Of a stretch of DNA of 64,000 bases, positions 1 to 64,000 are shown in pieces. The DNA is from Bacteroidota bacterium. GTDB lineage: Bacteria > Bacteroidota > Ignavibacteria > Ignavibacteriales > Melioribacteraceae. The DNA lies in contig JAHISP010000084.1 in NCBI GenBank assembly GCA_018818165.1, positions 310,001-374,000 of the forward strand, written 5' to 3'. The notes beneath the pieces are model-generated. The model ran no database searches. It was not told the origin of the DNA and saw only the letters and a list, made by a program, of their open reading frames with translations. How positions within the stretch are numbered: the stretch's first letter is position 1; every line of letters starts with the position of its first letter. The translations under genes and the position numbers were made by a program.

Positions 1-351
1 GAGTTTGTGGTTTGGGAAATTATTGAGCCTCTTGTTCAAAATAGTATTGACCATGCACCCGATTATAGCATAATAATTTCCATTACAACTAAATTTTTAA
101 AAGAAACCAATGAAACACTTATTTTAATTGAAGATGATGGAAAGGGAATTTTGCAATCGCTTTTAGAAACCAATGAAATAGGATTGCAAAAAATATTCAT
201 GGAAAATATAACCACAAAAAAAGTTGTGGAAAGAAGTGCGGGATATGGCTGCTACATTGCCCATCAACTAGCTACCAAAAGATGTGGTTGGAACTTAACC
301 AGCGAAAATTTAGAGAAAGGTTGTCGCTTTACAATTAGAATGAAGAACTAA
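1..351 (+). CDS. Sensor histidine kinase, C-terminal ATPase end (partial)
   Basis: The window opens inside this gene: the frame is open through base 1 (EFVVWEI...), so the N-terminus lies upstream. The visible ~116 residues form the end of a HATPase_c domain. They contain an N box (EPLVQNSIDHA), a G1 box (EDDGKGI), a glycine segment (GYGCYIAHQL) in the G2 position and a closing GCRFTIRM strand. In this family the domain binds ATP and phosphorylates a histidine in the missing part. It ends 9 bp before the response regulator at 361, across an AAGGAA ribosome site, so the two very likely form one two-component pair. The signal sensed cannot be told from this fragment. Confidence 0.85.
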   Translation, partial: EFVVWEIIEPLVQNSIDHAPDYSIIISITTKFLKETNETLILIEDDGKGILQSLLETNEIGLQKIFMENITTKKVVERSAGYGCYIAHQLATKRCGWNLTSENLEKGCRFTIRMKN

Positions 352-360
352 AGGAATAAA

Positions 361-1806
361 ATGAGCCAAAATTTGATACGCATATTACTTATAGAAGATG
401 AAGAATTTGATGCCCGAAGAGTTAAAAACACAATACAATACTTTGAAGATAAAATTAAAATAGTTTCGGTAGTTTCTAACGGAGATGCTGCTCTAAAATT
501 GCTTCAAAACGCAGCCGGCGAATATGATTTAATTGTAATGGATTATCAAATTGCTGGCACTTTGCACGGCGTTGAGCTAATTAAAAGAATCAAAGAAGTT
601 GAAAACACTATTCAAATTATTGTTATTACAAAACTTACAATTGATTTAACCGACCTTAATTTTGCCAGAACGCTTATGGATGCTGGTGCATTTTGGTATT
701 GCACAAAATATCCAAATGATATTGAGGATTATATTTACCAACCTACAGATTTTATTATAAGTATTTTTAATGCATATGAACGCAAAAAGTTAGAAGAGCA
801 GAGAAATAAATCGCAAAAAAAATTAAGAACAAAAATTGAAGAAATTTTAGGAAGTAAACAGATTATTTCTAATTCCGCCGAAATGGAAAAAGTTAAATAT
901 GACATTGAAAGACTTACAAACAATGAAGCAACTGTCCTAATTACTGGTGCATCAGGAACTGGAAAAGAATTGGTTGCCTATAATATTCACTATAAAAGCA
1001 AACGGAAATATGAAAACTTTGTGCCAATAAATTGCGGAAGTCTTCCAAACGATTTAATTGAAAGCGAACTTTTTGGATATGAAAAGGGTTCATTTACCGG
1101 TGCTGCAAATCAGAAAGATGGACTTTTTCAGATTGCCGACAACGGCACAATATTCCTAGACGAAATTGCGGAATTACCTCTTTCTGCACAAGTAAAATTG
1201 TTGCGTGTTATACAAGATGGCGAAATAGATAAAATTGGTAGAACTAAAACTATTAAAGTTAATGTTAGAGTAATTGCTGCAACAAATAAAGATTTGCGAA
1301 AGGAAGTAATAGATGGACGCTTTAGGGAGGATCTTTATTACCGCCTAAATGTTTTATTAATTTCGCTTCTTCCCCTTTCCAAAAGAAGGGATGATATTCC
1401 AGTTTTAACCGCTCACTTTTTGAAACAATTTAGTTTTCAGATGGGAATCGAAACTCCTACGCTACCACAAAATGTTATTGATTTTATGACACAATACGAT
1501 TGGCCTGGTAATGTTAGAGAAATGAAAAATGTAATACAGAGACTATTGTTTATCTCTACAAACAAAATAGAACTTGAACACATCCAGCGATCAATTATTC
1601 CTGCACTTAAAAAAGAAGATAAAAATGGAATGATTGATTTTGACGAAAACAACATAATGCCTTGGAAGGAATTGGAACGCGAAATTAAATATAAGTATTT
1701 TAAGTTTGTGCGTGATAAATCTTCTTCTGACGCTGAAACAGCTTCAAAACTTGGTCTTGCACCTCCAAATTATTTTAGAATGAGTAAAGAATTGGGATTA
1801 AAATAA
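361..1806 (+). CDS. NtrC-family sigma-54-dependent response regulator
   Basis: A 481-residue regulator. Residues ~6-130 are a receiver domain with acidic pair E12/D13 and probable phospho-acceptor D61 (IVMDYQ). Residues ~160-400 are an AAA+ sigma-54 interaction domain with Walker A GASGTGKE (196-203), a GSFTGA loop (243-248), Walker B GTIFLDE (262-268) and the arginine-rich FREDLYYRLNV segment. The C-terminus (SDAETASKLGLAPPNYFRM) looks like a Fis-type helix-turn-helix. The loop reads GSFTGA rather than the commonest GAFTGA, a variant also found in working activators. It lies 9 bp after a histidine kinase end, its likely partner. The target genes are not shown by the sequence; the GH5 gene just downstream is one possibility. 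Confidence 0.93.
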   Translation: MSQNLIRILLIEDEEFDARRVKNTIQYFEDKIKIVSVVSNGDAALKLLQNAAGEYDLIVMDYQIAGTLHGVELIKRIKEVENTIQIIVITKLTIDLTDLNFARTLMDAGAFWYCTKYPNDIEDYIYQPTDFIISIFNAYERKKLEEQRNKSQKKLRTKIEEILGSKQIISNSAEMEKVKYDIERLTNNEATVLITGASGTGKELVAYNIHYKSKRKYENFVPINCGSLPNDLIESELFGYEKGSFTGAANQKDGLFQIADNGTIFLDEIAELPLSAQVKLLRVIQDGEIDKIGRTKTIKVNVRVIAATNKDLRKEVIDGRFREDLYYRLNVLLISLLPLSKRRDDIPVLTAHFLKQFSFQMGIETPTLPQNVIDFMTQYDWPGNVREMKNVIQRLLFISTNKIELEHIQRSIIPALKKEDKNGMIDFDENNIMPWKELEREIKYKYFKFVRDKSSSDAETASKLGLAPPNYFRMSKELGLK

Positions 1807-1936
1807 TCATTTTAATAACTGACTTATTACTTAAATAAAAATCTTACAAATACATTGTTATGATTTAACTGGAAATGACATTTTACTTTTCGGCATAATT
1901 ATTGAGCTAAAAACAATTTAATTTTTAGGTAAAATA

Positions 1937-3946
1937 ATGTTTCTCAAAGGTGTTTTTAGGCTCAATAAAACTTTCATAATTCTACTACTTATCTCGTCCT
2001 CAATTTTTGCAAATGGAATTTTAAGAACTAGTGGCAAAAAAATTGTTGATGCAGACGGAACAGAAGTGCTTTTTAAGGGAATTGGTTTAGGCGGCTGGCT
2101 TGTTCCAGAAGGTTATATGTTCAATATGTCAGGCTTCGCAAATTCACCAACTGAAATCAAGAACAAAATTATTGGTGTTGTTGGCGAAGCAAACGCCGAA
2201 ATAATTTATAACAATTTTAGAAAAAACTTTGTTACAGAAGCTGATATCGATTCCCTTGCTAACTGGGGTTTTAACAATATCAGACTTCCAATGCATTACG
2301 AATTATTAACTCCTAGAAATGAACCTTATGTTTATACAGAAAGTGGATTTGCTTTAATTGACAGCTTAATTACTTGGTGTAAAAAAAGAGATATGTATTT
2401 AATTCTCGATCTACACGCAGCGCCTGGCGGACAAAGCGCCGAACCAATTAGCGATTACGATTCCAGATATCCTTCACTTTGGGAAAGCGAAGAAAACAAA
2501 GCACGCACTATTGATCTTTGGCGCGAAATCGCTTCTCGTTATGTTAACGAAGAAACAATTGCTGGTTATGATTTGCTGAACGAACCTGCTTGGGATCTTG
2601 GTTCTATGAATTTTGATTTACGAGCTTTATATATGGATATAACAAGCGCAATTAGAGCCGTGGATACTAACCACATTGTTTATATTGAAGGCAATTGGTT
2701 TGCAACAACCTTTACTGGCTTAACTCCAACTTGGGATGATAATATGGTTTACTCGTTTCATAAATATTGGAGTGATGTAACCACTAGTTCAATCCAAAGT
2801 TATTTAACAATTCGTAATAATTATAACGTACCACTTTGGATGAGTGAATCTGGCGAAAATTCAAATTCGTGGTTTAGAGATTTTGTAAAACTTTTGGATG
2901 ATAATGAGATTGGCTGGTCCTGGTGGACAATTAAGAAATTGGACGCTATTTCTCCTTTAGCATCTGTAAAAATAGCTCCTCAGTTTCAAACATTATTAAA
3001 TTATTGGAATGGAAATGGTGCTAAACCAAGTGTTGATTATGCAATGGCAGCATTGACTTTACAAATTGAAAATTTTAAAATTAAAAACTACGACAAAAAA
3101 GAAGATGTAATTGATGCACTCATGCGCCGACCATTTAATAATGATGTTTATCCATTTAAAGAAAATAAAATTCCTGGAACAATTTATGGCGTTGATTTCG
3201 ATTATGGAAATCTTGGAACTGCATATTATGATGTTTCCCCCAGTAATACTGGTGATGGTGTTTACAACAATGGTTGGGTTTACAGAAACGATGGCGTAGA
3301 TATTGAAAAATGCAGCGATGCAATTACAAACGGCTATAACATTGGTTGGATTGAAACTGGCGAATGGCTAAAATATACTGTTGATGTTACTCAAGCAGGC
3401 ACTTATAAAATTAAGTTTAGAATTGCTGCTTCAACTTCTGCAGGAAAAATACAATTACTTTTAGACAACACTTATTTAACTAGTTTAATTGATGTTCCGG
3501 CTTCAGGGGGTTGGCAAAATTGGCAAACTCTGCAAGTTGATAATCTTCAAATTACAGAAGGTAAACACGAATTAGTTGTTCGATTTTATTTTGGAGGATT
3601 TAACTTCAATTTAATGGATTTTGAACTAACTGCTGTTGGAGTTGATGATAATAGTGCCACTCCTTTAAATTTTGAAATGGAGCAAAATTATCCAAATCCT
3701 TTCAATCCTAACACAATAATTAAATATGGTATTCCAGAAAAAAGCATTATTAAAGTTGAAGTATTTAATGTGCTTGGTCAAAGTGTTAATGTTTTAGTAA
3801 ACGAAGAAAAGCTCTCTGGATTTTATGAAACTACTTGGAATGCAACAAAGTTGCCAAGTGGAATGTATTTTATTAGTATTAATGCAAAAGGTTCAAATTC
3901 AGAAAACAATTTTACAAAAGTTATTAAAGCCGTTCTTGTTAAATAA
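1937..3946 (+). CDS. Secreted GH5 glycoside hydrolase with CBM6 and T9SS tail
   Basis: A 669-residue modular secreted enzyme. Residues 1-25 are a signal peptide (LLLISSSIFA). Residues ~28-390 are a GH5 (cellulase-fold) catalytic domain: GIGLGGWLVPEGY near the start, acid/base E216 in LLNEP, and probable nucleophile E304 in LWMSESGE. Residues ~411-568 are a CBM6-like sugar-binding module (GVDFDYGNLGTAYYD, IGWIETGEWLKYTVDV). From ~583 a T9SS type A sorting domain begins with NYPNPFNPNT and ends in a short basic tail. It probably cleaves a beta-glucan or related polysaccharide outside the cell or on its surface; the exact substrate is not shown. The ATG at 1937 has a weak ribosome site, and the open signal peptide supports it. 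Confidence 0.92.
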   Translation: MFLKGVFRLNKTFIILLLISSSIFANGILRTSGKKIVDADGTEVLFKGIGLGGWLVPEGYMFNMSGFANSPTEIKNKIIGVVGEANAEIIYNNFRKNFVTEADIDSLANWGFNNIRLPMHYELLTPRNEPYVYTESGFALIDSLITWCKKRDMYLILDLHAAPGGQSAEPISDYDSRYPSLWESEENKARTIDLWREIASRYVNEETIAGYDLLNEPAWDLGSMNFDLRALYMDITSAIRAVDTNHIVYIEGNWFATTFTGLTPTWDDNMVYSFHKYWSDVTTSSIQSYLTIRNNYNVPLWMSESGENSNSWFRDFVKLLDDNEIGWSWWTIKKLDAISPLASVKIAPQFQTLLNYWNGNGAKPSVDYAMAALTLQIENFKIKNYDKKEDVIDALMRRPFNNDVYPFKENKIPGTIYGVDFDYGNLGTAYYDVSPSNTGDGVYNNGWVYRNDGVDIEKCSDAITNGYNIGWIETGEWLKYTVDVTQAGTYKIKFRIAASTSAGKIQLLLDNTYLTSLIDVPASGGWQNWQTLQVDNLQITEGKHELVVRFYFGGFNFNLMDFELTAVGVDDNSATPLNFEMEQNYPNPFNPNTIIKYGIPEKSIIKVEVFNVLGQSVNVLVNEEKLSGFYETTWNATKLPSGMYFISINAKGSNSENNFTKVIKAVLVK

Positions 3947-4047
3947 TTTTTAAGGAGTGAATTAAAAGTGGTTAACATTATTTAAAATTTGGAATTGTTG
4001 AATTTATGAGATAAAAACGATTTCTAATTAAATATGGTTATAAAATA

Positions 4048-4076
4048 AAAATGCCCGACAAAATGCCGGGCATTTT
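4048..4076. terminator. Bidirectional intrinsic terminator
   Basis: A perfect 10-bp stem (AAAATGCCCG / CGGGCATTTT) with a 9-nt loop lies between the convergent GH5 and CBM48 genes. The A-rich left flank and T-rich right end give a U tract on both strands. Confidence 0.85.
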
Positions 4077-4097
4077 AATGCTATCTTTAATAGTAAT

Positions 4098-4406
4098 TTA
4101 AAGAACAATTACCGAGTTTTCATATCCAACATATCCAGAAGCAACTTGTTTATCAGCTTCCGATTCATTCATCCACACTTTACCATCTAGGAAATATTTG
4201 AATTGGTACTCTTTTCCCATTTCAAAAGTTTTTTGGATTGAGAACGAACCATCCTTTTTTAATTTTTTCATTTTGTCAGCATTTACATCCCAATTATTAA
4301 ATTCACCAACTAGTGATGCCTCTGCAAATTCTTTTCCATCTTCAGATGAAATAGCAAAATTAACTTTACATTTATTCTGCTTCAATTGTGTTTTTTTTAT
4401 AGACAT
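4098..4406 (-). CDS. Stand-alone CBM48 (AMPK-type glycogen-binding) protein
   Basis: A 102-residue protein without a signal peptide, so probably cytoplasmic. Residues ~15-100 match the CBM48/isoamylase-N early-set fold of AMPK beta subunits and branching enzymes: ASLVGEFNNWD, then KEYQFKYFLDGKVWMNE. The W of FNNWD and the second W are typical sugar-stacking positions. No catalytic domain is attached. By homology it may bind glycogen or another alpha-glucan, or tether a partner protein; no partner is visible nearby. The start has a strong AGAGGA ribosome site. It is transcribed toward the shared terminator with the GH5 gene. Confidence 0.85.
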   Translation of the reverse strand: MSIKKTQLKQNKCKVNFAISSEDGKEFAEASLVGEFNNWDVNADKMKKLKKDGSFSIQKTFEMGKEYQFKYFLDGKVWMNESEADKQVASGYVGYENSVIVL

Positions 4407-4532
4407 AATATTCCTCTCTTATTTAAATAAATTATTTTTTTTGAATACTTAAATTTAATAATTTTCTTACTATTTTCTTCATATAATAATAAGTAATTCA
4501 TTTGTTAACAATTTAATAACTTAATAATGCAG

Positions 4533-4961
4533 TTAATTGGAATTGTATTCACTTTTTGCAATCGTGTTATATGCCTCTTTTAATTCCAGCTCTAATTTAT
4601 TATCAATCTCATCTACTGAAAAAACATCAGCGTAATGAAATACTCGTCTCTTTGAAATCCGTATCGTTTTTGTAATTTGCTTTATTTTAGATTCGTGTGC
4701 TAATTGAAATTCCAAATGGACTTTATTTCTCTTCAAATATATTGCAAGAAATGCAGATTTTGTTCTAACTTGAATTGATGTTTTAAGTGGAAGCAATTCA
4801 ACTTCGCCAAAAGATGTTACCAAATCAAGAAGCTTATGAAATATTTTAACAATAAACTCTGGCTTATCCTCAATATGCTGTTCAATGGTTGATTGCTCAC
4901 ACGAATGGAATTGATTTGTAGCTCTAAATTCCCTTTCACAATTTGGGCAAACCCAACTCAT
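4533..4961 (-). CDS. DUF5655-like protein with N-terminal zinc-ribbon-like Cys motif
   Basis: Translation probably starts at 4961 (MSWVCPNCEREFR), where AGGAGA sits at correct distance; a longer frame to 5006 adds 15 residues with no ribosome site. The 142-residue product has CPNC...HSC near its start, a possible metal site, then an alpha/beta region (PEFIVKIFHKLLDLVTSFG, TSIQVRTKSAFLAIYLKRNKVHLEFQL) that resembles the DUF5655 family. That family is of unknown biochemical role. It is a single gene, divergent from the ABC-F gene. I can support the family resemblance but not a function. Confidence 0.7.
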   Translation of the reverse strand: MSWVCPNCEREFRATNQFHSCEQSTIEQHIEDKPEFIVKIFHKLLDLVTSFGEVELLPLKTSIQVRTKSAFLAIYLKRNKVHLEFQLAHESKIKQITKTIRISKRRVFHYADVFSVDEIDNKLELELKEAYNTIAKSEYNSN

Positions 4962-5091
4962 GTTTTCTCCTAATACTTTAACAATTGTAAAAATAGTATA
5001 TTGCATAATAAAAATAATTTTTCATTTAAGAATCTAATTCTGCTTTAAAAATTATTACCCAAAATAATCACTTAAGAAAGTTCAAAATTTT

Positions 5092-6978
5092 ATGGCTGAA
5101 AACGTAACACCAGTAATATTAACCGCAATGGAAATCTCTTTAAGCTTTGGAGAACAAATAATTTTTGATAATGCTTCATTAAGCATTCACGAAGGAGATA
5201 GAATTGGTCTCGTCGGCAGAAATGGTGCAGGTAAATCTACTTTTCTAAAAATTATTTCCGATGAAATTAATCCAACCTCTGGAAATGTTGCTAAAAAGAA
5301 AAATCTAAATATCGGATTTTTAACACAGGATTTCACACTCAACAATTCCAAAAATGTTCTTGAAAACATAATGGACGGTGCTGAATCAATTCAAAACTTA
5401 ATTCACGAATACGAAAAAACTCCTTATGATTCACCTAAACGAGAGTTGCTGGAAAAAGAAATAAATGAAAAAGATGCTTGGAATCTTGATAAACAGATTT
5501 CTGTTTTAATGAAAGCTCTTGATGCTCCAGCAAGAGAAACCGATGTAGCAATTCTTTCTGGTGGCGAAAAACGAAGAGTAGCACTCTGCCGTGCCCTAAT
5601 TTCAAAACCAGAATTATTGATTTTGGATGAACCAACAAACCATCTCGACACCGACTCAATTGTTTGGATTGAGAATTTTCTTGCCAGTTACAAGGGAACA
5701 TGCATTTTTGTAACTCATGATAGATATTTTCTTGACCGAATTGCGAACAGAATTGTGGAACTTTCCAACGGTTCGTTTTATTCGCACAAAGGAAATTACA
5801 CAGACTATTTAATTAACAAGTCTGAACGACAAGCAATTGAAGAAGTAGAAGAAAGAAAACGACAAAATTTTTTGAAGCGCGAACTGGAGTGGGTGCGCCG
5901 TGGACCAAAAGCACGAACTACAAAATCAAAAAGCAGACTTGATAATTATTATGAAATTGAATCAAAAGAAAATTTAGAAGTTGAACTGCAAGTCGATTTA
6001 GTAATTCCTCCTCCAGAAAGACTAGGCAACAGAGTTGTTGAACTTAATAATGTTGGAATTGAACTTGGCGGCAAACAGCTCTTTGAAGGTCTTACTTTTG
6101 CTTTTCATTCTGGAAGAAGATTAGGAATTGTTGGGAAAAATGGAGTTGGTAAAACGACTCTTTTAAAAATGATACTTGGAGAAATTAAACCAGAAACTGG
6201 GCAAATTGAAATTGGTGAAAAAACAGAATTTAACTATGTTGATCAGTCACGACTAACACTAAATGACGATGATACTGTCATTGAAGCAATTGGGGAGGGT
6301 AATAATTCAATAAAATTTGGGAATAGAGACCTAAATATTTTCACTTACTTGCGAAGATTTCTCTTTACTGACGAACGAATAAACACAAAAGTTGGAAGGC
6401 TTTCCGGTGGCGAAAAAAGCCGATTAACTCTTGCAAGCATTTTGAAAAATGGAGGTAATTTTATAATTCTTGATGAACCAACTAACGATTTGGACTTACC
6501 AACGTTAAGAATTTTGGAAGAAGCTTTGCTTTCATTTAATGGTTGTGTTGTTGTAGTTAGTCACGATAGATATTTCTTAAATCGTGTGTGCAACGGTATT
6601 TTAGCTTTTGAAGATAATGGCAAAATCCATTTTAGCGAAGGAGATTACAATTATTATATCGAAAAGAAAAAACTAAGAAATTCGAAAAATATAATTGAGA
6701 ATGAACCAATAAAACAAAAGGAAAGACAAGTAAAAGCATCCATTAAAAAACTATCGTGGAGCGAAAAAAAAGAATTAGATGAAATGGAAAAAAACATACT
6801 TGATGCAGAAGCTGAAGTTGAAAGAATTGAAGCAATTTTTTCCTCTCCCGATTTTTTTTCAAAATTTGCGGAGCAAACTAAAGAGTTAAATGAAAAGTTA
6901 AACATAGCAAAAGCAAAAGTTCATAAACTTTATGATAGATGGGAAGAACTAGAAAATATTAAGTCAATGGTTAATTAA
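5092..6978 (+). CDS. uup: ABC-F family ATPase, Uup-type
   Basis: A 628-residue soluble protein with two ABC ATPase cassettes and no membrane segment. Cassette 1 has Walker A VGRNGAGKST (~41-50), signature LSGGEKRR and Walker B LLILDEPTNHLD. Cassette 2 has GKNGVGKTT (~348), LSGGEKSR and FIILDEPTNDLD. The linker (ERKRQNFLKRELEWVRRGPKA... region) is characteristic of ABC-F proteins. Residues ~555-625 form a charged coiled coil like the C-terminal domain of Uup. ABC-F proteins act on ribosomes, and Uup has also been linked to branched DNA and transposon excision. It ends at a strong bidirectional terminator shared with cheW. The exact ABC-F subgroup is an inference from the C-terminal coil. Confidence 0.9.
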   Translation: MAENVTPVILTAMEISLSFGEQIIFDNASLSIHEGDRIGLVGRNGAGKSTFLKIISDEINPTSGNVAKKKNLNIGFLTQDFTLNNSKNVLENIMDGAESIQNLIHEYEKTPYDSPKRELLEKEINEKDAWNLDKQISVLMKALDAPARETDVAILSGGEKRRVALCRALISKPELLILDEPTNHLDTDSIVWIENFLASYKGTCIFVTHDRYFLDRIANRIVELSNGSFYSHKGNYTDYLINKSERQAIEEVEERKRQNFLKRELEWVRRGPKARTTKSKSRLDNYYEIESKENLEVELQVDLVIPPPERLGNRVVELNNVGIELGGKQLFEGLTFAFHSGRRLGIVGKNGVGKTTLLKMILGEIKPETGQIEIGEKTEFNYVDQSRLTLNDDDTVIEAIGEGNNSIKFGNRDLNIFTYLRRFLFTDERINTKVGRLSGGEKSRLTLASILKNGGNFIILDEPTNDLDLPTLRILEEALLSFNGCVVVVSHDRYFLNRVCNGILAFEDNGKIHFSEGDYNYYIEKKKLRNSKNIIENEPIKQKERQVKASIKKLSWSEKKELDEMEKNILDAEAEVERIEAIFSSPDFFSKFAEQTKELNEKLNIAKAKVHKLYDRWEELENIKSMVN

Positions 6979-7009
6979 ATTTAGCCTTTCTGAAGTGAAA
7001 GGCTAAATT
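6978..7009. terminator. Bidirectional intrinsic terminator
   Basis: A perfect 13-bp stem (AATTTAGCCTTTC / GAAAGGCTAAATT) with loop TGAAGT, followed by TGTAATTTTT. It starts on the last base of the uup stop codon and separates it from the convergent cheW gene. Confidence 0.88.
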
Positions 7010-7016
7010 GTAATTT

Positions 7017-7502
7017 TTAGTTTTTAAGTGCTTCCAATTTTTTGTTTTCTTGAATTAGTATTTTGTCAAGGGCAAGCAGAATTAGTAATCTATTTTCAAG
7101 TTTTGCCACACCAGTTATATAATCAGAATCAACATTTGTTGTCATTTCTGGTGGTTGTTCAATTGTGGATGATTCAATTCGAAGAACTTCGCTTACCTCA
7201 TCTACAATAAAACCAATACTCTTATTAAAATGTTCAACTACAATAATACGAGTATGGCTTGTGTTCTCAATCTCTGGAAAATTTAATTTTTCTCTTAAAC
7301 TTATTACTGGAATTATTGAACCTCTTAAATTAACAATGCCTTTAATTGATTTTTGCAAATTTGGAATTTGAGTTATTTCCATCATTTTATTTATTTCTTT
7401 TACTTTGAATATATCAAATCCAAATTCTTCTTTCCCAAGCTTGAAAGTAACAAGCTGTAATATTACACTTTCTGCTGAGTCTTTTTCATTTTTTTCTGAC
7501 AT
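7017..7502 (-). CDS. cheW: Chemotaxis coupling protein CheW
   Basis: A 161-residue CheW domain protein. It shows the conserved strands LVTFKLGKEEFGFDIFKVKEI, IPNLQKSIKGIVNLRGSIIPVI and FIVDEVSEVLRI. CheW links chemoreceptors to the CheA kinase at the inner membrane. It has a strong AGGAGG ribosome site and starts 9 bp after the stop of the receptor gene at 7512, so the two are cotranscribed. No cheA, cheY, cheR or cheB lies in the window, so the rest of the pathway must be encoded elsewhere. Confidence 0.95.
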   Translation of the reverse strand: MSEKNEKDSAESVILQLVTFKLGKEEFGFDIFKVKEINKMMEITQIPNLQKSIKGIVNLRGSIIPVISLREKLNFPEIENTSHTRIIVVEHFNKSIGFIVDEVSEVLRIESSTIEQPPEMTTNVDSDYITGVAKLENRLLILLALDKILIQENKKLEALKN

Positions 7503-7511
7503 TTTTTCCTC

Positions 7512-9908
7512 CTACTTATTGCCAATGAGTTTTACATTATGGGCATTGGCTAAACCCCTTGTATATTTATTTTCATTATCTATTCGGAAACGTGCAACAA
7601 GTTGAGTAAGATTATCTGTTAGTGTATTCAAATCTTCAGCAGCAGAAGCAATTTGCTGCACACCAGCTGCAGATTCATTTGCCACATTATTTATTGCTTC
7701 AATATTTGTAGATACTTGCTCGGCTGTTGCTGATTGTTCTTCGCTTGCTGCCGCAACTTGATTTATTTGCATAGATACATTTTCTGCACTCAATAATATT
7801 GCATTAAGAACAACACCAACTTGGTCATTTAGACTTAATCCAACTTTTATTGCCTTTCCAGCTTCTTCCATAGAAGTATTTGCTTCCTTTGCTTCTAATT
7901 GAATTGCTTTTATTGTTTCAGCAATTTCCTTTGTTGCCTTTGTTGTTCTTTCAGCTAATTTTCTTACTTCATCTGCAACAACGGCAAAACCTCTGCCTTG
8001 TTCGCCTGCTCTAGCCGCTTCAATTGCAGCATTTAGCGCTAGAAGATTTGTTTGATCCGCAATATCATCAATTACTTGAGCTATTTCACCAATTTGATCT
8101 GTTTTATTTGTTAAGGAAGATATTTTATCACCTGTAATTTTAGAAGCATCTACAATTCTTTCCATTCCACTTTTTGCTGCGCTCAACTTTTCATTTCCAT
8201 CCTTTGCTTGCTGGCTTGATTTAATTGAAGCTTCAGATGCTGTTGTGGCATTAGATGCTGTTTCAACAATTGTGCGCGACATCTCTTCCATTGCTGCGGC
8301 TACTTCTGAAGTTTGAGCGCTCTGTTCTTGAGCACCAGTTGCCATCTCTTCTGCTCTTGATGCAATTTGTGTGCTTGCTTTTGCCGTTGCCTCCACTGCC
8401 ACACTTAAATCAAGCATAGTTTTGTTAAGCGAATCAACAACTGTATTAATGCTGTTTTTCATTAATTGGTGATCACCTTTATAATCTCCATTAACTTTTG
8501 TAGTAAAATCCCCTGTAGCTAAATAGTTAAGAACATCGGTGCTTTCTTTTAGTGGTTCAACAACTGCGTTCAAAGTATCGTTAAATCCATTTACTATTTC
8601 TCTGTAGCTTCCACGGTAATCATTACAATTACCTCTTTCTGATAATCTTCCTTCGGTGGCTGAATTTGTTAGTGAATTTACTTCTTGAATAAGTTTTCGT
8701 AGAGTATTAATTACTTGATTCATACTCTTCGATAAAATGTCATTTTCTGATTTTTCATTAGCCTCTTGATTCAACTCACCATTTGAAATCATTTCTGCAA
8801 TATGGCTCTGTCCCTTTATAGAATTAACAATAGATCCAAATGATTTTTCAAGTTGTCCAATTTCGTCATTTGTTCGCGAATTAATTTCAATATTTATATC
8901 ACCTGTTGAAAGCTTATCAGCTATCGAAGTAAGATTTTTAATTGGCTTAATAATTAGCTTCATAAGAAATATTGAGATTATTCCTAGAAAAAGTGCGCTC
9001 ACAAGAAAACCGCCAATAATTACATTAAAGCGAGCATCATTTACTCTAGAGCTTACATCATCTTCTTTATATACCGTAAGAATATTATAATCCCACTTTT
9101 CATAATTCTTTATATTAATTTTCCAATCTTCATTTTCTCCGGACTTTTCATTTTCCAATATTCTATAAATTTCATCCGTTGTAATATTATTTGAGTTAAA
9201 TAGCACTTTATTTTTATTGTCCATTATGGCAATAAAACCATTTTCAAGAATTTTGGAATTTGAAATTATCTTCTGAAGTCTATTCAAAGACGAAAGCTGA
9301 TATCCTACGTACCAAATTCCAATTATTTCATTATTGTCATTTTTAATAGGTTCATAGCCTGTTAGATAAGGCTTATTTAATATTTCTACTAATCCATAAT
9401 ATGCCTTGCCATCTAAAATGTTTTTTATTGACTTCCCATTTGGATTAAGAATTGTTCCAATTGCCCTACTTCCATCATCTTGTTGAACATTCGTTGATAT
9501 TCTAATAAACTCATCATTATATCTACTGAAAATGGTGGCGGTTCCACCAACAATACTCTTTAAATTGTCTACTAAGTCAAAGTTATTAGCAATGTTACTC
9601 TCCCCAAATAATATATCATTTGTTTCTTTTCCAACTACCTGGGTTTTAGTACCAATAGACGGAGTCCCTTTTGCTAGCGTAATTGATTTAAGCAGTTTCA
9701 TTCCGCTTTGAACTTGCTGCATAACTAATTCATCGCTTAATTCTATCTCCTCAAGTATAAACTCGTTTCTATCTTTAATATTCTTGGATAATTGTTCATA
9801 AATACTTGCTTCTTCATAATGTGATACTATTAATGTTATTACTAAAAAAGAGACGAAAATTATAGGAGTAGTAACAATTAAAAATTTGGCTGATAACTTT
9901 TTTTTCAT
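7512..9908 (-). CDS. Methyl-accepting chemotaxis protein with Cache-type sensor
   Basis: A 798-residue chemoreceptor. The first membrane helix is at ~8-28. The periplasmic sensor (~35-290) has the look of the Cache_3-Cache_2 type ([18 protein letters not shown], then [22 protein letters not shown]). The second helix is at ~293-315, HAMP at ~316-370, an extended helical region, and the receptor signalling domain at ~500-780 with hairpin tip core [21 protein letters not shown] and [19 protein letters not shown]. It would bind a small ligand outside and control CheA through CheW, whose gene follows 9 bp downstream. The C-terminus lacks an obvious CheR/CheB docking pentapeptide. The ligand cannot be read from the sequence. 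Confidence 0.95.
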
Positions 9909-10156
9909 TTAGAGACCTATTTTATATGCAAAAACATTATTCAATTTTTGCTAATTATGTTAAATTAAAAACACTTTTTGTTCTTGAAATTCCAAAAATA
10001 AATTTTGAAGCCAAATATCTTATGATTATAAATCATGCTTAATGATTAAATATCGATTCCTTAGTAAGAACAAAATTGAATTTATCAATTTTCTAGTATT
10101 TCCTAAAAATACTTTAATTGCGTAAAGAATACTAGTTTATTTATTTTTGTAAACAT

Positions 10157-12538
10157 TTACTTATTTCTCCCAATCAATAAGCCTTTACCTTTATCTAGAT
10201 AATTATTTTTTGTTGAGTCAAGTTTAAATTGCTCAACTATTTTACTTAAGTTTTCAGTTAATCTGTTTAAGTCTTCAGAAGCAGAAGCTATTTGTTGAAC
10301 TCCAACCGCCGATTCATTTGCCACATTATTTATTGATTCAATATTTGTAGACACTTGTTCGGCGGTGGCTGATTGTTCTTCGCTTGCTGCTGCAACTTGA
10401 TTTATTTGCATTGTAACATTTTCGATGCTTTCCAAAATTTGTGATAAAACTTCACCAACTTCTGTGTTTAATCGTAATCCGTTGCTTACTGCTTCTTGTG
10501 CTTCTTTTGTTGAGTTATTTGCGTCTTTTGCTTCCAATTGAATTGCTTTAATTGTCTCAGCAATTTCTTTAGTTGCTTTTGTTGTATTCTCTGCTAGTTT
10601 TCTAACTTCGTCAGCTACAACAGCAAAACCTCGTCCATGTTCACCTGCACGTGCTGCTTCTATTGCTGCGTTAAGTGCTAATAAATTTGTCTGATCTGCA
10701 ATATCATCTATTACTTGTGCTATTGCTCCAATTTGTTCTGTTTTAGTTGCCAACGAAGTTATTTTCTTTCCAACATCGGCTGTGGAATTTACAATATTCT
10801 CCATTCCTTTTTGTGAAGCTGCTAATTTTGCATTTCCTTCATTTGCTTTTTCACTTGCTTCACGTGATGCTTCAGCCGCTGATGTTGCATTACTTGCTGT
10901 TTCAACTACTGTGCGTGACATTTCTTCCATCGCCGCCGCAACTTCTGCAGTTTGCGCACTTTGTTCTTGTGCACCCGCTGCCATTTCTTCGGCACTTGAT
11001 GATATTTGTGTGCTTGCACTTGCTGTGGCAGCAACCGCTTCGCTAACTTGGTAAATCATATTTTTAATATTTGTTACGGTTAAATTAAAGCCATTAAATA
11101 GTTTTGCAATATCGTCATCTTCTTTTTCTGATTTAACTTGTGCAGTTAAATCACCCGATGAGAATTTTTCCATTTCAGCTAAAATTACTTGGGTACTTTT
11201 TGCTAAGTAATTTTCTCTATTTTTCATTTCTGAAACATCGGCTACATATTCTAATGCCCCAATAATTTTGCTGTTTTTATCTTTTACCGGTGCTCCTGTG
11301 TACATAATAGAAAGATCACTTCCATTTGGGTGTGCTTTAGTCTCTTCTGTTACAATTTTATCATTTTTCATGGCTTGAGCCAGTGCACATTTCTCTGTTC
11401 CACAGTGGTCTGTTTTAAATTGATTATAGCATTTTTTTCCAATTAAGGATTTTTGCTCAGAGCCTACAACTTTTGCCCCAGCAGGATTCATATATTCAAT
11501 ATTAAATTCTTTATCAATAATCATTATCGGAGTTGGAATTGTTTCAAGGTAACCAATTTGAACGCTAATTTTTTCAATCATTAAGTCAAAAGCTTTAGCA
11601 AGAGTTCCAAATTCATCTTTTGATTGGATATTTGCTTCAACTGAATAATCGCCTTCAGATACTTTATTTGCAACATTTGTAAGTTGCTTTAACGAATTAG
11701 AAATAGTTTTGGAAATGTAATAAGCATAAAGGATTCCTAGTGTTAGTGAAATGAGCAAAACAATTAACTTCATTTTAGATGCAGTTTCTGCAGCCGCTTC
11801 TCTATCATACATCATTGAGGTAATTAATGGCTCAATTTTTCGAACATCCTCTCGTAATATTTCAATGTTTGCACTTATATCATTAACCGCTTTTGCAGCA
11901 ATTAAAAAATTCTTTTGATAATAATCAACCCTTGATTTCATTTTCAATTTAACCGCTTCAGTATATGGTGAACTTCCAATATTTGAGTAAAATTCAGTTA
12001 TTGAATTATTAAATTGTGTAATGTGCTTTTCATTTTTTCGCAAAAAGAAATCTTTTTCATGCCGTCTTAAAGTTAGAAGATCTGCAAGTAATGTTTTATT
12101 CTCAGTTTCAACTATTTGGGATTCTAATTCATGAATGCTTATGCGAAGTTTTCCTTCTGCGCCAGAATTTTCATCAAGACCTCTTTCTTTCATGAGATAA
12201 ACAATTTTGTGAAACGCTTCTTTATAGGCTTCTACATATTTAACAATTGAGCCTGCAATTTCTTCATCTTTATATGGTTCAATTAAAGAATCCAGATTAG
12301 CTAATGCTAAATCCACTTTATCAATATAAATAAGATCTTTGCGCTCAAAAAAATCTTTTTCACTTCTTCTTGCTTCAAGCATTGATATATCAATATTACT
12401 GACATCGTCATTTTCCACCATTGAGTTTATTTCTTTTTCTTGGAATATTGTAAATACACCAATTAATAAAAAGATTACACCAATAAGGGAAAAGATTTTA
12501 CCTTTTACCGATAAATTTTCAACAAATTCTAATTTCAT
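10157..12538 (-). CDS. Methyl-accepting chemotaxis protein with HBM-like sensor and PAS domain
   Basis: A 793-residue chemoreceptor. Helix 1 is at ~13-30. The periplasmic part (~40-255) is all-helical and carries two similar motifs, [13 protein letters not shown] and [13 protein letters not shown], the hallmark of helical bimodular (HBM) sensors such as McpS. Helix 2 is at ~258-278, HAMP at ~280-330, a cytoplasmic PAS domain at ~333-440 and the signalling domain at ~500-780 ([24 protein letters not shown]). The PAS domain has three closely spaced cysteines (C370, C379, C384). A good AAGGAG ribosome site precedes the ATG. The signalling half is a close paralogue of the neighbouring receptor, so the pair probably arose by duplication with exchange of sensors. 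Confidence 0.94.
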
Positions 12539-12567
12539 TTCACAGACTCCTTTTTACTTTTTTGTAT

Positions 12568-13224
12568 TTAAAATTCAATTTCCGTTAGTAATTGCAAAAA
12601 TGCAGATAGCCCGTGCGATGATTCATGAGATTCTGCCAAAATAAATTTTTCGGTTGAAAGATAGAAACCATAATTATCATTTCTCAAAAAATGATTTCCT
12701 TCATCTTCAATTTTTAATAAATCCTCAAATTTGGAAGTTTATATTAAGCGCATACCAAACCCCCTCGTCCAACTTCAACTCCACAAACTACCTTTTTTGT
12801 TGTATTTGCTTCAACAACCGTTTTACGAAAAGAGGATAAGTCATCACCATATTTTGAAACTTTATGCAGTCTTAAAAAGGAAATTGCTGGTGGGGCATAA
12901 AATTGAAATTGTTGAATATTAAAATCACCTTTCAATTTGCTATCAAAAAGCGGAAGCAGGTGTTCCTGTAAACCAAGCCTATCTTGCCACGCAAATAGTT
13001 GAAGTGTTTCTTTATCATTTAATAACAATTCTGCTGCCATTGTAAGGTTTTCCTTATCAATATCAACTAATGATTTAAGGTCTTATGAAACTTCACTATT
13101 CAATTTATTACTAGATTTTTTACAAATCTGATTTAGCTCAAAATAGCTAATTGCACTTCTGACCAAAACCAAAATAAATAATCCACTACTATCATAAAAG
13201 TATAAAAAACTTCAAAGATTTCAT
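12568..13224 (-). pseudogene. Decayed chemoreceptor/sensor gene (double-Cache-like N-terminus)
   Basis: Read on the minus strand from a possible ATG at 13224, the frames give MKSLKFFILL, then after a frame change GLFILVLVRSAISYFELNQI (a membrane helix). Next come KLNSEVS, an in-frame TAA, and DLKSLVDIDKENLTMAAELLLNDKE continuing into FYAPPAISFLRLHKVSKYGDD and GVEVGRGGL. That stretch strongly resembles the periplasmic double-Cache sensors of chemoreceptors and kinases. The frame then stops at 12744. Another frame carries FEDLLKIEDEGNHF and LRNDNYGFYLSTEKFI to a stop at 12568. At least two frameshifts, one nonsense codon and an apparent small deletion are visible, and no signalling domain remains. 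It lies 29 bp before the intact receptor gene. Confidence 0.75.
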
Positions 13225-13574
13225 AATCCTATGCATGATAATCTTTTTTTGTTGACATATAATCATTATCGAAAGTAGTTTAATAATTTAAACAGTAGTT
13301 TCTTAGTAAGCCATAATTATTTCGGTTCTCTTTTTTTAGCTAATATTAAAACAAAAATATCCTATATTTTAGAAATGATAAAAGAGAATTTTTCAATCAA
13401 AAATATAGTCTAGTTTTTTGAGATTTTTGTCTCATTTTTTATTGGCAAGTTCCGAAATTGGAATAAAAAATCTGGGTACATTTGAACGTTGGAGATTATT
13501 AAATAGTTAACAAATATCCCGTTATTTCGTGATAAGTAAATATTTAACTGGAGATATAATTTTTATTAAAAGGT
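13225..13574. other. Intergenic region without recognised gene
   Basis: About 350 bp of AT-rich DNA. I see no credible reading frame. A TTGACA hexamer at 13252 and a weak TGAGA/TCTCA hairpin followed by six T (13419-13440) are the only regulatory-looking items, and neither is well placed for a known gene start. Confidence 0.4.
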
Positions 13575-13580
13575 ATGAAA

Positions 13581-13985
13581 ATGAAAAACAGACTAATTAC
13601 ATTACTTTTTTCAATAATAATATTATTCGGTTGTGAAGATAATTCCACAAATAATAGAATTGAAAATTTAAATGGTGTTTGGGAAAATACAGATGAAAAT
13701 GCAAAAAAGTCAAGCAATGGCAAATGGATTCCAAACAATTTACATATTGCTAATACAGAGCAAGAAAATATTATTCGTGTTCGCATTTTGGATCCTATTG
13801 CTTGTACAGATTCCTATCCAGAAATGAAAAATTCAAAAATTGAATTTTCGCAGTACGGTTTGAATTTAAGTGTTTTATTTACATCGGATATTACTGCAAA
13901 ATTTACAATAGAAAATAAGGATTCATTAATATCATACACTTTATACAAAACAGATAAAGAAACATATTTTGGTCCTTGCGATTAA
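13581..13985 (+). CDS. Small lipoprotein of unknown function
   Basis: About 134 residues. The N-terminus MKNRLITLLFSIIILFGCEDN is a lipoprotein signal with lipobox LFGC, so the mature protein should be anchored through C18. AAAAGG lies 6 bp before the ATG at 13581; an ATG at 13575 would add two residues. The mature part is polar and predicted beta-rich (NLNGVWENTDENAKKSSNGKW). The LNGVWENTD start recalls small lipocalin-like lipoproteins, but this is only a resemblance. I do not recognise the family. The same frame stays open for 49 codons after the stop (see next entry). It follows 350 bp without genes. Confidence 0.65.
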   Translation: MKNRLITLLFSIIILFGCEDNSTNNRIENLNGVWENTDENAKKSSNGKWIPNNLHIANTEQENIIRVRILDPIACTDSYPEMKNSKIEFSQYGLNLSVLFTSDITAKFTIENKDSLISYTLYKTDKETYFGPCD

Positions 13986-14135
13986 AATGAAGTGATAGAA
14001 TACGTGAATTCTGCAATTTATTTGTGGGCTAAAAACAAAAAAGCGTTTATATGGCTTGTAAATACACATAAAAAATATGCTGAAAAATTGGATGCTATTA
14101 TTGAAGAAAGAGAAGTTGAAATAAAAAATAGATAA
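13986..14135 (+). other. In-frame open stretch after the lipoprotein stop; possible small ORF
   Basis: Directly after the TAA at 13983 the same frame is open for 49 codons to a TAA at 14133. A possible GTG start is at 13992. The product (EYVNSAIYLWAKNKKAFIWL, then a charged helix ending EEREVEIKNR) has the hydrophobic-then-charged pattern of real protein. It could be a short separate gene, the severed end of a longer ancestral protein, or chance. No ribosome site stands out. Confidence 0.3.
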
Positions 14136-14179
14136 TTTTTCGTTTTTACCCTTTATTCAGAAAGTATAGAAATACGAAA

Positions 14180-14212
14180 AAACGTCCACGGTTTTAGAAA
14201 CCTTGGACGTTT
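14180..14212. terminator. Intrinsic terminator
   Basis: A 15-bp stem with one mismatch (AAACGTCCACGGTTT / AAACCTTGGACGTTT) and loop TAG. It is rich in A before and T after, and lies between the lipoprotein region and the convergent feoB gene. Confidence 0.8.
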
Positions 14213-14258
14213 ATAATTTTGTTCAGAATGAATTTAAAATCATATATGTTCTATTCTT

Positions 14259-16403
14259 TTACAACAAAAAATACTTGCTAATATTATAAGTAAGATATGA
14301 CATAATCCAAGCGACAGTCATGGTGTAACTGGCATAGAAAGCAGTCCATTTCCATTCGCCAGCTTCTTTGTGAAATACAATTGTAGCGGCAGCACATGGA
14401 ATATAAAGCAGAACAAAGACCATTAAAGATAAAGCAACAGCTTGATTATAGTCTGGATTTGCCAGCAATCTTTCTCTTAACTCATGCGAATTTTCATCAA
14501 CATCACCAAGAGAATAAAGAGTTCCCATTGTGGAAACTACAATTTCTTTAGCCGCAATTCCGGAAATGAGAGCAATTCCTAGTTTCCAATCAAAACCCAA
14601 TGGAGCAACAACTGGTTCTAGTAATTTTCCAAGGCGACCAGCAAAAGAATATTCAAGCTGTTTTGTACCTTCTTGAAAGTTTAGCTTCTGAAATATTTCT
14701 TTTTTTTCATTTTCATCGTACTTGGATGAATTAGTTACGTCCTGTTTTATTTGCGAATATTCAACTGTTATTTCCTCGCTTTTAGGATAATTGCTCGCGA
14801 CCCAAATTAATATTGAAGCAGTAAGAATAATAGTACCAGCTTTACGCAAATAAAGTGAAGCTTTTTGCCACATTTGCATAATTAATACTTTAAATGACGG
14901 CATTCTATAAGGTGGTAGTTCCATTACAAAAGGTTCAGATTCACCTTTAAAAACTGCAGTTTTAAGTAAACGTGCTGTAATTAAAGCAATTAAAATACCA
15001 AGCATATAAATTCCAAAAAGAGCATTTCCAGCCTGTGATGCTCCAAAGAAAGTGCCAGCAATTAAAATATATACAGGAAATTTTGCACTGCAGCTCATAA
15101 ACGGAATTATAAGAAGAGTTGTAATTCTATCACTTTTATTTCGTAAAGTTCTAGTTGCCATAAATGCAGGAACAGAGCAACCAAATCCAGTAATCATTGG
15201 AATAAATGATTTTCCATGCAGACCAACTTTGTGCATTACTTTATCAATTACAAAAGCTGCGCGTGCCATGTAACCAGTTCCTTCCAAAAAGGATAAAGAA
15301 AAAAAGAGAATCATAATATTTGGAAGGAAAACAAGAACGCCCCCAACTCCAGCAATTATACCATCAACCACAATTGAGCGAGCCGTTGGTTCTTTAATTA
15401 CCATTGAGGCAGCTGAACCAAACCATGAAAAAAATGTGTCAATCCAATTCATGGGTGCTTCGCCAAGAGTAAATGTTAGCTGAAAAATTCCCCACATGAA
15501 AAATATAAATAAAGGAAGTCCAGTAATTCTATTTATCAAAATTGAATCAATAACTTCGGAAGTGTTCATTTTCTTTTTTTGCGGGTATTTTACAGTTTCC
15601 TTAATTGCACCACGAATTAAAGCATGGCGTTCTTCTTTAAGCATCAATTCTGGGTCGCTATCAAATTTTTGATCAATTTCTTTAATTGCCGCGGCAAGAA
15701 TATTGTTAACTTTTATCCAAACAGGATATTCCTTAACAATTTTATAAACATCTTTGTCGTTTACAAGTAATTTAATTGCAAGCCAGCGAGGATAATATTT
15801 TTGCGAAAGTTCTTCATCTTTTGAAATAACAGAAATAATTTTTTCAATATATTCCTCCATTAAAGCAGAGAATGTAAGCTTATTTTTCTTGATGGAAATT
15901 TTATCAGTAAATAAATCGACAATATGATTTAATAGGTCGTTAATACCAAGACCAGTAACAGCTGAGGTTGGAATTAAATGTGTTCCTAGAAGCTTTTCCA
16001 ATTGTTCAAGATCAATTATCGTTTCTTGTTTTTCTAACTCATCATACATATTTAATGCTACAAGTAAATTGGCTTGCACATCAATTAATTGAGTTGTTAA
16101 ATATAAATTTCGTTCAAGGTTGGTTGAATCAACAACATTAACAACAACATCTGGTTTGCCAGTTAAAATATATTGGCGCGTAATTACTTCTTCGGGCGAA
16201 TAGGTTGTTAAACTGTATGTGCCTGGCAAATCTATAATCTTTATTTCGTAACCATTGTGGCTAACAGTTCCTTCATATTTTTCTACCGTAACACCAGAAA
16301 AATTGCCAACTCTCTGATTTCCACCAACTAATTTATTAAAAAGCGAGGTTTTGCCACTATTTGGATTTCCAACTAAGGCTACAGATATTTCTTTTCTTTC
16401 CAT
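14259..16403 (-). CDS. feoB: Ferrous iron transporter FeoB
   Basis: A 714-residue inner-membrane ferrous iron transporter. The N-terminal G domain has G1 GNPNSGKTS (12-20), G3 DLPG (58-61) and G4 NMYD (118-121). A helical spacer (~170-280) follows, then a membrane domain with gate-type repeats. The conserved MITGFGCSVPAFMATRTL segment and the C-terminal AAKEIVVSTMGTLY and YIPCAAATIVFHKEAGEWKW are typical of FeoB. Length fits the family. It follows feoA on the same strand across an 89-bp spacer, so they form the usual feoAB order. Iron control (for example by Fur) is likely for the family, but I did not find a clear operator. Confidence 0.97.
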   Translation of the reverse strand: MERKEISVALVGNPNSGKTSLFNKLVGGNQRVGNFSGVTVEKYEGTVSHNGYEIKIIDLPGTYSLTTYSPEEVITRQYILTGKPDVVVNVVDSTNLERNLYLTTQLIDVQANLLVALNMYDELEKQETIIDLEQLEKLLGTHLIPTSAVTGLGINDLLNHIVDLFTDKISIKKNKLTFSALMEEYIEKIISVISKDEELSQKYYPRWLAIKLLVNDKDVYKIVKEYPVWIKVNNILAAAIKEIDQKFDSDPELMLKEERHALIRGAIKETVKYPQKKKMNTSEVIDSILINRITGLPLFIFFMWGIFQLTFTLGEAPMNWIDTFFSWFGSAASMVIKEPTARSIVVDGIIAGVGGVLVFLPNIMILFFSLSFLEGTGYMARAAFVIDKVMHKVGLHGKSFIPMITGFGCSVPAFMATRTLRNKSDRITTLLIIPFMSCSAKFPVYILIAGTFFGASQAGNALFGIYMLGILIALITARLLKTAVFKGESEPFVMELPPYRMPSFKVLIMQMWQKASLYLRKAGTIILTASILIWVASNYPKSEEITVEYSQIKQDVTNSSKYDENEKKEIFQKLNFQEGTKQLEYSFAGRLGKLLEPVVAPLGFDWKLGIALISGIAAKEIVVSTMGTLYSLGDVDENSHELRERLLANPDYNQAVALSLMVFVLLYIPCAAATIVFHKEAGEWKWTAFYASYTMTVAWIMSYLTYNISKYFLL

Positions 16404-16492
16404 AAATAATTTATATTAGAAATTAGAGATATAAAATCTGGGAATATGAACACGAGTCTCTAATCATGTGTCTCAAGTCTTATTTCTTACAT

Positions 16493-17014
16493 CTAACCTC
16501 TAAACATTCCCCAACGTTTTTTATTAGTTTGATGGTGTTTGTCAATCTCAACAATTTTTACGACAATTCCTCTGGCTTCTTCTAAGCGGAGCGAAAGATT
16601 AAATCCATTTATTAAAATTTCAACTGGGTCGCCAAGTGGTGCTACGCGTAGTACTTTTAATTTAACACCTTTTACCAATCCCATGTCCAAAAGTCTAAAA
16701 CGAACATCACCTTTTGCTCCCATTTTTGTTACTTCAACAACATCAGATACCTTAACTTGGTCCAAAGTTAAAATTGGCTCTTCATTGCATTCAATTAATA
16801 TTTTGGAAGCAAGCTCGCGACCTAGTTTAATTTCAGAATTGTTGTGTTCAATAACTATTCTTCCGCGTCCATTTTCTTTGGATTTAAAAAGAATTTCATC
16901 ACCAATTTTTAAGCCTAATGATGCAATGTTGCTGTTTGCACCAATACCGCCAATAATTTCAGAAATTTTAGCAGTGTAATTTGGCGCGCAATATGTTAAT
17001 CTTGTTAAATTCAC
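16493..17014 (-). CDS. feoA: FeoA protein with two FeoA domains
   Basis: A 173-residue cytoplasmic protein, about twice the length of a classic FeoA. Residues ~1-75 form a first SH3-like FeoA unit (AKISEIIGGIGANSNIASLG, then IGDEILFK). Residues ~85-160 form a second (VSDVVEVTKMGAKGDVRFRL, LLDMGLVKGVKLKVLRVAPLG). The tail HHQTNKKRWGMFRG is basic. FeoA partners the FeoB transporter. The spacer to feoB (16404-16492) holds only degenerate AT-rich sequence. The fused double form may do what two separate FeoA proteins do in other organisms. Confidence 0.9.
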   Translation of the reverse strand: MNLTRLTYCAPNYTAKISEIIGGIGANSNIASLGLKIGDEILFKSKENGRGRIVIEHNNSEIKLGRELASKILIECNEEPILTLDQVKVSDVVEVTKMGAKGDVRFRLLDMGLVKGVKLKVLRVAPLGDPVEILINGFNLSLRLEEARGIVVKIVEIDKHHQTNKKRWGMFRG

Positions 17015-17242
17015 TATTTAAACTTAATCTAAATAAGGAATAAAAGCAATTTTAACAAAACATATTTGTAGAAAGTTATAACAAAGAGAGTTTTTTAGTA
17101 CTTGTAACTCAATAAAAATCATTATATTTTAGTAAATATGCAAGGAAGTCTTTAATAATTCTACTATAAAGCGGTATTTCAAAATACTAGGCTTGAAATT
17201 ATTTTGGGCTATTATTAAATAAATTATTCCCCAATTAGGATT

Positions 17243-19543
17243 ATGATATATAAGTTTTTTTCAATATTTAAAAGTATTACACTTATTTTTATAGTAAGTT
17301 TTATTACAGTATGTAATTATGCGCAAACCACAACCGAGCATGAAAATCTTTTCAAAAATATAAGCGGAAATGAAAGAATTGATTCACTAAATAAATATGC
17401 TTCCAATTTAACAAGAAGCAAACCAGAATTAAGAAAATCAATTGGCAAAGAATCTTTTGAATTAGCTAAAAAGGCAAATTATAATCTGGGGCAAATTCAA
17501 TCACTTTTTAATATCGGTGCTGGTTTTTTCCATGCACTAGAGCGTGATTCTGCATTATTTTATTACAAAAAATCGTATAACCTTTCCAAAGCAAGCAAAA
17601 ACGAAATCTGGATTATGAATCTTTCAATGAATCTTGGTCAAACGTATTCAGATAAATATCAGTTTGATTCAGCCACTGCATATTATAATATTTCACTAGA
17701 AAATGCAAACAAAGTTAAAGATACCTCCGCAGTTGGTTTTGTATATAACTCTATTGGCGTAACATTATGGAAAAAAGGGGAATTTGATAAAGCAATTGAG
17801 TTTTATAAAAAAAGCTTAAATGTTCTTATAAAACTAGCAAATGATAGGCGGATTGCCATTTCGTTAAATAATATTGGAGCAGCTTATTATCAATTAGGTA
17901 ATTATAATATTGCTCTTGAATATTTTATTGAGTCATCAAAATATAGGAAAAAGTATTCCAGTTTAAACTCGCCAGTATTATTAAATAGCATTGGATTAAT
18001 TTATCTTGAATTACAAGATACCGCTCTTGCGTTTAATTACTTTACCGAAGCTTTAAGCAATGCTAAAACGTTAAATTCAATTCTTGGACAAGGATACTCG
18101 TACTTAAATTTTGGGGACTATTACTTCCGTCAAAAAAAATATAGTCTAGCACTTGAGTATTTATCAAGAGCTAAACCGTTTTACGCAGAATTAAAAGATC
18201 AAAATGGAATAGCCAAAATTCTGAATAGGATTGGGCTTGTATATCTTGAAACAAATCAGATTCAATTAGCTGAAAAAAGTTTTTTAGCCGCTTATAAGAA
18301 AAGCAAAATTAATGAATTGAAACAATCAGAGATCGAATCATTCATAAATTATATAAGGATTCAGATTCAAAGGGGTGAATATGATTTGGCTAAGGTAAAT
18401 CTTGAAAACACATATATAAAGGCTGAAAAACAGAATCTTAGTGATAGTAAACTTCAAATATTAAGTCTTCATTCAACACTATATGAAAAGATAAGTAATT
18501 ATAAAAAAGCATTTTATTACCGTAATTTATATGAAAAATTAAAAGAAAGTTTATTTAATGAAAAGAGTCTGAGAATAATTACTGATTTGAAGGAAAAATA
18601 TGAAGCTGATAAAAAAGAGAAAGAAAATATTTCACTTCAATATCAAAATAATATTCAGAAACTCGAAATAGAAAATCAAGCAAGGGAAAAATTATACATT
18701 ATTGTTGTATCTATATTTTCCTTTTTCGTAATTGGGTATTTGATTTATTTAAATACTTTAAGAAAACGACGAAATGTTGGATTGTTATTGGCAAAGAAAG
18801 AAGTTGAAATAATCAATAAAAAATTAAATGAAACAAACAAACAGCTACAGAACTTGAATTCCACAAAAGATAAATTCTTTTCTTTAATTTCACATGATTT
18901 AAAAAATCCTTTTGGCACTCTTTTGGGCGCTACTCAAATTCTTAAAAATGAAGACGGAGATTTAACCGAAGAAGATAAAAAGGAATTGATTGATATAATT
19001 GCAAGTGATTCTGAGAGATTATACGCATTATTAGAAAATTTATTGTTTTGGGCAAACTCACAAACTGGAAAATTGAAAGCAAAAAAAAGCGAAATAGAAC
19101 TTTATCCAATAATTAATGATATCTCTAATTTACTTAAATCCAATGCGGAGAATAAGGAAATAAAGATTATGTTAAATATTCCAGAAAATTTAATGATAAA
19201 TTTTGATGAATTTATGTTTAGCACAATTATTCGTAATTTAATTATAAACGCAATTAAATTTTCATTTCGCAAAGGAAAAATTACAATTGAAGCCACAGAA
19301 AATGGGAATAAAATTCATCTAAAAATAATGGATGAAGGAATTGGAATAGAAAAAGAAAATTTGCATAAATTATTTGATGAAGGCTCTGCATTTAAACAAA
19401 ATGGCACCGAAAAAGAAAAAGGTACGGGTTTGGGCTTAATTTTATGTCGAGATTTTATGAAAGAAAACGACGCCACCATAAATGTTGAAAGCGAGCTAAC
19501 AAAGGGCACTACTTTTGAACTCATCCTTCCAAAAGTTGAATAG
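17243..19543 (+). CDS. Sensor histidine kinase with TPR sensory region
   Basis: A 766-residue membrane kinase. It has a signal peptide/first helix (~10-28), then about eight tetratricopeptide repeats (~60-420; for example FVYNSIGVTLWKKGEFDKAI). A coiled coil and a membrane helix (~486-506) follow. The HisKA domain has H551 in SHDLKNPFGTLLGA. The HATPase domain has N box RNLIINAIKF, G1 DEGIGIEKENL and G2 GTGLGLIL. TPR kinases of this build are common in Bacteroidota relatives and usually sense envelope or protein cues. No response regulator is adjacent, so it is an orphan here. Its start is the first ATG and the ribosome site is weak. Confidence 0.93.
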   Translation: MIYKFFSIFKSITLIFIVSFITVCNYAQTTTEHENLFKNISGNERIDSLNKYASNLTRSKPELRKSIGKESFELAKKANYNLGQIQSLFNIGAGFFHALERDSALFYYKKSYNLSKASKNEIWIMNLSMNLGQTYSDKYQFDSATAYYNISLENANKVKDTSAVGFVYNSIGVTLWKKGEFDKAIEFYKKSLNVLIKLANDRRIAISLNNIGAAYYQLGNYNIALEYFIESSKYRKKYSSLNSPVLLNSIGLIYLELQDTALAFNYFTEALSNAKTLNSILGQGYSYLNFGDYYFRQKKYSLALEYLSRAKPFYAELKDQNGIAKILNRIGLVYLETNQIQLAEKSFLAAYKKSKINELKQSEIESFINYIRIQIQRGEYDLAKVNLENTYIKAEKQNLSDSKLQILSLHSTLYEKISNYKKAFYYRNLYEKLKESLFNEKSLRIITDLKEKYEADKKEKENISLQYQNNIQKLEIENQAREKLYIIVVSIFSFFVIGYLIYLNTLRKRRNVGLLLAKKEVEIINKKLNETNKQLQNLNSTKDKFFSLISHDLKNPFGTLLGATQILKNEDGDLTEEDKKELIDIIASDSERLYALLENLLFWANSQTGKLKAKKSEIELYPIINDISNLLKSNAENKEIKIMLNIPENLMINFDEFMFSTIIRNLIINAIKFSFRKGKITIEATENGNKIHLKIMDEGIGIEKENLHKLFDEGSAFKQNGTEKEKGTGLGLILCRDFMKENDATINVESELTKGTTFELILPKVE

Positions 19544-19560
19544 CTTAATAATTTTTTTGA

Positions 19561-19688
19561 ATCTCACTTTTGTTTCTAAAAATGTCATAATAAATAACAA
19601 ACGTCAAAAGATAAATTTCAAAAAAAATAGCAAAAACTAATAACCAAAACCCAAACTCATTATTATTGAATGAATCATGCATAAAAAA
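19561..19688 (+). repeat. 127-bp dispersed intergenic repeat, copy 1
   Basis: This stretch aligns with the reverse complement of 33825-33951 with about 11 differences and one gap (roughly 91% identity). It covers TTCTAAAAATGTCATAATAA through GAATGAATCATGCATAAAA. It sits in a 400-bp spacer (19544-19943) without genes. The rest of the spacer (19690-19770) has an imperfect inverted echo (TTTGGTTTTTGTGATTTGTC), so the element may be partly palindromic. No open frame of note. Confidence 0.85.
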
Positions 19689-19943
19689 GAAAAAAGTTTG
19701 GATATTAGAAATTGTAATTTGGATATTATTTGGTTTTTGTGATTTGTCATTTTGTCTTTCAAAACGAATTTTACGGTTACTGAGCTGGGAGAAGTATTCG
19801 TAACCAAAACTATGGACTTACTCTTTATAGTGGTTTATTTATTTAAACATTATGCTTAATTATTTGGGTTTTTAAAATTAAACTTTATATTTTTGATTAC
19901 TAGTATTAGTTTTTATTAATATAATAATAACCTGGATTTTAGA

Positions 19944-21290
19944 ATGAAAAATGTATTAATCCTTGGGGCAGGACAAAGCTCTCCCTATTTAATTTCTTAC
20001 ATGTTAAATGAATCAGAAAAGTATGATTGGAAAGTAAATGTTGCCGATTATAACTACGATGCTGCAATTGAAAAAATTGCAAATCACTCTAATGGTACAG
20101 CAGTTCAGTTTGATGTTAACGATGAAACATTGCGTAATAAACTTATTGAAGAGGCTGATGTTGTAGTTAATTTATTAGCGCCACCATTTCAATTTTTAAT
20201 TGCCTCAGACTGTTTAAAACACGGTAAATCAGTAATTTCAGCTAGTTATGAAAACAAAAAAGTTGCTGCTTTAAATAATGAAGCAAAAGAAAAAGGAATA
20301 TTAATTTTAAATGAAATGGGTTTAGATCCTGGAATTGACCATATGTCGGCAATGTCTTTAATTCAAAAAATTCATGATGAAGGAGGCTTTGTTACCAGTT
20401 TCATTTCATATGGCAGCGCAGTTCCTGCACCAGAAGTTAAGTCAAATCCATTAAATTATTGCATCACTTGGAATGCTAGAAATGTGGTTATGGCGGGTGA
20501 AATGGGCGCAATTTATTTGGAAGAGGATAAAATTAAAATGATTCCATATAGTCAACTTTTTAGCAGCACAAATGAAGTTGAGGTTGATGGAGTTGGAAAA
20601 ATGGAAGCTTATCCAAATAGAGATTCGGTTGTTTATCAAGATATTTTTCAGTTAGAAAAAGTTAAAACAATGATTCGAGGAACGCTAAGATTTCCTGGAT
20701 ATAGTGAGCTCTGGAGCCAGATTGTAAAATTAGGAATTCCTAATGAAGGATTGGAAATTCCCAAATTAAGCCAAATGACTTATAGTCAATTTACAGAAAT
20801 GTTTGTTCCATTAAATACAAATGGAATAAAACTAGAAGAACGAGTAGCCAACTTTTTGAAAATATCTCCTACCGGCGTAATAATGGATAAATTAAAATGG
20901 CTTGGATTATTTGATAATAAAATAATTGGTGGAAATATAAAAACATCCGCTGGTGTAATGCAAAAGATTTTGAGTGACAAACTTCCTCTTCCAAAAGGAG
21001 AACGTGATATGGTAATTCTGATGCATGAGTTGGAGGCAGAATTTCCAAAAGAAAATAAGAAGCGAAAATATATTTCAACCTTGGTTGATTATGGCGAGCC
21101 AAATGGAATTACCTCCATTGCAAAAACAGTTGGTGCGCCAGCTGCAATTGCCGCAAAATTAATTCTATTAAACGAATTACCTGTTACAGGAACACACATT
21201 CCTACTCATCCGATAATTTATACAAGAGTATTAAAAGAATTGGAAGCTTTAAAATTGAAATTTGATGAAAAAGTTGAAGAGATTATTTAA
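19944..21290 (+). CDS. Saccharopine dehydrogenase-family oxidoreductase
   Basis: A 448-residue cytoplasmic enzyme. A Rossmann nucleotide site is at the N-terminus (VLILGAGQSSPYL, ~4-16). The NEMGLDPGIDHMSAM segment (~125-139) is typical of the saccharopine dehydrogenase/reductase (Lys9-like) family. The C-terminal part closes the substrate domain (IPTHPIIYTRVLKELE). Family members form or split saccharopine, or act on related amino-acid adducts in lysine or polyamine metabolism; which one applies is not decided here. It stands alone between a 400-bp and a 690-bp spacer, and is followed within 6 bp by a hairpin terminator. Confidence 0.85.
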   Translation: MKNVLILGAGQSSPYLISYMLNESEKYDWKVNVADYNYDAAIEKIANHSNGTAVQFDVNDETLRNKLIEEADVVVNLLAPPFQFLIASDCLKHGKSVISASYENKKVAALNNEAKEKGILILNEMGLDPGIDHMSAMSLIQKIHDEGGFVTSFISYGSAVPAPEVKSNPLNYCITWNARNVVMAGEMGAIYLEEDKIKMIPYSQLFSSTNEVEVDGVGKMEAYPNRDSVVYQDIFQLEKVKTMIRGTLRFPGYSELWSQIVKLGIPNEGLEIPKLSQMTYSQFTEMFVPLNTNGIKLEERVANFLKISPTGVIMDKLKWLGLFDNKIIGGNIKTSAGVMQKILSDKLPLPKGERDMVILMHELEAEFPKENKKRKYISTLVDYGEPNGITSIAKTVGAPAAIAAKLILLNELPVTGTHIPTHPIIYTRVLKELEALKLKFDEKVEEII

Positions 21291-21295
21291 TCCCA

Positions 21296-21328
21296 GAATA
21301 TGCATTAGAAAAGCTTTAATGCATATTC
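21296..21328 (+). terminator. Hairpin terminator
   Basis: A 12-bp perfect stem (GAATATGCATTA / TAATGCATATTC) with a 9-nt loop, 5 bp after the saccharopine dehydrogenase stop. There is no strong T tract on the right arm, so it may end transcription weakly or belong to the palindromic cluster that follows. Confidence 0.55.
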
Positions 21329-21426
21329 GACTAACTCGCTCTAAGCGTTTGTACCATTGTTTACTTAACCTTACTTCACTCCGCTCAGTAACCATTTGGG
21401 TACAAACGCTAAGACCGAGTATGTCG
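21329..21426. repeat. Long imperfect palindrome (98 bp)
   Basis: The arms ACTCGCTCTAAGCGTTTG (from 21334) and CAAACGCTAAGACCGAGT (to 21420) match over 22 bp with two mismatches. The pairing extends outward to CGAC/GTCG. The centre holds a second small palindrome, TTACTTCACTCCGCTCAGTAA in meaning (arms TTACT/AGTAA around CTCCGC). The whole can fold as one long hairpin or cruciform. It is more GC-rich than its surroundings. It looks like a REP-type element rather than a simple terminator. Confidence 0.7.
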
Positions 21427-21512
21427 GGGCAAGTTCGCTTCTATATTAATTACTCTATTTTAAATATTGTTAATTTTAATCCTATTGCATTATCCAGGTT
21501 AATTGTTATAAA

Positions 21513-21549
21513 TTTAATAAGCCTAGTGATAATAGCCAGGCTTATTAAA
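21513..21549. terminator. Third hairpin of the spacer
   Basis: A perfect 12-bp stem (TTTAATAAGCCT / AGGCTTATTAAA) with a 13-nt loop and a following CTTTTAAT. It may be a terminator or a further repeat unit. The remaining spacer to 21983 shows no gene; it is AT-rich with no further structure that I can support. Confidence 0.5.
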
Positions 21550-21983
21550 ACTTTTAATATTTCAATCACAATAGAGTTTGCGCAAAAATAATGCATCTGT
21601 TATTCTCACTCCTTAAAAATTTTGCTTGCAGTGACAAAGTGGTAAATACTTTTTTTGAAGAAATTTCAATTTTCATTAATCAATAAAGAGCTAATATTTC
21701 TTTGAACCAATTAGTCAAAACGTTTAAGTTTTTTGCTTCTAATTAAACTTCTGAGACTAATACTCTACTCTTTTTGCGTAACATGATTTAGGATATGTTT
21801 TTGTCGATGTAATATTCAATATAAAACCATCAAATACGCAGCTTTTAATTACTATTTTGAATTTAAAACCTTAATAATATTACAAAATATAATCCAAAAT
21901 AATCGTTTGGCTAATTAACTCCAATATTTTCATGTTTAGAATTTATTATATTTACACATTAAATATTCATGAAATAGGATAAA

Positions 21984-23327
21984 ATGAAAGAACCTAATGT
22001 AAATGTAGCTATTATGGCAAATAATGAAATATTGTTTGAATTATATGGCGAATTTGAATGCTCATGCGCTAAATCGAAATGCAGTGGAAAATATACCGCA
22101 AAATATGAAAATGGAATAATTTCAATTACAAGCAATTCTGAAACTTTCGTTGTAGCAAATAACACAGTTTTTAATGCGGTAAATCTTTATTCGGATACTT
22201 TTCTTTTAAGAAATGTTTTAATTGGGAAAGATTTTCATTGGCAGAAAAAGGAAAATCAGCGTTTTCAAGGTTCACTAAAATTTATTATTGAAAAAGATGT
22301 ACTTACTGCAGTTAATGTAATTCCTGTTGAATCTTATTTAACAAGCGTAATCTCATCCGAAATGAATGCTACAAGTTCGCACGAACTATTAAAAGCTCAT
22401 TCCATTATTTCAAGAAGCTGGCTATTAGCTCAGATGGATAAAAGCGTTGATATAATTGCTTCTAATCAGCAATATAAATCCGAAATTAAAACAGAAGATG
22501 AATTGGTTAAATGGTACGACAAAGAAGACCATACTTTGTATGATGTTTGTGCCGATGATCACTGCCAGCGCTATCAAGGAATGACCAAATTTCATGCGCA
22601 CAACGCTCAAGAAGCTGTTGCTCAAACTCGTGGAATGGTTCTAAAATATAACGATAAAATTTGTGACGCTCGGTTTTCTAAATCGTGTGGAGGAATTTCG
22701 GAATCTTTCGAAAATGTTTGGGAACCAGTTGTTCATCCTTATTTGCAAAAAATTATTGATTATAAATTTGCTCCAGAAGAATATGATCTCGATTTAAGAA
22801 AAGAAAAAGCTGCAACAACATGGATTAAAAATAATCCTCCAGCATATTGTAATACAACTGATGAGGATGTTCTTGCACAAGTTCTTGTTGATTATGACCG
22901 CACTACAAAAGATTTTTATAGATGGAAAGTTGAATACACACAAACTGAAATATCAGAATTAATTAAGCGAAAATCCCAAATGGATTTTGGTGATATTATT
23001 GATTTAATTCCTATTGAACGAGGACATTCTGGACGTTTGATTAAGCTTAAAATTGTAGGTACTAAAAAAACTTTAATAATTGGTAAAGAATTAGAAATTA
23101 GAAAAGTACTCTCAAAAAGTCATTTATATAGCTCGGCTTTTGTTGTTGATAAAGAAAACGTTGTTGATGGAATTCCACAAAAATTTGTTTTAACTGGTGC
23201 AGGTTGGGGACATGGAGTTGGTCTTTGCCAAATTGGTGCAGCAGTTATGGGAGAAAAAGGATTTTCGTTTGACGTTATTTTGCTTCACTACTTTAAAAAT
23301 TCTGAGATAAAAAGAATTTATGATTAG
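21984..23327 (+). CDS. SpoIID/LytB-domain protein
   Basis: A 447-residue protein of the SpoIID/LytB family. The family signatures are PVESYLTSVISSEMNATSS (~115-134), the following HSIISRSWLLAQ and the C-terminal GAGWGHGVGLCQIGA (~405-420). In sporulating bacteria SpoIID is a peptidoglycan lytic transglycosylase, and homologues act in cell-wall turnover. No signal peptide is visible at this start (MKEPNVNVAIMANNEIL), so the location is uncertain. It is followed after 11 bp by the BatA-like gene and then hflX, probably one operon. This organism is not expected to sporulate. Confidence 0.88.
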   Translation: MKEPNVNVAIMANNEILFELYGEFECSCAKSKCSGKYTAKYENGIISITSNSETFVVANNTVFNAVNLYSDTFLLRNVLIGKDFHWQKKENQRFQGSLKFIIEKDVLTAVNVIPVESYLTSVISSEMNATSSHELLKAHSIISRSWLLAQMDKSVDIIASNQQYKSEIKTEDELVKWYDKEDHTLYDVCADDHCQRYQGMTKFHAHNAQEAVAQTRGMVLKYNDKICDARFSKSCGGISESFENVWEPVVHPYLQKIIDYKFAPEEYDLDLRKEKAATTWIKNNPPAYCNTTDEDVLAQVLVDYDRTTKDFYRWKVEYTQTEISELIKRKSQMDFGDIIDLIPIERGHSGRLIKLKIVGTKKTLIIGKELEIRKVLSKSHLYSSAFVVDKENVVDGIPQKFVLTGAGWGHGVGLCQIGAAVMGEKGFSFDVILLHYFKNSEIKRIYD

Positions 23328-23338
23328 AAAGCAATAGA

Positions 23339-25396
23339 ATGGTTCTTCTTAATCCAACAATCCTTTTAGGATTATTAGCTGCATCAATTCCTTTAATTTT
23401 GCACTTTCTTAACTTGCGCAAAATAAAAAAAGTGGAGTTTAGCACACTTGCATTTTTGAAGGAATTGCAAAAATCCAAAGTCAGAAAAATTAAAATTAAG
23501 CAGTTGTTACTACTTTTAATAAGAATTTTAATAATTGTATTTTTAGTGCTTGCATTTGCAAGACCAACTTTAGAAACCACAACTATTGGTGGAATAAGTT
23601 CAAACGCAAAAACCACCGCAATAATTATTGTTGATAACTCATTTAGCATGTCAGTTGTGGATGAAAAAGGCTCATTCTTAAATCAATCAAAAGTAATAGT
23701 TGGCAATCTAATTTCGTCTTTTGAAAGTGGCGACGAAGTCTATTTAATATTAACTTCAGAAGGTAAAAGCAAATCGTACCCAACTACTCAAAATATTGAA
23801 GCAGTTGGCATTTCATTTATTACTAGTTCATTAAGCAAATCGCTAAAAATTGCCTCCGAAATTACAAGTGAAACCAAAAATCTTAATAAAGAAGTTTATA
23901 TTTTCTCCGATCTTCAAAAAAGTACATTTTTTGAAAATGATTCATTGAGTGAAAATTTTAATTTTTCAGAAACTAAATTCTATCTTTTCCACTTTAAAAG
24001 TGAATCGGTAAATAATTTGGCTGTAACTAATCTAAAATTAAACAACCAAATTTTTGAATTAAATAAAGAAGTAGGAATAACCTCAGAAATTACTAATTTC
24101 TCTAATGCGAATATTGTAAACCGATTAAATTCGCTATCTTTAAATGGAAAACGTGTAGCCCAAAAAAGTATTTCTGTGGATGGTAAACAAACGATAAGTG
24201 AAGAATATCAAGCAACGCCAGATATAACTGGCATAATTGAAATTGAAACCAATTTAGAAGATGATGCAATTAAGCATGACAATAGTTTTTACAGTTATAT
24301 ATCAATACCAGATAAAATAAATGTGCTTTTAATTAGCAATTTGGCTGATGAGTTATTGTTCGTAAAATCCGCACTAATGTCAAATTATAGTACCTCAATC
24401 GATTTGCAAAGTATTAAACCAAGCGAACTCAGAGGTATAAATCTAGACAATTATAATTCGCTTATTATTTCTGGAGCCGTTGATGATAATTATTTAGCGA
24501 AAATTGTAGAATATATTTCGGGTGGTGGAAATGTTATTCTTTTCCCTTCACCAAATCCAATCCTTCATGAAGAGAATAAGTTTTTATCGTTGTTAAATAT
24601 GGCACCAATTAATAGATTAGCAACAAGTGAAAATAGAGTGTCAATAAATACATTTGATAAAATTGATTTTAATCATGCAATATTTAATGGAATTTTTGCA
24701 GAAAAAACGCAAGAAATTGAATCGCCAACTTTCTATAAATATTACAAATATTCGCCTAGTGGAACTGGAAGGACAATTATTCAACTTCAGGATAATTCAT
24801 CTTTTTTGAGTGAATATAGATTGAATAAAGGAAAAATTTTGTTTTTTAATACTTGTCCAATTTTAGAATGGAGCAACTTTCCATTTAAAAATATTTTTGC
24901 TCCATTAATGAATCGTTCTATTAGTTACTTGGCGTCCAATTTCTCAAATGACGAAAGCAATATAGCAGGCAGAAATATATCTGTTAATATTTCAAAAAGA
25001 AAATCCAATCAAATAAAAATTGTAAGACCAGATGGAAGTGAAGAACTGATAAATATTGGTGATGAAAAAACGATTTATTTAAATTATAGCAATACAAATC
25101 TTGTTGGTATTTATAAATTTTATTCAAACAATATTTTGTTGGATATAAAAGTTGTTAATTTTAATAGTTCTGAATCTAATCTTGAAACAATTTCCGCAGA
25201 AATCTTTTCTGGAATGGTTGAAAAAGAATCAAATGTTGTTTTTGAAATTAGTTCATCGGACGATTATAAAGCAAAAATTGCTAGTTCAAGATATGGTTCA
25301 GAATTGTGGAAGTTATTTTTAATTTTAACTTTAGCATTAGCTTTGCTTGAAATGTATATTTCACGAAGTAGTAAAAAAGATTTAGCAGAATTGTAA
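23339..25396 (+). CDS. BatA/VWA-domain membrane protein
   Basis: A 685-residue inner-membrane protein. Two helices (~6-23 and ~55-74) frame the BatA N-terminal domain (LLNPTILLGLLAASIPLILHF). A von Willebrand A-type domain starts at ~93 with metal-site motif DNSFSMS (99-105). A large periplasmic region follows, and a final helix (~655-672) carries a basic tail. Proteins of this layout are common in Bacteroidota next to Bat/MoxR genes or as single genes, and are tied to envelope stress tolerance; the exact role is unknown. No MoxR ATPase is nearby. It is sandwiched by 11 and 9 bp between the SpoIID gene and hflX. Confidence 0.88.
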   Translation: MVLLNPTILLGLLAASIPLILHFLNLRKIKKVEFSTLAFLKELQKSKVRKIKIKQLLLLLIRILIIVFLVLAFARPTLETTTIGGISSNAKTTAIIIVDNSFSMSVVDEKGSFLNQSKVIVGNLISSFESGDEVYLILTSEGKSKSYPTTQNIEAVGISFITSSLSKSLKIASEITSETKNLNKEVYIFSDLQKSTFFENDSLSENFNFSETKFYLFHFKSESVNNLAVTNLKLNNQIFELNKEVGITSEITNFSNANIVNRLNSLSLNGKRVAQKSISVDGKQTISEEYQATPDITGIIEIETNLEDDAIKHDNSFYSYISIPDKINVLLISNLADELLFVKSALMSNYSTSIDLQSIKPSELRGINLDNYNSLIISGAVDDNYLAKIVEYISGGGNVILFPSPNPILHEENKFLSLLNMAPINRLATSENRVSINTFDKIDFNHAIFNGIFAEKTQEIESPTFYKYYKYSPSGTGRTIIQLQDNSSFLSEYRLNKGKILFFNTCPILEWSNFPFKNIFAPLMNRSISYLASNFSNDESNIAGRNISVNISKRKSNQIKIVRPDGSEELINIGDEKTIYLNYSNTNLVGIYKFYSNNILLDIKVVNFNSSESNLETISAEIFSGMVEKESNVVFEISSSDDYKAKIASSRYGSELWKLFLILTLALALLEMYISRSSKKDLAEL

Positions 25397-25405
25397 AGGA
25401 TAAAT

Positions 25406-26677
25406 ATGTTTGAAGGAAAAGAAATTGTAATGGAAAAGGCAATGCTGGTTTCAATTAAACAGCAGAATGAAAGCAAATTTGTTGTTGAGGAGCACCTTGA
25501 TGAATTAGAAATGTTAGCAGATACTGCCGGCGCCGAAACAATTTTGAAAGTAATACAAGAGAAAACAAGTCCAGATAAAGTGTTTTTTGTTGGAAAGGGT
25601 AAAGCCGAAGAGCTTGCAGAATTGGCTGAATTAAACGATATAGTTTTGGTAATATTTGATGCGGATTTATCACCCACTCAAGCTCGTAATTTGGAAAAAG
25701 TTATTGATAGGAAAATAATTGATAGAAGTGGACTAATTCTGGATATTTTTGCTTCGCATGCAAAAACAAAGCAATCCAAAACACAAGTAGAACTTGCCCA
25801 GCTTCAATATATGCTTCCAAGATTAACACGTGCATGGACCCACCTTTCAAAGCAGCATGGTGGAATTGGAACTAAAGGTCCTGGCGAAACTCAAATTGAA
25901 ACAGACAGACGTATGATACGCACTAGAATTTCAAAATTAAAAGAGATTTTAAAAACTATTGATAAACAAGATAAAACAAAAAGTATGAACAGAAGTGAGT
26001 TTCTAAAAGCTTCACTTGTTGGATATACAAATGCAGGAAAATCAACTTTTATAAATTTGCTTACTGATGCTGGTGTTCTTGCAGAAAATAAACTTTTTGC
26101 AACGCTAGATTCCACTACACGAGCATTTGAGTTGGAAAAGGATAAGAAAATTTTAATTAGCGACACAGTTGGTTTTATACGCAAATTGCCTCACAACTTA
26201 GTTGCTTCTTTTAAGTCAACCTTAAATGTTGTAAAAGATGCGGATATTATTTTGCATGTTATTGATATTTCACATCCATTTTATGAAGATCACATAAAAG
26301 TTGTTGATGAAACTTTAGCAGAGTTGGGATGTTCCGAAACTCCACAGATAAAACTGTTTAATAAAATTGATGTGTTAGAAGAAAAGAATAAAATTAAATA
26401 TGTTAGAGATAAATATGATAATGCTATTTTAATTTCTGCAGAACGTGGGATTAATATATCGGAAGTAAATAAAAAATTAATCGAGTTTTATGAAAATAAT
26501 CATAAACAAAAGAAGATAACGCTTAATGCAACTCAATCCAAAATAATTTCACAAATTCATGCAATGGCTGATGTTTTAAGTATTGAGTATATAGATGACA
26601 AAGTAGAAATAACATTTAGAGCGGATAAAGCAAATTACAGCAAGCTTGAAAAAATAATTGGAAATGATTTGGGTTAG
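25406..26677 (+). CDS. hflX: Ribosome-associated GTPase HflX
   Basis: A 423-residue GTPase. The N-terminal HflX domain has VGKGKAEEL (~62-70), IFDADLSPTQARNLE, and the linker GGIGTKGPGETQIETDRR (~152-169). The G domain has G1 GYTNAGKST (206-214), G3 DTVGFIRKLP and G4 NKID. HflX splits or rescues stalled 70S ribosomes under stress. Length fits the family. The ATG at 25406 is 9 bp after the upstream stop, with AAGGAT ahead of it. The gene converges with the GGGP synthase gene 3 bp downstream, leaving no room for a separate terminator. Confidence 0.96.
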   Translation: MFEGKEIVMEKAMLVSIKQQNESKFVVEEHLDELEMLADTAGAETILKVIQEKTSPDKVFFVGKGKAEELAELAELNDIVLVIFDADLSPTQARNLEKVIDRKIIDRSGLILDIFASHAKTKQSKTQVELAQLQYMLPRLTRAWTHLSKQHGGIGTKGPGETQIETDRRMIRTRISKLKEILKTIDKQDKTKSMNRSEFLKASLVGYTNAGKSTFINLLTDAGVLAENKLFATLDSTTRAFELEKDKKILISDTVGFIRKLPHNLVASFKSTLNVVKDADIILHVIDISHPFYEDHIKVVDETLAELGCSETPQIKLFNKIDVLEEKNKIKYVRDKYDNAILISAERGINISEVNKKLIEFYENNHKQKKITLNATQSKIISQIHAMADVLSIEYIDDKVEITFRADKANYSKLEKIIGNDLG

Positions 26678-26680
26678 CTG

Positions 26681-27439
26681 TTATACTTCAACTGGTAAAT
26701 TAATATGAATAGCATCCGCAAATTCTTTAACTAAATGCCAATTAGTTTCATCTTCAAAGAAATTACCGGTGATGATAACACTTGCACCATTTTCAACTTT
26801 TTCGCGTGCAGTTTTGCTGTCTTTAATTCCACCACCAACAATTATCGGTATTGATATTGCAGAAGAAACCATTTTAATCATTTCATTCGGAACTGTTTTT
26901 TTGGCTCCTGAACCACCTTCAAGATAAACATATTTCATTCCAAGATATTCAGCTGCAAGTGCTGTTGCAGTTGCAATTTCTGGTTTGTTTCTTGGAATTG
27001 GAGAACTTCCGCTCATATATTCGGCAGTTGTTTTCTTTCCAGATTCAATTAACATATAACCAGTTGAAATTGCTTCAAGACCATTTCTTTTTATAATAGG
27101 AGCTGCTATTACATGAGTTCCAATAAGGTGTTCAGCATTTCTGCCGCTAATTAAAGAGATAAAAAGAATTGCATTAGCTTTTGATGATACTTGGCTAACA
27201 CTACCTGGGAACAAAATTGTTGGAAGTGAGCTAACATTAGAAATTGTTTCAAGAACCTCGTCCAAAATATTGGACATCATCAAACTGCCGCCAACTAGAA
27301 AGCCATCGACTCCAGATTTTTCACAATGGCGAACAAAATTAATTAATTTGTCACCACTAATTTCATCTGGATCTATTAGGATTAAGTAAGCTGCCCCTTT
27401 TTCCAAAATAGTTTTATTTATTTTTTCTTGAACTTTCAT
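26681..27439 (-). CDS. Geranylgeranylglyceryl/heptaprenylglyceryl phosphate synthase
   Basis: A 252-residue TIM-barrel protein of the PcrB/GGGPS family. It shows LILIDPDEI (~20-28), the phosphate-binding YVYLEGGSGAKK (~170-181) and the C-terminal IPIIVGGGIKDSKTA (~198-212). In archaea the enzyme joins geranylgeranyl diphosphate to sn-glycerol-1-phosphate, the first step of ether lipids. Bacterial homologues occur in Bacteroidota and Firmicutes, where the lipid products are partly understood. It is a single gene, convergent with hflX. No G1P dehydrogenase or later ether-lipid gene is nearby. Chain length of the prenyl substrate cannot be told from sequence by eye. Confidence 0.92.
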   Translation of the reverse strand: MKVQEKINKTILEKGAAYLILIDPDEISGDKLINFVRHCEKSGVDGFLVGGSLMMSNILDEVLETISNVSSLPTILFPGSVSQVSSKANAILFISLISGRNAEHLIGTHVIAAPIIKRNGLEAISTGYMLIESGKKTTAEYMSGSSPIPRNKPEIATATALAAEYLGMKYVYLEGGSGAKKTVPNEMIKMVSSAISIPIIVGGGIKDSKTAREKVENGASVIITGNFFEDETNWHLVKEFADAIHINLPVEV

Positions 27440-27553
27440 AAATCCTTGTTTTAATAAATATAAATTTAATAATTATTTATATATTTTAAGCAAAAAAACA
27501 ACTTAAAAACCCGTAATACAAAAATAAGCAAATATTATATAAGTTAAAACATC

Positions 27554-29722
27554 CTATTCGGCTTTCATGCTCAGCGAGATTCTTCCCTTTTTAATATCAA
27601 TACTAATAACTCTAACTTCTAAAATATCGCCAACATTTAATAAATCTAATGGATTTTGCACAAACTTATTTGCAATCTGCGAAATATGCAATAACCCATC
27701 CTGCTTAACACCAATATCAACAAAGGCGCCAAAGTCGACCACATTTCTAACCGTTCCAGTTAAAACCATTCCTTCAGCTAAATCTTCCATTTTAAGAACA
27801 TCGCTTCGCAAAATTGGTTTTGGCATTTCGTCGCGCGGATCACGTCCAGGTTTCAATAAGTTTTCAACAATATCTAATAGAGTTGGTTCTCCAATTCCTA
27901 TTTCATCCGCAATTTTTAAACTGCCATATTTATCAACATAAGATTTTATTGCAAGACTAGATCTTTCAAGTTCGTTTTTTGATGCACCAACAATTTCAAA
28001 AAGTTTTTCTGTCGCTTCATAACTTTCTGGATGAATAAATGTATTATCTAATGGGTTTTCTCCGTTTGGAATTTTCAAAAATCCCGCAGATTGCTCAAAC
28101 GATTTTGCTCCAATTCCAGCAACACTTAAAATCTCTTTTCTATTTTTGAACTTTCCATTTAATTCTCGTTGCTTAACAATATTTTCAGCAAGACGTTTGT
28201 TTAAGCCTGAAACGTAAGTTAGCAAAGGAGAAGAAGCTGTATTTACATCAACACCAACATAGTTAACGCAGCTATCAACAACGTCATCCAAGTTTTTACG
28301 TAAGTTTTTCTGGTCAACGTCGTGTTGATAAAGACCAACTCCAATTGATTTAGCATCAATTTTAACTAATTCTGCAAGAGGATCTAATACTCTGCGTGCA
28401 ATTGAAATATTTCCACGTTGCGAAGCTTCCAAATCTGGAAATTCTTCTTTAGCAACTGGAGAGGCTGAATAAACAGATGCACCAGCTTCGTTTACAATTA
28501 GATAATGACACTTTAAGTTATTATCCTTAATAATTTTTGCTATCAAAAATTCGGTTTCACGGCTTGCGGTGCCATTTCCTATTGCAATAATTTCAACACC
28601 GTATTTAGAAATAAAAGCTAAAATCTTTCTTGTTGCTTCATCAGATCTACGTTGTGGAGGATGAGGATAAATTGTATCTCCAGAAATATATTTTCCTGTT
28701 GCGTCAATAATTGCAATTTTGGAACCAGAAACAAATCCAGGATCAATTCCCATAATTATCTTGTTCATCATTGGTGGTTGTAAAAGTAATTGGCGCAAGT
28801 TGGAAGCAAAAATTCCTATTGCATGAGTATCTGCAATTTCAGTTAAGTGATTTCTAACTTCTCGCTCAATTGAAGGAAAAATAAGTCGAGTAAATGAATC
28901 GTCTACCGATTCGTTAAGCAATTCCATAAACGCACTATCAGAAAATTTAAAGTACGTTTCTGTAATCTGAGTAAGTAGCATTTCCTTTGTAAAACCTAGT
29001 GATACTTTAAGAAAACCTTCCTTTTCACCTCTATTAAGAGCTAAAATTTGGTATGGTTTTATTCGCGTTATATCAATTTTGAACTCGTGATAAACTTCAT
29101 AAACATCCTTTTTCTTTTCAGTTTCTTTTGGCGGCGTTTTGGATTTTAACGATGCAACTGTTGAATGGTCAATTAGTTCGTTGCGAACAACTTCTCGAAC
29201 ATCTGCATCCTCGCTAATCATTTCTGCAATAATATCTTTTGCGCCTTGCACAGCTTCTTCTGGAGTGTTCACACCTTTTTCGGCATTAATATATTTTTCA
29301 ATTTCAGCGTCAAAGTCACCTTCGTAATATGGATTATTAATCATCAATAAAGCCAACGGTTCTAGTCCTTTTGCTTTGGCAATGGTTCCACGCGTTTTTC
29401 TTTTTGGTTTGTAAGGAAGATACAAATCCTCAATTTCTCTAAGCTTAGTAGAGTTTACAATTTTGTCTCTTAGCTCGTCTGTTAACTTTCCTTGTTCCTC
29501 AATGCTTTTTAAAATTGTTTCTTTTCTATCTTCAAGGAGTTGATAGTAATTCAATTTATCTTCAATATCTCTAAGCTGATCTTCGTCCAATCCACCAGTT
29601 TTTTCTTTTCTATAACGCGCAATAAATGGAACTGTGGCATCTTCGGCAAATAGGTCTGCAACACATTTTATCTGAATTTCTTCTAAATGTAATTCGGTAG
29701 CAATCTGTTTTTGAATATTCAT
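27554..29722 (-). CDS. tex: Tex-family RNA-binding protein
   Basis: About 722 residues if translation starts at MNIQKQIATELHLEE (29722); a longer frame to 29767 adds 15 unlikely residues. Order: helical Tex N-terminus with LPYKPKRKTRGTIAKAKGL (~100-118), a YqgF-type RNase H-like fold (~320-440; GIDPGFVSGSKIAIID), helix-hairpin-helix motifs (~480-570; KNRKEILSVAGIGAKSFEQSAG) and a C-terminal S1 RNA-binding domain (~640-715; GTVRNVVDFGAFVDIGVKQDGLLH). Tex acts in transcription and RNA-linked processes in many bacteria. The length is slightly short but normal. It stands alone. Confidence 0.95.
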   Translation of the reverse strand: MNIQKQIATELHLEEIQIKCVADLFAEDATVPFIARYRKEKTGGLDEDQLRDIEDKLNYYQLLEDRKETILKSIEEQGKLTDELRDKIVNSTKLREIEDLYLPYKPKRKTRGTIAKAKGLEPLALLMINNPYYEGDFDAEIEKYINAEKGVNTPEEAVQGAKDIIAEMISEDADVREVVRNELIDHSTVASLKSKTPPKETEKKKDVYEVYHEFKIDITRIKPYQILALNRGEKEGFLKVSLGFTKEMLLTQITETYFKFSDSAFMELLNESVDDSFTRLIFPSIEREVRNHLTEIADTHAIGIFASNLRQLLLQPPMMNKIIMGIDPGFVSGSKIAIIDATGKYISGDTIYPHPPQRRSDEATRKILAFISKYGVEIIAIGNGTASRETEFLIAKIIKDNNLKCHYLIVNEAGASVYSASPVAKEEFPDLEASQRGNISIARRVLDPLAELVKIDAKSIGVGLYQHDVDQKNLRKNLDDVVDSCVNYVGVDVNTASSPLLTYVSGLNKRLAENIVKQRELNGKFKNRKEILSVAGIGAKSFEQSAGFLKIPNGENPLDNTFIHPESYEATEKLFEIVGASKNELERSSLAIKSYVDKYGSLKIADEIGIGEPTLLDIVENLLKPGRDPRDEMPKPILRSDVLKMEDLAEGMVLTGTVRNVVDFGAFVDIGVKQDGLLHISQIANKFVQNPLDLLNVGDILEVRVISIDIKKGRISLSMKAE

Positions 29723-29986
29723 ATTATCTCTATATTTGAAAGGACAAATGTTATAAGAATAAAACAAATTATCTACTTGAAAAATTAAAAAAAAATTAAA
29801 TATGGAATAAATGTGTAAATAATGATAAAATTATTATTTCATTTTGGGCTATAAATCCTGCAATTGAAATATTTTTTTTACATTTTTACAAAAAATAATT
29901 GAACTAAAGTTTGTATTGTAAACAATGACAATAAATTTCATATATTTAATTTGTTAATCATTAAATAATTTTATTAAGTTTGAAAT

Positions 29987-30838
29987 ATGCTAAGTAAAAT
30001 TGAAAATATAATTGGTGAAAAAATAATTTCAAAATCATTTGTTAGCGGAGGAAGTATTGCCAATTCTCAAATTCTTGAAACTGAATCTGGCGATAAATAT
30101 TTTATTAAGTCCTATGGAAACAATCAGATAATTCTGCAAAACGAAGCCAATGGTTTACGTGAATTAGCAAAACCAAATGTTATTAAAGTACCCGAAGTTA
30201 TTGCAATTGAAGATGATTTTCTTTTGATGGAATTTATTGAAACTGGCAAAAAGAATAGTAATTTCTTTGAGTTATTTGGTCAACAATTTGCTAAACTTCA
30301 CAAATCAACTTCTAAAATGTTTGGATTTTACGAAAACAATTTTATTGGTTCAAATCCACAAATTAATTTACCCGAATTTAAAAATTGGAACGATTTCTTT
30401 TGGACAAATCGTTTGCTTTATCAATTTAAACTTGCTGAGCAAAATGGATTTACAAATTCTGAATTTAGAAGCAGATTTAACAAATTAGAAAAACAACTTC
30501 CTTCCATTTTATCTGGCACAAAAGAAAAACCAAGTCTTTTGCATGGCGATTTATGGAGCGGTAATTTTATGGTGGACGGAAGAGGGAATCCCGTTCTGAT
30601 TGATCCAGCTGTTTATTATGGACATAGAGAAGCTGATCTTGCAATGACAAAAATGTTTGGAGGTTTTACACCAGCTTTTTATTCTGCTTATAACGAGGCT
30701 TATCCTTTGCCAGATAATTGGGAATACAGAATAGATTTTTACAAATTATATCATGTTCTTAATCACTTAAATTTATTTGGAAGCAGTTATTATTTGAAGG
30801 CTATTTCTATATTAGATAAATATACGTCTGGAATTTAA
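29987..30838 (+). CDS. Fructosamine/ketosamine-3-kinase family protein
   Basis: A 283-residue kinase of the aminoglycoside phosphotransferase fold. Its key parts are a nucleotide-binding lysine region (DKYFIKSYG), the catalytic loop LLHGDLWSGNFM (~182-193) and metal motif LIDPAVYYGHREADLAM (~201-217). These match fructosamine-3-kinases, which phosphorylate sugar-amine adducts on proteins so that they fall off. It is cytoplasmic. It is followed 14 bp later by the DUF2279 gene, so the two may be cotranscribed. Confidence 0.9.
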   Translation: MLSKIENIIGEKIISKSFVSGGSIANSQILETESGDKYFIKSYGNNQIILQNEANGLRELAKPNVIKVPEVIAIEDDFLLMEFIETGKKNSNFFELFGQQFAKLHKSTSKMFGFYENNFIGSNPQINLPEFKNWNDFFWTNRLLYQFKLAEQNGFTNSEFRSRFNKLEKQLPSILSGTKEKPSLLHGDLWSGNFMVDGRGNPVLIDPAVYYGHREADLAMTKMFGGFTPAFYSAYNEAYPLPDNWEYRIDFYKLYHVLNHLNLFGSSYYLKAISILDKYTSGI

Positions 30839-30852
30839 CACACTTGACTAAA

Positions 30853-31719
30853 ATGAAAAAACATTTCATCTTGTTAAGCTTAATTCTTTTTTTTCTCTCT
30901 CCTCAAGAAAGGTGCTTTGCACAAAATACTATTATAACTTCTGATACTTCAAAAATAAGCACGACAAAACTTGCAATTATTGGAGGAACAACGGCAGCGT
31001 TTTTTACTTATGGTTATATTATTCAAAACAATATTTGGTGGAAAGGTGAAAAAAGTTCATTTCATTTTAATAATTCACAAGACTATAAGTATTCGTTAAA
31101 CGCTGATAAGTTTGGACATTTTTATTTTGCACAACTTGCCACAAATATTTATTCAGATTTATTTCAATGGTCTGGAATTAAAAAACATAACTCACTTTTG
31201 TACGGTGGTTTAGTTGCTTTTACCTTTCATACTTTTACGGAAGTAAGAGATGGTTTTTCAAGTGGATATGGTTTTAGTTGGGGAGATTTAACCGCTAATT
31301 TGCTTGGTGCAGCTTATCCAAGTATGCAAAATTATTATCCAAATTTAAAATCATTCAATTTTAAGATTAGTTTTTATCCATCTGAAAAATATAAAAATGG
31401 CACACATTCACATATTCCTGATGATTACGAAAGCACTTATCATTGGCTTGCGATTGATATAAATAAGCTATTGCCCAAAGCAGCAAAAGAAATATTCCCG
31501 GATTTTATTGATATTGCAATTGGTCATAGTGTTAATAATTTGGATGGATTTGGGGGCGGAAATCACGAGCTGTATTTAAGTCTCGATTGGGATTTTGAAT
31601 CACTTCCTGGCGAAGGAATTTTTTGGAAAAGTATTAAAAGAATTTTGAATTACTATCACTTTCCAGCTCCAGCAATTAAAGTTTATCCAAATGTAGTTTG
31701 GTATGGAATTAAATTTTGA
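30853..31719 (+). CDS. DUF2279 (YfiM-like) envelope protein
   Basis: About 288 residues starting at ATG 30853; a TTG three codons earlier is less likely. A signal peptide ends near QERCFA. The core matches DUF2279: DKFGHFYFAQLATNIYSD and AFTFHTFTEVRDGFSSGYGFSWGDLTANLLGA. Such proteins are predicted periplasmic or outer-membrane-facing and their function is unknown. The C-terminal ~90 residues (LYLSLDWDFESLPGEGIFWK) look like beta strands. It lies 14 bp after the ketosamine kinase gene and converges with the Nudix gene. Confidence 0.82.
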   Translation: MKKHFILLSLILFFLSPQERCFAQNTIITSDTSKISTTKLAIIGGTTAAFFTYGYIIQNNIWWKGEKSSFHFNNSQDYKYSLNADKFGHFYFAQLATNIYSDLFQWSGIKKHNSLLYGGLVAFTFHTFTEVRDGFSSGYGFSWGDLTANLLGAAYPSMQNYYPNLKSFNFKISFYPSEKYKNGTHSHIPDDYESTYHWLAIDINKLLPKAAKEIFPDFIDIAIGHSVNNLDGFGGGNHELYLSLDWDFESLPGEGIFWKSIKRILNYYHFPAPAIKVYPNVVWYGIKF

Positions 31720-31760
31720 AAAGAAAAAATGTTTAATGTTAGTGCACGAATAAAAAAAGG

Positions 31761-32414
31761 CTAAACTATTTTTAATTTTTTCACAACCTCATAAACCAAT
31801 CGTGCAGTTATTCCCCAAATAATTTCATTGTTAGTTTTGTAAACCAAAACTTCACGAATATCTTTATAATACGTATCGTTTCCATGATTATTTGGGAAAA
31901 TTAGCTCTTCTTCTTCACCTTTTGAATTAAATGATTTATGAGTAATTGAGGTATGAATATTAAAACGTTCTGGCTCATTATTTTCAAAGTATGAAAGTGG
32001 AACAAAGAAAACTTTTTCAACTTCTGATTTATCTAGTGTGAGCTCATTTAGATTCTTTATTTTAACTTCTGCAATAATTGGTTCAACCAAAACTCCGCGT
32101 GGACCAAAGAGAATATCTAATTTACCTATTACATTTATTTTTTCTAAACTTAATCCAATTTCTTCGTGAGTTTCACGCAGTGCAGTATCAACAGCATCAT
32201 TATCAGCGTCTTCAATTCTTCCACCTGGAAAGCATATTTCGCCACCTTGTTTAATATTTGCAGAACGTTTCTCAAAAAGGATTTGATATTCGCCATCAAT
32301 AAAAACAATAGGAATTAAAACGGCTGAATTGAAGTATTCGTGTTTTCCTAATATTCCCGCAACATGGGGCAAATTTGATTTTAGTATTTCTATTTTATTC
32401 AAGTGTTCATCCAA
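31761..32414 (-). CDS. Nudix hydrolase, CoA pyrophosphatase type (NudL-like)
   Basis: A 217-residue cytoplasmic Nudix protein. The Nudix box is GGRIEDADNDAVDTALRETHEEIGL in meaning: conserved G...E and RETHEEIGL are seen at ~64-89. Ahead of it FEKRSANIKQGGEICFPGG resembles the CoA-binding signature of the NudL/YeaB group, which splits coenzyme A to 3',5'-ADP and phosphopantetheine. Length fits that group. The end of the gene converges with the DUF2279 gene; 81 bp upstream lies the secreted protein gene on the same strand. Confidence 0.88.
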   Translation of the reverse strand: MDEHLNKIEILKSNLPHVAGILGKHEYFNSAVLIPIVFIDGEYQILFEKRSANIKQGGEICFPGGRIEDADNDAVDTALRETHEEIGLSLEKINVIGKLDILFGPRGVLVEPIIAEVKIKNLNELTLDKSEVEKVFFVPLSYFENNEPERFNIHTSITHKSFNSKGEEEELIFPNNHGNDTYYKDIREVLVYKTNNEIIWGITARLVYEVVKKLKIV

Positions 32415-32495
32415 TTTCTATAATTCCAATCTTCTCCCAAAGGGTGCTTTCGGCACATCATTCCCAATTCCAACTTTCCAATATTCCGTTCTTTT

Positions 32496-33755
32496 CTAAG
32501 TCTTCTGTTTTTTCTTTTTTGCTGCTGGGAACAAAATGTTATTTAATATTAATCTGTATCCAGGCGAATTTTTATGTAATTCCAAATCCGTTGGCGGATC
32601 ACCAACAGCATGTTGATAATCTTCGGGGTCGTGACCGGCATAAAAAGTAAAAGTTCCTCTTCCAAGTTTTCCATGAATATATTTCACTTGATTTGTTCCA
32701 GCACGTTCGCCAAGAATATAAACTGATTTTTTAATTAACTCTTTGCGGAACATAGTCGTTTGTCCCATAAATCCTCGGACCACATTAACGTGGTTTTGCG
32801 TTAACATTGTGGGAACTGGATCATATTTTGCTGAATAATCGAAAAGTGTGAAATAATCGTTATTCTGATTTCCAATTTCAGTTGGTTGAATATCAATATC
32901 ACTATATTCATAAACCATTGGATTTAGCTCAATCTTAAAATCAGTGAAAGCTAGTGTTTTGCTAAAATCCAGTTTGCTTTGAACATCGGCATCTGGTGCG
33001 TCGCCATCGTACATTTTATCAACAAAATCGACATTCATTCCAGCAAGAGTAATATCGTAACTATCAGTAGCGGAACACATTGCAAACAGAAATCCACCAT
33101 TTGCAACAAAACTATTTATAGTTTGCACAACAACTTTTTCCATTTCAGAAACCTTTTTGAAACCAAGCTTTTGAGCTTCATTTTCGTAAAGTGCCTGCTG
33201 TTGAATGTACCATTGCGCTCCACGGAAACTGGCAAAAAATTTTCCAAATTGACCAGTAAAATCTTCGTGGTGAAGATGTAGCCAATCGTATTTGGATAAA
33301 TCGCCTTTTACTATTTCTTCAATCCAAATTTTGTCATATTTTACTTCGGCATAATCTAGAGCAAGAGTAACCGCATCGTCCCAAGGTAAAAAACCATCAG
33401 GGACAAATACCGCAATTTTAGGGGCTTTTTCTAGGCGAATTACCTCCATGTTTTGGTCTTCACTTTGCACAAATGAATAAATATCAACTATTTCAGAGTT
33501 AGTAAGCGATTGAAAACTCACTCCTCGCAATCTGCATTTAAGTGCAAGTTCATCGGAATAATCAATCATAAACGAACCACCACGATAGTTCAAAAGCCAA
33601 TCGGCAGTTGCGCCAAGCTCAATTTCGTTAAATGTAATTCCATAAGCTTTTAAATGATTTGCCTGATCTAAATCCATATTTATCAATAATTTGGATTGAG
33701 CAAAAATGGTTGTTGAAACGAATAGAAATATAATATATGTTATTAGTGTTTTCAT
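32496..33755 (-). CDS. Secreted conserved protein (often labelled asparagine synthetase B)
   Basis: A 419-residue protein with a signal peptide (IIFLFVSTTIFAQS, cut near 20) and a basic tail AAKKKKQKT. The early motif MDLDQANHLKAYG, then WLLNYRGGSFM, is what I remember of a Bacteroidota family often named asparagine synthetase B in databases. I see no glutamine amidotransferase N-terminal cysteine and no synthetase ATP site (SGGLDS), so that name is not supported. The central region (KIAVFVPDGFLPWDDAV, VANGGFLFAMCSATD) could be a flavodoxin- or GATase1-like alpha/beta fold. Function unknown. Confidence 0.75.
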   Translation of the reverse strand: MKTLITYIIFLFVSTTIFAQSKLLINMDLDQANHLKAYGITFNEIELGATADWLLNYRGGSFMIDYSDELALKCRLRGVSFQSLTNSEIVDIYSFVQSEDQNMEVIRLEKAPKIAVFVPDGFLPWDDAVTLALDYAEVKYDKIWIEEIVKGDLSKYDWLHLHHEDFTGQFGKFFASFRGAQWYIQQQALYENEAQKLGFKKVSEMEKVVVQTINSFVANGGFLFAMCSATDSYDITLAGMNVDFVDKMYDGDAPDADVQSKLDFSKTLAFTDFKIELNPMVYEYSDIDIQPTEIGNQNNDYFTLFDYSAKYDPVPTMLTQNHVNVVRGFMGQTTMFRKELIKKSVYILGERAGTNQVKYIHGKLGRGTFTFYAGHDPEDYQHAVGDPPTDLELHKNSPGYRLILNNILFPAAKKKKQKT

Positions 33756-33824
33756 TTAGTTTAATCTTTTATGCTAAAATACTCACTTTTTATTATTGAT
33801 TCATAATTTTTGATTATTCCTAAA

Positions 33825-33951
33825 TTTTTTATGCATGATTCATTCAAAAATAATGAGTTTGGGTTTTAGTTATTCGTTTTTGTTATTTGTTTGGAATTTA
33901 TCTTTTGTCGTTTGCTATTTATTATGACATTTTTAGAAGCTAAAGCGAGAT
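33825..33951 (-). repeat. 127-bp dispersed intergenic repeat, copy 2
   Basis: The reverse complement aligns with 19561-19688 at about 91%. It lies in the 328-bp spacer 33756-34083 between the divergent secreted-protein and glycerate kinase genes. No other gene or structure is seen in that spacer. The two copies are in opposite orientation, 14 kb apart. Confidence 0.85.
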
Positions 33952-34083
33952 ACACTTAAGTGCATAGCTTTAACTCCTACTGAGACCAACAAATAAGCAA
34001 GTTCTGCAATTATACTATGTGATTATTACTTCCATCAAATATTTGTAATTTAGCATATTCAATAATTTAACTAATATTTATAG

Positions 34084-35208
34084 ATGAATATTCTAATCAT
34101 TCCAGATAAATTTAAAGGCTCGCTAACATCGGCGCAAGTTTGCGATGCTATTGAAACTGGAATATTAAAACATTTTCCTACTGCTGAAATAACTAAAATT
34201 CCTTTAGCAGATGGCGGTGAGGGCTCGCTAGAAGTTTTGGAAAAGACAATTAGTTTTGAGAAAATTCATTTAGAAGTTAAAAATCCATTATTCAAAACTA
34301 TACCTACATATTATGGAATAATAGATAATACTGCATACATTGAAATGGCATCTGCTTCTGGGCTGCAATTGTTAATCAAAGATGAACGAAACCCAATGTT
34401 CACAAGCAGTTACGGTACTGGTGAAATGATTGCCGATGCTATAAAAAGAGGAGCTACAAAAATATATTTATTTGTTGGTGGAAGTGCAACCAACGATGCT
34501 GGAATTGGAATTGCATCAGCTTTGGGATATCAATTTAGAGATAATCGGAATAATATTTTAAAGCCAATTGGAGAAAGTCTAATTAAAATTAGTTCTATCA
34601 ATTTTAGGAATACCAACTCTTTTAACAATATTGAATTTAACATATTAACGGATGTAAATAATCCTCTTTTGGGCAAAGAAGGTGCGGCTTTTTCTTTTGC
34701 TGAACAAAAAGGTGCAAGCAAAAAAGAAATTGCTATGTTGGATACGGGACTTCAAAACATTTCCAAAATTATTATTAAAACATTTGGAATAGACGTTTCA
34801 AAAATTCCAGGAAGCGGTGCCGCTGGTGGAGTGGGAGCTGGAATGGTGGCATTCTTTAATGCAAATATTTTGAGCGGAATTGATTCCATTATGGATTTGC
34901 TAAATGTAAATTATCATATTCAGCAAAGTGATTTGGTAGTTACAGGCGAAGGACTTTTGGATAAACTAACATTGAAAGGCAAGTTAGTTAAGGGTGTTTG
35001 GAACAGATGCAAAAAGATGAACAAGCCATTAGGAATAATTTGTGGCGATATTGATTTATCCGAAGAAGAATTAAAATATTTTTATTCATCACAAATTAAG
35101 ACAATAAAAGTTGATGGAATTTCAAAAGAAGGTGCTATAAAAAATGCATATGAGCTTGTAGTCCATAGAGCAGAAGAGTTGATTCGGGAGTTTATTAATA
35201 GAAGTTAA
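34084..35208 (+). CDS. glxK: Glycerate kinase (GlxK/GarK type)
   Basis: A 374-residue enzyme of the bacterial glycerate kinase family 1. It shows ILIIPDKFKGSLTSAQVCDA at the start, LADGGEGSLEVL (~44-55), GSATNDAGIG (~136-145) and GSGAAGGVGAGM (~243-254). It turns D-glycerate into phosphoglycerate (2-phosphoglycerate in the GlxK/GarK type), feeding lower glycolysis. It is cytoplasmic. It stands alone after the repeat-bearing spacer and ends in a strong bidirectional terminator shared with xth. Confidence 0.94.
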   Translation: MNILIIPDKFKGSLTSAQVCDAIETGILKHFPTAEITKIPLADGGEGSLEVLEKTISFEKIHLEVKNPLFKTIPTYYGIIDNTAYIEMASASGLQLLIKDERNPMFTSSYGTGEMIADAIKRGATKIYLFVGGSATNDAGIGIASALGYQFRDNRNNILKPIGESLIKISSINFRNTNSFNNIEFNILTDVNNPLLGKEGAAFSFAEQKGASKKEIAMLDTGLQNISKIIIKTFGIDVSKIPGSGAAGGVGAGMVAFFNANILSGIDSIMDLLNVNYHIQQSDLVVTGEGLLDKLTLKGKLVKGVWNRCKKMNKPLGIICGDIDLSEEELKYFYSSQIKTIKVDGISKEGAIKNAYELVVHRAEELIREFINRS

Positions 35209-35232
35209 TTGTTGGAAGGCATGTGAAGAATT

Positions 35233-35267
35233 AAAACTCCAAGGTTTAAGAAGCCTTGGAGTTTTTT
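35233..35267. terminator. Bidirectional intrinsic terminator
   Basis: A perfect 12-bp stem (AAAACTCCAAGG / CCTTGGAGTTTT), 9-nt loop, extra T after. It separates convergent glxK and xth, 4 bp before the xth stop. Confidence 0.9.
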
Positions 35268-35270
35268 GGG

Positions 35271-36044
35271 TTAAAATTCAACTTCAATTCCAACTGGACA
35301 ATGATCGCTGCCCATCACATCTGGTAAAGTAAAAGCATTTTTAATATTGCTTTTTAAACTTTCGGAAATGAAAAAGTAGTCAATTCTCCAACCAACATTT
35401 CTATCCCGCGCACGCGAAACCATATCCCACCAAGTGTAAATTTCTGGAGCATCGTTGAACATACGCAAAGTATCAATGAAACCATCCGCAAAAAATCTGT
35501 CCATCCATGAGCGTTCAATCGGTAAAAATCCAGAGACTTTTTCATTTGCTTTTGGACGAGCTAAATCAATTTCCTTGTGGGCTGTATTTACATCGCCACA
35601 AACAATAATATTTTTACCATTATTTTTATACTCAACGGCATGTTTTTGGAAAGCTTCGTAATAATCCAATTTATATTGTAAGCGTTCATCGTCTCGTTTA
35701 CCGTTAGGATAGTAAATATTATAGAGTACAAAATTTGGATATTCTAAAATTAAAGTTCTGCCTTCGTTGTCGAATTTTTCAATTCCTAAGCCAACAGTCA
35801 CATTAATTGGCTCTTCTTTTGTGTAAATGGCAACTCCACTATAGCCTTTTTTAATTCCTTGTGCAAAGTAGGATTTATACCCACCTATATTTAATAGTGT
35901 ATCATCCAGTTGTTCAGGCCAAGCCTTTGTTTCTTGAATACATAAAATATCTGGATTTTCCTTTGATAACCATTCGTGAAATCCCTTTTTTGCAATTGCT
36001 CTAATTCCATTTACGTTCCATGAAACCATTTTATATTTTTTCAT
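35271..36044 (-). CDS. xth: Exodeoxyribonuclease III
   Basis: A 257-residue exonuclease/endonuclease/phosphatase-fold enzyme. The diagnostic motifs are SWNVNGIRA (~8-16), CIQETKA with the metal-binding E (~35-41), GDVNTAHKEIDL (~150-161) and GSDHCPV (~245-251). It nicks DNA 5' to abasic sites and degrades 3' ends during base-excision repair. Length and motif order are standard. It is a single gene. Confidence 0.96.
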   Translation of the reverse strand: MKKYKMVSWNVNGIRAIAKKGFHEWLSKENPDILCIQETKAWPEQLDDTLLNIGGYKSYFAQGIKKGYSGVAIYTKEEPINVTVGLGIEKFDNEGRTLILEYPNFVLYNIYYPNGKRDDERLQYKLDYYEAFQKHAVEYKNNGKNIIVCGDVNTAHKEIDLARPKANEKVSGFLPIERSWMDRFFADGFIDTLRMFNDAPEIYTWWDMVSRARDRNVGWRIDYFFISESLKSNIKNAFTLPDVMGSDHCPVGIEVEF

Positions 36045-36136
36045 AATTACCTAATTATTTTTGATTTGGAAGTTCAAGTTAAGAAAAATGCTTTTCGGAA
36101 AAAACTATTTGATGAAAAATGTTATTCTTTACAGAA

Positions 36137-36155
36137 GGCGTTCGAATAGAACGCC
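36137..36155 (-). terminator. Short hairpin after the T9SS protein gene
   Basis: A 7-bp GC-containing stem (GGCGTTC / GAACGCC) with loop GAATA, about 20 bp past the stop of the gene at 36175. The T run after it is poor, so termination is plausible but not certain. Confidence 0.5.
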
Positions 36156-36174
36156 CCTAAAAGAGATATAAATA

Positions 36175-38496
36175 TTATTTTAATAAAATCATTTTTTTGC
36201 TTTCCACAAAAGAGCCATATTGTAATTTGTAAAAATAAATTCCAGAGGTTAAACCATTTCCATCAAAGTTAACTTCGTAATTACCAGCTTTTTGTTGTTT
36301 GTTGATAAGCGTTGCAATTTCACGTCCGAGAATGTCGTAGACTTTTAATTGCACTTGTTGCACAGAATAATATTCTGTGCTACGAGGTATTGAGTATTTA
36401 ATTGTTGTGCTTGGGTTAAAAGGATTTGGATAATTTTGTGAAAGTGAAAATTTAATATTGTTCAAATCTCCATCATCTACATCACCTTCAAGTGGAAGAT
36501 TACGTATTGCTTGCATTTGTGAAGAAACATCACTTCTGCCAAACCAATAATAATATGGCGAAGAATTAATTGATATTGGATCATAAGCCATAAAAACTGT
36601 CATATGGTTTTGACCGATATTTCTACTTACACCAACATTTACTTCTCTAACATTAGGAGCACCCATAATTCTACTTGTTTCAGCTTTCATAAATACTTCT
36701 AAAGTTGGGTCATCTTCTCTAACTTCAAATCCATCGTGCCAATTATTGAGACCAATTTCATAAATCGGGTCATAGAGAACAGAATCTATTTTTGTTGAAT
36801 CAACAGTATTAAATTGGGTTACTAAATCAAACATTGGACCACCTAAATCTGTTCCCTCTTGTGGCATAAATATGGATGGCAATTCTTGTCCAGATGTTCC
36901 ATCATAACTCACATCATTATATGGAAGAGTTAGACCAAGAATATCGTATGCAAAATCTCCAGGATTAAAACCTACATCTGCAAAACCACCAAATTTGCCA
37001 AGCCATTCTTGTCCCCAAAGCATATAAACTCTATAATAGCTACTTGCAAACCAATCTCTTATAACTTCTCGGTTATCATCATTTGGCCCTGCAGTACAAT
37101 TTTCAACGATAAATTTATAGTTATCAACAAGCTCTTTAGTAAGTGGACCGTATGCCCACACATCCATATCTTGTCTGTAATCAAAATAGCTTGGTCCAAA
37201 ATAATAGCTTTGTGGATATTCTATTCCTTCAGGTGCATCCATGCCATTAAGAACTAATAAGGATTTTCGTTCAGGGCAAAAGAACATAAATTTATCACTT
37301 CTAGACTCTGATTTATTTCCATTTATATCTTTTGCTTCAATCCAATATTCAATTTCGGAACAAGCGAAATGAGGGATGTAACCTTCGTAATCATCTCCAC
37401 CAATGTTCACCATTGCAACAGATTGTGTATCACTATCGCTTTCAATATATTTTAAGTTGACTTCTGAAACTCCAACCAAACCACCAGATGGATTTGTATC
37501 AATAACTGTTGCTAATACTTGACGTGGATCTGTTATGATTGATGTAGTAACTTGAGTAAGAAATGTAATTGTTGGAGGCAAATCACCGGTTATATCAACA
37601 GCTAATGCAAAATCCCAAGTGTAATTTCTAACCCACCAGCCCTGATCAACATCAGCACTACTTCTACCATTTTCATAAAACTTCCAACCTGGATAACCGA
37701 TTGTTTGATCGGACCAGAAACCAATTCTATCAGCATCCAAATTTATTCCATCGTGTGTGGCAACAACAGCAAAAATATCTCCTTTTGATACAGATGGTTC
37801 AAAACCTAAATCTTCAGTTGCAACCCATTGATAAATTGGATCAGTAAAAGGTGAAGCAACAGGAGTAATTGGCCAACCATAACCAGCATCTGACCAAAAG
37901 TCATATTCAAAAGTATTTGCGGAAGGGTCGGCGTTATCTGTCCAAGGTGGTAAAGGATTATTTTCATCAATAGAAACCCAATCACCAGTTGCCGTTTCTC
38001 CGAAAGGGTCAATATTATTCATTCCATCACCACTTGATGGGAAGTAGCCAATCTGTTTATCACCAATAAAATTTCTCAATTGCTCCTTTGTCCAATTTAA
38101 GCGAATAAGTCGCAAAGAGATTGTCGCGTTTTCTGCTCCAGTATCATCGGAACAGGTAAACCCAATTCCTTTAATTGTCATATCTGCTGGAGCTTCGAAC
38201 CACATAAGCATTACATCTTGACCGAAAAAGCCAAAATTAGTATTCCATGTTCCCCCAAAACTTCTGTAACTAATTGTATCAACAAAACCAGCTATGTTTG
38301 AAGGTTTACTTGCGAATTGGTTGTTAAAGACTTTACCATCACTTCTTTTAATTTTGGATTCAGTTATAGCTTCGCGTAAGTCTTTTTTGTGATTCAGTTT
38401 AATTTGTTCACCGTTGGTGCGCAAAATCATTCTTTCTTGCGCGAATAATAATGATGAAAGGAATAGGACGAATAATGTTAATGTAATGTTTTTCAT
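36175..38496 (-). CDS. T9SS-exported multidomain protein of unknown function
   Basis: A 773-residue secreted protein. A signal peptide (LFVLFLSSLLFAQ) is followed by a ~300-residue beta-rich region with many W and Y (FDYWS..., WVRNYTWDFALAVD), an Ig-like stretch (EVNLKYIESDSDTQSVAMV) and a region that may form an alpha/beta fold (SLLVLNGMDAPEGIEYPQSY). The C-terminal ~85 residues are a T9SS type A sorting domain (LSQNYPNPFNPSTTIKYSI... ending KKMILLK). I see no catalytic motif that I recognise. It lies 135 bp after the M1 peptidase gene on the same strand, and the two share an almost identical 3' end. Confidence 0.85.
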   Translation of the reverse strand: MKNITLTLFVLFLSSLLFAQERMILRTNGEQIKLNHKKDLREAITESKIKRSDGKVFNNQFASKPSNIAGFVDTISYRSFGGTWNTNFGFFGQDVMLMWFEAPADMTIKGIGFTCSDDTGAENATISLRLIRLNWTKEQLRNFIGDKQIGYFPSSGDGMNNIDPFGETATGDWVSIDENNPLPPWTDNADPSANTFEYDFWSDAGYGWPITPVASPFTDPIYQWVATEDLGFEPSVSKGDIFAVVATHDGINLDADRIGFWSDQTIGYPGWKFYENGRSSADVDQGWWVRNYTWDFALAVDITGDLPPTITFLTQVTTSIITDPRQVLATVIDTNPSGGLVGVSEVNLKYIESDSDTQSVAMVNIGGDDYEGYIPHFACSEIEYWIEAKDINGNKSESRSDKFMFFCPERKSLLVLNGMDAPEGIEYPQSYYFGPSYFDYRQDMDVWAYGPLTKELVDNYKFIVENCTAGPNDDNREVIRDWFASSYYRVYMLWGQEWLGKFGGFADVGFNPGDFAYDILGLTLPYNDVSYDGTSGQELPSIFMPQEGTDLGGPMFDLVTQFNTVDSTKIDSVLYDPIYEIGLNNWHDGFEVREDDPTLEVFMKAETSRIMGAPNVREVNVGVSRNIGQNHMTVFMAYDPISINSSPYYYWFGRSDVSSQMQAIRNLPLEGDVDDGDLNNIKFSLSQNYPNPFNPSTTIKYSIPRSTEYYSVQQVQLKVYDILGREIATLINKQQKAGNYEVNFDGNGLTSGIYFYKLQYGSFVESKKMILLK
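36360..36380. repeat. In-frame palindrome in T9SS domain, copy A
   Basis: A perfect 21-bp palindrome (10-bp arms GCACAGAATA / TATTCTGTGC around one base) lies inside the coding sequence and encodes STEYYSV plus part of a Q. It falls between the SIP and VQLKVYD strands of the sorting domain. The GH5 sorting domain at the other end of the window lacks about six residues here. Confidence 0.8.
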
Positions 38497-38554
38497 AGCC
38501 TTCTACCCTGAATGTTGTTATGTAACTTACAAAATAATTCTTTATTATTCAAAA

Positions 38555-38578
38555 AAAAGGATGCGATTGCATCCTTTT
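38555..38578 (-). terminator. Intrinsic terminator after the M1 peptidase gene
   Basis: A perfect 10-bp stem (AAAAGGATGC / GCATCCTTTT) with a GATT loop. Read on the minus strand it ends in TTTTTTTT, about 55 bp after the peptidase stop and before the next gene. Confidence 0.88.
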
Positions 38579-38631
38579 CTAATTGAATATGTCATTAAAA
38601 AGCATTTCTAAGGATGCTCTTTTAAACAAAA

Positions 38632-40611
38632 CTATTTTAATAACATCATTTTGCGGCTTTCCACAAAATTGCCACTTTGTAATTTGTAATAATAAATTCC
38701 AGATGTTAATTCCCCTCCATCAAACTGAACTTCGTAATTACCAGCTTTTTGTTCTTTGTTTACAAGCGTTGCAATTTCACGTCCTAGAGCGTCGTAGACT
38801 TTTAATTGCACTTGTTGCACAGAATAATATTCTGTGCTACGAGGTATTGAATATTTAATTGTTGTGCTTGGGTTAAATGGATTTGGATAATTTTGTTCCA
38901 AACTGAAATTGTAAATGTTTAAGTCTGCATTATCAACTTCTGTAATTTCATAAATATGCTTCATAATTTTATTATCTGGGTCAAAACTGAATGAGTGAGG
39001 CATACTATTAAATTTGAAGTAAAAATACTCTTCTTGAGCATTATTAAAAACTGTAATTGTAGTATCGCCATCAAAAGTGTTAAAATACAATTCAGTTGGC
39101 ATACTAAAGAATTTTGGAGATGAATTTACATCTTGTTTAATTCTAACTTTTACATCGTAAGTCCCATCACCAGCATCAGTGTAATTCCAACCAATTATAT
39201 ATTTAGGATAGTTTGCACCATAAATCCATTCAGAGAAAAAGTAATTTAAATCCAACCCAGATATTTCTTCTGCAACTCTTTGGAAATCTTCAGTAACAGC
39301 AACTCCATAAGCGAGAGTTGTATCAGCTGCATAAGTTCGCATAATGTTATAAAAAGTTTCAGTTCCAACAATACCACGTAACATGTGTAAAACAACAGCA
39401 CCTTTTGCATAGCTTCGGGAACTGCTAAAAATTTGTCCAACAGAGCTAATATCTTGCACCCAAATTGAACCAGAAGCATTTTTAGCAGCTGATATTTCAC
39501 CAGCCATATTACTCTGATATCTATCATATCCATAAACAGATTCTAAATAAGCAGATTCAGAATAAGTAGCGAAGCCTTCATTTAACCAAATGTGGTGCCA
39601 ATCTTTGCAAGTAATTTTATCACCAAACCATTGATGAGCAAGTTCGTGTGCAACTATTGTCTCACCAAAATTGCCCATTGAAGTACAAGTTTGATGCTCC
39701 ATTCCACCGCCCCACCCAAATTCTGCATGACCATATTTTTCTTTAAGGAATGGATATGGTCCATAAAGTTCTGTAAAAACTTCAAGCATATCAACAGTTT
39801 TATCTAAATCGTTTTTTCGTGTAGAGTTTAATCTTTCTGGATAGTTATAATGAGTTACTAACATTGTATCCGTGCCAGTAATAAACTCATTTGTATAAAG
39901 TTCATAATTTGTAATTGCAAGCGAAATTAAATATTGTGCAATAGGATATTGGCTATGCCATTTGTAGGTATGTGTTGTTCCATTATCAACAATTGCTTCC
40001 AAAGAACCATTTGAAATTGGGATTAATGATTTATCAACCGTTATCCAAATATCAGCCGAGTCGGCTTTATCTGCTGGAGTATCTTTGCAAGGCCACCAAT
40101 CGCTTGCGCCATATGGTTCACTTAAAGTCCAAATTGCTGGATAACCATTGTGTGATGAAAACTCAAAACTACCAAAACCTGAACTTCCTGGAGTACCACT
40201 GTAATTAAGAACTAATTTAAACTCCTCGCCAATATTATATGACTTATAAAGAGTAATGTTAATAATATTATTTTCGTGAGTAAATGTTACACTTTTTGCA
40301 TTGTGTGTTATGGAATGAACTGTAAGAGCATTTTGTAAATCGAGGTAAATTGATTTTAAACTATCCTTCAAACTTTTAGCCGTGATTGTAATATCCCCAC
40401 TAATTTTTTTGCTATCATAATCAAGAGCAACATCAAGTTTGTAATAAGTAACATCTATTGTTTCATCACTTGGATATTGCACAGCATTCAATTTGTTGAG
40501 ATTTGTAAAATGTGCAATTTTTGAATCTGAACAGATATTTGATTTTTGCTGACTAAAATTAATTCCAACAAAAAGAAGTAATAATAGTGGAATAGATAAC
40601 AATTTTTTCAT
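38632..40611 (-). CDS. M1-family zinc aminopeptidase with T9SS tail
   Basis: A 659-residue secreted peptidase. A signal peptide is at 1-20, the M1 N-terminal beta domain at ~45-240, and the catalytic domain contains GGGMEHQ (301-307, the GAMEN-type exopeptidase loop), HELAHQW with zinc ligands H322 and H326, catalytic E323, and the third ligand E345 in LNEGFATYSE. A beta/helical part follows, then a T9SS sorting domain from about residue 570 (LEQNYPNPFNPSTTIKYSI, ending RKMMLLK). It should remove N-terminal residues from peptides outside the cell. The C-terminal helical domain of larger M1 enzymes seems absent or short. A terminator follows. Confidence 0.93.
   Translation of the reverse strand: MKKLLSIPLLLLLFVGINFSQQKSNICSDSKIAHFTNLNKLNAVQYPSDETIDVTYYKLDVALDYDSKKISGDITITAKSLKDSLKSIYLDLQNALTVHSITHNAKSVTFTHENNIINITLYKSYNIGEEFKLVLNYSGTPGSSGFGSFEFSSHNGYPAIWTLSEPYGASDWWPCKDTPADKADSADIWITVDKSLIPISNGSLEAIVDNGTTHTYKWHSQYPIAQYLISLAITNYELYTNEFITGTDTMLVTHYNYPERLNSTRKNDLDKTVDMLEVFTELYGPYPFLKEKYGHAEFGWGGGMEHQTCTSMGNFGETIVAHELAHQWFGDKITCKDWHHIWLNEGFATYSESAYLESVYGYDRYQSNMAGEISAAKNASGSIWVQDISSVGQIFSSSRSYAKGAVVLHMLRGIVGTETFYNIMRTYAADTTLAYGVAVTEDFQRVAEEISGLDLNYFFSEWIYGANYPKYIIGWNYTDAGDGTYDVKVRIKQDVNSSPKFFSMPTELYFNTFDGDTTITVFNNAQEEYFYFKFNSMPHSFSFDPDNKIMKHIYEITEVDNADLNIYNFSLEQNYPNPFNPSTTIKYSIPRSTEYYSVQQVQLKVYDALGREIATLVNKEQKAGNYEVQFDGGELTSGIYYYKLQSGNFVESRKMMLLK
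38817..38837. repeat. In-frame palindrome in T9SS domain, copy B
   Basis: The same 21-bp palindrome as at 36360, identical in sequence and reading frame, inside the sorting domain of the M1 peptidase. The flanking ~100 bp are nearly identical too. Confidence 0.8.
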
Positions 40612-40870
40612 TTCTTAACCTAATATTTAATGATATTTGAATAAAGTAAATTAAACGAATATCAATTTAACTAAATTACTGCAATGTTAAATAGGATTTG
40701 TGATGCAAAAAAGAAGTGGCTCTAAATTATCAATTAATTTATTAGTTTATGGATGAAGCAAGAAGTCCAGTTGTATTAAAACATTGAACTTTTTACAACC
40801 AAGAATTACTTAAAACGTGATATTGGGCACAATTATTTTTAAGCATTATCAGTATTTTGGATAATCATTT

Positions 40871-40904
40871 TTGAAAGGTTTTTTATTTTGAAAGGTTTTT
40901 TATA
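40871..40904 (+). repeat. 18-bp tandem direct repeat before a small ORF
   Basis: TTGAAAGGTTTTTTAT occurs twice (40871 and 40889), 18 bp apart. Each copy includes GAAAGG, so the ribosome-site-like motif is doubled just before the small ORF at 40905. The rest of the spacer 40612-40870 shows nothing I can name. Confidence 0.7.
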
Positions 40905-41021
40905 ATGCTTCTTAACGAAATAGTAATATATATTCTTGGAATTGTCTTTTTTATATTTCTATCCTTTTTCGGAATAGGATATCTTTTTTCTCGAAAAAAA
41001 CAAAGCGAAAATGGATATTAA
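40905..41021 (+). CDS. Candidate small membrane protein (38 residues)
   Basis: An ATG at 40905, 8 bp after a GAAAGG motif, opens 38 codons. The product has one strong hydrophobic stretch (IVIYILGIVFFIFLSFFGIG) followed by a basic end (RKKQSENGY). This is the usual pattern of a single-helix small membrane protein with an inside-facing positive end. It overlaps the 3' end of the convergent aat gene by 4 bp. I do not recognise a family; it resembles small respiratory assembly subunits only in its general build. Confidence 0.45.
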   Translation: MLLNEIVIYILGIVFFIFLSFFGIGYLFSRKKQSENGY

Positions 41022-41623
41022 ATAAATTCAATCTCTTTTTTATAAGCTCTAACAAGAATTTCCACATAATCATCATAAGGTATTTCAATAGTTCCAAACA
41101 TTGCTAAATGATTTGTAATGTATTGAACATCAACAATATCATATCCTTTTATTTTCAGATTTTCAAACAACTTAACCATTGCACATTTGGACGCTTGAGG
41201 TACTTTTGAAAACATAGATTCACCAAAGAACGCTCCACGAAAGGCAATTCCATAAAGTCCGCCAACAAGTTCATCTTTTTGATAAACCTCAACAGAATGA
41301 ACATATCCAAGATTTATCAACTTTTCGTATGCTTCAATTAAATCGGGTGAAATCCAAGTTTCATTTCTGTTGGAACAATTTTTAATTACAGAAATTGTGT
41401 CGCAATCAAATCTGTACTCGAATAGTGCGGTTTTCATAAACTTTTTAAGTGATTTTGGGATGTTAAATTTTTCAATTGGAATTACTGCACGAATCTTTGG
41501 CAAATACCAATTAATTACTCCGCCTTCTTCAGCCATTGGAAATGATCCACGAGCATACATAGAAATCATAAAACCCGGCTCAAGCAGTTTGTCGTTATCA
41601 AAAAGTCTGTTATATTCGTCCAT
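41018..41623 (-). CDS. aat: Leucyl/phenylalanyl-tRNA-protein transferase
   Basis: A 201-residue enzyme. It shows the family motifs ARGSFPMAEEGGVINWY (~25-41), RNETWISPDLIEAYEKL (~85-101) and ELVGGLYGIAFRGAFFGES (~120-138). Aat moves Leu or Phe from charged tRNA to proteins with N-terminal Arg or Lys, marking them for ClpS/ClpAP degradation. It is cytoplasmic and slightly shorter than the E. coli enzyme. The downstream end overlaps a tiny ORF on the other strand. Confidence 0.94.
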   Translation of the reverse strand: MDEYNRLFDNDKLLEPGFMISMYARGSFPMAEEGGVINWYLPKIRAVIPIEKFNIPKSLKKFMKTALFEYRFDCDTISVIKNCSNRNETWISPDLIEAYEKLINLGYVHSVEVYQKDELVGGLYGIAFRGAFFGESMFSKVPQASKCAMVKLFENLKIKGYDIVDVQYITNHLAMFGTIEIPYDDYVEILVRAYKKEIEFI

Positions 41624-41638
41624 TAAGTTTAAATTTAT

Positions 41639-42508
41639 ATGATGAATAAATTAAATAAACAGTCGTTAATATACACATTATCTGCAGTATTTTTGTGGTC
41701 AACAGTTGCAACCGCATTTAAAATATCGTTGGATGGAATGAATTATGTGCAACTTCTATTTTATTCCTCACTTGCCAGCACAGTTGCTTTAGGAATATTT
41801 TCGCTAAAACAAATTAAAGGTTTCAATATTTTTTCTCCAAAGTCGGTTTTGTTTGGGTTTATTAGTCCATTCCTTTACTACATTCTTCTATTTAAAGCAT
41901 ACTCATTATTGCCAGCTCAAGAAGCACAACCTTTAAATTATACTTGGCCTATTGTTCTTTCACTTTTCTCTGTTCTATTTTTGAAAGAGAAAATTGATGC
42001 AAAAAAGATAGTTGGTTTGCTTTTAGCATTTGTTGGAGTAGTAATTATTTCTACAAGAGGAAACTTTACATCATTACATTTTGAAAGCCTTACTGGGGTA
42101 ATTATTGCAGTTAGTACTTCACTTGTTTGGGCTACGTTTTGGATTCTAAACTTAAAAGATAATCGAACAAGTGAAGTTAAACTTTTTACTGCATTCTTAT
42201 TTGGAACAATTTTTTCTGGAATTTATCTTTTTCTTTTCGATTCATTCACAATGGAGAGCTATAGTTATCTTTGGGGAGCTGGTTACGTTGGCTTATTTGA
42301 AATGGGAATAACATTCCTGTTTTGGAATAAAGGGCTTGAGCTCAGCAATGATAAAGCCAAAACATCAACTTTTGCTTATCTTTCTCCTTTTATGTCATTA
42401 GTATTTATTGCATTTGTTCTTGGAGAAACAATTATGTTTTCCTCAATTTGGGGGTTAGTTTTAATTGTTGGAGGAATTGCTTACCAGAATATTGGGAAAA
42501 AGAAATAA
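41639..42508 (+). CDS. EamA/DMT-superfamily transporter
   Basis: A 289-residue inner-membrane protein with about ten hydrophobic helices arranged as two EamA units of five (AVFLWSTVATAFKISLDG opens the first; AVSTSLVWATFWILNLK the second). Family members export small metabolites such as amino acids; the substrate is not shown. It starts 15 bp from the divergently read aat gene. Either of two adjacent ATG codons (41639 or 41642) may be used. Confidence 0.9.
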   Translation: MMNKLNKQSLIYTLSAVFLWSTVATAFKISLDGMNYVQLLFYSSLASTVALGIFSLKQIKGFNIFSPKSVLFGFISPFLYYILLFKAYSLLPAQEAQPLNYTWPIVLSLFSVLFLKEKIDAKKIVGLLLAFVGVVIISTRGNFTSLHFESLTGVIIAVSTSLVWATFWILNLKDNRTSEVKLFTAFLFGTIFSGIYLFLFDSFTMESYSYLWGAGYVGLFEMGITFLFWNKGLELSNDKAKTSTFAYLSPFMSLVFIAFVLGETIMFSSIWGLVLIVGGIAYQNIGKKK

Positions 42509-42599
42509 CCTGATGTTACAATTGCCAAGTGTTTTTAGAAGGAATTAGTTAAAAAATACTTCGCCAAACAAAGATGTTTGGATTAGCAATTACATTCTG

Positions 42600-43055
42600 C
42601 TAAACCATTACTCTGTTTGAAAGTTCGTTTGTATCATCTTTTTTAATTGGGAAATATGTGTTTAATATATTTCCAACTTTATCTATAGCATCAATTACAC
42701 CGCTTAAATAATTGCCATTTTTAAACTCAGATTCCATATCGTTGCGGATATTATCCCAAGTTGATTGTTCAACTTTTTCGTTAATTCCTGAATCAGCAAG
42801 TATGTAAAATTTTCTTTTTGAGAGAACAATATAAATTAATATTCCAGTTTTATCGCGAGTTTCAGCCATACCCAATTTAATAAATTCATCTGTTGCTAAA
42901 TCCTTAATACCTTTGTTTGTTTTTAGAATAGGAACACTATCCTTAATTGCCACACGAATTTCTCCAGAAGTAAATTTTTCGGCTTCATTAATTTTATTGG
43001 AAATATCTAAAAAATCATCATCACTAAAAAAATGATAAAGCAACTCGTTTTTCAT
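42600..43055 (-). CDS. TPM-domain protein
   Basis: A 151-residue protein covering one TPM domain: INEAEKFTSGEIRVAIK (~22-38), then TRDKTGILIYIVLSKRKFYILAD (~67-89) and a GNYLSGVIDAIDKVGNIL end. TPM proteins are known as a photosystem II repair phosphatase in plants and as envelope proteins in bacteria. No signal peptide or anchor is seen here, so this copy is probably cytoplasmic, like the second TPM protein of the two-gene sets found in Bacteroidota relatives. It stands alone. Confidence 0.85.
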   Translation of the reverse strand: MKNELLYHFFSDDDFLDISNKINEAEKFTSGEIRVAIKDSVPILKTNKGIKDLATDEFIKLGMAETRDKTGILIYIVLSKRKFYILADSGINEKVEQSTWDNIRNDMESEFKNGNYLSGVIDAIDKVGNILNTYFPIKKDDTNELSNRVMV

Positions 43056-43329
43056 TTAATTCTCACTATTTATTGTTGCAAAATAGTTTTTCGATGGAAT
43101 AAAGGCAAACTATTAGTGATTAAGTGCAAAATTATTGTTTATAAATGAACCAAACAATTTATTTACTTTGCAAGAAGCATTTATTGTAAAATTGAAAACT
43201 CACATTACACAGATATTATTCTGTTCTACATAACATTTCTAAATTGTTATAAATAATGGATAAATGTTAATCTGAGAGTTGAAATTATTATATTTGTATT
43301 CAATAAATAATAAATTTGTAGGAATTGAA

Positions 43330-44958
43330 ATGGATTTAAAACTGAATAAATTGGAAAAATATCAAGGAAGCAAAGGACCTCTTCTATTAATAATAATGGA
43401 TGGTATCGGATTTGGGAAAAATGACGATTCAGATGCTGTTTTCCTTGCGAACAAACCGAATTTAGATATGTTACTTCAATCAAAATTGCAAACTAAACTT
43501 ACTGCTCATGGACCTGCTGTAGGACTTCCATCTGATGATGATATGGGCAATAGCGAAGTTGGGCACAACGCCATTGGCGGAGGAAGAATTTTTGCACAAG
43601 GGGCAAAACTTGTAAATAAATCAATTGAATCTGGTGCAATATTCGAATCCAAAAGTTGGGGAAGAGTAATGGATAGAACACATCGTGGTGGAACTGTCCA
43701 TTTTATAGGGCTATTTTCGGATGGAAATGTTCATTCGCATATTAAACATTTTGAACGATTAATTACCGAATGTTCGGTTCGTAAAGTTACTCGTGTTCGT
43801 TTACACATTTTGCTCGATGGACGCGATGTTGCTGAAAAATCGGCAATTAGTTACATCCAACCAATTGAAGAATTTTTGAAAGCTATTAACGATGCAAACG
43901 GATTTGATTATAAAATTGCATCTGGTGGCGGAAGAATGATTACTACAATGGATAGATATCAGGCTGATTGGTCAATTGTTGAACGTGGCTGGAAGGCTCA
44001 CGTGCTTGGCGATGCGCGTCATTTTAAGTCTGCCGAAGAAGCTGTGCAAACAATGTATAACGAAGATCCAAATATAACAGATCAGTATCTTGAATCGTTT
44101 GTAATAGTAAACGACAACGACAAACCAGTTGGAAGAATTAAAGATGGAGATGCTGTAATATTTATGAATTTCCGTGGTGATAGAGCAATTGAAATTTCAC
44201 AAGCATTTGAGGATAAAGAATTTGACAAATTTGATAGAGTTGAAACTCCAGAAGTTTTTTACACTGGAATAATGGAATATGATGGTGATTCTCACATCCC
44301 TAAAAATTTTCTTGTTGAGCCACCTGCAATAGATAGAACTCTAAGTGAATATCTTTGTGCAGCAGGAGTAACTTCATTTGCAATTTCTGAAACTCAAAAA
44401 TTTGGACATGTAACATATTTCTGGAATGGAAACAGATCGGGTTATATTAACGAAGCACTAGAAAAGTATATTGAAATTCCTTCTGATAAAATACAGTTTG
44501 ATAAAGCACCAAGAATGAAAGCCGATGAAATTGCAGCAAGTTCAATTGAAATGCTGAAATCTGGCAAATATAAATTTGGAAGAATCAACTTTCCAAATGG
44601 TGATATGGTTGGTCATACTGGAAACATGGCAGCAGCAATTGAAGCTGTTGAAACCGTTGACCAAGAAATTGGCAAACTACTTGCTGTAATTAAAGAGCTT
44701 GACGGAATTGCAATTGTTACTGCAGATCACGGAAATGCTGACGAAATGTTTACAATTGTTAAAGGACAGAAAGAACCAAAGACTTCACATACTTTGAACA
44801 AAGTTCCATTTATAATTTATGACCCAAATTATTACAGTGAATATGAAATGGCTGAAGTTGAAAATGCAGGATTAACAAATATTGCTGGAACAATTTTGAA
44901 TCTACTTGGCTTCCAAAATGTTGAGGATTATAATAAATCTTTGATTAATATTTTGTAA
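43330..44958 (+). CDS. gpmI: 2,3-bisphosphoglycerate-independent phosphoglycerate mutase
   Basis: About 542 residues from the ATG at 43330, which has AGGAATTGA ahead of it; an upstream TTG frame (43279) adds 17 unlikely residues. It belongs to the alkaline-phosphatase fold: metal site MDG (~23-25), catalytic serine S75 in DMGNSEVGHNAIGGGR, and ITTMDRYQADW. The C-terminal metal sites are FPNGDMVGHTGN and TADHGNADEM. The enzyme interconverts 3- and 2-phosphoglycerate with manganese. A TATATTTG box at 43287 matches the Bacteroidota -7 element, but I see no good partner at -33. A hairpin follows. Confidence 0.96.
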   Translation: MDLKLNKLEKYQGSKGPLLLIIMDGIGFGKNDDSDAVFLANKPNLDMLLQSKLQTKLTAHGPAVGLPSDDDMGNSEVGHNAIGGGRIFAQGAKLVNKSIESGAIFESKSWGRVMDRTHRGGTVHFIGLFSDGNVHSHIKHFERLITECSVRKVTRVRLHILLDGRDVAEKSAISYIQPIEEFLKAINDANGFDYKIASGGGRMITTMDRYQADWSIVERGWKAHVLGDARHFKSAEEAVQTMYNEDPNITDQYLESFVIVNDNDKPVGRIKDGDAVIFMNFRGDRAIEISQAFEDKEFDKFDRVETPEVFYTGIMEYDGDSHIPKNFLVEPPAIDRTLSEYLCAAGVTSFAISETQKFGHVTYFWNGNRSGYINEALEKYIEIPSDKIQFDKAPRMKADEIAASSIEMLKSGKYKFGRINFPNGDMVGHTGNMAAAIEAVETVDQEIGKLLAVIKELDGIAIVTADHGNADEMFTIVKGQKEPKTSHTLNKVPFIIYDPNYYSEYEMAEVENAGLTNIAGTILNLLGFQNVEDYNKSLINIL

Positions 44959-44963
44959 AATTA

Positions 44964-45000
44964 TTTTGTATTGGTCACATTTAAGGCGACCAATACAAAA
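44964..45000 (+). terminator. Hairpin terminator after gpmI
   Basis: A perfect 13-bp stem (TTTTGTATTGGTC / GACCAATACAAAA) with an 11-nt loop, 5 bp after the gpmI stop. The tail is A-rich rather than T-rich on this strand, so efficiency is uncertain. Confidence 0.7.
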
Positions 45001-45080
45001 AATAATATTCCTAATTTTGCACTTGATTTTATTTCTGGGATTAGTAATTTGCAATTACAATTTGCTTTAAAAGGTATAAA

Positions 45081-46124
45081 ATGATTAATATAAAAAAAAT
45101 ATTTATTGCATTAGTAATTATCGCGTTTCAGTTAAATTTTGGACAGACGGAAATTGCAAAATATGCTGGTGAATTTATGTCCATTGGCGTTGGTGCAAGA
45201 GCGCTTGCAATGGGTGGTGCTCAAGTTGCTATTGTTAATGATGTAACTTCTGGGTACTGGAACCCTGCTGGACTTGCTAAAATGGACTATCCACAAGTTG
45301 CATTAATGCACGATGAACGATTTGGCGGACTTGTAAATTATAATTACGGTTCAGTTGCAATTCCTTATGGAAACGATATGAGTTTTGGAATTAGCGCAAT
45401 ACGTTTAAGTGTGGACGGAATTCCTGATACACGTGAAGCTTTGGTTGATATGCGAACAGGTGAAGTAATTTACGATATAGATAATCCAAATGGGAAAATA
45501 GATCCAGATAAAGTAAAAGAATTTAGCAACGCAGATTGGGCGTTTTACGGTACATTTTCAAAAAAGCAAAGTGATAATTTTTATTGGGGCGCAAATATAA
45601 AAGTAATAAGCCGCTCACTTGCTGAGTTTTCTGCTCTTGGAATTGGCTTTGATGTTGGTGCTTTATATCAACCAATGGATAATCTTTATCTTGGTGCTAA
45701 CTTAATGGATATTACGACCACACTTGTTGCTTGGGATGGCGGAAGAAACGAGCTTATTTCACCAACTGCAAAATTAGGCGCTGCTTATAGTTTTCAATTT
45801 CTTGGAGGCAGCTTTTTACCAGCGTTGGATTTAGACATGCGTTTTGAAAACAGACAATTTGCTTCCACTTTTAATGTTGGTCCTGTTAGTTTTGATGTGC
45901 GTGCTGGATTGGAATACAGTTTCCAAAATTTATTTATGATTCGTGCGGGCTACACAGATGTTAAACAATTTACTATTGGTGCTGGAGTTAAATTGCCAAA
46001 ATTGAATATCGATTATTCATATGCTCAATTTAGCGGTGCAAGTGAAGAAACTTTGGGTGAAACTCATAGAATTTCAATTATGCTTACATTAGAAGAACCA
46101 AAGTATTTGAGAGATGGATTATAA
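45081..46124 (+). CDS. PorV/PorQ-family outer-membrane barrel protein
   Basis: A 347-residue protein with a signal peptide (FIALVIIAFQLNFGQ). The N-terminal motif FMSIGVGARALAMGGAQVA, then DVTSGYWNPAGLA, is the hallmark of the PorV/PorQ family. Many alternating beta strands follow and the end (HRISIMLTLE) is typical of a last barrel strand. PorV-like proteins carry T9SS cargo to the sortase on the cell surface. The three T9SS cargo proteins in this window fit such a role, but which cargo this paralogue serves is unknown. A lipoprotein gene follows closely. Confidence 0.88.
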   Translation: MINIKKIFIALVIIAFQLNFGQTEIAKYAGEFMSIGVGARALAMGGAQVAIVNDVTSGYWNPAGLAKMDYPQVALMHDERFGGLVNYNYGSVAIPYGNDMSFGISAIRLSVDGIPDTREALVDMRTGEVIYDIDNPNGKIDPDKVKEFSNADWAFYGTFSKKQSDNFYWGANIKVISRSLAEFSALGIGFDVGALYQPMDNLYLGANLMDITTTLVAWDGGRNELISPTAKLGAAYSFQFLGGSFLPALDLDMRFENRQFASTFNVGPVSFDVRAGLEYSFQNLFMIRAGYTDVKQFTIGAGVKLPKLNIDYSYAQFSGASEETLGETHRISIMLTLEEPKYLRDGL

Positions 46125-46169
46125 TACGTGAAACATCAAACGTTAAATGTGAAAATTATAGATTTAAAA

Positions 46170-46709
46170 ATGACAGAAAAACTCCAATACTTTGTTGGAG
46201 TTTTTTTATTTGTTATTATTTCAATATTTATTGCAAGTTGTGGTTCAAACAAATATTCTCAAGCGGACATTGACAAATATTTAACTAATGAAAGTGTTAA
46301 AGCAAAAACATCTCCACTATCTTTACAAGTTCCACAAGGCTGGCATGTTGTTGATGCAAATAACGAAGCATTTATCGATTTATTATTTATCCGAAATGAT
46401 TTAAATGTATCGCTTAGCTTGCTTCCATTTCATTCAAACTCAAGTTCAAATACTTTAGAGAAGAATTTTGAGTCCAGTATTTTACTCCAGCAAGCGAAGT
46501 ATAAAAACAAAATTGTTATTGCTAAAGAACCCCCTCAAAGAATTGGTGACAAAATAGTGCTGGCATATACTTTTTCTATTGATGGAAAGAATTACAGAGT
46601 ATTGTTATTCGACCATAATAGTAAATCTTACGAATTAACTCTCTTTGGAAACACAAACATTACAATTGAATATTTTATTCAAGAACTTGTAGTTTTATCA
46701 GCTAAATAA
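46170..46709 (+). CDS. Lipoprotein of unknown function
   Basis: About 179 residues from ATG 46170. A GTG at 46128, 3 bp after the previous stop, would add 14 residues ahead of the signal and is less likely. The N-terminus (YFVGVFLFVIISIFIASCGSN) is a lipoprotein signal with lipobox IASC. The mature part (PLSLQVPQGWHVVDANNEAF, FSIDGKNYRVLLFDHNSKSY) resembles the PsbP-like or photosystem-type beta folds seen in many short lipoproteins, but I cannot name a family. It probably forms an operon with the PorV-like gene and ends convergent, overlapping the acyltransferase gene by 8 bp. Confidence 0.7.
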   Translation: MTEKLQYFVGVFLFVIISIFIASCGSNKYSQADIDKYLTNESVKAKTSPLSLQVPQGWHVVDANNEAFIDLLFIRNDLNVSLSLLPFHSNSSSNTLEKNFESSILLQQAKYKNKIVIAKEPPQRIGDKIVLAYTFSIDGKNYRVLLFDHNSKSYELTLFGNTNITIEYFIQELVVLSAK

Positions 46710-47430
46710 TTTCTTTGGTTTCATCCAATTTAGGTTCCTTAACATTTGGCGGATTCCAACCAACAATTGAGCCAGATCTGATTTTTGAAAAATATGGAGA
46801 TAACGTTGCTCCTGGTAATGTTCTAACATCATCCTCAATAATTATTGGGCCCATTCCAGTTCCAGCGCCAATTATACAATTATTACCAATTTCAATTAAA
46901 CCATAACGAAATTTGCCTGCTCCTTCATATGCATGAACAGTAAGTCGTGTAAAAGCACCAAGTAATGAATTTTCGCCAATAAATATAAGTTCTGGACGAA
47001 AGTGATCGAGCCAAACTAACTGCATAATTTCGCTTCCTTTTCCAACATGAACTCCCATCCAACGATATAACTGGTTTTTAAAAGAAGTACCTTTTAATAT
47101 AAATGACAAAACAATTTGGAATGCCAATAGAATTCTTCTTCCAAAAGGCAAATTGAGTTTTCGCCAATTTATTGAATTAGCTTCTTCTGGTGAACCGAGT
47201 CCGCTAATTGTGTAATGTCGGCGAATAGTGGAAAAAAATTTATTCATATTTTCCATTCCTTCGGCAGTTTTAGGATTCAATGTAGCAACATCAATTCCTT
47301 TCCCGCCAGAAGTTTTGCTTATTAGGATTGTCCTATTTTTCTTTTTGGCAAGCTTAATTGAACGGATTATAATTTCGGTAGTTACCAATTTAATAACTTC
47401 TTCGGGTGATTTGTTTTTATATTTTTTCAT
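46702..47430 (-). CDS. Hexapeptide-repeat (LbH) acyltransferase-like protein
   Basis: A 242-residue protein. The first ~110 residues are helical and basic. From ~125 comes a left-handed beta-helix with the hexapeptide rhythm (IFIGENSLLGAFTRLTVHAY, IEIGNNCIIGAGTGMGPI, then SGSIVGWNPP). The fold is that of the acetyl/acyl transferases that modify sugars or lipid A precursors; the substrate is unknown. No signal peptide is seen, so cytoplasmic or peripheral. Its 3' end overlaps the lipoprotein gene. Confidence 0.82.
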   Translation of the reverse strand: MKKYKNKSPEEVIKLVTTEIIIRSIKLAKKKNRTILISKTSGGKGIDVATLNPKTAEGMENMNKFFSTIRRHYTISGLGSPEEANSINWRKLNLPFGRRILLAFQIVLSFILKGTSFKNQLYRWMGVHVGKGSEIMQLVWLDHFRPELIFIGENSLLGAFTRLTVHAYEGAGKFRYGLIEIGNNCIIGAGTGMGPIIIEDDVRTLPGATLSPYFSKIRSGSIVGWNPPNVKEPKLDETKEII

Positions 47431-47589
47431 ATTTGCAATATAGTAGTGATTGAAAACATTTTAAACTATGAAATATTTTAAGCTAATTCTACTTTCGTAA
47501 TTATTTTATTTGTTACATAAAAAGCCATATAAAATATCAATTCAGAAAATCCAAAATATTTATGAGTCGACTCCGAAAAGGTAGTTCTT

Positions 47590-47672
47590 GTCATTGCGAG
47601 CCGGTTTTTGGCGAAGCAATCTTTCGATTTTAAGCTAATATCAAAAGATTGCTTCGCTCTGCTCGCAAAGAC
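47590..47672. repeat. GTCATTGCGAG-type palindromic repeat, copy 1
   Basis: An imperfect inverted repeat: GTCATTGCGAG (47590) pairs with CTCGCAAAGAC (to 47672), and GCGAAGCAATCTTT (47611) pairs with AAAGATTGCTTCGC. This is the widespread REP-like family found between genes in many bacteria. It lies in the 396-bp spacer 47431-47826, which otherwise shows no gene. Confidence 0.85.
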
Positions 47673-47826
47673 AGTAATAAAAATATAGTTTTTGGTGTGA
47701 ACACATTTATTAAAAGCAACATTTTCTTGTTTAATTCATCTCTTAATTAATCAAACTTATTAGAATGAGTGAAAATTATTCCAGATTCTTTAAAAACCTA
47801 TTAAAACATTAAAAAATAGAAATATC

Positions 47827-49128
47827 ATGAAAAAAGTTATAGTTCTCTTTCTGTTATTTGCCACCGTTATTTTACCACAACAAAGTGATGAAAATGCAAT
47901 TCAGATGCTAATGCTCCAATCAAAATATTCCCAAGTAATTTCAATTCTTGAAAATAAGGAGGCTAACTATGAGGAACTTTCTTACAGCGAACAATTTTAT
48001 TTAGCAATTTCATATCAAAGATTAGTAAACCATAATAAAGCAATTAAAATCCTTTCATTTATGAGTAAAAAGAACAATGATGATGTAAATGCTTTATTTG
48101 CATTGGGTGAAAGTTATAGAGCGCTAGGTAACGATAGAGCTGCTATTGGAATTTATAGTAAAGTAATTGAAAAAGATAGTTCTAATACTATTGCAAGAAT
48201 TGAGTTAGCAAAACTTCATATTGAAATGAAGAATTATGATTCTGCCACTAAAATTTATAACTATTTAGTTTTACACGATAGCAGCAATGCATATTATTTG
48301 AGAGAATTTGGATATTCGTTATACAAGCTTGGTTCAAATAAAGAAGCTGAACAATATTTAAGAAGGGCTTTGGATGTGAACAAATACGATCCTAAAACAG
48401 CTTTATGGTTGGCTAAAATATTTTATGATAATGAACAATACGGTGAATCTCTTAATCTAATTAATGAATCACTAAATTATAATCCAGTTTATTTACCACT
48501 TAACAAGCTTAAGGCAGAAACACTTTATAAAATGCAATTATATAATTCAGCTGCTGTGCAATATCAAAATTTAATAATGCTTGGTGATAGTACTTCTACA
48601 GTGTTTCAAAAATTGGGCTTATGTCTATATTCTTCTGTAGCGGCACAAGACAGTTTGGCGGAAAATGAGAAAGTGGAAAAAATTAAAGAAGCAATTGAGG
48701 CATTTGAAAAATCTAATATTCTTGATAATTTTACAAATCCGCTAACACTTACATATCTTGGCTTTTGCTTCAAAACTTTGGAACGATATAAAACAGCAAT
48801 TGTCTATTTGGAAAAAGCACTTAGTGCAATGACACCAGATTACATTGATAGAGTATATTCAAATCTGGGTGCCTCTTACGAACGGACAAATAATTATTCA
48901 GAGGCTATTAAAGCTTTTTCAAAATCCTTAGATTACTCAAATGAAAATCCGAGCACAATATTTCGTCTTGCTGCTGTTTATGATAAGTTTTATGAGGATA
49001 AATCAGTTGCGCTTGCATACTACAAAAAATATCTAAAAAAAGCAGACTACTTAAATGATGAAACTACAGAGTATTCTGAAAGTAGAATTGAAAAATTAGA
49101 AGAATATTTGCATTTCAGAAGGAAATGA
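47827..49128 (+). CDS. Periplasmic TPR-repeat protein
   Basis: A 433-residue protein with a signal peptide (VIVLFLLFATVILPQQ) and tetratricopeptide repeats over almost all the rest (for example YLREFGYSLYKLGSNKEAEQ, YSNLGASYERTNNYSEAIKA). TPR proteins form protein-protein scaffolds. It sits 107 bp before the ECF sigma gene on the same strand, so it may belong to the same envelope-linked regulatory cluster. I cannot assign a partner. Confidence 0.85.
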   Translation: MKKVIVLFLLFATVILPQQSDENAIQMLMLQSKYSQVISILENKEANYEELSYSEQFYLAISYQRLVNHNKAIKILSFMSKKNNDDVNALFALGESYRALGNDRAAIGIYSKVIEKDSSNTIARIELAKLHIEMKNYDSATKIYNYLVLHDSSNAYYLREFGYSLYKLGSNKEAEQYLRRALDVNKYDPKTALWLAKIFYDNEQYGESLNLINESLNYNPVYLPLNKLKAETLYKMQLYNSAAVQYQNLIMLGDSTSTVFQKLGLCLYSSVAAQDSLAENEKVEKIKEAIEAFEKSNILDNFTNPLTLTYLGFCFKTLERYKTAIVYLEKALSAMTPDYIDRVYSNLGASYERTNNYSEAIKAFSKSLDYSNENPSTIFRLAAVYDKFYEDKSVALAYYKKYLKKADYLNDETTEYSESRIEKLEEYLHFRRK

Positions 49129-49235
49129 TAAAGTGTAAAAATTTATTGGAAGAAAAATAAATTTCGAAAAAATTTTCAGCACACAGCAACATTTCTTAGT
49201 TTAAATCATCTCTTATTTAAACTAACTGTAAGTAC

Positions 49236-49760
49236 GTGACAAAATCATCTAATAATATTGTTCAATTCACAATTTCTTATAATCACTATAAAGATGGTGT
49301 TTATAATTACATACTCAAAATGGTTGGCAATAGGATGGTTTGTGACGATTTAGTCCAAAATGTATTCTTGAAATTATTTGAAAATCTTGATTCTATTAAA
49401 AACAAAGAGAGCATTAAATTCTGGATATACACAACAGCACGAAATGAGGTTTATGGATATTTTAGAAAAAAGAAAATTGATATAACAAAATTTGTGAGCG
49501 AAGATTCATCAGATGTGAAAGTTAATTCCAAAGAAAATCTTGAATATCAATTTGAACTAAAAGAGATGAAGAAGTTAATATTAAAAGAATTAGAGCATAT
49601 TTCAATAGAACAGAAGGAAATATTTCTTCTTAAAGAATATGGTGGATTAAGTTACAAGGAAATTTCAGTTATTTCAAACATTAGTGAAGATTTGGTTAAA
49701 AGTCGGTTATATAAAACGCGACAGAAGTTGATAAGCAAACTTGCAAAAATGATTAAGTAG
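49236..49760 (+). CDS. ECF-family RNA polymerase sigma factor
   Basis: A 174-residue sigma factor starting at GTG 49236 (no ATG fits upstream). Region 2 is at ~15-75: CDDLVQNVFLKLFENL and KFWIYTTARNEV. Region 4 is at ~115-170: LKEYGGLSYKEISVISNISE and VKSRLYKTRQKLI. No regions 1 or 3 are present, as usual for ECF sigmas. It directs polymerase to a small regulon. The likely anti-sigma gene lies 1 kb downstream at 50750, with one hypothetical between. A palindromic repeat starts 7 bp after the stop. Confidence 0.92.
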   Translation: MTKSSNNIVQFTISYNHYKDGVYNYILKMVGNRMVCDDLVQNVFLKLFENLDSIKNKESIKFWIYTTARNEVYGYFRKKKIDITKFVSEDSSDVKVNSKENLEYQFELKEMKKLILKELEHISIEQKEIFLLKEYGGLSYKEISVISNISEDLVKSRLYKTRQKLISKLAKMIK

Positions 49761-49766
49761 AATAAA

Positions 49767-49820
49767 GTCATTGCGAACCCGCTTTTGAGGTGAAGCAATC
49801 TGTAGGAGATTGCCGTGTTG
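49767..49820. repeat. GTCATTGCGA-type palindromic repeat, copy 2 (degenerate)
   Basis: GTCATTGCGA, then GAAGCAATCTG and GGAGATTGCCGTG, follow copy 1 (47590) in order and spacing. The right arm has decayed, so the outer stem is lost. It sits right after the ECF sigma stop and may affect transcription into the next gene. Confidence 0.75.
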
Positions 49821-49897
49821 TTCTTTAACGAAACTCTCTCACTTGTCTACTTGTGGCAGAATGGAAATTGTTATTAACCAAGGTACAAGGAAAATAT

Positions 49898-50692
49898 ATG
49901 AAAAAGACTCTATTGATATTCCCAATAATGTTTTTACTTGTTTGTCAATGTTTTTCACAAGAAATGAAATTTCAAGAGAAAATTAATAATGAAATATATA
50001 GTGTATTTAAAATAAAAATAGCTGAATATGGAGATCGAACATTCTCATACTATTTTGTTGATACCCTTGACCAAAATCATTTTTTGCATTCATTCGTAAA
50101 GGAAAATTCTCTTGTTTTGGACTATTTACTCCAAAATCAATTAGAAATAAATCAAGACTCACTTAATAGTCTGATAGATAACAAAGAAAAGGCATCAAAA
50201 TATTTTCAAAGTTCTCTCTCATCAAACACACACTTGATTGAAAACTTTATACTTCTTGCATCAAATTACCTTCAAAAGGAAGAACAAACACCATTGTATA
50301 AAGATAGTGTAATGGTCTCTGATATAGCTATATTGGCCGTTCGGATTTTTTATCCAAGAGCAATTACAGAAGAGGGTGAAGTTAAAACAAAAGTGTGTGT
50401 TGGTATAAATGGTTTGAAAGACTATGGCGAAAAAAGAAATTATTTGTTGGAAGCCTTTGCTTTCTCTGTAATTTTTAGACCTATGAAAACAAAAGATTTT
50501 GAGCTTTATAATGAGTATAAAAAAGTATTAAATAGAATTGAAAAAATGAATTTCTCGCAAGATAAAGAAATAGAACTGCATAGAATACAGGGTGCTGTTT
50601 GGGCTATTCTTTCAGAGAGTGAATTATTGAAAAAAGCCATTAATATAGAATATGAAAAGAAAAAATCATATTTGCCTTTTTATGTACTTTAA
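49898..50692 (+). CDS. Secreted hypothetical protein
   Basis: About 264 residues from ATG 49898, with AAGGAA ahead; an upstream GTG (49853) adds 15 residues and hides the signal peptide. The signal (LLIFPIMFLLVCQCFSQ) ends near residue 22. The rest is helical and charged (NSLIDNKEKASKYFQSSLS, EFLLYNEY-like segments) with no motif that I know. It lies between an ECF sigma gene and a probable anti-sigma gene, so it may act in the same response. Function unknown. Confidence 0.65.
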   Translation: MKKTLLIFPIMFLLVCQCFSQEMKFQEKINNEIYSVFKIKIAEYGDRTFSYYFVDTLDQNHFLHSFVKENSLVLDYLLQNQLEINQDSLNSLIDNKEKASKYFQSSLSSNTHLIENFILLASNYLQKEEQTPLYKDSVMVSDIAILAVRIFYPRAITEEGEVKTKVCVGINGLKDYGEKRNYLLEAFAFSVIFRPMKTKDFELYNEYKKVLNRIEKMNFSQDKEIELHRIQGAVWAILSESELLKKAINIEYEKKKSYLPFYVL

Positions 50693-50749
50693 ATTTCTTT
50701 GGTAGTGGGGTAAAACGATAAATAGTGAATTTTACTTGAGGTAACAAAA

Positions 50750-51211
50750 ATGAGTGACGAAAAAATAAAAGGACTAATAAATAAATACTTTGACAACGAA
50801 CTTGATAAAAGCGAAGAAGTATTTATGTTTACGCAACTTTCGCAATTGGAAAGTGCCCGCGAATATTTTAAGCAAATGAATGTATTAAGCGAAAATTTGA
50901 AAAATACATTTGAAGAATTCCCAATTGGATTGGAAGAGCGGATACTTAACAAAACTTTTACAGAAGCAGGTAAAAACAAAAAATTCCAATTCAATTTTCA
51001 ATCATTATTTGGATATGCGTTTTCAGTTGTTTTGTTAATAATATCACTCTTTGTTTATACGCAATCAATTGAATACAAAAAAGATATTGAAATGAACGTT
51101 CAACAAATAAATCAGCAAAGCAAAATGTTGGAAATGATGTTCCACGCACTTCCACAAACAGAAATTAGAGCAAAATTTGAAAATGAAGTAATAATTAGAC
51201 CAACAAGTTGA
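50750..51211 (+). CDS. Probable membrane anti-sigma factor
   Basis: A 153-residue single-helix membrane protein. The N-terminal ~45 residues (IKGLINKYFDNELDKSEEVF) match the helical start of anti-sigma domains, though without the zinc-binding H-x3-C-x2-C motif. The membrane helix is at ~88-106 (FGYAFSVVLLIISLFVY), and a short periplasmic tail follows. Position in the sigma cluster supports the call. SD is GAGG in TTGAGGTAACAAAAATG. The TonB-domain gene follows after 7 bp. Confidence 0.7.
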   Translation: MSDEKIKGLINKYFDNELDKSEEVFMFTQLSQLESAREYFKQMNVLSENLKNTFEEFPIGLEERILNKTFTEAGKNKKFQFNFQSLFGYAFSVVLLIISLFVYTQSIEYKKDIEMNVQQINQQSKMLEMMFHALPQTEIRAKFENEVIIRPTS

Positions 51212-51218
51212 GGTAGAT

Positions 51219-52400
51219 ATGAAAAAGTTAATTTTAGTTTTATTTGCAATAATTACATTATTTGCTTGTGAAGAAAAAAGCAAAATAGAAATAATTACTG
51301 ATTTAGATATTCAATACTTCCCAATTAACATGGTAGATACAATGTCAAGATTTGTGAGTGCCAAACCTGAACCACTACCATTTGGTGATGTAATTAAAAT
51401 AATTCATGAAACAGAAAATCCAAATGAAGAAGTTATCTACCCTGTCTATATAAGGTTATATGTAAATGAATTTGGAAAAATTGATAAAATTAAGACCCTT
51501 CCACACAATTTAGATGTTTTAACAAGAAATAACTCTGTTCCTAAATACAAAGAGTTGATATATTCTAAAACTGAAACAATTGTTAAAAAAGCACTTCCTA
51601 AATTGGAAAAATATGAATTTATTCCAGCAAAACTTTTGGGTAATGACGTAAAATCAAGAGCAGATATCAAAGTGATTTACAAAGCTAATAAAAATGGAGA
51701 TGTTACACCCGATTTAGAAAAGATGAAATTGGAGCATGTTGGTTCGGATTTTGACGATCCCGTACAAGGAATATACTTTGTTGCAGTTGAAGAAATGCCA
51801 TTACCAATTGGAGGAATTGCAGCGATTCAAAAAAATATTACTTATCCAGAAATTGCAAAAAGAGCTGGCATACAAGGGCGAGTTTATGTTAAAGCATTTA
51901 TTGACTCAACAGGAACGGTAGTAAAGGCTGTGGTAGTCAAAGGAATTGGTGCGGGATGCGATGAAGTAGCAATGGAAGCGGTAAAGAAAGTTAAATTTAC
52001 TCCAGGTAAGCAAAGAGGAAAAGCGGTAAATGTTCAAGTTACGGTTCCTATTTTATTTAAGTTGGATGATACAGTTAGTGAGATTAAAAAACCAAAAGCT
52101 AAAGATGAAATACTCTTAAAAGCAACAAAAGATGAAAGTCAAAATGGTTTAGCAAAATTGAGTGGAATAATAATATCGCAAGATAATGGACTTCCTGTAG
52201 TTGCTTCGAGTATATCTTTGAAAGGAACAAAATTGGGATGTGCTTCAAACGAGAAAGGAGAGTTTTTTATTTCTAAAATACCAAAGGGCGAATATAATTT
52301 ACTAGTTTCTAGTAATAGTGCTACACACAACATGGGGAAAATAAAAATGACTCCAGACAAAACAGAAATAGTTGAATTGATAATTGCAACGAAAGAATAA
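51219..52400 (+). CDS. TonB-domain lipoprotein with carboxypeptidase-regulatory-like domain
   Basis: A 393-residue lipoprotein (LVLFAIITLFACEEK, lipobox LFAC at C17). It has an N-terminal region with a TonB-like half (PVYIRLYVNEFGKIDKIK, ~75-92), a clear TonB C-terminal domain (~195-285: YPEIAKRAGIQGRVYVKAFI and GCDEVAMEAVKKVKFTPGKQ), and a C-terminal carboxypeptidase-D regulatory-like fold (~312-390: LSGIIISQDNGLPVVASSI). TonB domains bind outer-membrane transporter plugs, though in lipoproteins of this kind they may serve signalling. It follows the anti-sigma gene by 7 bp, in the same operon. Confidence 0.82.
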   Translation: MKKLILVLFAIITLFACEEKSKIEIITDLDIQYFPINMVDTMSRFVSAKPEPLPFGDVIKIIHETENPNEEVIYPVYIRLYVNEFGKIDKIKTLPHNLDVLTRNNSVPKYKELIYSKTETIVKKALPKLEKYEFIPAKLLGNDVKSRADIKVIYKANKNGDVTPDLEKMKLEHVGSDFDDPVQGIYFVAVEEMPLPIGGIAAIQKNITYPEIAKRAGIQGRVYVKAFIDSTGTVVKAVVVKGIGAGCDEVAMEAVKKVKFTPGKQRGKAVNVQVTVPILFKLDDTVSEIKKPKAKDEILLKATKDESQNGLAKLSGIIISQDNGLPVVASSISLKGTKLGCASNEKGEFFISKIPKGEYNLLVSSNSATHNMGKIKMTPDKTEIVELIIATKE

Positions 52401-52465
52401 AATGTTATCCCTACTCTTAATCTAACTCAAAAAACTGATTAAGATTAGGAGTAAGAATTAAGATT

Positions 52466-52502
52466 AAGATGGAAAAGGCAATTCAATTGCCAATTCCATC
52501 TT
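52466..52502. terminator. Hairpin after the TonB-domain gene
   Basis: An 18-bp stem with two mismatches (AAGATGGAAAAGGCAATT / AATTGCCAATTCCATCTT) about 65 bp past the stop. There is no T tract, so it may be a weak terminator or a repeat. The surrounding 52401-52465 is low-complexity (AAGATTAGGAGTAAGAATTAAG-like). Confidence 0.5.
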
Positions 52503-52587
52503 ATAATATGTAGATGATCTTTTTATGAAAAGCAAGGAGATTTAACTATTTAAAAATTTCAAATAGACTTCATTTTAAAAAAATAAA

Positions 52588-52873
52588 ATGAAAAAACTAA
52601 TCCTAATTGCTGCTATTTTAACTATACATTATTTACAAAAAACATCATGTTGTGGATGAGAACTACACAATAAAGTACAATCCATCAGAAAAAGGAATCC
52701 TAAATACAGAAGTTAAAATTTCAGTTGTTAGTTGGGCTTTTCCTTTCATAAAACATTTTTTTGGCAAAATTATTACTCTAATTTATTTAAATTTTGTAAA
52801 TTATGTAAATGTTTTAATTTGTGACTTTCTTCGTGTAACGCCTATTCTCTTATGTTTTTTACTTTTTGCATGA
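52588..52873 (+). pseudogene. Frame-broken remnant of a small secreted protein
   Basis: ATG 52588 opens a signal-peptide-like start (MKKLILIAAILTIHYLQKTS) that stops at TGA 52657 after 23 codons. In another frame, coding-like sequence continues (DENYTIKYNPSEKGILNTEV, then KISVVSW) to about 52740; beyond that the translation is low-complexity. A single frameshift would join the two. I do not recognise the family. It may also be a chance arrangement in a 477-bp spacer (52401-52877). Confidence 0.35.
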
Positions 52874-52877
52874 TCGA

Positions 52878-53798
52878 TTATTTAATTACAGATGTAATTC
52901 CAATTCTGTGAGCAGCACCAATTGAGCCCATAGAACTAAATGAATAATCAACATCATAGTCGCTAACATCAATTCCTAATCCAAAACTAAAACCACCTAA
53001 AGCTGATGTTGAAGCAATTTTATATTCCTCGCGTTTAACGTTATCGTAACCAAAGCGCAATTGAATAACTTTGCTCATAGTAAATTCAATGCCAACGTTA
53101 ATAAATTTAAATCTGTCTGCATCATTTAATCTTGTTAAAGCAAAGAAAAGTTGCAGAGGCGTGTGGGTCAATTTTTTTGAAGCACCTAACTGAACAGAAA
53201 AAGGAAGTGATTCGTTAGTTTGGTTATAGTATGAAAGCTGACTTCCCATATTTAATAGCGAAACTCCAAAATTCCATCCATTTTCAGGAAGCATATATTG
53301 CATTCCAATATCTCCCGCAATTCCAAAAGAAGAAGCAGAAGCAATGTTTGAATAAATAAATTTAATACTTGCACCATATGTGAGTTTTTCGCTAAAACTA
53401 TTTCCATAAGCAATTGTTAATGCTAAATCACTTGGATTAAAAGTGCCAAGTTCATTTCCAGATTCATCTCGTTCTTCAAATTTTCCATAATTGATATATC
53501 TAAGAGCGGATCCAAATTTGCCAATTCCTTGCACATTAAATGTAGAAGCGAGAGACACAGAATTGATATCTGCTAAATATTTTAAAAATGAAAATGAGAT
53601 TGGAATATTTTCAATTGTCGTAATTCCAGCGGGGTTATAAAATATTACATTCGGATCTAAATTATCTGCAATATAAGACCCAGCAAGAGATGACGCTCGT
53701 GGACTTGAATCGAGTTGTAAAAAATCATATGTGTTTTGTCCTAAAATCTGAAAGATAATTCCAAAAAAAAGAACAAGAGTTAATTTGATATTATTCAT
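52878..53798 (-). CDS. PorQ-like (PorV/PorQ family) outer-membrane protein
   Basis: A 306-residue barrel protein with a signal peptide (LVLFFGIIFQILGQ). The family motif appears as DSSPRASSLAGSYIADNLDP and NVIFYNPAGITT, followed by beta strands to HRIGITSVIK. PorQ-like proteins are tied to the T9SS but their role is less clear than that of PorV. It is a single gene, divergent from the next one. Confidence 0.87.
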   Translation of the reverse strand: MNNIKLTLVLFFGIIFQILGQNTYDFLQLDSSPRASSLAGSYIADNLDPNVIFYNPAGITTIENIPISFSFLKYLADINSVSLASTFNVQGIGKFGSALRYINYGKFEERDESGNELGTFNPSDLALTIAYGNSFSEKLTYGASIKFIYSNIASASSFGIAGDIGMQYMLPENGWNFGVSLLNMGSQLSYYNQTNESLPFSVQLGASKKLTHTPLQLFFALTRLNDADRFKFINVGIEFTMSKVIQLRFGYDNVKREEYKIASTSALGGFSFGLGIDVSDYDVDYSFSSMGSIGAAHRIGITSVIK

Positions 53799-53971
53799 AT
53801 AAAACCTTAAAATGACAGTACAAACTTAATTATAAGAGAAAAGAATTACATCCCTTTTTTAAACCTTAAATTAGTAAAACTTTTTCTCTTTAGACAAGGT
53901 AAAAATTTAGAATATTTGAGAAAACAATAATATTATTTAAATTAGATCTCAATTTAACGTTAGTAATCAAA

Positions 53972-54568
53972 ATGAAACTAAATAAAAAAACATTACTTTT
54001 CTTTTTTGTTTTGTGTCAAGTACTTTTGGCGCAAACTAAAACAAATCTTGAATTAATTAACCAATTAGTTGATAGCTCATCATCGCAAATAGTTGAAAAT
54101 TTAACTGAGTTAAATTCCAAATATCAACTTAATATTAGTTCACCAAAGGAATTTCATGAACTGAAGCATAGAATTTTAAACTCTTTTGCCATAAATAAAA
54201 TTAAAATTGATTTGGATTCTGCAACTGCAAATAAAATAAACTATTCTCTTTCTAAAGTCTCAGTTCAATATACCGATTTGTTTAAAGATGGTTTATTTGG
54301 CGATTATCTTTTAAAACGTAAAATTTTCTTAAGTGGCGATTATTCTATTCAAAAATCATCAGAAATATTAGCCGCGGATATTTTTAATTACACTTTAACA
54401 GATACAATTTCTTACGATAAATATAGCCTTGCTGAAAACAATTCACTTCCGTTTACAAAGGGAAACATTCCAGATGCACCATTTTTCCCAAGTATTTTGG
54501 AACCAGTTGTTGCAATTACAACCGTAGTTGTTTCTGTTATACTATTCTTTTCAGTAAGGACAAAATAG
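53972..54568 (+). CDS. Secreted or periplasmic protein with C-terminal membrane helix
   Basis: A 198-residue protein. An N-terminal signal (LLFFFVLCQVLLAQ) and a C-terminal helix (VAITTVVVSVILFFSV, ~178-193) suggest a periplasmic body anchored at its end. The body is helical (LINQLVDSSSSQIVENLTEL) then mixed. No family recognised. It converges with the lipoprotein gene 1 bp away. Confidence 0.6.
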   Translation: MKLNKKTLLFFFVLCQVLLAQTKTNLELINQLVDSSSSQIVENLTELNSKYQLNISSPKEFHELKHRILNSFAINKIKIDLDSATANKINYSLSKVSVQYTDLFKDGLFGDYLLKRKIFLSGDYSIQKSSEILAADIFNYTLTDTISYDKYSLAENNSLPFTKGNIPDAPFFPSILEPVVAITTVVVSVILFFSVRTK

Positions 54569-54569
54569 A

Positions 54570-55160
54570 CTAAAACTCAACTTTAGGAACAAGTTTTAAT
54601 AAAATATTTGTCGTGAATCCAAGATTTATTCTAATGTATTTAATATCCGCTTTATCAAAAACTAAAGTGTTTTGTCCTTTCCAAATATCTTGAACATAAT
54701 TTTCATTAGAAGATTGATAGTTCTTCATTCCAACTGTTGCCCAATAATTTTGCGGTACATCTAATAATAATTCCACAGAACCGAAGGGAGAAATTTCCAA
54801 TAGATTATTATACGTTATAATACTTCCTTTGGTACAAATAAATTCTTTGTCACCTTTAGTAACAATTACAAATTGGTCGCTATCATAGTTAAGTGGAATT
54901 GCAGAATCGGTGTTATTGATTAGTTTAATTCTCAACTCATCGCCTTCCAATCCTGCCCAAGCTAAAATATTTGGATTCATATTTGGCGAACTCTGATAGG
55001 AAATTCCAGAAGATTCGGTATAAGCAACAATTTTAAAATATTCCAATTCTTCCAGCGGCATTTTAATTCCGAAAAAATCGTCTATAGCCATTGACGAAGA
55101 ACATTTAACAAGTAAAAAAACAAGAATTGTTAACAGTAACCTTTTTAGCAAGCGTTTCAT
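54570..55160 (-). CDS. Lipoprotein of unknown function
   Basis: A 196-residue lipoprotein. The signal (LLLTILVFLLVKCSSS) has lipobox LVKC. The rest is beta-rich (LRIKLINNTDSAIPLNYDSD, GSVELLLDVPQNYWATVG), which suggests an immunoglobulin-like fold. AGAGG lies before the ATG. Function unknown. It is divergent from the gene at 55276. Confidence 0.65.
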   Translation of the reverse strand: MKRLLKRLLLTILVFLLVKCSSSMAIDDFFGIKMPLEELEYFKIVAYTESSGISYQSSPNMNPNILAWAGLEGDELRIKLINNTDSAIPLNYDSDQFVIVTKGDKEFICTKGSIITYNNLLEISPFGSVELLLDVPQNYWATVGMKNYQSSNENYVQDIWKGQNTLVFDKADIKYIRINLGFTTNILLKLVPKVEF

Positions 55161-55275
55161 GAAAACCTCTTATTTTTAAAGAAATATTATTGCATATATA
55201 TTAAAATGAAAAATAAGTAACTTCCCAAACGAAAAGTTATTTCAATTTAAACATGAATTTAAAATAAACAATTTT

Positions 55276-55860
55276 ATGATTCGTAAATATTCAAAAATTA
55301 TTCTTATTCTATTATTTATTGGCTCTTCTGTTTTTGCACGCAACAAAATGGACGCACAAGATAGCAGCAAAGTTTCAGCCGCACCTAATATACACTTCAG
55401 TTGGTTGTGGGGAGTTGCGCAACTTATTCCAAGTCCACAATGGATTTTAGCAAATGATAAAAATAATTTTGGTATGCGCTGGCAAATTACTCCAATACTT
55501 TTCTCTTTTGGAATGAATAAAAAGTTATCGCCTTGGCGTTATTTTATAACTGATCCGCTAGCTCGTCAAAGTGGTTCAATAGAAATGTTTATAACTCCAG
55601 AATATTTTAGTACCGAGAACAAATTTAAAGACAATTGGTTATTTCGGAGTGGGTTTCGTGTTTACATTCCTATTTGGCAGAAAGGTGAATATGCATCACT
55701 TTCGTTTGCATCGTCATATTATAATTTTAATGGGAATAATGGAATTAGTTACGAAGCTGGTATTTATCTTTTTGCCGGCATTGTTGGATTTCAAACAACA
55801 TATATGCCCAATTTTAGAAACTCCGAATGGATTTTCACAATTCGGTTAAGGTATTTTTAA
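55276..55860 (+). CDS. Secreted beta-rich hypothetical protein
   Basis: A 194-residue protein with a signal peptide (IILILLFIGSSVFA). The mature part is rich in aromatic beta strands (NIHFSWLWGVAQLIPSPQWI, YASLSFASSYYNF) and ends in WIFTIRLRYF, the pattern of a small outer-membrane barrel. Its TAA overlaps the ATG of the next gene (TAATG), which indicates translational coupling with the MBL-fold lipoprotein. I do not recognise the family. Confidence 0.65.
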   Translation: MIRKYSKIILILLFIGSSVFARNKMDAQDSSKVSAAPNIHFSWLWGVAQLIPSPQWILANDKNNFGMRWQITPILFSFGMNKKLSPWRYFITDPLARQSGSIEMFITPEYFSTENKFKDNWLFRSGFRVYIPIWQKGEYASLSFASSYYNFNGNNGISYEAGIYLFAGIVGFQTTYMPNFRNSEWIFTIRLRYF

Positions 55861-56816
55861 TGATAAATGTATTGCTAAAAATAGTATTCCTTTTATTGAT
55901 TTCACTGTCATACTCGTGTACAGCAATTTATTCAACCGCAAATAGTGTTGGAAGCAGTGTTGCATCGTTGTTCAAATCACCAGCAAAAATTGAAAATAAA
56001 ATTACAAATCCCAAAATAGATTCTGCACGACTTTCGGTTTTGTGGGTTGGACACTCGACAATGCTAATTCAAATTGACAATAAATTTATTTTAACAGATC
56101 CTGTATTTACAGAAACAGTCGCATTTTTATCTAAAAGATTAATTGAACCAGGAATTGACATTGAAAATCTTCCTCAAATTGATATTGCATTAGTTTCTCA
56201 TTTGCATCCAGATCATCTTTCGTTGGGATCGCTAGATTTAATTGAAGAGAAAATAAGCGAATTATTAATATCCGAAGGAGGTTTGCTTTATATCCCCAAT
56301 TTTGAGTTTAATTCAAGTGAATTAAAATGGTGGCAAAGTTCTGAGATAAATGGAATAAAAATAACAAGCACTCCAGTGCTTCATAATGGAATGCGTTATG
56401 GCTTGGATTACAATTGGCTTCCTAAAGCTTTTGCCAGTTACATTATAGAATATAATGGAATTACAGTTTATTTTGCTGGAGATACTGGCTTCGATTCAAC
56501 TACAACAATTTTTAAGGAGATTTCTAAAAAATTTCCCAAAATAGATTTGGCAATTTTACCAATTGCGCCAATTCATCCAAGAGAATATAGCAATATTCGC
56601 CACACCGACCCGCATGATGCGATTTTAATAGCCAAGCAGATAAATGCCAAACATATTATTCCAATGCATTACGATACATTCGCTGAAGCATTTGATACAC
56701 TTGGTGAAGCTGAATTGTTAATGAGACAAGAAATGCTAAAAAATAATTTAACGGATAAAGAAGTAATTATTTTAAAAATTGGTGAGCAAAAAGTGATAAT
56801 TCCAAAAGAAAATTAA
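55860..56816 (+). CDS. MBL-fold metal-dependent hydrolase, NAPE-PLD/UlaG-like lipoprotein
   Basis: About 318 residues from ATG 55860, coupled by TAATG to the previous gene. A lipoprotein signal (LLLISLSYSC, lipobox cysteine C20) precedes a metallo-beta-lactamase fold: WVGHSTMLIQIDNKFILTDPVF, the metal motif HLHPDH (H114, H116, D118, H119), GDTGFD and a late HIIPMHYDTF. Fold and motifs match the N-acyl-phosphatidylethanolamine phospholipase D / UlaG branch; the substrate is unknown. An envelope-anchored hydrolase beside a barrel-like protein fits lipid or wall-related work. Confidence 0.85.
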   Translation: MINVLLKIVFLLLISLSYSCTAIYSTANSVGSSVASLFKSPAKIENKITNPKIDSARLSVLWVGHSTMLIQIDNKFILTDPVFTETVAFLSKRLIEPGIDIENLPQIDIALVSHLHPDHLSLGSLDLIEEKISELLISEGGLLYIPNFEFNSSELKWWQSSEINGIKITSTPVLHNGMRYGLDYNWLPKAFASYIIEYNGITVYFAGDTGFDSTTTIFKEISKKFPKIDLAILPIAPIHPREYSNIRHTDPHDAILIAKQINAKHIIPMHYDTFAEAFDTLGEAELLMRQEMLKNNLTDKEVIILKIGEQKVIIPKEN

Positions 56817-57038
56817 TTAAACCCAGATTTGTCGATAGGAATAAATCTCTAATGACGGTCATTAAAAAAAACATCATTTAACTTATTCTAATACAACAAG
56901 TTAGACATAAAAAATGGTCATTTTTTGCTAAAAATAGCATGAGAAAAACTTACCTCTTTTATAAAGGCTATATTCCCTTAACACTTCTAATATCAATAAG
57001 TTACGAAAATAAATTTGTTTTCTAATGACAAATTAGGG

Positions 57039-57752
57039 TTAAAAATACACCGATTCAAACTTTGCTACTAAGCCGTTCTTATCGTAAAGATATAAATACT
57101 CTCCATAAATTTTATATCTAATTATGTTTTTCAAAACCAATAAAAACTCCGCTTCAATCTCCATATTATCTTTGCATATTTTAAGAGCTATTTCAATTTG
57201 ATTAAATTTTAGTGAGTCACTAGAAAAAACAGAAGTTCCAAAAAAATTATTACATCCGGTAAAACCTTTAATTTTATTGTCTGGCGCTATTAAAAAGTGA
57301 ATATCTTTTTCAAGCCCAGAAGAAATTTCAGATGATTTTCCATTTAATTCGCGTAAAGCCCAAAAAGTATTTAAAAGATTTGCAGTTCCTAAATTTTTGG
57401 CGCAATCAACGTTTGGCCAAATATTTATAAATTTTGTAACAACAAGAACATCTTCTGTTCCAGAACCTTCCATTTTGTTTCTCGAAATAAAATGTCCATT
57501 TAGAGTAACCAATATTTTTTCGCCTGGATTTTCACTTACTTCTAAATAAGCTTTTTCCAATGCTATATTGTCACCTTCAAAAGCAACTGAATATTTGTTC
57601 CCCGATTCACAATCGTAAAATATAGCGGCATCTGCCATATATGAGTAAAAGCCTTTCAATTCATTTTTATCGTACTTGCTATGAAGTGATGAACACGAAA
57701 ATAAAACTGGAATTAGAAATAGTGCAAAATATTTTTTCAAGATTTGTCTCAT
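57039..57752 (-). CDS. META-domain lipoprotein (HslJ/NlpE-like)
   Basis: About 237 residues from ATG 57752 (MRQILKKYFALFLIPVLFSC), a lipoprotein signal with lipobox LFSC; a longer frame adds 12 residues. Residues ~25-105 resemble an NlpE-like part (GFYSYMADAAIFYDCESGNK). Residues ~130-235 form a META/HslJ domain (LNTFWALRELNGKSSEI, IKGFTGCNNFFGTSVFSSDS). Such proteins are linked to heat, novobiocin or envelope stress, but their action is unclear. It is divergent from queC. Confidence 0.82.
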   Translation of the reverse strand: MRQILKKYFALFLIPVLFSCSSLHSKYDKNELKGFYSYMADAAIFYDCESGNKYSVAFEGDNIALEKAYLEVSENPGEKILVTLNGHFISRNKMEGSGTEDVLVVTKFINIWPNVDCAKNLGTANLLNTFWALRELNGKSSEISSGLEKDIHFLIAPDNKIKGFTGCNNFFGTSVFSSDSLKFNQIEIALKICKDNMEIEAEFLLVLKNIIRYKIYGEYLYLYDKNGLVAKFESVYF

Positions 57753-57850
57753 ATACTTATTTGAATTTAATTTGGAAAAATAATGCATTCTTAACTAAAC
57801 AAAAACAATCATTTTTTTTAATTTAGTTTTGTTATCGTTATTATTGCATT

Positions 57851-58537
57851 ATGAAAAATAAAAAAATAGCAGTTGTTGCTGTAAGCGGTGGACTTGATAG
57901 TTGTGTTACTTCAGCAATAGCAAATAAAGAATACGATTTAGCATTTGCACATATAAATTATGGGCAGCGAACACAAGAAAGAGAATTACAAGCATTTAAC
58001 GATATTGCAGATTTCTATTCCGCAAAATATCGTATTATCATAGATTTTAATCATTTAGCAAAAATTGGTGGTTCATCTCTAACCGATAAAACAATGAAAA
58101 TAAATGATGCGGATTTGGAAAGCAAAGAAATTCCTACATCTTATGTTCCATTTAGAAATGCTAATATTTTAACTGCCTGCGTAAGTTGGGCAGAAGTTAT
58201 TGGAGCTGAAGCAGTATTTATTGGAGCTGTGTTTGAAGATTCGTCTGGATATCCAGATTGTCGTCCAGATTTTTTTGAAGCATTTAATAAAGTAATTGAT
58301 TTAGGCACAAAACCCGAAACGAAAATTATGATTAAAACTCCAATTATTCGTATGAGTAAAAATGAAATTATAAAAAAAGGAAACGAACTTAATGCACCAC
58401 TCCATTTAACTTGGTCTTGTTATCAAAACGAAGATGAAGCATGTGGCGTTTGCGATAGTTGTGCATTACGTTTAAGAGGTTTTCAAAAACTAGGAATTGA
58501 AGACCCAATTCCATACAAAAGCAGACCAAAATATTAA
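57851..58537 (+). CDS. queC: 7-cyano-7-deazaguanine synthase QueC
   Basis: A 228-residue ATP-dependent enzyme. The PP-loop SGGLDS is at 12-17, followed by AHINYGQRTQERELQAF. The zinc site is C-terminal, CYQNEDEACGVCDSC (~196-210). It turns 7-carboxy-7-deazaguanine plus ammonia into preQ0 on the way to queuosine. Start MKNKKIAVVAVSGG is clear. queF follows 19 bp downstream, so the last two pre-tRNA steps are in one operon; queD and queE are not in the window. Confidence 0.96.
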   Translation: MKNKKIAVVAVSGGLDSCVTSAIANKEYDLAFAHINYGQRTQERELQAFNDIADFYSAKYRIIIDFNHLAKIGGSSLTDKTMKINDADLESKEIPTSYVPFRNANILTACVSWAEVIGAEAVFIGAVFEDSSGYPDCRPDFFEAFNKVIDLGTKPETKIMIKTPIIRMSKNEIIKKGNELNAPLHLTWSCYQNEDEACGVCDSCALRLRGFQKLGIEDPIPYKSRPKY

Positions 58538-58556
58538 TTAATAAAGGAAAATAATT

Positions 58557-58964
58557 ATGGAAGATAAAACTAAAATTCTTGAAACATTTGAAAATCCAAA
58601 TCCAGAAAGAGACTATACAATTAAACACAAAGCTCCAGAATTTACTTCACTTTGCCCTAAAACCGGGCAGCCAGATTTTGGGACAATCATTTTAGAATAT
58701 AATCCCAACGAGCTTTGTGTGGAATTAAAGTCATATAAATTATATTTAAACTCATTTAGAAACGATGGAATGTTCTTTGAAGCTGTAACTAACAAAATAT
58801 TGGAAGATCTAGTAAAAGTATTAGACCCAAGTTATTTAAAAATTACAGCTAAATTTAACGTTCGTGGCGGAATAAGCTCAATTGTAGAAGTTGAATATGA
58901 TGAATTTGCTGAATTGGATGAATATGATGAGTTTGACGAAGACGAAGATTTTTCACTAAACTAA
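58557..58964 (+). CDS. queF: NADPH-dependent preQ0 reductase QueF
   Basis: A 135-residue enzyme of the type I (single-domain) QueF group. The motif [15 protein letters not shown] carries the active-site cysteine, and [20 protein letters not shown] is the family signature E-S-K-S-x-K-L-Y region. The C-terminus is strongly acidic ([14 protein letters not shown]). It reduces the preQ0 nitrile to preQ1, which is then inserted into tRNA. It has AAAGGA at its start. Confidence 0.95.
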
Positions 58965-58985
58965 CAAACATACTCTTAGAAGAAT

Positions 58986-59013
58986 TAAGCCAATTCCAAA
59001 TACTGCTGGCTTA
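58986..59013 (+). terminator. Possible terminator after queCF
   Basis: TAAGCCA (58986) pairs with TGGCTTA (59007) around a 14-nt loop. A later T-rich run supports termination only loosely. Confidence 0.4.
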
Positions 59014-59068
59014 GGATTGAAATTTTCTTGAGTGTTTTTTTTATTATAATAAATGTAAAGGAGCACTT

Positions 59069-60457
59069 ATGGCTAAGAAAGTAATTAAAAGAAGTTGGGC
59101 TGAACCATTTAAAATTAAAGTGGTTGAGCCTATCAAAATGACAACCAGAGAACATCGCGAAAAGCAAATTGAGATTGCTGGTTACAACACTTTTCTGTTA
59201 AAATCGGAAGATGTTTATATTGATTTGCTTACAGATAGCGGCACAAACGCAATGAGCGATAGACAATGGGCTGGAATGATGGTAGGTGATGAAGCCTATG
59301 CTGGCAGCCGAAATTTTTATCACTTGTGGGACAATGTTAAAAAGTATTATGGAATGCCCTACTTTGTGCCAACTCACCAAGGAAGAGCAGCTGAACACAT
59401 AATTTCAAAAATTCTTATTAAAGAAGGGGATTTTGTGCCAGGCAATATGTATTTCACAACTACTCGTCTTCATCAAGAACTAGCAGGCGCTACATTTGTT
59501 GACGTAATTATTGACGAAGCTCACGATCCGAAAAGCAAACATCCATTTAAGGGAAATATTGATCTTGAAAAACTGAAAGCCTTAATTGAAAAAGTTGGTG
59601 CAAAAAAAATTCCTTACGTAAGTATTGCTGGTCCAGTTAACATGGCTGGCGGACAACCGTTCTCAATGCAAAATCTTAGAGATGTTTATGATTTATGTTC
59701 TAAACACAAAATTAAACTGTGGTTCGATGCAACCAGAGCAACCGAAAATGCTTACTTTATTAAAGAAAGAGAAGCAGGTTACGAAGAAAAATCCATTCCA
59801 GAAATTCTTAAGGAAATTTGTTCTTACTTTGAAGGAATTTGGGTTAGCGCTAAGAAAGATTTAATGGTAAACATTGGTGGAATTCTTGCAACTAAAAACA
59901 AAAAGGTTTTTGAAAAAGCTCAAAATATGGTTGTTGTTTATGAAGGACTTCATACTTATGGCGGACTTGCTGGGCGCGATATGGAAGCTATGGCTATTGG
60001 ACTTGAAGAAATGGTTGAATTTGATAACATTAGAGCCCGAATTGGTCAAGTAGAATATTGTGGAAAAGAATTGGATAAATATGGTGTTCCATATGTGCTT
60101 CCAATTGGTGGACATGCAATATTTCTTGACGCAAAAAGAATTTTGAGTCACTTACCTCAAGATGCCTTTCCTGCACAAACACTTGCATCCGAAATTTATG
60201 TAGATTCAGGCGTTCGTGGAATGGAAAGAGGAATTGTTTCTGCTGGACGTGATCCTGAAACTGGTGAACACAGATATCCTAAGTTAGAGTTAGTTCGTCT
60301 AACATTCCCCCGTCGTGTTTATACTCAAGCTCATATTGATGTTGCTGTTGAATCAATTGCAACAGTTTATCAGAATAGAAAAAATATTACTGGACTTAAA
60401 ATGATTTATGAGCCAGAATATTTAAGATTCTTCCAAGGAAGATTTGAAAAACTATAA
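59069..60457 (+). CDS. Tryptophanase/tyrosine phenol-lyase family, TPL-like
   Basis: A 462-residue PLP-dependent beta-eliminating lyase: IDLLTDSGTNAMSDRQWAGM, PTHQGRAAEH, and PLP lysine K263 in WVSAKKDLMVN. Databases may call it tryptophanase, but three specificity positions follow tyrosine phenol-lyase. T130 matches TPL T124 (Asp137 in E. coli tryptophanase), R387 in GMERGI matches TPL R381, and F454 in LRFFQGRF matches TPL F448 (His463 in tryptophanase). The offset of six residues agrees at all sites. It would split tyrosine to phenol, pyruvate and ammonia. AAAGGAG precedes the ATG. It stands alone. Confidence 0.88.
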   Translation: MAKKVIKRSWAEPFKIKVVEPIKMTTREHREKQIEIAGYNTFLLKSEDVYIDLLTDSGTNAMSDRQWAGMMVGDEAYAGSRNFYHLWDNVKKYYGMPYFVPTHQGRAAEHIISKILIKEGDFVPGNMYFTTTRLHQELAGATFVDVIIDEAHDPKSKHPFKGNIDLEKLKALIEKVGAKKIPYVSIAGPVNMAGGQPFSMQNLRDVYDLCSKHKIKLWFDATRATENAYFIKEREAGYEEKSIPEILKEICSYFEGIWVSAKKDLMVNIGGILATKNKKVFEKAQNMVVVYEGLHTYGGLAGRDMEAMAIGLEEMVEFDNIRARIGQVEYCGKELDKYGVPYVLPIGGHAIFLDAKRILSHLPQDAFPAQTLASEIYVDSGVRGMERGIVSAGRDPETGEHRYPKLELVRLTFPRRVYTQAHIDVAVESIATVYQNRKNITGLKMIYEPEYLRFFQGRFEKL

Positions 60458-60488
60458 TTTAATTAAGCAGTAATAATTATTTACATTT

Positions 60489-60521
60489 AAACCTCGATAA
60501 TAATCATATATTTCGAGGTTT
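60489..60521 (+). terminator. Intrinsic terminator after the lyase gene
   Basis: A 9-bp stem (AAACCTCGA / TCGAGGTTT) with a 15-nt loop followed by AATTTT, about 30 bp past the stop and before glnD. Confidence 0.75.
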
Positions 60522-60548
60522 AATTTTACAACTAAAATCATTTTATTT

Positions 60549-63107
60549 ATGCAACAGTCATTTGAAATAAGAACACAATTTGAAGCAGAAAAAGAAATTC
60601 TCTTTACAAATAAAGAGATGATTAAAGACGCTTTTAAATTTTGTATTAATTATAGTCTTTTAATTGAAGAATATATCTTTAAAGTTCTTGCAGGCAAAAA
60701 AGTTAATTTTGTTTTAGTTGCTGCTGGAAGTTTTAGCCGTCGTGAACTCTCACCTTATTCTGACATTGATTTAATGTTTATAGCAGACGAAGTTGCTCCA
60801 AATCAAAAAAGTATTGAGGAAAGTGTGGCAGCACTTTGGGATATTGGAATTGAAATTTCTCACACCGTGCGCGAATTCTCTGATGTAGATAGATTTTTAC
60901 AAGATGATTTAACTTCCTTAACTCAATTTTTTGAAACACGATTTCTATTTGGAAATAAAGAAATATATAAAAAGTGGACTGATAAAATTCTTTCGGTGCT
61001 TGATAAAAAGCACACAAACAGATTACTAAATCAATACTTTGTTGATATTAAAGAACGACAATTAAAATATGGCGATTCTCCCAAAGTATTGGAGCCAAAT
61101 GTTAAATATTCTGCTGGTGGATTAAGAGATTTTCATACTATTGAATGGATTTATTCTATTAAGAACAATACAATTATTGCAAGCCAAGAAGAGAAGACTC
61201 AGACTGAACTTTTTCTATTGAACATGAAGGACGAAAATTTTATTAACGCTAAGGATGTTGCAAGTTTGTTAAAAAGCTACAAACTTGTTCTCCTGGTTCG
61301 AAACCTTTTGCACATATTCAGCAAAAGACGACAAGATAGGTTTGAGTTTACTTCACAAGAAAAAATTGCAATTTTTCTAGACTTTACCGAAAGTAATTGG
61401 AAAGAATTTATGTTTGAATATTTTAATGCGACAAACATAATTTTTCGATTTTCAAAGACACTTGTAAAAAAATATGAGGAAGAACTTACCGGACCTATTT
61501 CGGAATATCTTTCCATTGAGCTTGATGACGATTTTTATATAAAAGATAACATCATTTATATAAAGGAAGAAAAGAAGCTAAATCTTTCTGAAGCTATGAG
61601 GGCATTTTATTATAGAGGTTTACATCGCGCTCGTTTTGGACAAAATATGCGCTCTATAATTATTAATAGTGCTCTTGACGTTGAAGAAAGCGAAGATTAT
61701 TTGTTTTCTTCATCTGTGTTTTTCCGAGAAATACTAAAACTGCCTCACAATATTGGCGAGACTTTAAGCATAATGAATAGCTTGGGCGTACTTGGAGCTT
61801 TCCTACCAGAGTTTAAAGAACTTATTGGATTTTTCCAGCCTGGTGTTTACCATTGCTACACTGCTGACGAACACACACTTATTGCCATAAAAAATTTGGA
61901 GGCTTTGAAAAATAAAGAATCTACATTAGGAAATATCTTTAGTAGTATTAAAATTAAAGATACACTTTACTTATCAGTCCTTTTGCACGATATTGCTAAG
62001 CCTGTTAGTATTTCGGGACACGAAATTATTGGTGCCGAAATGGTGGGAACAATTATGAATCGTTTGGGATATGAACAAGAGGAAATTGAATTAGTTCAGC
62101 TTTTAGTAAAACACCATCTTACAATGGAGCAAGTTGCGTTTAGAAGAAACCTAAATGATCCTGAAACATTAGATAATTTTGTATCTATTTTCTCAAATAA
62201 AACAGAACTAAATTATCTTTATCTATTAACTTACTCCGATCTTTCTGCAGTTAGTCCTCTGGTGTGGACAAATTGGAAAGGTGATTTAATGGATGAGTTA
62301 TATATCAAAAGCCTTGCCATGCTTGAGGATAAATTATCTGGTGAAGAATTGTTATATGAAAATACTTTGGCAATGATAAGTAATCCACTAATTGCTAATA
62401 ACGAGGCAGTTAAATCGCATGTTGAATCTATTGACGATGCGGGATATTTGCAGCTTTATTCACATGCAGAAATTAAGGAACACGTTAAGGAAATTGAACG
62501 AGGTAATGATATTTCTGTTTTCTTTAAACAAGAAAATGGGTTTACTAATATAACCGTTATTACAAAGGACTCAGAATCTCTTCTTTCCAGATTGTGCGGT
62601 TCTCTTTCAATAAGCGATTTAAATATTCACGATGCAAAAATATTTACACGCAAGGATGGAATTGTAATTGACAATTTTAATGTTACTGATTTTAGGACTA
62701 ATACAGAAATTAGCGAAGAAAAGTATGTTGCTATAAGAAAAAATATTACAGCTGCATTACATAACGAATTACATATTGTTGAAGAATTCAAAAAGATTAA
62801 ATCAAGATGGTGGAGACTAGAAAGTAAACTTTTTAAACGAAAAGATAAAATTAAAATAGATTTTGAAGAGTACGATAAATACAGCATTATTGATGTTCAT
62901 GCGCCAGATAAAATTGGGCTGCTCTATCAAATAACAAATAAAATGAATGAACTTGGTCTTGTAATTTACTTTGCAAAAATTGCAACAAAATCGGATGATG
63001 TTGTTGACGCTTTTTATGTGCTGGATAGAAATGGAAATAAAATTACAGAAGCCGATGTTGGCTTAATTACACTTGAACTTAAACAAGCAATAGAAGAAAT
63101 TTTATAA
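60549..63107 (+). CDS. glnD: [Protein-PII] uridylyltransferase GlnD-like
   Basis: An 852-residue multidomain regulator. The nucleotidyltransferase site is GSFSRRELSPYSDIDL (60-75, with D72 and D74). The helical middle follows, then an HD phosphohydrolase domain with LHDIAKP (~479-485). Two C-terminal ACT domains lie at ~665-735 (FTNITVITKDSESLLSRLC) and ~775-850 (SIIDVHAPDKIGLLYQITN). GlnD adds or removes UMP on PII proteins in response to glutamine, controlling nitrogen uptake. It is slightly shorter than the E. coli form. No PII or glutamine synthetase gene is near. murI follows after 27 bp. Confidence 0.92.
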   Translation: MQQSFEIRTQFEAEKEILFTNKEMIKDAFKFCINYSLLIEEYIFKVLAGKKVNFVLVAAGSFSRRELSPYSDIDLMFIADEVAPNQKSIEESVAALWDIGIEISHTVREFSDVDRFLQDDLTSLTQFFETRFLFGNKEIYKKWTDKILSVLDKKHTNRLLNQYFVDIKERQLKYGDSPKVLEPNVKYSAGGLRDFHTIEWIYSIKNNTIIASQEEKTQTELFLLNMKDENFINAKDVASLLKSYKLVLLVRNLLHIFSKRRQDRFEFTSQEKIAIFLDFTESNWKEFMFEYFNATNIIFRFSKTLVKKYEEELTGPISEYLSIELDDDFYIKDNIIYIKEEKKLNLSEAMRAFYYRGLHRARFGQNMRSIIINSALDVEESEDYLFSSSVFFREILKLPHNIGETLSIMNSLGVLGAFLPEFKELIGFFQPGVYHCYTADEHTLIAIKNLEALKNKESTLGNIFSSIKIKDTLYLSVLLHDIAKPVSISGHEIIGAEMVGTIMNRLGYEQEEIELVQLLVKHHLTMEQVAFRRNLNDPETLDNFVSIFSNKTELNYLYLLTYSDLSAVSPLVWTNWKGDLMDELYIKSLAMLEDKLSGEELLYENTLAMISNPLIANNEAVKSHVESIDDAGYLQLYSHAEIKEHVKEIERGNDISVFFKQENGFTNITVITKDSESLLSRLCGSLSISDLNIHDAKIFTRKDGIVIDNFNVTDFRTNTEISEEKYVAIRKNITAALHNELHIVEEFKKIKSRWWRLESKLFKRKDKIKIDFEEYDKYSIIDVHAPDKIGLLYQITNKMNELGLVIYFAKIATKSDDVVDAFYVLDRNGNKITEADVGLITLELKQAIEEIL

Positions 63108-63134
63108 AATTATACATTTAACCAAGAGGATGTT

Positions 63135-63962
63135 TTGCATTTTTTTAATAAATCAGCTCCAATAGGAATTTTTGATTCAGGTATTGGCGGTTTGACAGTG
63201 GCTAAAAGAGTAATGTCAATTTTGCCAAATGAAAATATTATTTATTTTGGAGATACGGCACGTGTGCCATATGGCTCCAAATCAAACTCAACTGTAATTG
63301 AATATTCAATTCAGGATGCACAGTTTTTAATTAAAAAAAATGTAAAACTCATAATTGTTGCTTGTAATACTGCTTCATCAGTAGCGCTTGATACACTTCG
63401 AGAAAAATTTGATATTCCAATAATTGGAATGATTGAGCCTGGCGCTAACCTTGCACTGGAAACAACAAAAAATGGAAGAGTTGGTGTAATAGGAACAAAT
63501 GCGACTATAAATAACAAAGCATATTCTGAGAAATTAAATCAAATTGATTCTAAAATTAAAGTTTTTGAAAAAGCTTGTCCGCTGTTTGTTCCAATTGCTG
63601 AAGAAGGTTGGTTAAATCACGCTGCCACAAAATTAATTGCACTGGAATATTTGCAAGATTTTATTGATAATGATGTTGATACTCTAGTTCTAGGCTGTAC
63701 ACATTATCCATTGTTAGCTGCTACAATTCAAGAAATATTAGGCGAAAAAGTAACTTTAATTGATTCTGGTTTTGCAGCATCCCTCCAAGTTGAAAATCAC
63801 CTTAAAGGGAGAGGAATTAGAAATGACTCTGTGCAACTTGGAACTAAAGAGTTTTATGTTAGCGATTTACCCGATAAATTTAAGTCCGTTGCTGAACGAT
63901 TTTTGGGAAGCGAATTATCACATCTTGAAAAAATAGATGTTGAATCGTTACTCGTTAGATAA
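63135..63962 (+). CDS. murI: Glutamate racemase
   Basis: A 275-residue enzyme making D-glutamate for peptidoglycan. It shows PIGIFDSGIGGLTVAK at the start, IIYFGDTARVPYGSKS (~35-50), and the two catalytic cysteines C77 (VACNTASS) and C188 (LGCTHYPLL). The start is a TTG at 63135 with AGAGGA 4 bp ahead; no in-frame ATG fits before the first motif. It is probably in one operon with glnD (27-bp gap). Nothing is resolved in the last 38 bp of the window. Confidence 0.95.
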   Translation: MHFFNKSAPIGIFDSGIGGLTVAKRVMSILPNENIIYFGDTARVPYGSKSNSTVIEYSIQDAQFLIKKNVKLIIVACNTASSVALDTLREKFDIPIIGMIEPGANLALETTKNGRVGVIGTNATINNKAYSEKLNQIDSKIKVFEKACPLFVPIAEEGWLNHAATKLIALEYLQDFIDNDVDTLVLGCTHYPLLAATIQEILGEKVTLIDSGFAASLQVENHLKGRGIRNDSVQLGTKEFYVSDLPDKFKSVAERFLGSELSHLEKIDVESLLVR

Positions 63963-64000
63963 ATAAAAACTCTTATAGTGATAAATGGCTGCAATGGTTT

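Follow-up and report, generated by a model that had tools for sequence, protein, structure and literature searches.

In the 64,000-nucleotide stretch of DNA analysed here (the window), two neighbouring genes on the minus strand encode proteins whose T9SS type A sorting domains (CTDs) contain the same extra peptide, STEYYSV. How did this segment, which is encoded by a DNA palindrome, come to occupy the same position in both genes, and what kind of element is it?

One palindrome in two sorting domains

The features of the window that bear on this question are as follows; REP is the repeat class to which we assign the palindrome below.

36175..38496, minus strand: 773-aa protein in which only the sorting domain scores above cut-off in Pfam and NCBIfam (profile search)
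36187..36432, minus strand: T9SS type A sorting domain (PF18962 / TIGR04183) of the protein at 36175-38496 (profile search)
36360..36380, minus strand: REP core, 21-bp palindrome, in frame in the CTD loop as STEYYSV (palindrome search and shuffles; GTAG foot on the coding strand)
38632..40611, minus strand: 659-aa M1-family peptidase with a sorting domain (profile search)
38647..38889, minus strand: T9SS type A sorting domain of the protein at 38632-40611 (profile search)
38817..38837, minus strand: REP core, 21-bp palindrome, an element copied together with the CTD (palindrome search and shuffles; CTD comparison)
3689..3901, plus strand: T9SS sorting domain with a short loop and no palindrome, used for comparison (motif spacing)

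Both palindrome-bearing domains exceed the PF18962 and TIGR04183 cut-offs and lie at the C-terminus of their proteins. The palindrome, GCACAGAATAATATTCTGTGC, is perfect over 21 bp at 36360-36380 and 38817-38837, and these are the only two matches in the window when up to 3 mismatches are allowed. Its arms extend to 16 nt if imperfect extension is counted (88% complementary). When the window was shuffled 100 times with dinucleotides preserved, the palindrome never appeared (0/100), and the DNA fold of the host REP has a z of -6.7. The coding (minus) strand reads CGT AGC ACA GAA TAT TAT TCT GTG CAA, or R S T E Y Y S V Q, with the palindrome offset by one base from codon phase and a GTAG foot present in both copies.

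The first-pass annotation had described STEYYSV as an extra segment coded by a perfect palindrome in both domains, and had described the domain near 3.7 kb as about six residues shorter and free of the palindrome. All of this holds. The segment is in frame at both sites, and the loop, measured in residues between PNPFN and the V of the VYD/VFN motif, has a length of 29 in both palindrome-bearing domains and 23 in the domain at 3689-3901, whose open reading frame ends at about 3.9 kb.

The proteins at 36175-38496 and 38632-40611 have only their last 102 aa in common (82% identity), and about 115 bases around the palindrome are identical between the two genes. Two separate insertions are therefore ruled out: the proteins are otherwise unrelated, and all they have in common is a copied CTD with the REP inside it. 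Judged by sequence comparison, the pair is one inheritance, in which a whole CTD with its REP was copied between neighbouring genes. The suggestion that the small palindrome is itself the spreading unit is therefore not borne out for this pair, in which the whole CTD spread with the REP inside it, but it fits the repeat family as a whole, which is dispersed. A cluster on contig C31 of the host genome likewise encodes two proteins with unrelated bodies and a nearly identical CTD, there carrying another insert.

A dispersed REP-type repeat and its probable partner gene

A search of the 4.88-Mb host genome that allowed up to 3 mismatches located the palindrome at 40 places and the GATTA form at 45, giving a union of 52 places; a reversed-pattern control returned 0 places in the same genome. 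Ten of the 52 places are in frame in a CTD loop, 3 are in frameshifted CTD remnants, 8 are in a second domain and 31 are elsewhere. In other words, 21/52 lie in CTDs, CTD remnants or the second domain and 31/52 lie outside plausible genes: 27 of these 31 fall outside any open frame of 90 codons, and the other 4 are in open frames that look spurious or lie upstream of a gene. Apart from the CTDs and the one second domain, none of the 52 places falls in a plausible protein, as judged from open frames of at least 90 codons in the flanking sequence. Two more host CTDs (C22:271800 and C12:16169) hold decayed copies that exceed the mismatch limit of the search.

GTAG is present at the foot in 43/52 places. 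By location, it is found in 28/31 intergenic copies, 8/8 copies in the second domain and 3/3 in CTD remnants. It is often decayed in intact CTDs, where it is exact in just 4/10 in-frame copies.

The frameshifted CTD remnants that carry the REP (C15:5968, C68:469 and C68:4910) are traces of CTD copies that failed or decayed. The second domain (NNYGFEIER...GFVEGHG) carries the REP in all 8 of the 8 instances found by motif (C15:5208, 7823, 10616 and 19803; C41:1437; C68:3915; C105:7266 and 10529), and several of these lie about 250 bases ahead of a CTD. Here the REP is translated in frame as VAQISNLC, a different reading frame from that of the CTD copies. The palindrome thus occurs both between genes and in one other domain, the two kinds of place where the first-pass annotation had advised looking for it.

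Among the 24/52 copies that could be aligned, stem position 8 has A/T and T/A forms and is paired in both states. The covariation score of the host family was equalled by 1/500 shuffles; the number of stem pairs altered on both sides is 1, a count equalled by 425/500 shuffles.

The host genome has 9 Y1_Tnp genes. One of them, at C34, has CTD-type REPs on both sides, some as inverted pairs, and its product matches NF047646, the NCBIfam equivalog for REP-associated tyrosine transposase (RAYT), at 87.5 bits against a cut-off of 80. Across 7 genomes there are 29 Y1_Tnp hits (9 in the host, 20 in six others), and GTAG palindromes lie on both sides of 7/29, including 6/20 of those outside the host. 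When six flanked proteins were scanned with NF047646, 4 scored above the cut-off (87.5, 82.2, 87.9 and 86.7) and 2 below it (73.2 and 75.0). The repeat found in the CTDs flanks, with inverted pairs, the RAYT gene of the host (C34) and a putative RAYT gene of G222 (C125). The RAYT-flanking repeats of G294 agree only in part with its CTD inserts, and those of G299 differ from them. G295 has GTAG palindromes in its CTDs, yet none of its 6 hits is a RAYT flanked by them. The remaining Y1_Tnp genes among the 29 were set aside as partners: L049, L053, L389, L391 and L402 have one loose match each and the others have none.

Because the palindrome falls in the size range of such elements (20-40 bp) and its family is dispersed (52 places), has the GTAG foot (43/52) and lies on both sides of a RAYT gene, we conclude that the host palindrome is a REP-type repeat with a GTAG foot and a stem of 9-10 bp. 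The host RAYT probably moves this REP. An in vitro assay for such activity is described in PMC8266576 (in the text available).

Other repeats in the same loop

One alternative is that the extra residues are ordinary loop-length variation of the fold and the palindrome a product of chance codon use. We compared 434 CTDs under 66 genome labels, of which 309 have a spacing of 23 and 122 a spacing of at least 25, a set in which at least one of the long loops does not belong to a CTD (DDUU, L261). A stem of at least 7 bp is present in 44/122 long loops and in 1/119 control windows of equal length taken further on in the same domains; the 44 loops comprise 38 distinct sequences and include copies by descent. 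Without G000 and G222, the counts are 23/56 long loops and 0 controls. In a synonymous-codon test, 22/122 long loops and 0/119 controls reached p <=0.01, and 44/122 and 6/119, respectively, reached p <=0.05. These frequencies come from a selective sample: most stretches of G222, G294-G296, G299 and G301 were included because they had long domains or hits to an element, and 80 loci were drawn using a query that itself carries an insert. Bias is smallest for the host genome, with long loops in 43/150 CTDs (150 of 221 candidates scored), a count that is one too low because C54:55428 was misplaced and its spacing given as 17.

The first-pass annotation had proposed aligning the CTDs of the genome and its relatives, and had named varied, non-palindromic codons in most domains as the result that would speak for an ordinary loop. 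The alignment, run in part, instead finds the extra segment missing from most domains, although a 7-bp stem is missing in 78/122 long loops. That figure fits ordinary loop variation, as do the different loop lengths of T9SS CTDs in solved structures (PMC11285876, as far as its available text goes). Against this stand the absence of the palindrome from every shuffle, the 52-place family, whose dispersed intergenic copies already contradict chance codon use, and the excess of long loops at p <=0.01 in the synonymous-codon test. We regard this explanation as having almost no chance of being correct.

The CTD loop in related bacteria holds other, unrelated repeats. In the host genome, a 75-bp GTCATTGCGAG repeat occurs in 3 CTDs among its 19 places in the genome. 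Its left end is found at 16 further places, 10 of which belong to a longer repeat of about 145 bp. A CCCCTC-like repeat is found in 2 or 3 host CTDs and at one other place. In G294, the GTAGGGCGACGAG palindrome (the G294 REP) occupies 8 places, namely 6 CTD loops and 2 intergenic sites, and it was not found in 7 other genomes searched. In G299, 4 of the 10 places of the GTCATTCCGAACG repeat are in CTD loops. For these three elements (host GTCATTGCGAG, G294 GTAGGGCGACGAG and G299 GTCATTCCGAACG), copies are therefore present elsewhere in their own genome; most palindromes of other genomes had no convincing copy outside CTDs among the loci searched. In single or few cases, CTD loops of G295, G296, G297, JACOUS and JAJYMU carry further GTAG palindromes, while repeat-like inserts of other kinds occur in those of G296, G298, G300 and G301. 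The remark in the first-pass annotation that related genomes show odd insertions at this spot was sound.

Several inserts deserve separate mention. The host repeat of about 145 bp has MITE-like ends (ATGAGTCTAC...GACTCAT) and contains the GTCATTGCGAG palindrome (L162, L163, L165, L169-L174 and L176); a relative of this palindrome sits in three CTD loops. At locus L369 (G294 C467), four CTDs are packed into 7.7 kb; REP variants occupy three of them, and the fourth has a different palindrome, CTCTCC. In G300, one copy of the GTCATTCCG repeat is located close to the beginning of an open frame of 313 codons that does not encode a CTD. Tandem-repeat-like inserts that are not palindromes (GTGAAAAGTGAAATG, GGTCAATAGTCAATGG and TCAGAATTCAGAAC) are present in host CTDs with NNVKSEMSNVKL-type loops and at L229, L452 and L454. 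The common SEM-type insert (GTGAAAAGTGAAATG...) does not look like a dispersed palindrome: it forms no hairpin (z 0.6), and just 3 of its 17 near copies in 635 kb are outside CTDs. Peptides such as VIPNEVRNL and CHSGEGRNL presumably stem from widespread bacterial repeats.

A single old insertion, inherited in one CTD subfamily, multiplied by duplication and CTD copying and now immobile, would leave the other long loops as unrelated growth. The window pair is such a copy. To follow descent, we built a tree from 191 CTDs of G000 and G222 with the loop removed. REP state changes 12 times for 21 tips on this tree, compared with 18-21 times in 100 shuffles. Clustering therefore exceeds chance, and many copies count as one event. 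An ortholog pair of G000 and G222 (83% identity over 600 aa) also has the REP in both members, decayed in G222. However, the 12 changes for 21 tips speak against one insertion only, and the nearest relatives of some REP-bearing CTDs have no REP or another element. On C9, the nearest relatives of a REP-bearing CTD have no insert. On C12, two CTDs that lie 3 kb apart have near-equal bodies, and one holds the GTCATTGCGAG repeat while the other holds the CCCCTC repeat; near-identical CTDs carry different elements. In other genomes, this loop is occupied by different repeat families, and two of these families also have copies outside the CTDs of their own genome. These data indicate that REP-bearing CTDs are inherited in part and scattered in part, and we consider a single old insertion unlikely as the whole explanation.

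Is the position set by the protein or by the DNA? In an AlphaFold model, the insert forms a turn between strands 14-21 and 31-38. Mean pLDDT is 87, falling to 70 in residues 21-30 and 66 in the first ten, with 80 to 96 in the other blocks. The best two of the solved structures closest to the model are T9SS CTDs, with E-values of just 0.0025 and 0.003. In proteins that appear intact, this turn accommodates between 2 and about 27 additional residues, whose sequence is arbitrary. Among 16 element types, insertion starts range from -9 to +9 nt relative to the end of the IP codons, and 9/16 start exactly at +3 nt, which pure tolerance does not predict. Starts at +3 nt were seen in CTD loops of G294, G295, G296, G297, G300, JACOUS and JAJYMU.

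This clustering may hint at a target or geometry preference. It is what site-specific insertion would give if several mobile repeats preferred the DNA sequence that encodes the turn (ATTCC and a few further bases) irrespective of protein tolerance, and the GTCATTCCGAACG repeat does contain ATTCC and overlaps the IP codons. But starts are spread from -9 to +9 between families, and in the host AT[A/T]CC lies within 16 nt before GTAG in 4/4 CTD copies with exact GTAG, in 0/28 intergenic GTAG copies and in 0/8 in the second domain. The lack of GTAG inserts in the phase that gives a TAG stop is uninformative here, since the scans excluded stops. Site preference of this kind seems to us quite unlikely. 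The position is probably set by tolerance of the protein loop and not by choice of a DNA target.

The insert might instead have a selected function, either as an mRNA or DNA hairpin or as a peptide useful to the export tag, for example as a translation pause or a recombination site for CTD exchange. In the G294 REP, 3/13 pairs are altered on both sides with pairing kept, a number equalled by 2/500 shuffles, and two of these three paired changes are among coding copies. Insert-bearing CTDs are also exchanged between genes. Yet the covariation could equally stem from REP variants gained independently or from repair of quasi-palindromes. Different families also encode unrelated peptides of different lengths, decayed copies have been retained and most CTDs have no insert. 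We think selection improbable and the insert probably neutral.

The best account, which we hold to be probably correct, is that a tolerant turn has repeatedly kept mobile repeats and that CTD copying has multiplied them. An ancestral REP copy would have inserted, in frame, where a T9SS type A sorting domain turns from its first long strand to its second, and would have stayed because the turn tolerates extra residues. Its later multiplication may have been twofold: different CTDs gained some copies separately, and whole CTDs were copied with their insert onto unrelated secreted proteins, the latter giving the window pair. No insertion event was caught in progress in the genomes compared. The same turn would have gained other, unrelated repeats across related genomes. 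Our confidence is slightly reduced because only 4/10 in-frame CTD copies keep GTAG and dispersal is established for only part of the other elements. The first-pass proposal that this loop tolerates, and may spread, small palindromic units gains support from the dispersed palindrome and from the other repeats in the same loop.

A bolder, speculative extension, which we think rather doubtful, is that short mobile repeats generally gain access to secreted proteins by docking at the CTD loop and, once shared, serve as homology blocks for export-tag swaps. If so, mobile repeats would drive reshuffling of the secretome, with CTDs gaining, exchanging and replacing repeats while export function stays intact.

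One protein loop has apparently been filled independently by different lineages with unrelated repeats, so that nature has in effect scanned an export signal by insertion. The invasion of coding DNA by REP-like repeats, and their survival there, can be counted in this system, and repeat-tagged CTDs allow the copying of whole domains between unrelated genes to be traced. Repeat-derived peptides in the secreted proteins of this group should not be taken as protein motifs.

Relation to known systems

The host family is closest to GTAG-type REP/RAYT (TnpA-REP) systems. As described in the available text of PMC2817692, these have a GTAG foot, a short stem-loop, intergenic dispersal, inverted pairs and a REP-flanked RAYT gene, as found here. 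Classical REPs are mainly extragenic, whereas in the host 10/52 copies are in frame in one protein domain and 8/52 in a second.

REPs and Rickettsia palindromic elements (RPEs) within reading frames are already published (PMC3733652 and PMC10969869, in the parts available). The intragenic REPs of Opitutus terrae, Rickettsia conorii and others are also GTAG or CGTC palindromes in frame in real genes (PMC3733652). They differ, in the available part of that account, in that their host proteins are varied, many of them in DNA repair, and their sites mostly differ, with recB of two Xanthomonas as the exception. T9SS domains are not named as REP hosts in that part of PMC3733652. In the open-licence literature searched, we found no paper on palindromes inside T9SS domains and no report of one export-signal loop as a recurrent landing site of unrelated repeats.

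Small repeats are tied to CTD genes in P. gingivalis as well, where MITEs lie near PorSS CTD genes. The MITE described in PMC4596501 is, according to the text available, always intergenic, whereas the host REP is also found inside the CTD.

The first-pass annotation had likened the palindrome to RPEs. The likeness holds in that RPEs are palindromic repeats in frame whose added peptide is apparently tolerated (PMC10969869, available text), but the closest kind is a GTAG-footed REP with a RAYT. RPEs as described there are about 150 bp and lie in unrelated genes; the host element has a 21-bp core and is a GTAG palindrome. An RPE proper was set aside for the host element on length (21 bp) and spread (among proteins, only CTDs and one second domain across 52 places). 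The available part of PMC3733652 counts RPE-4 and RPE-6 among CGTC repeats and describes some RPE families as shorter than about 150 bp. The CTD loop appears to be a permissive site at which genomic parasites can settle, and unlike the case of RPEs, many unrelated element families occur in the loop of a single domain.
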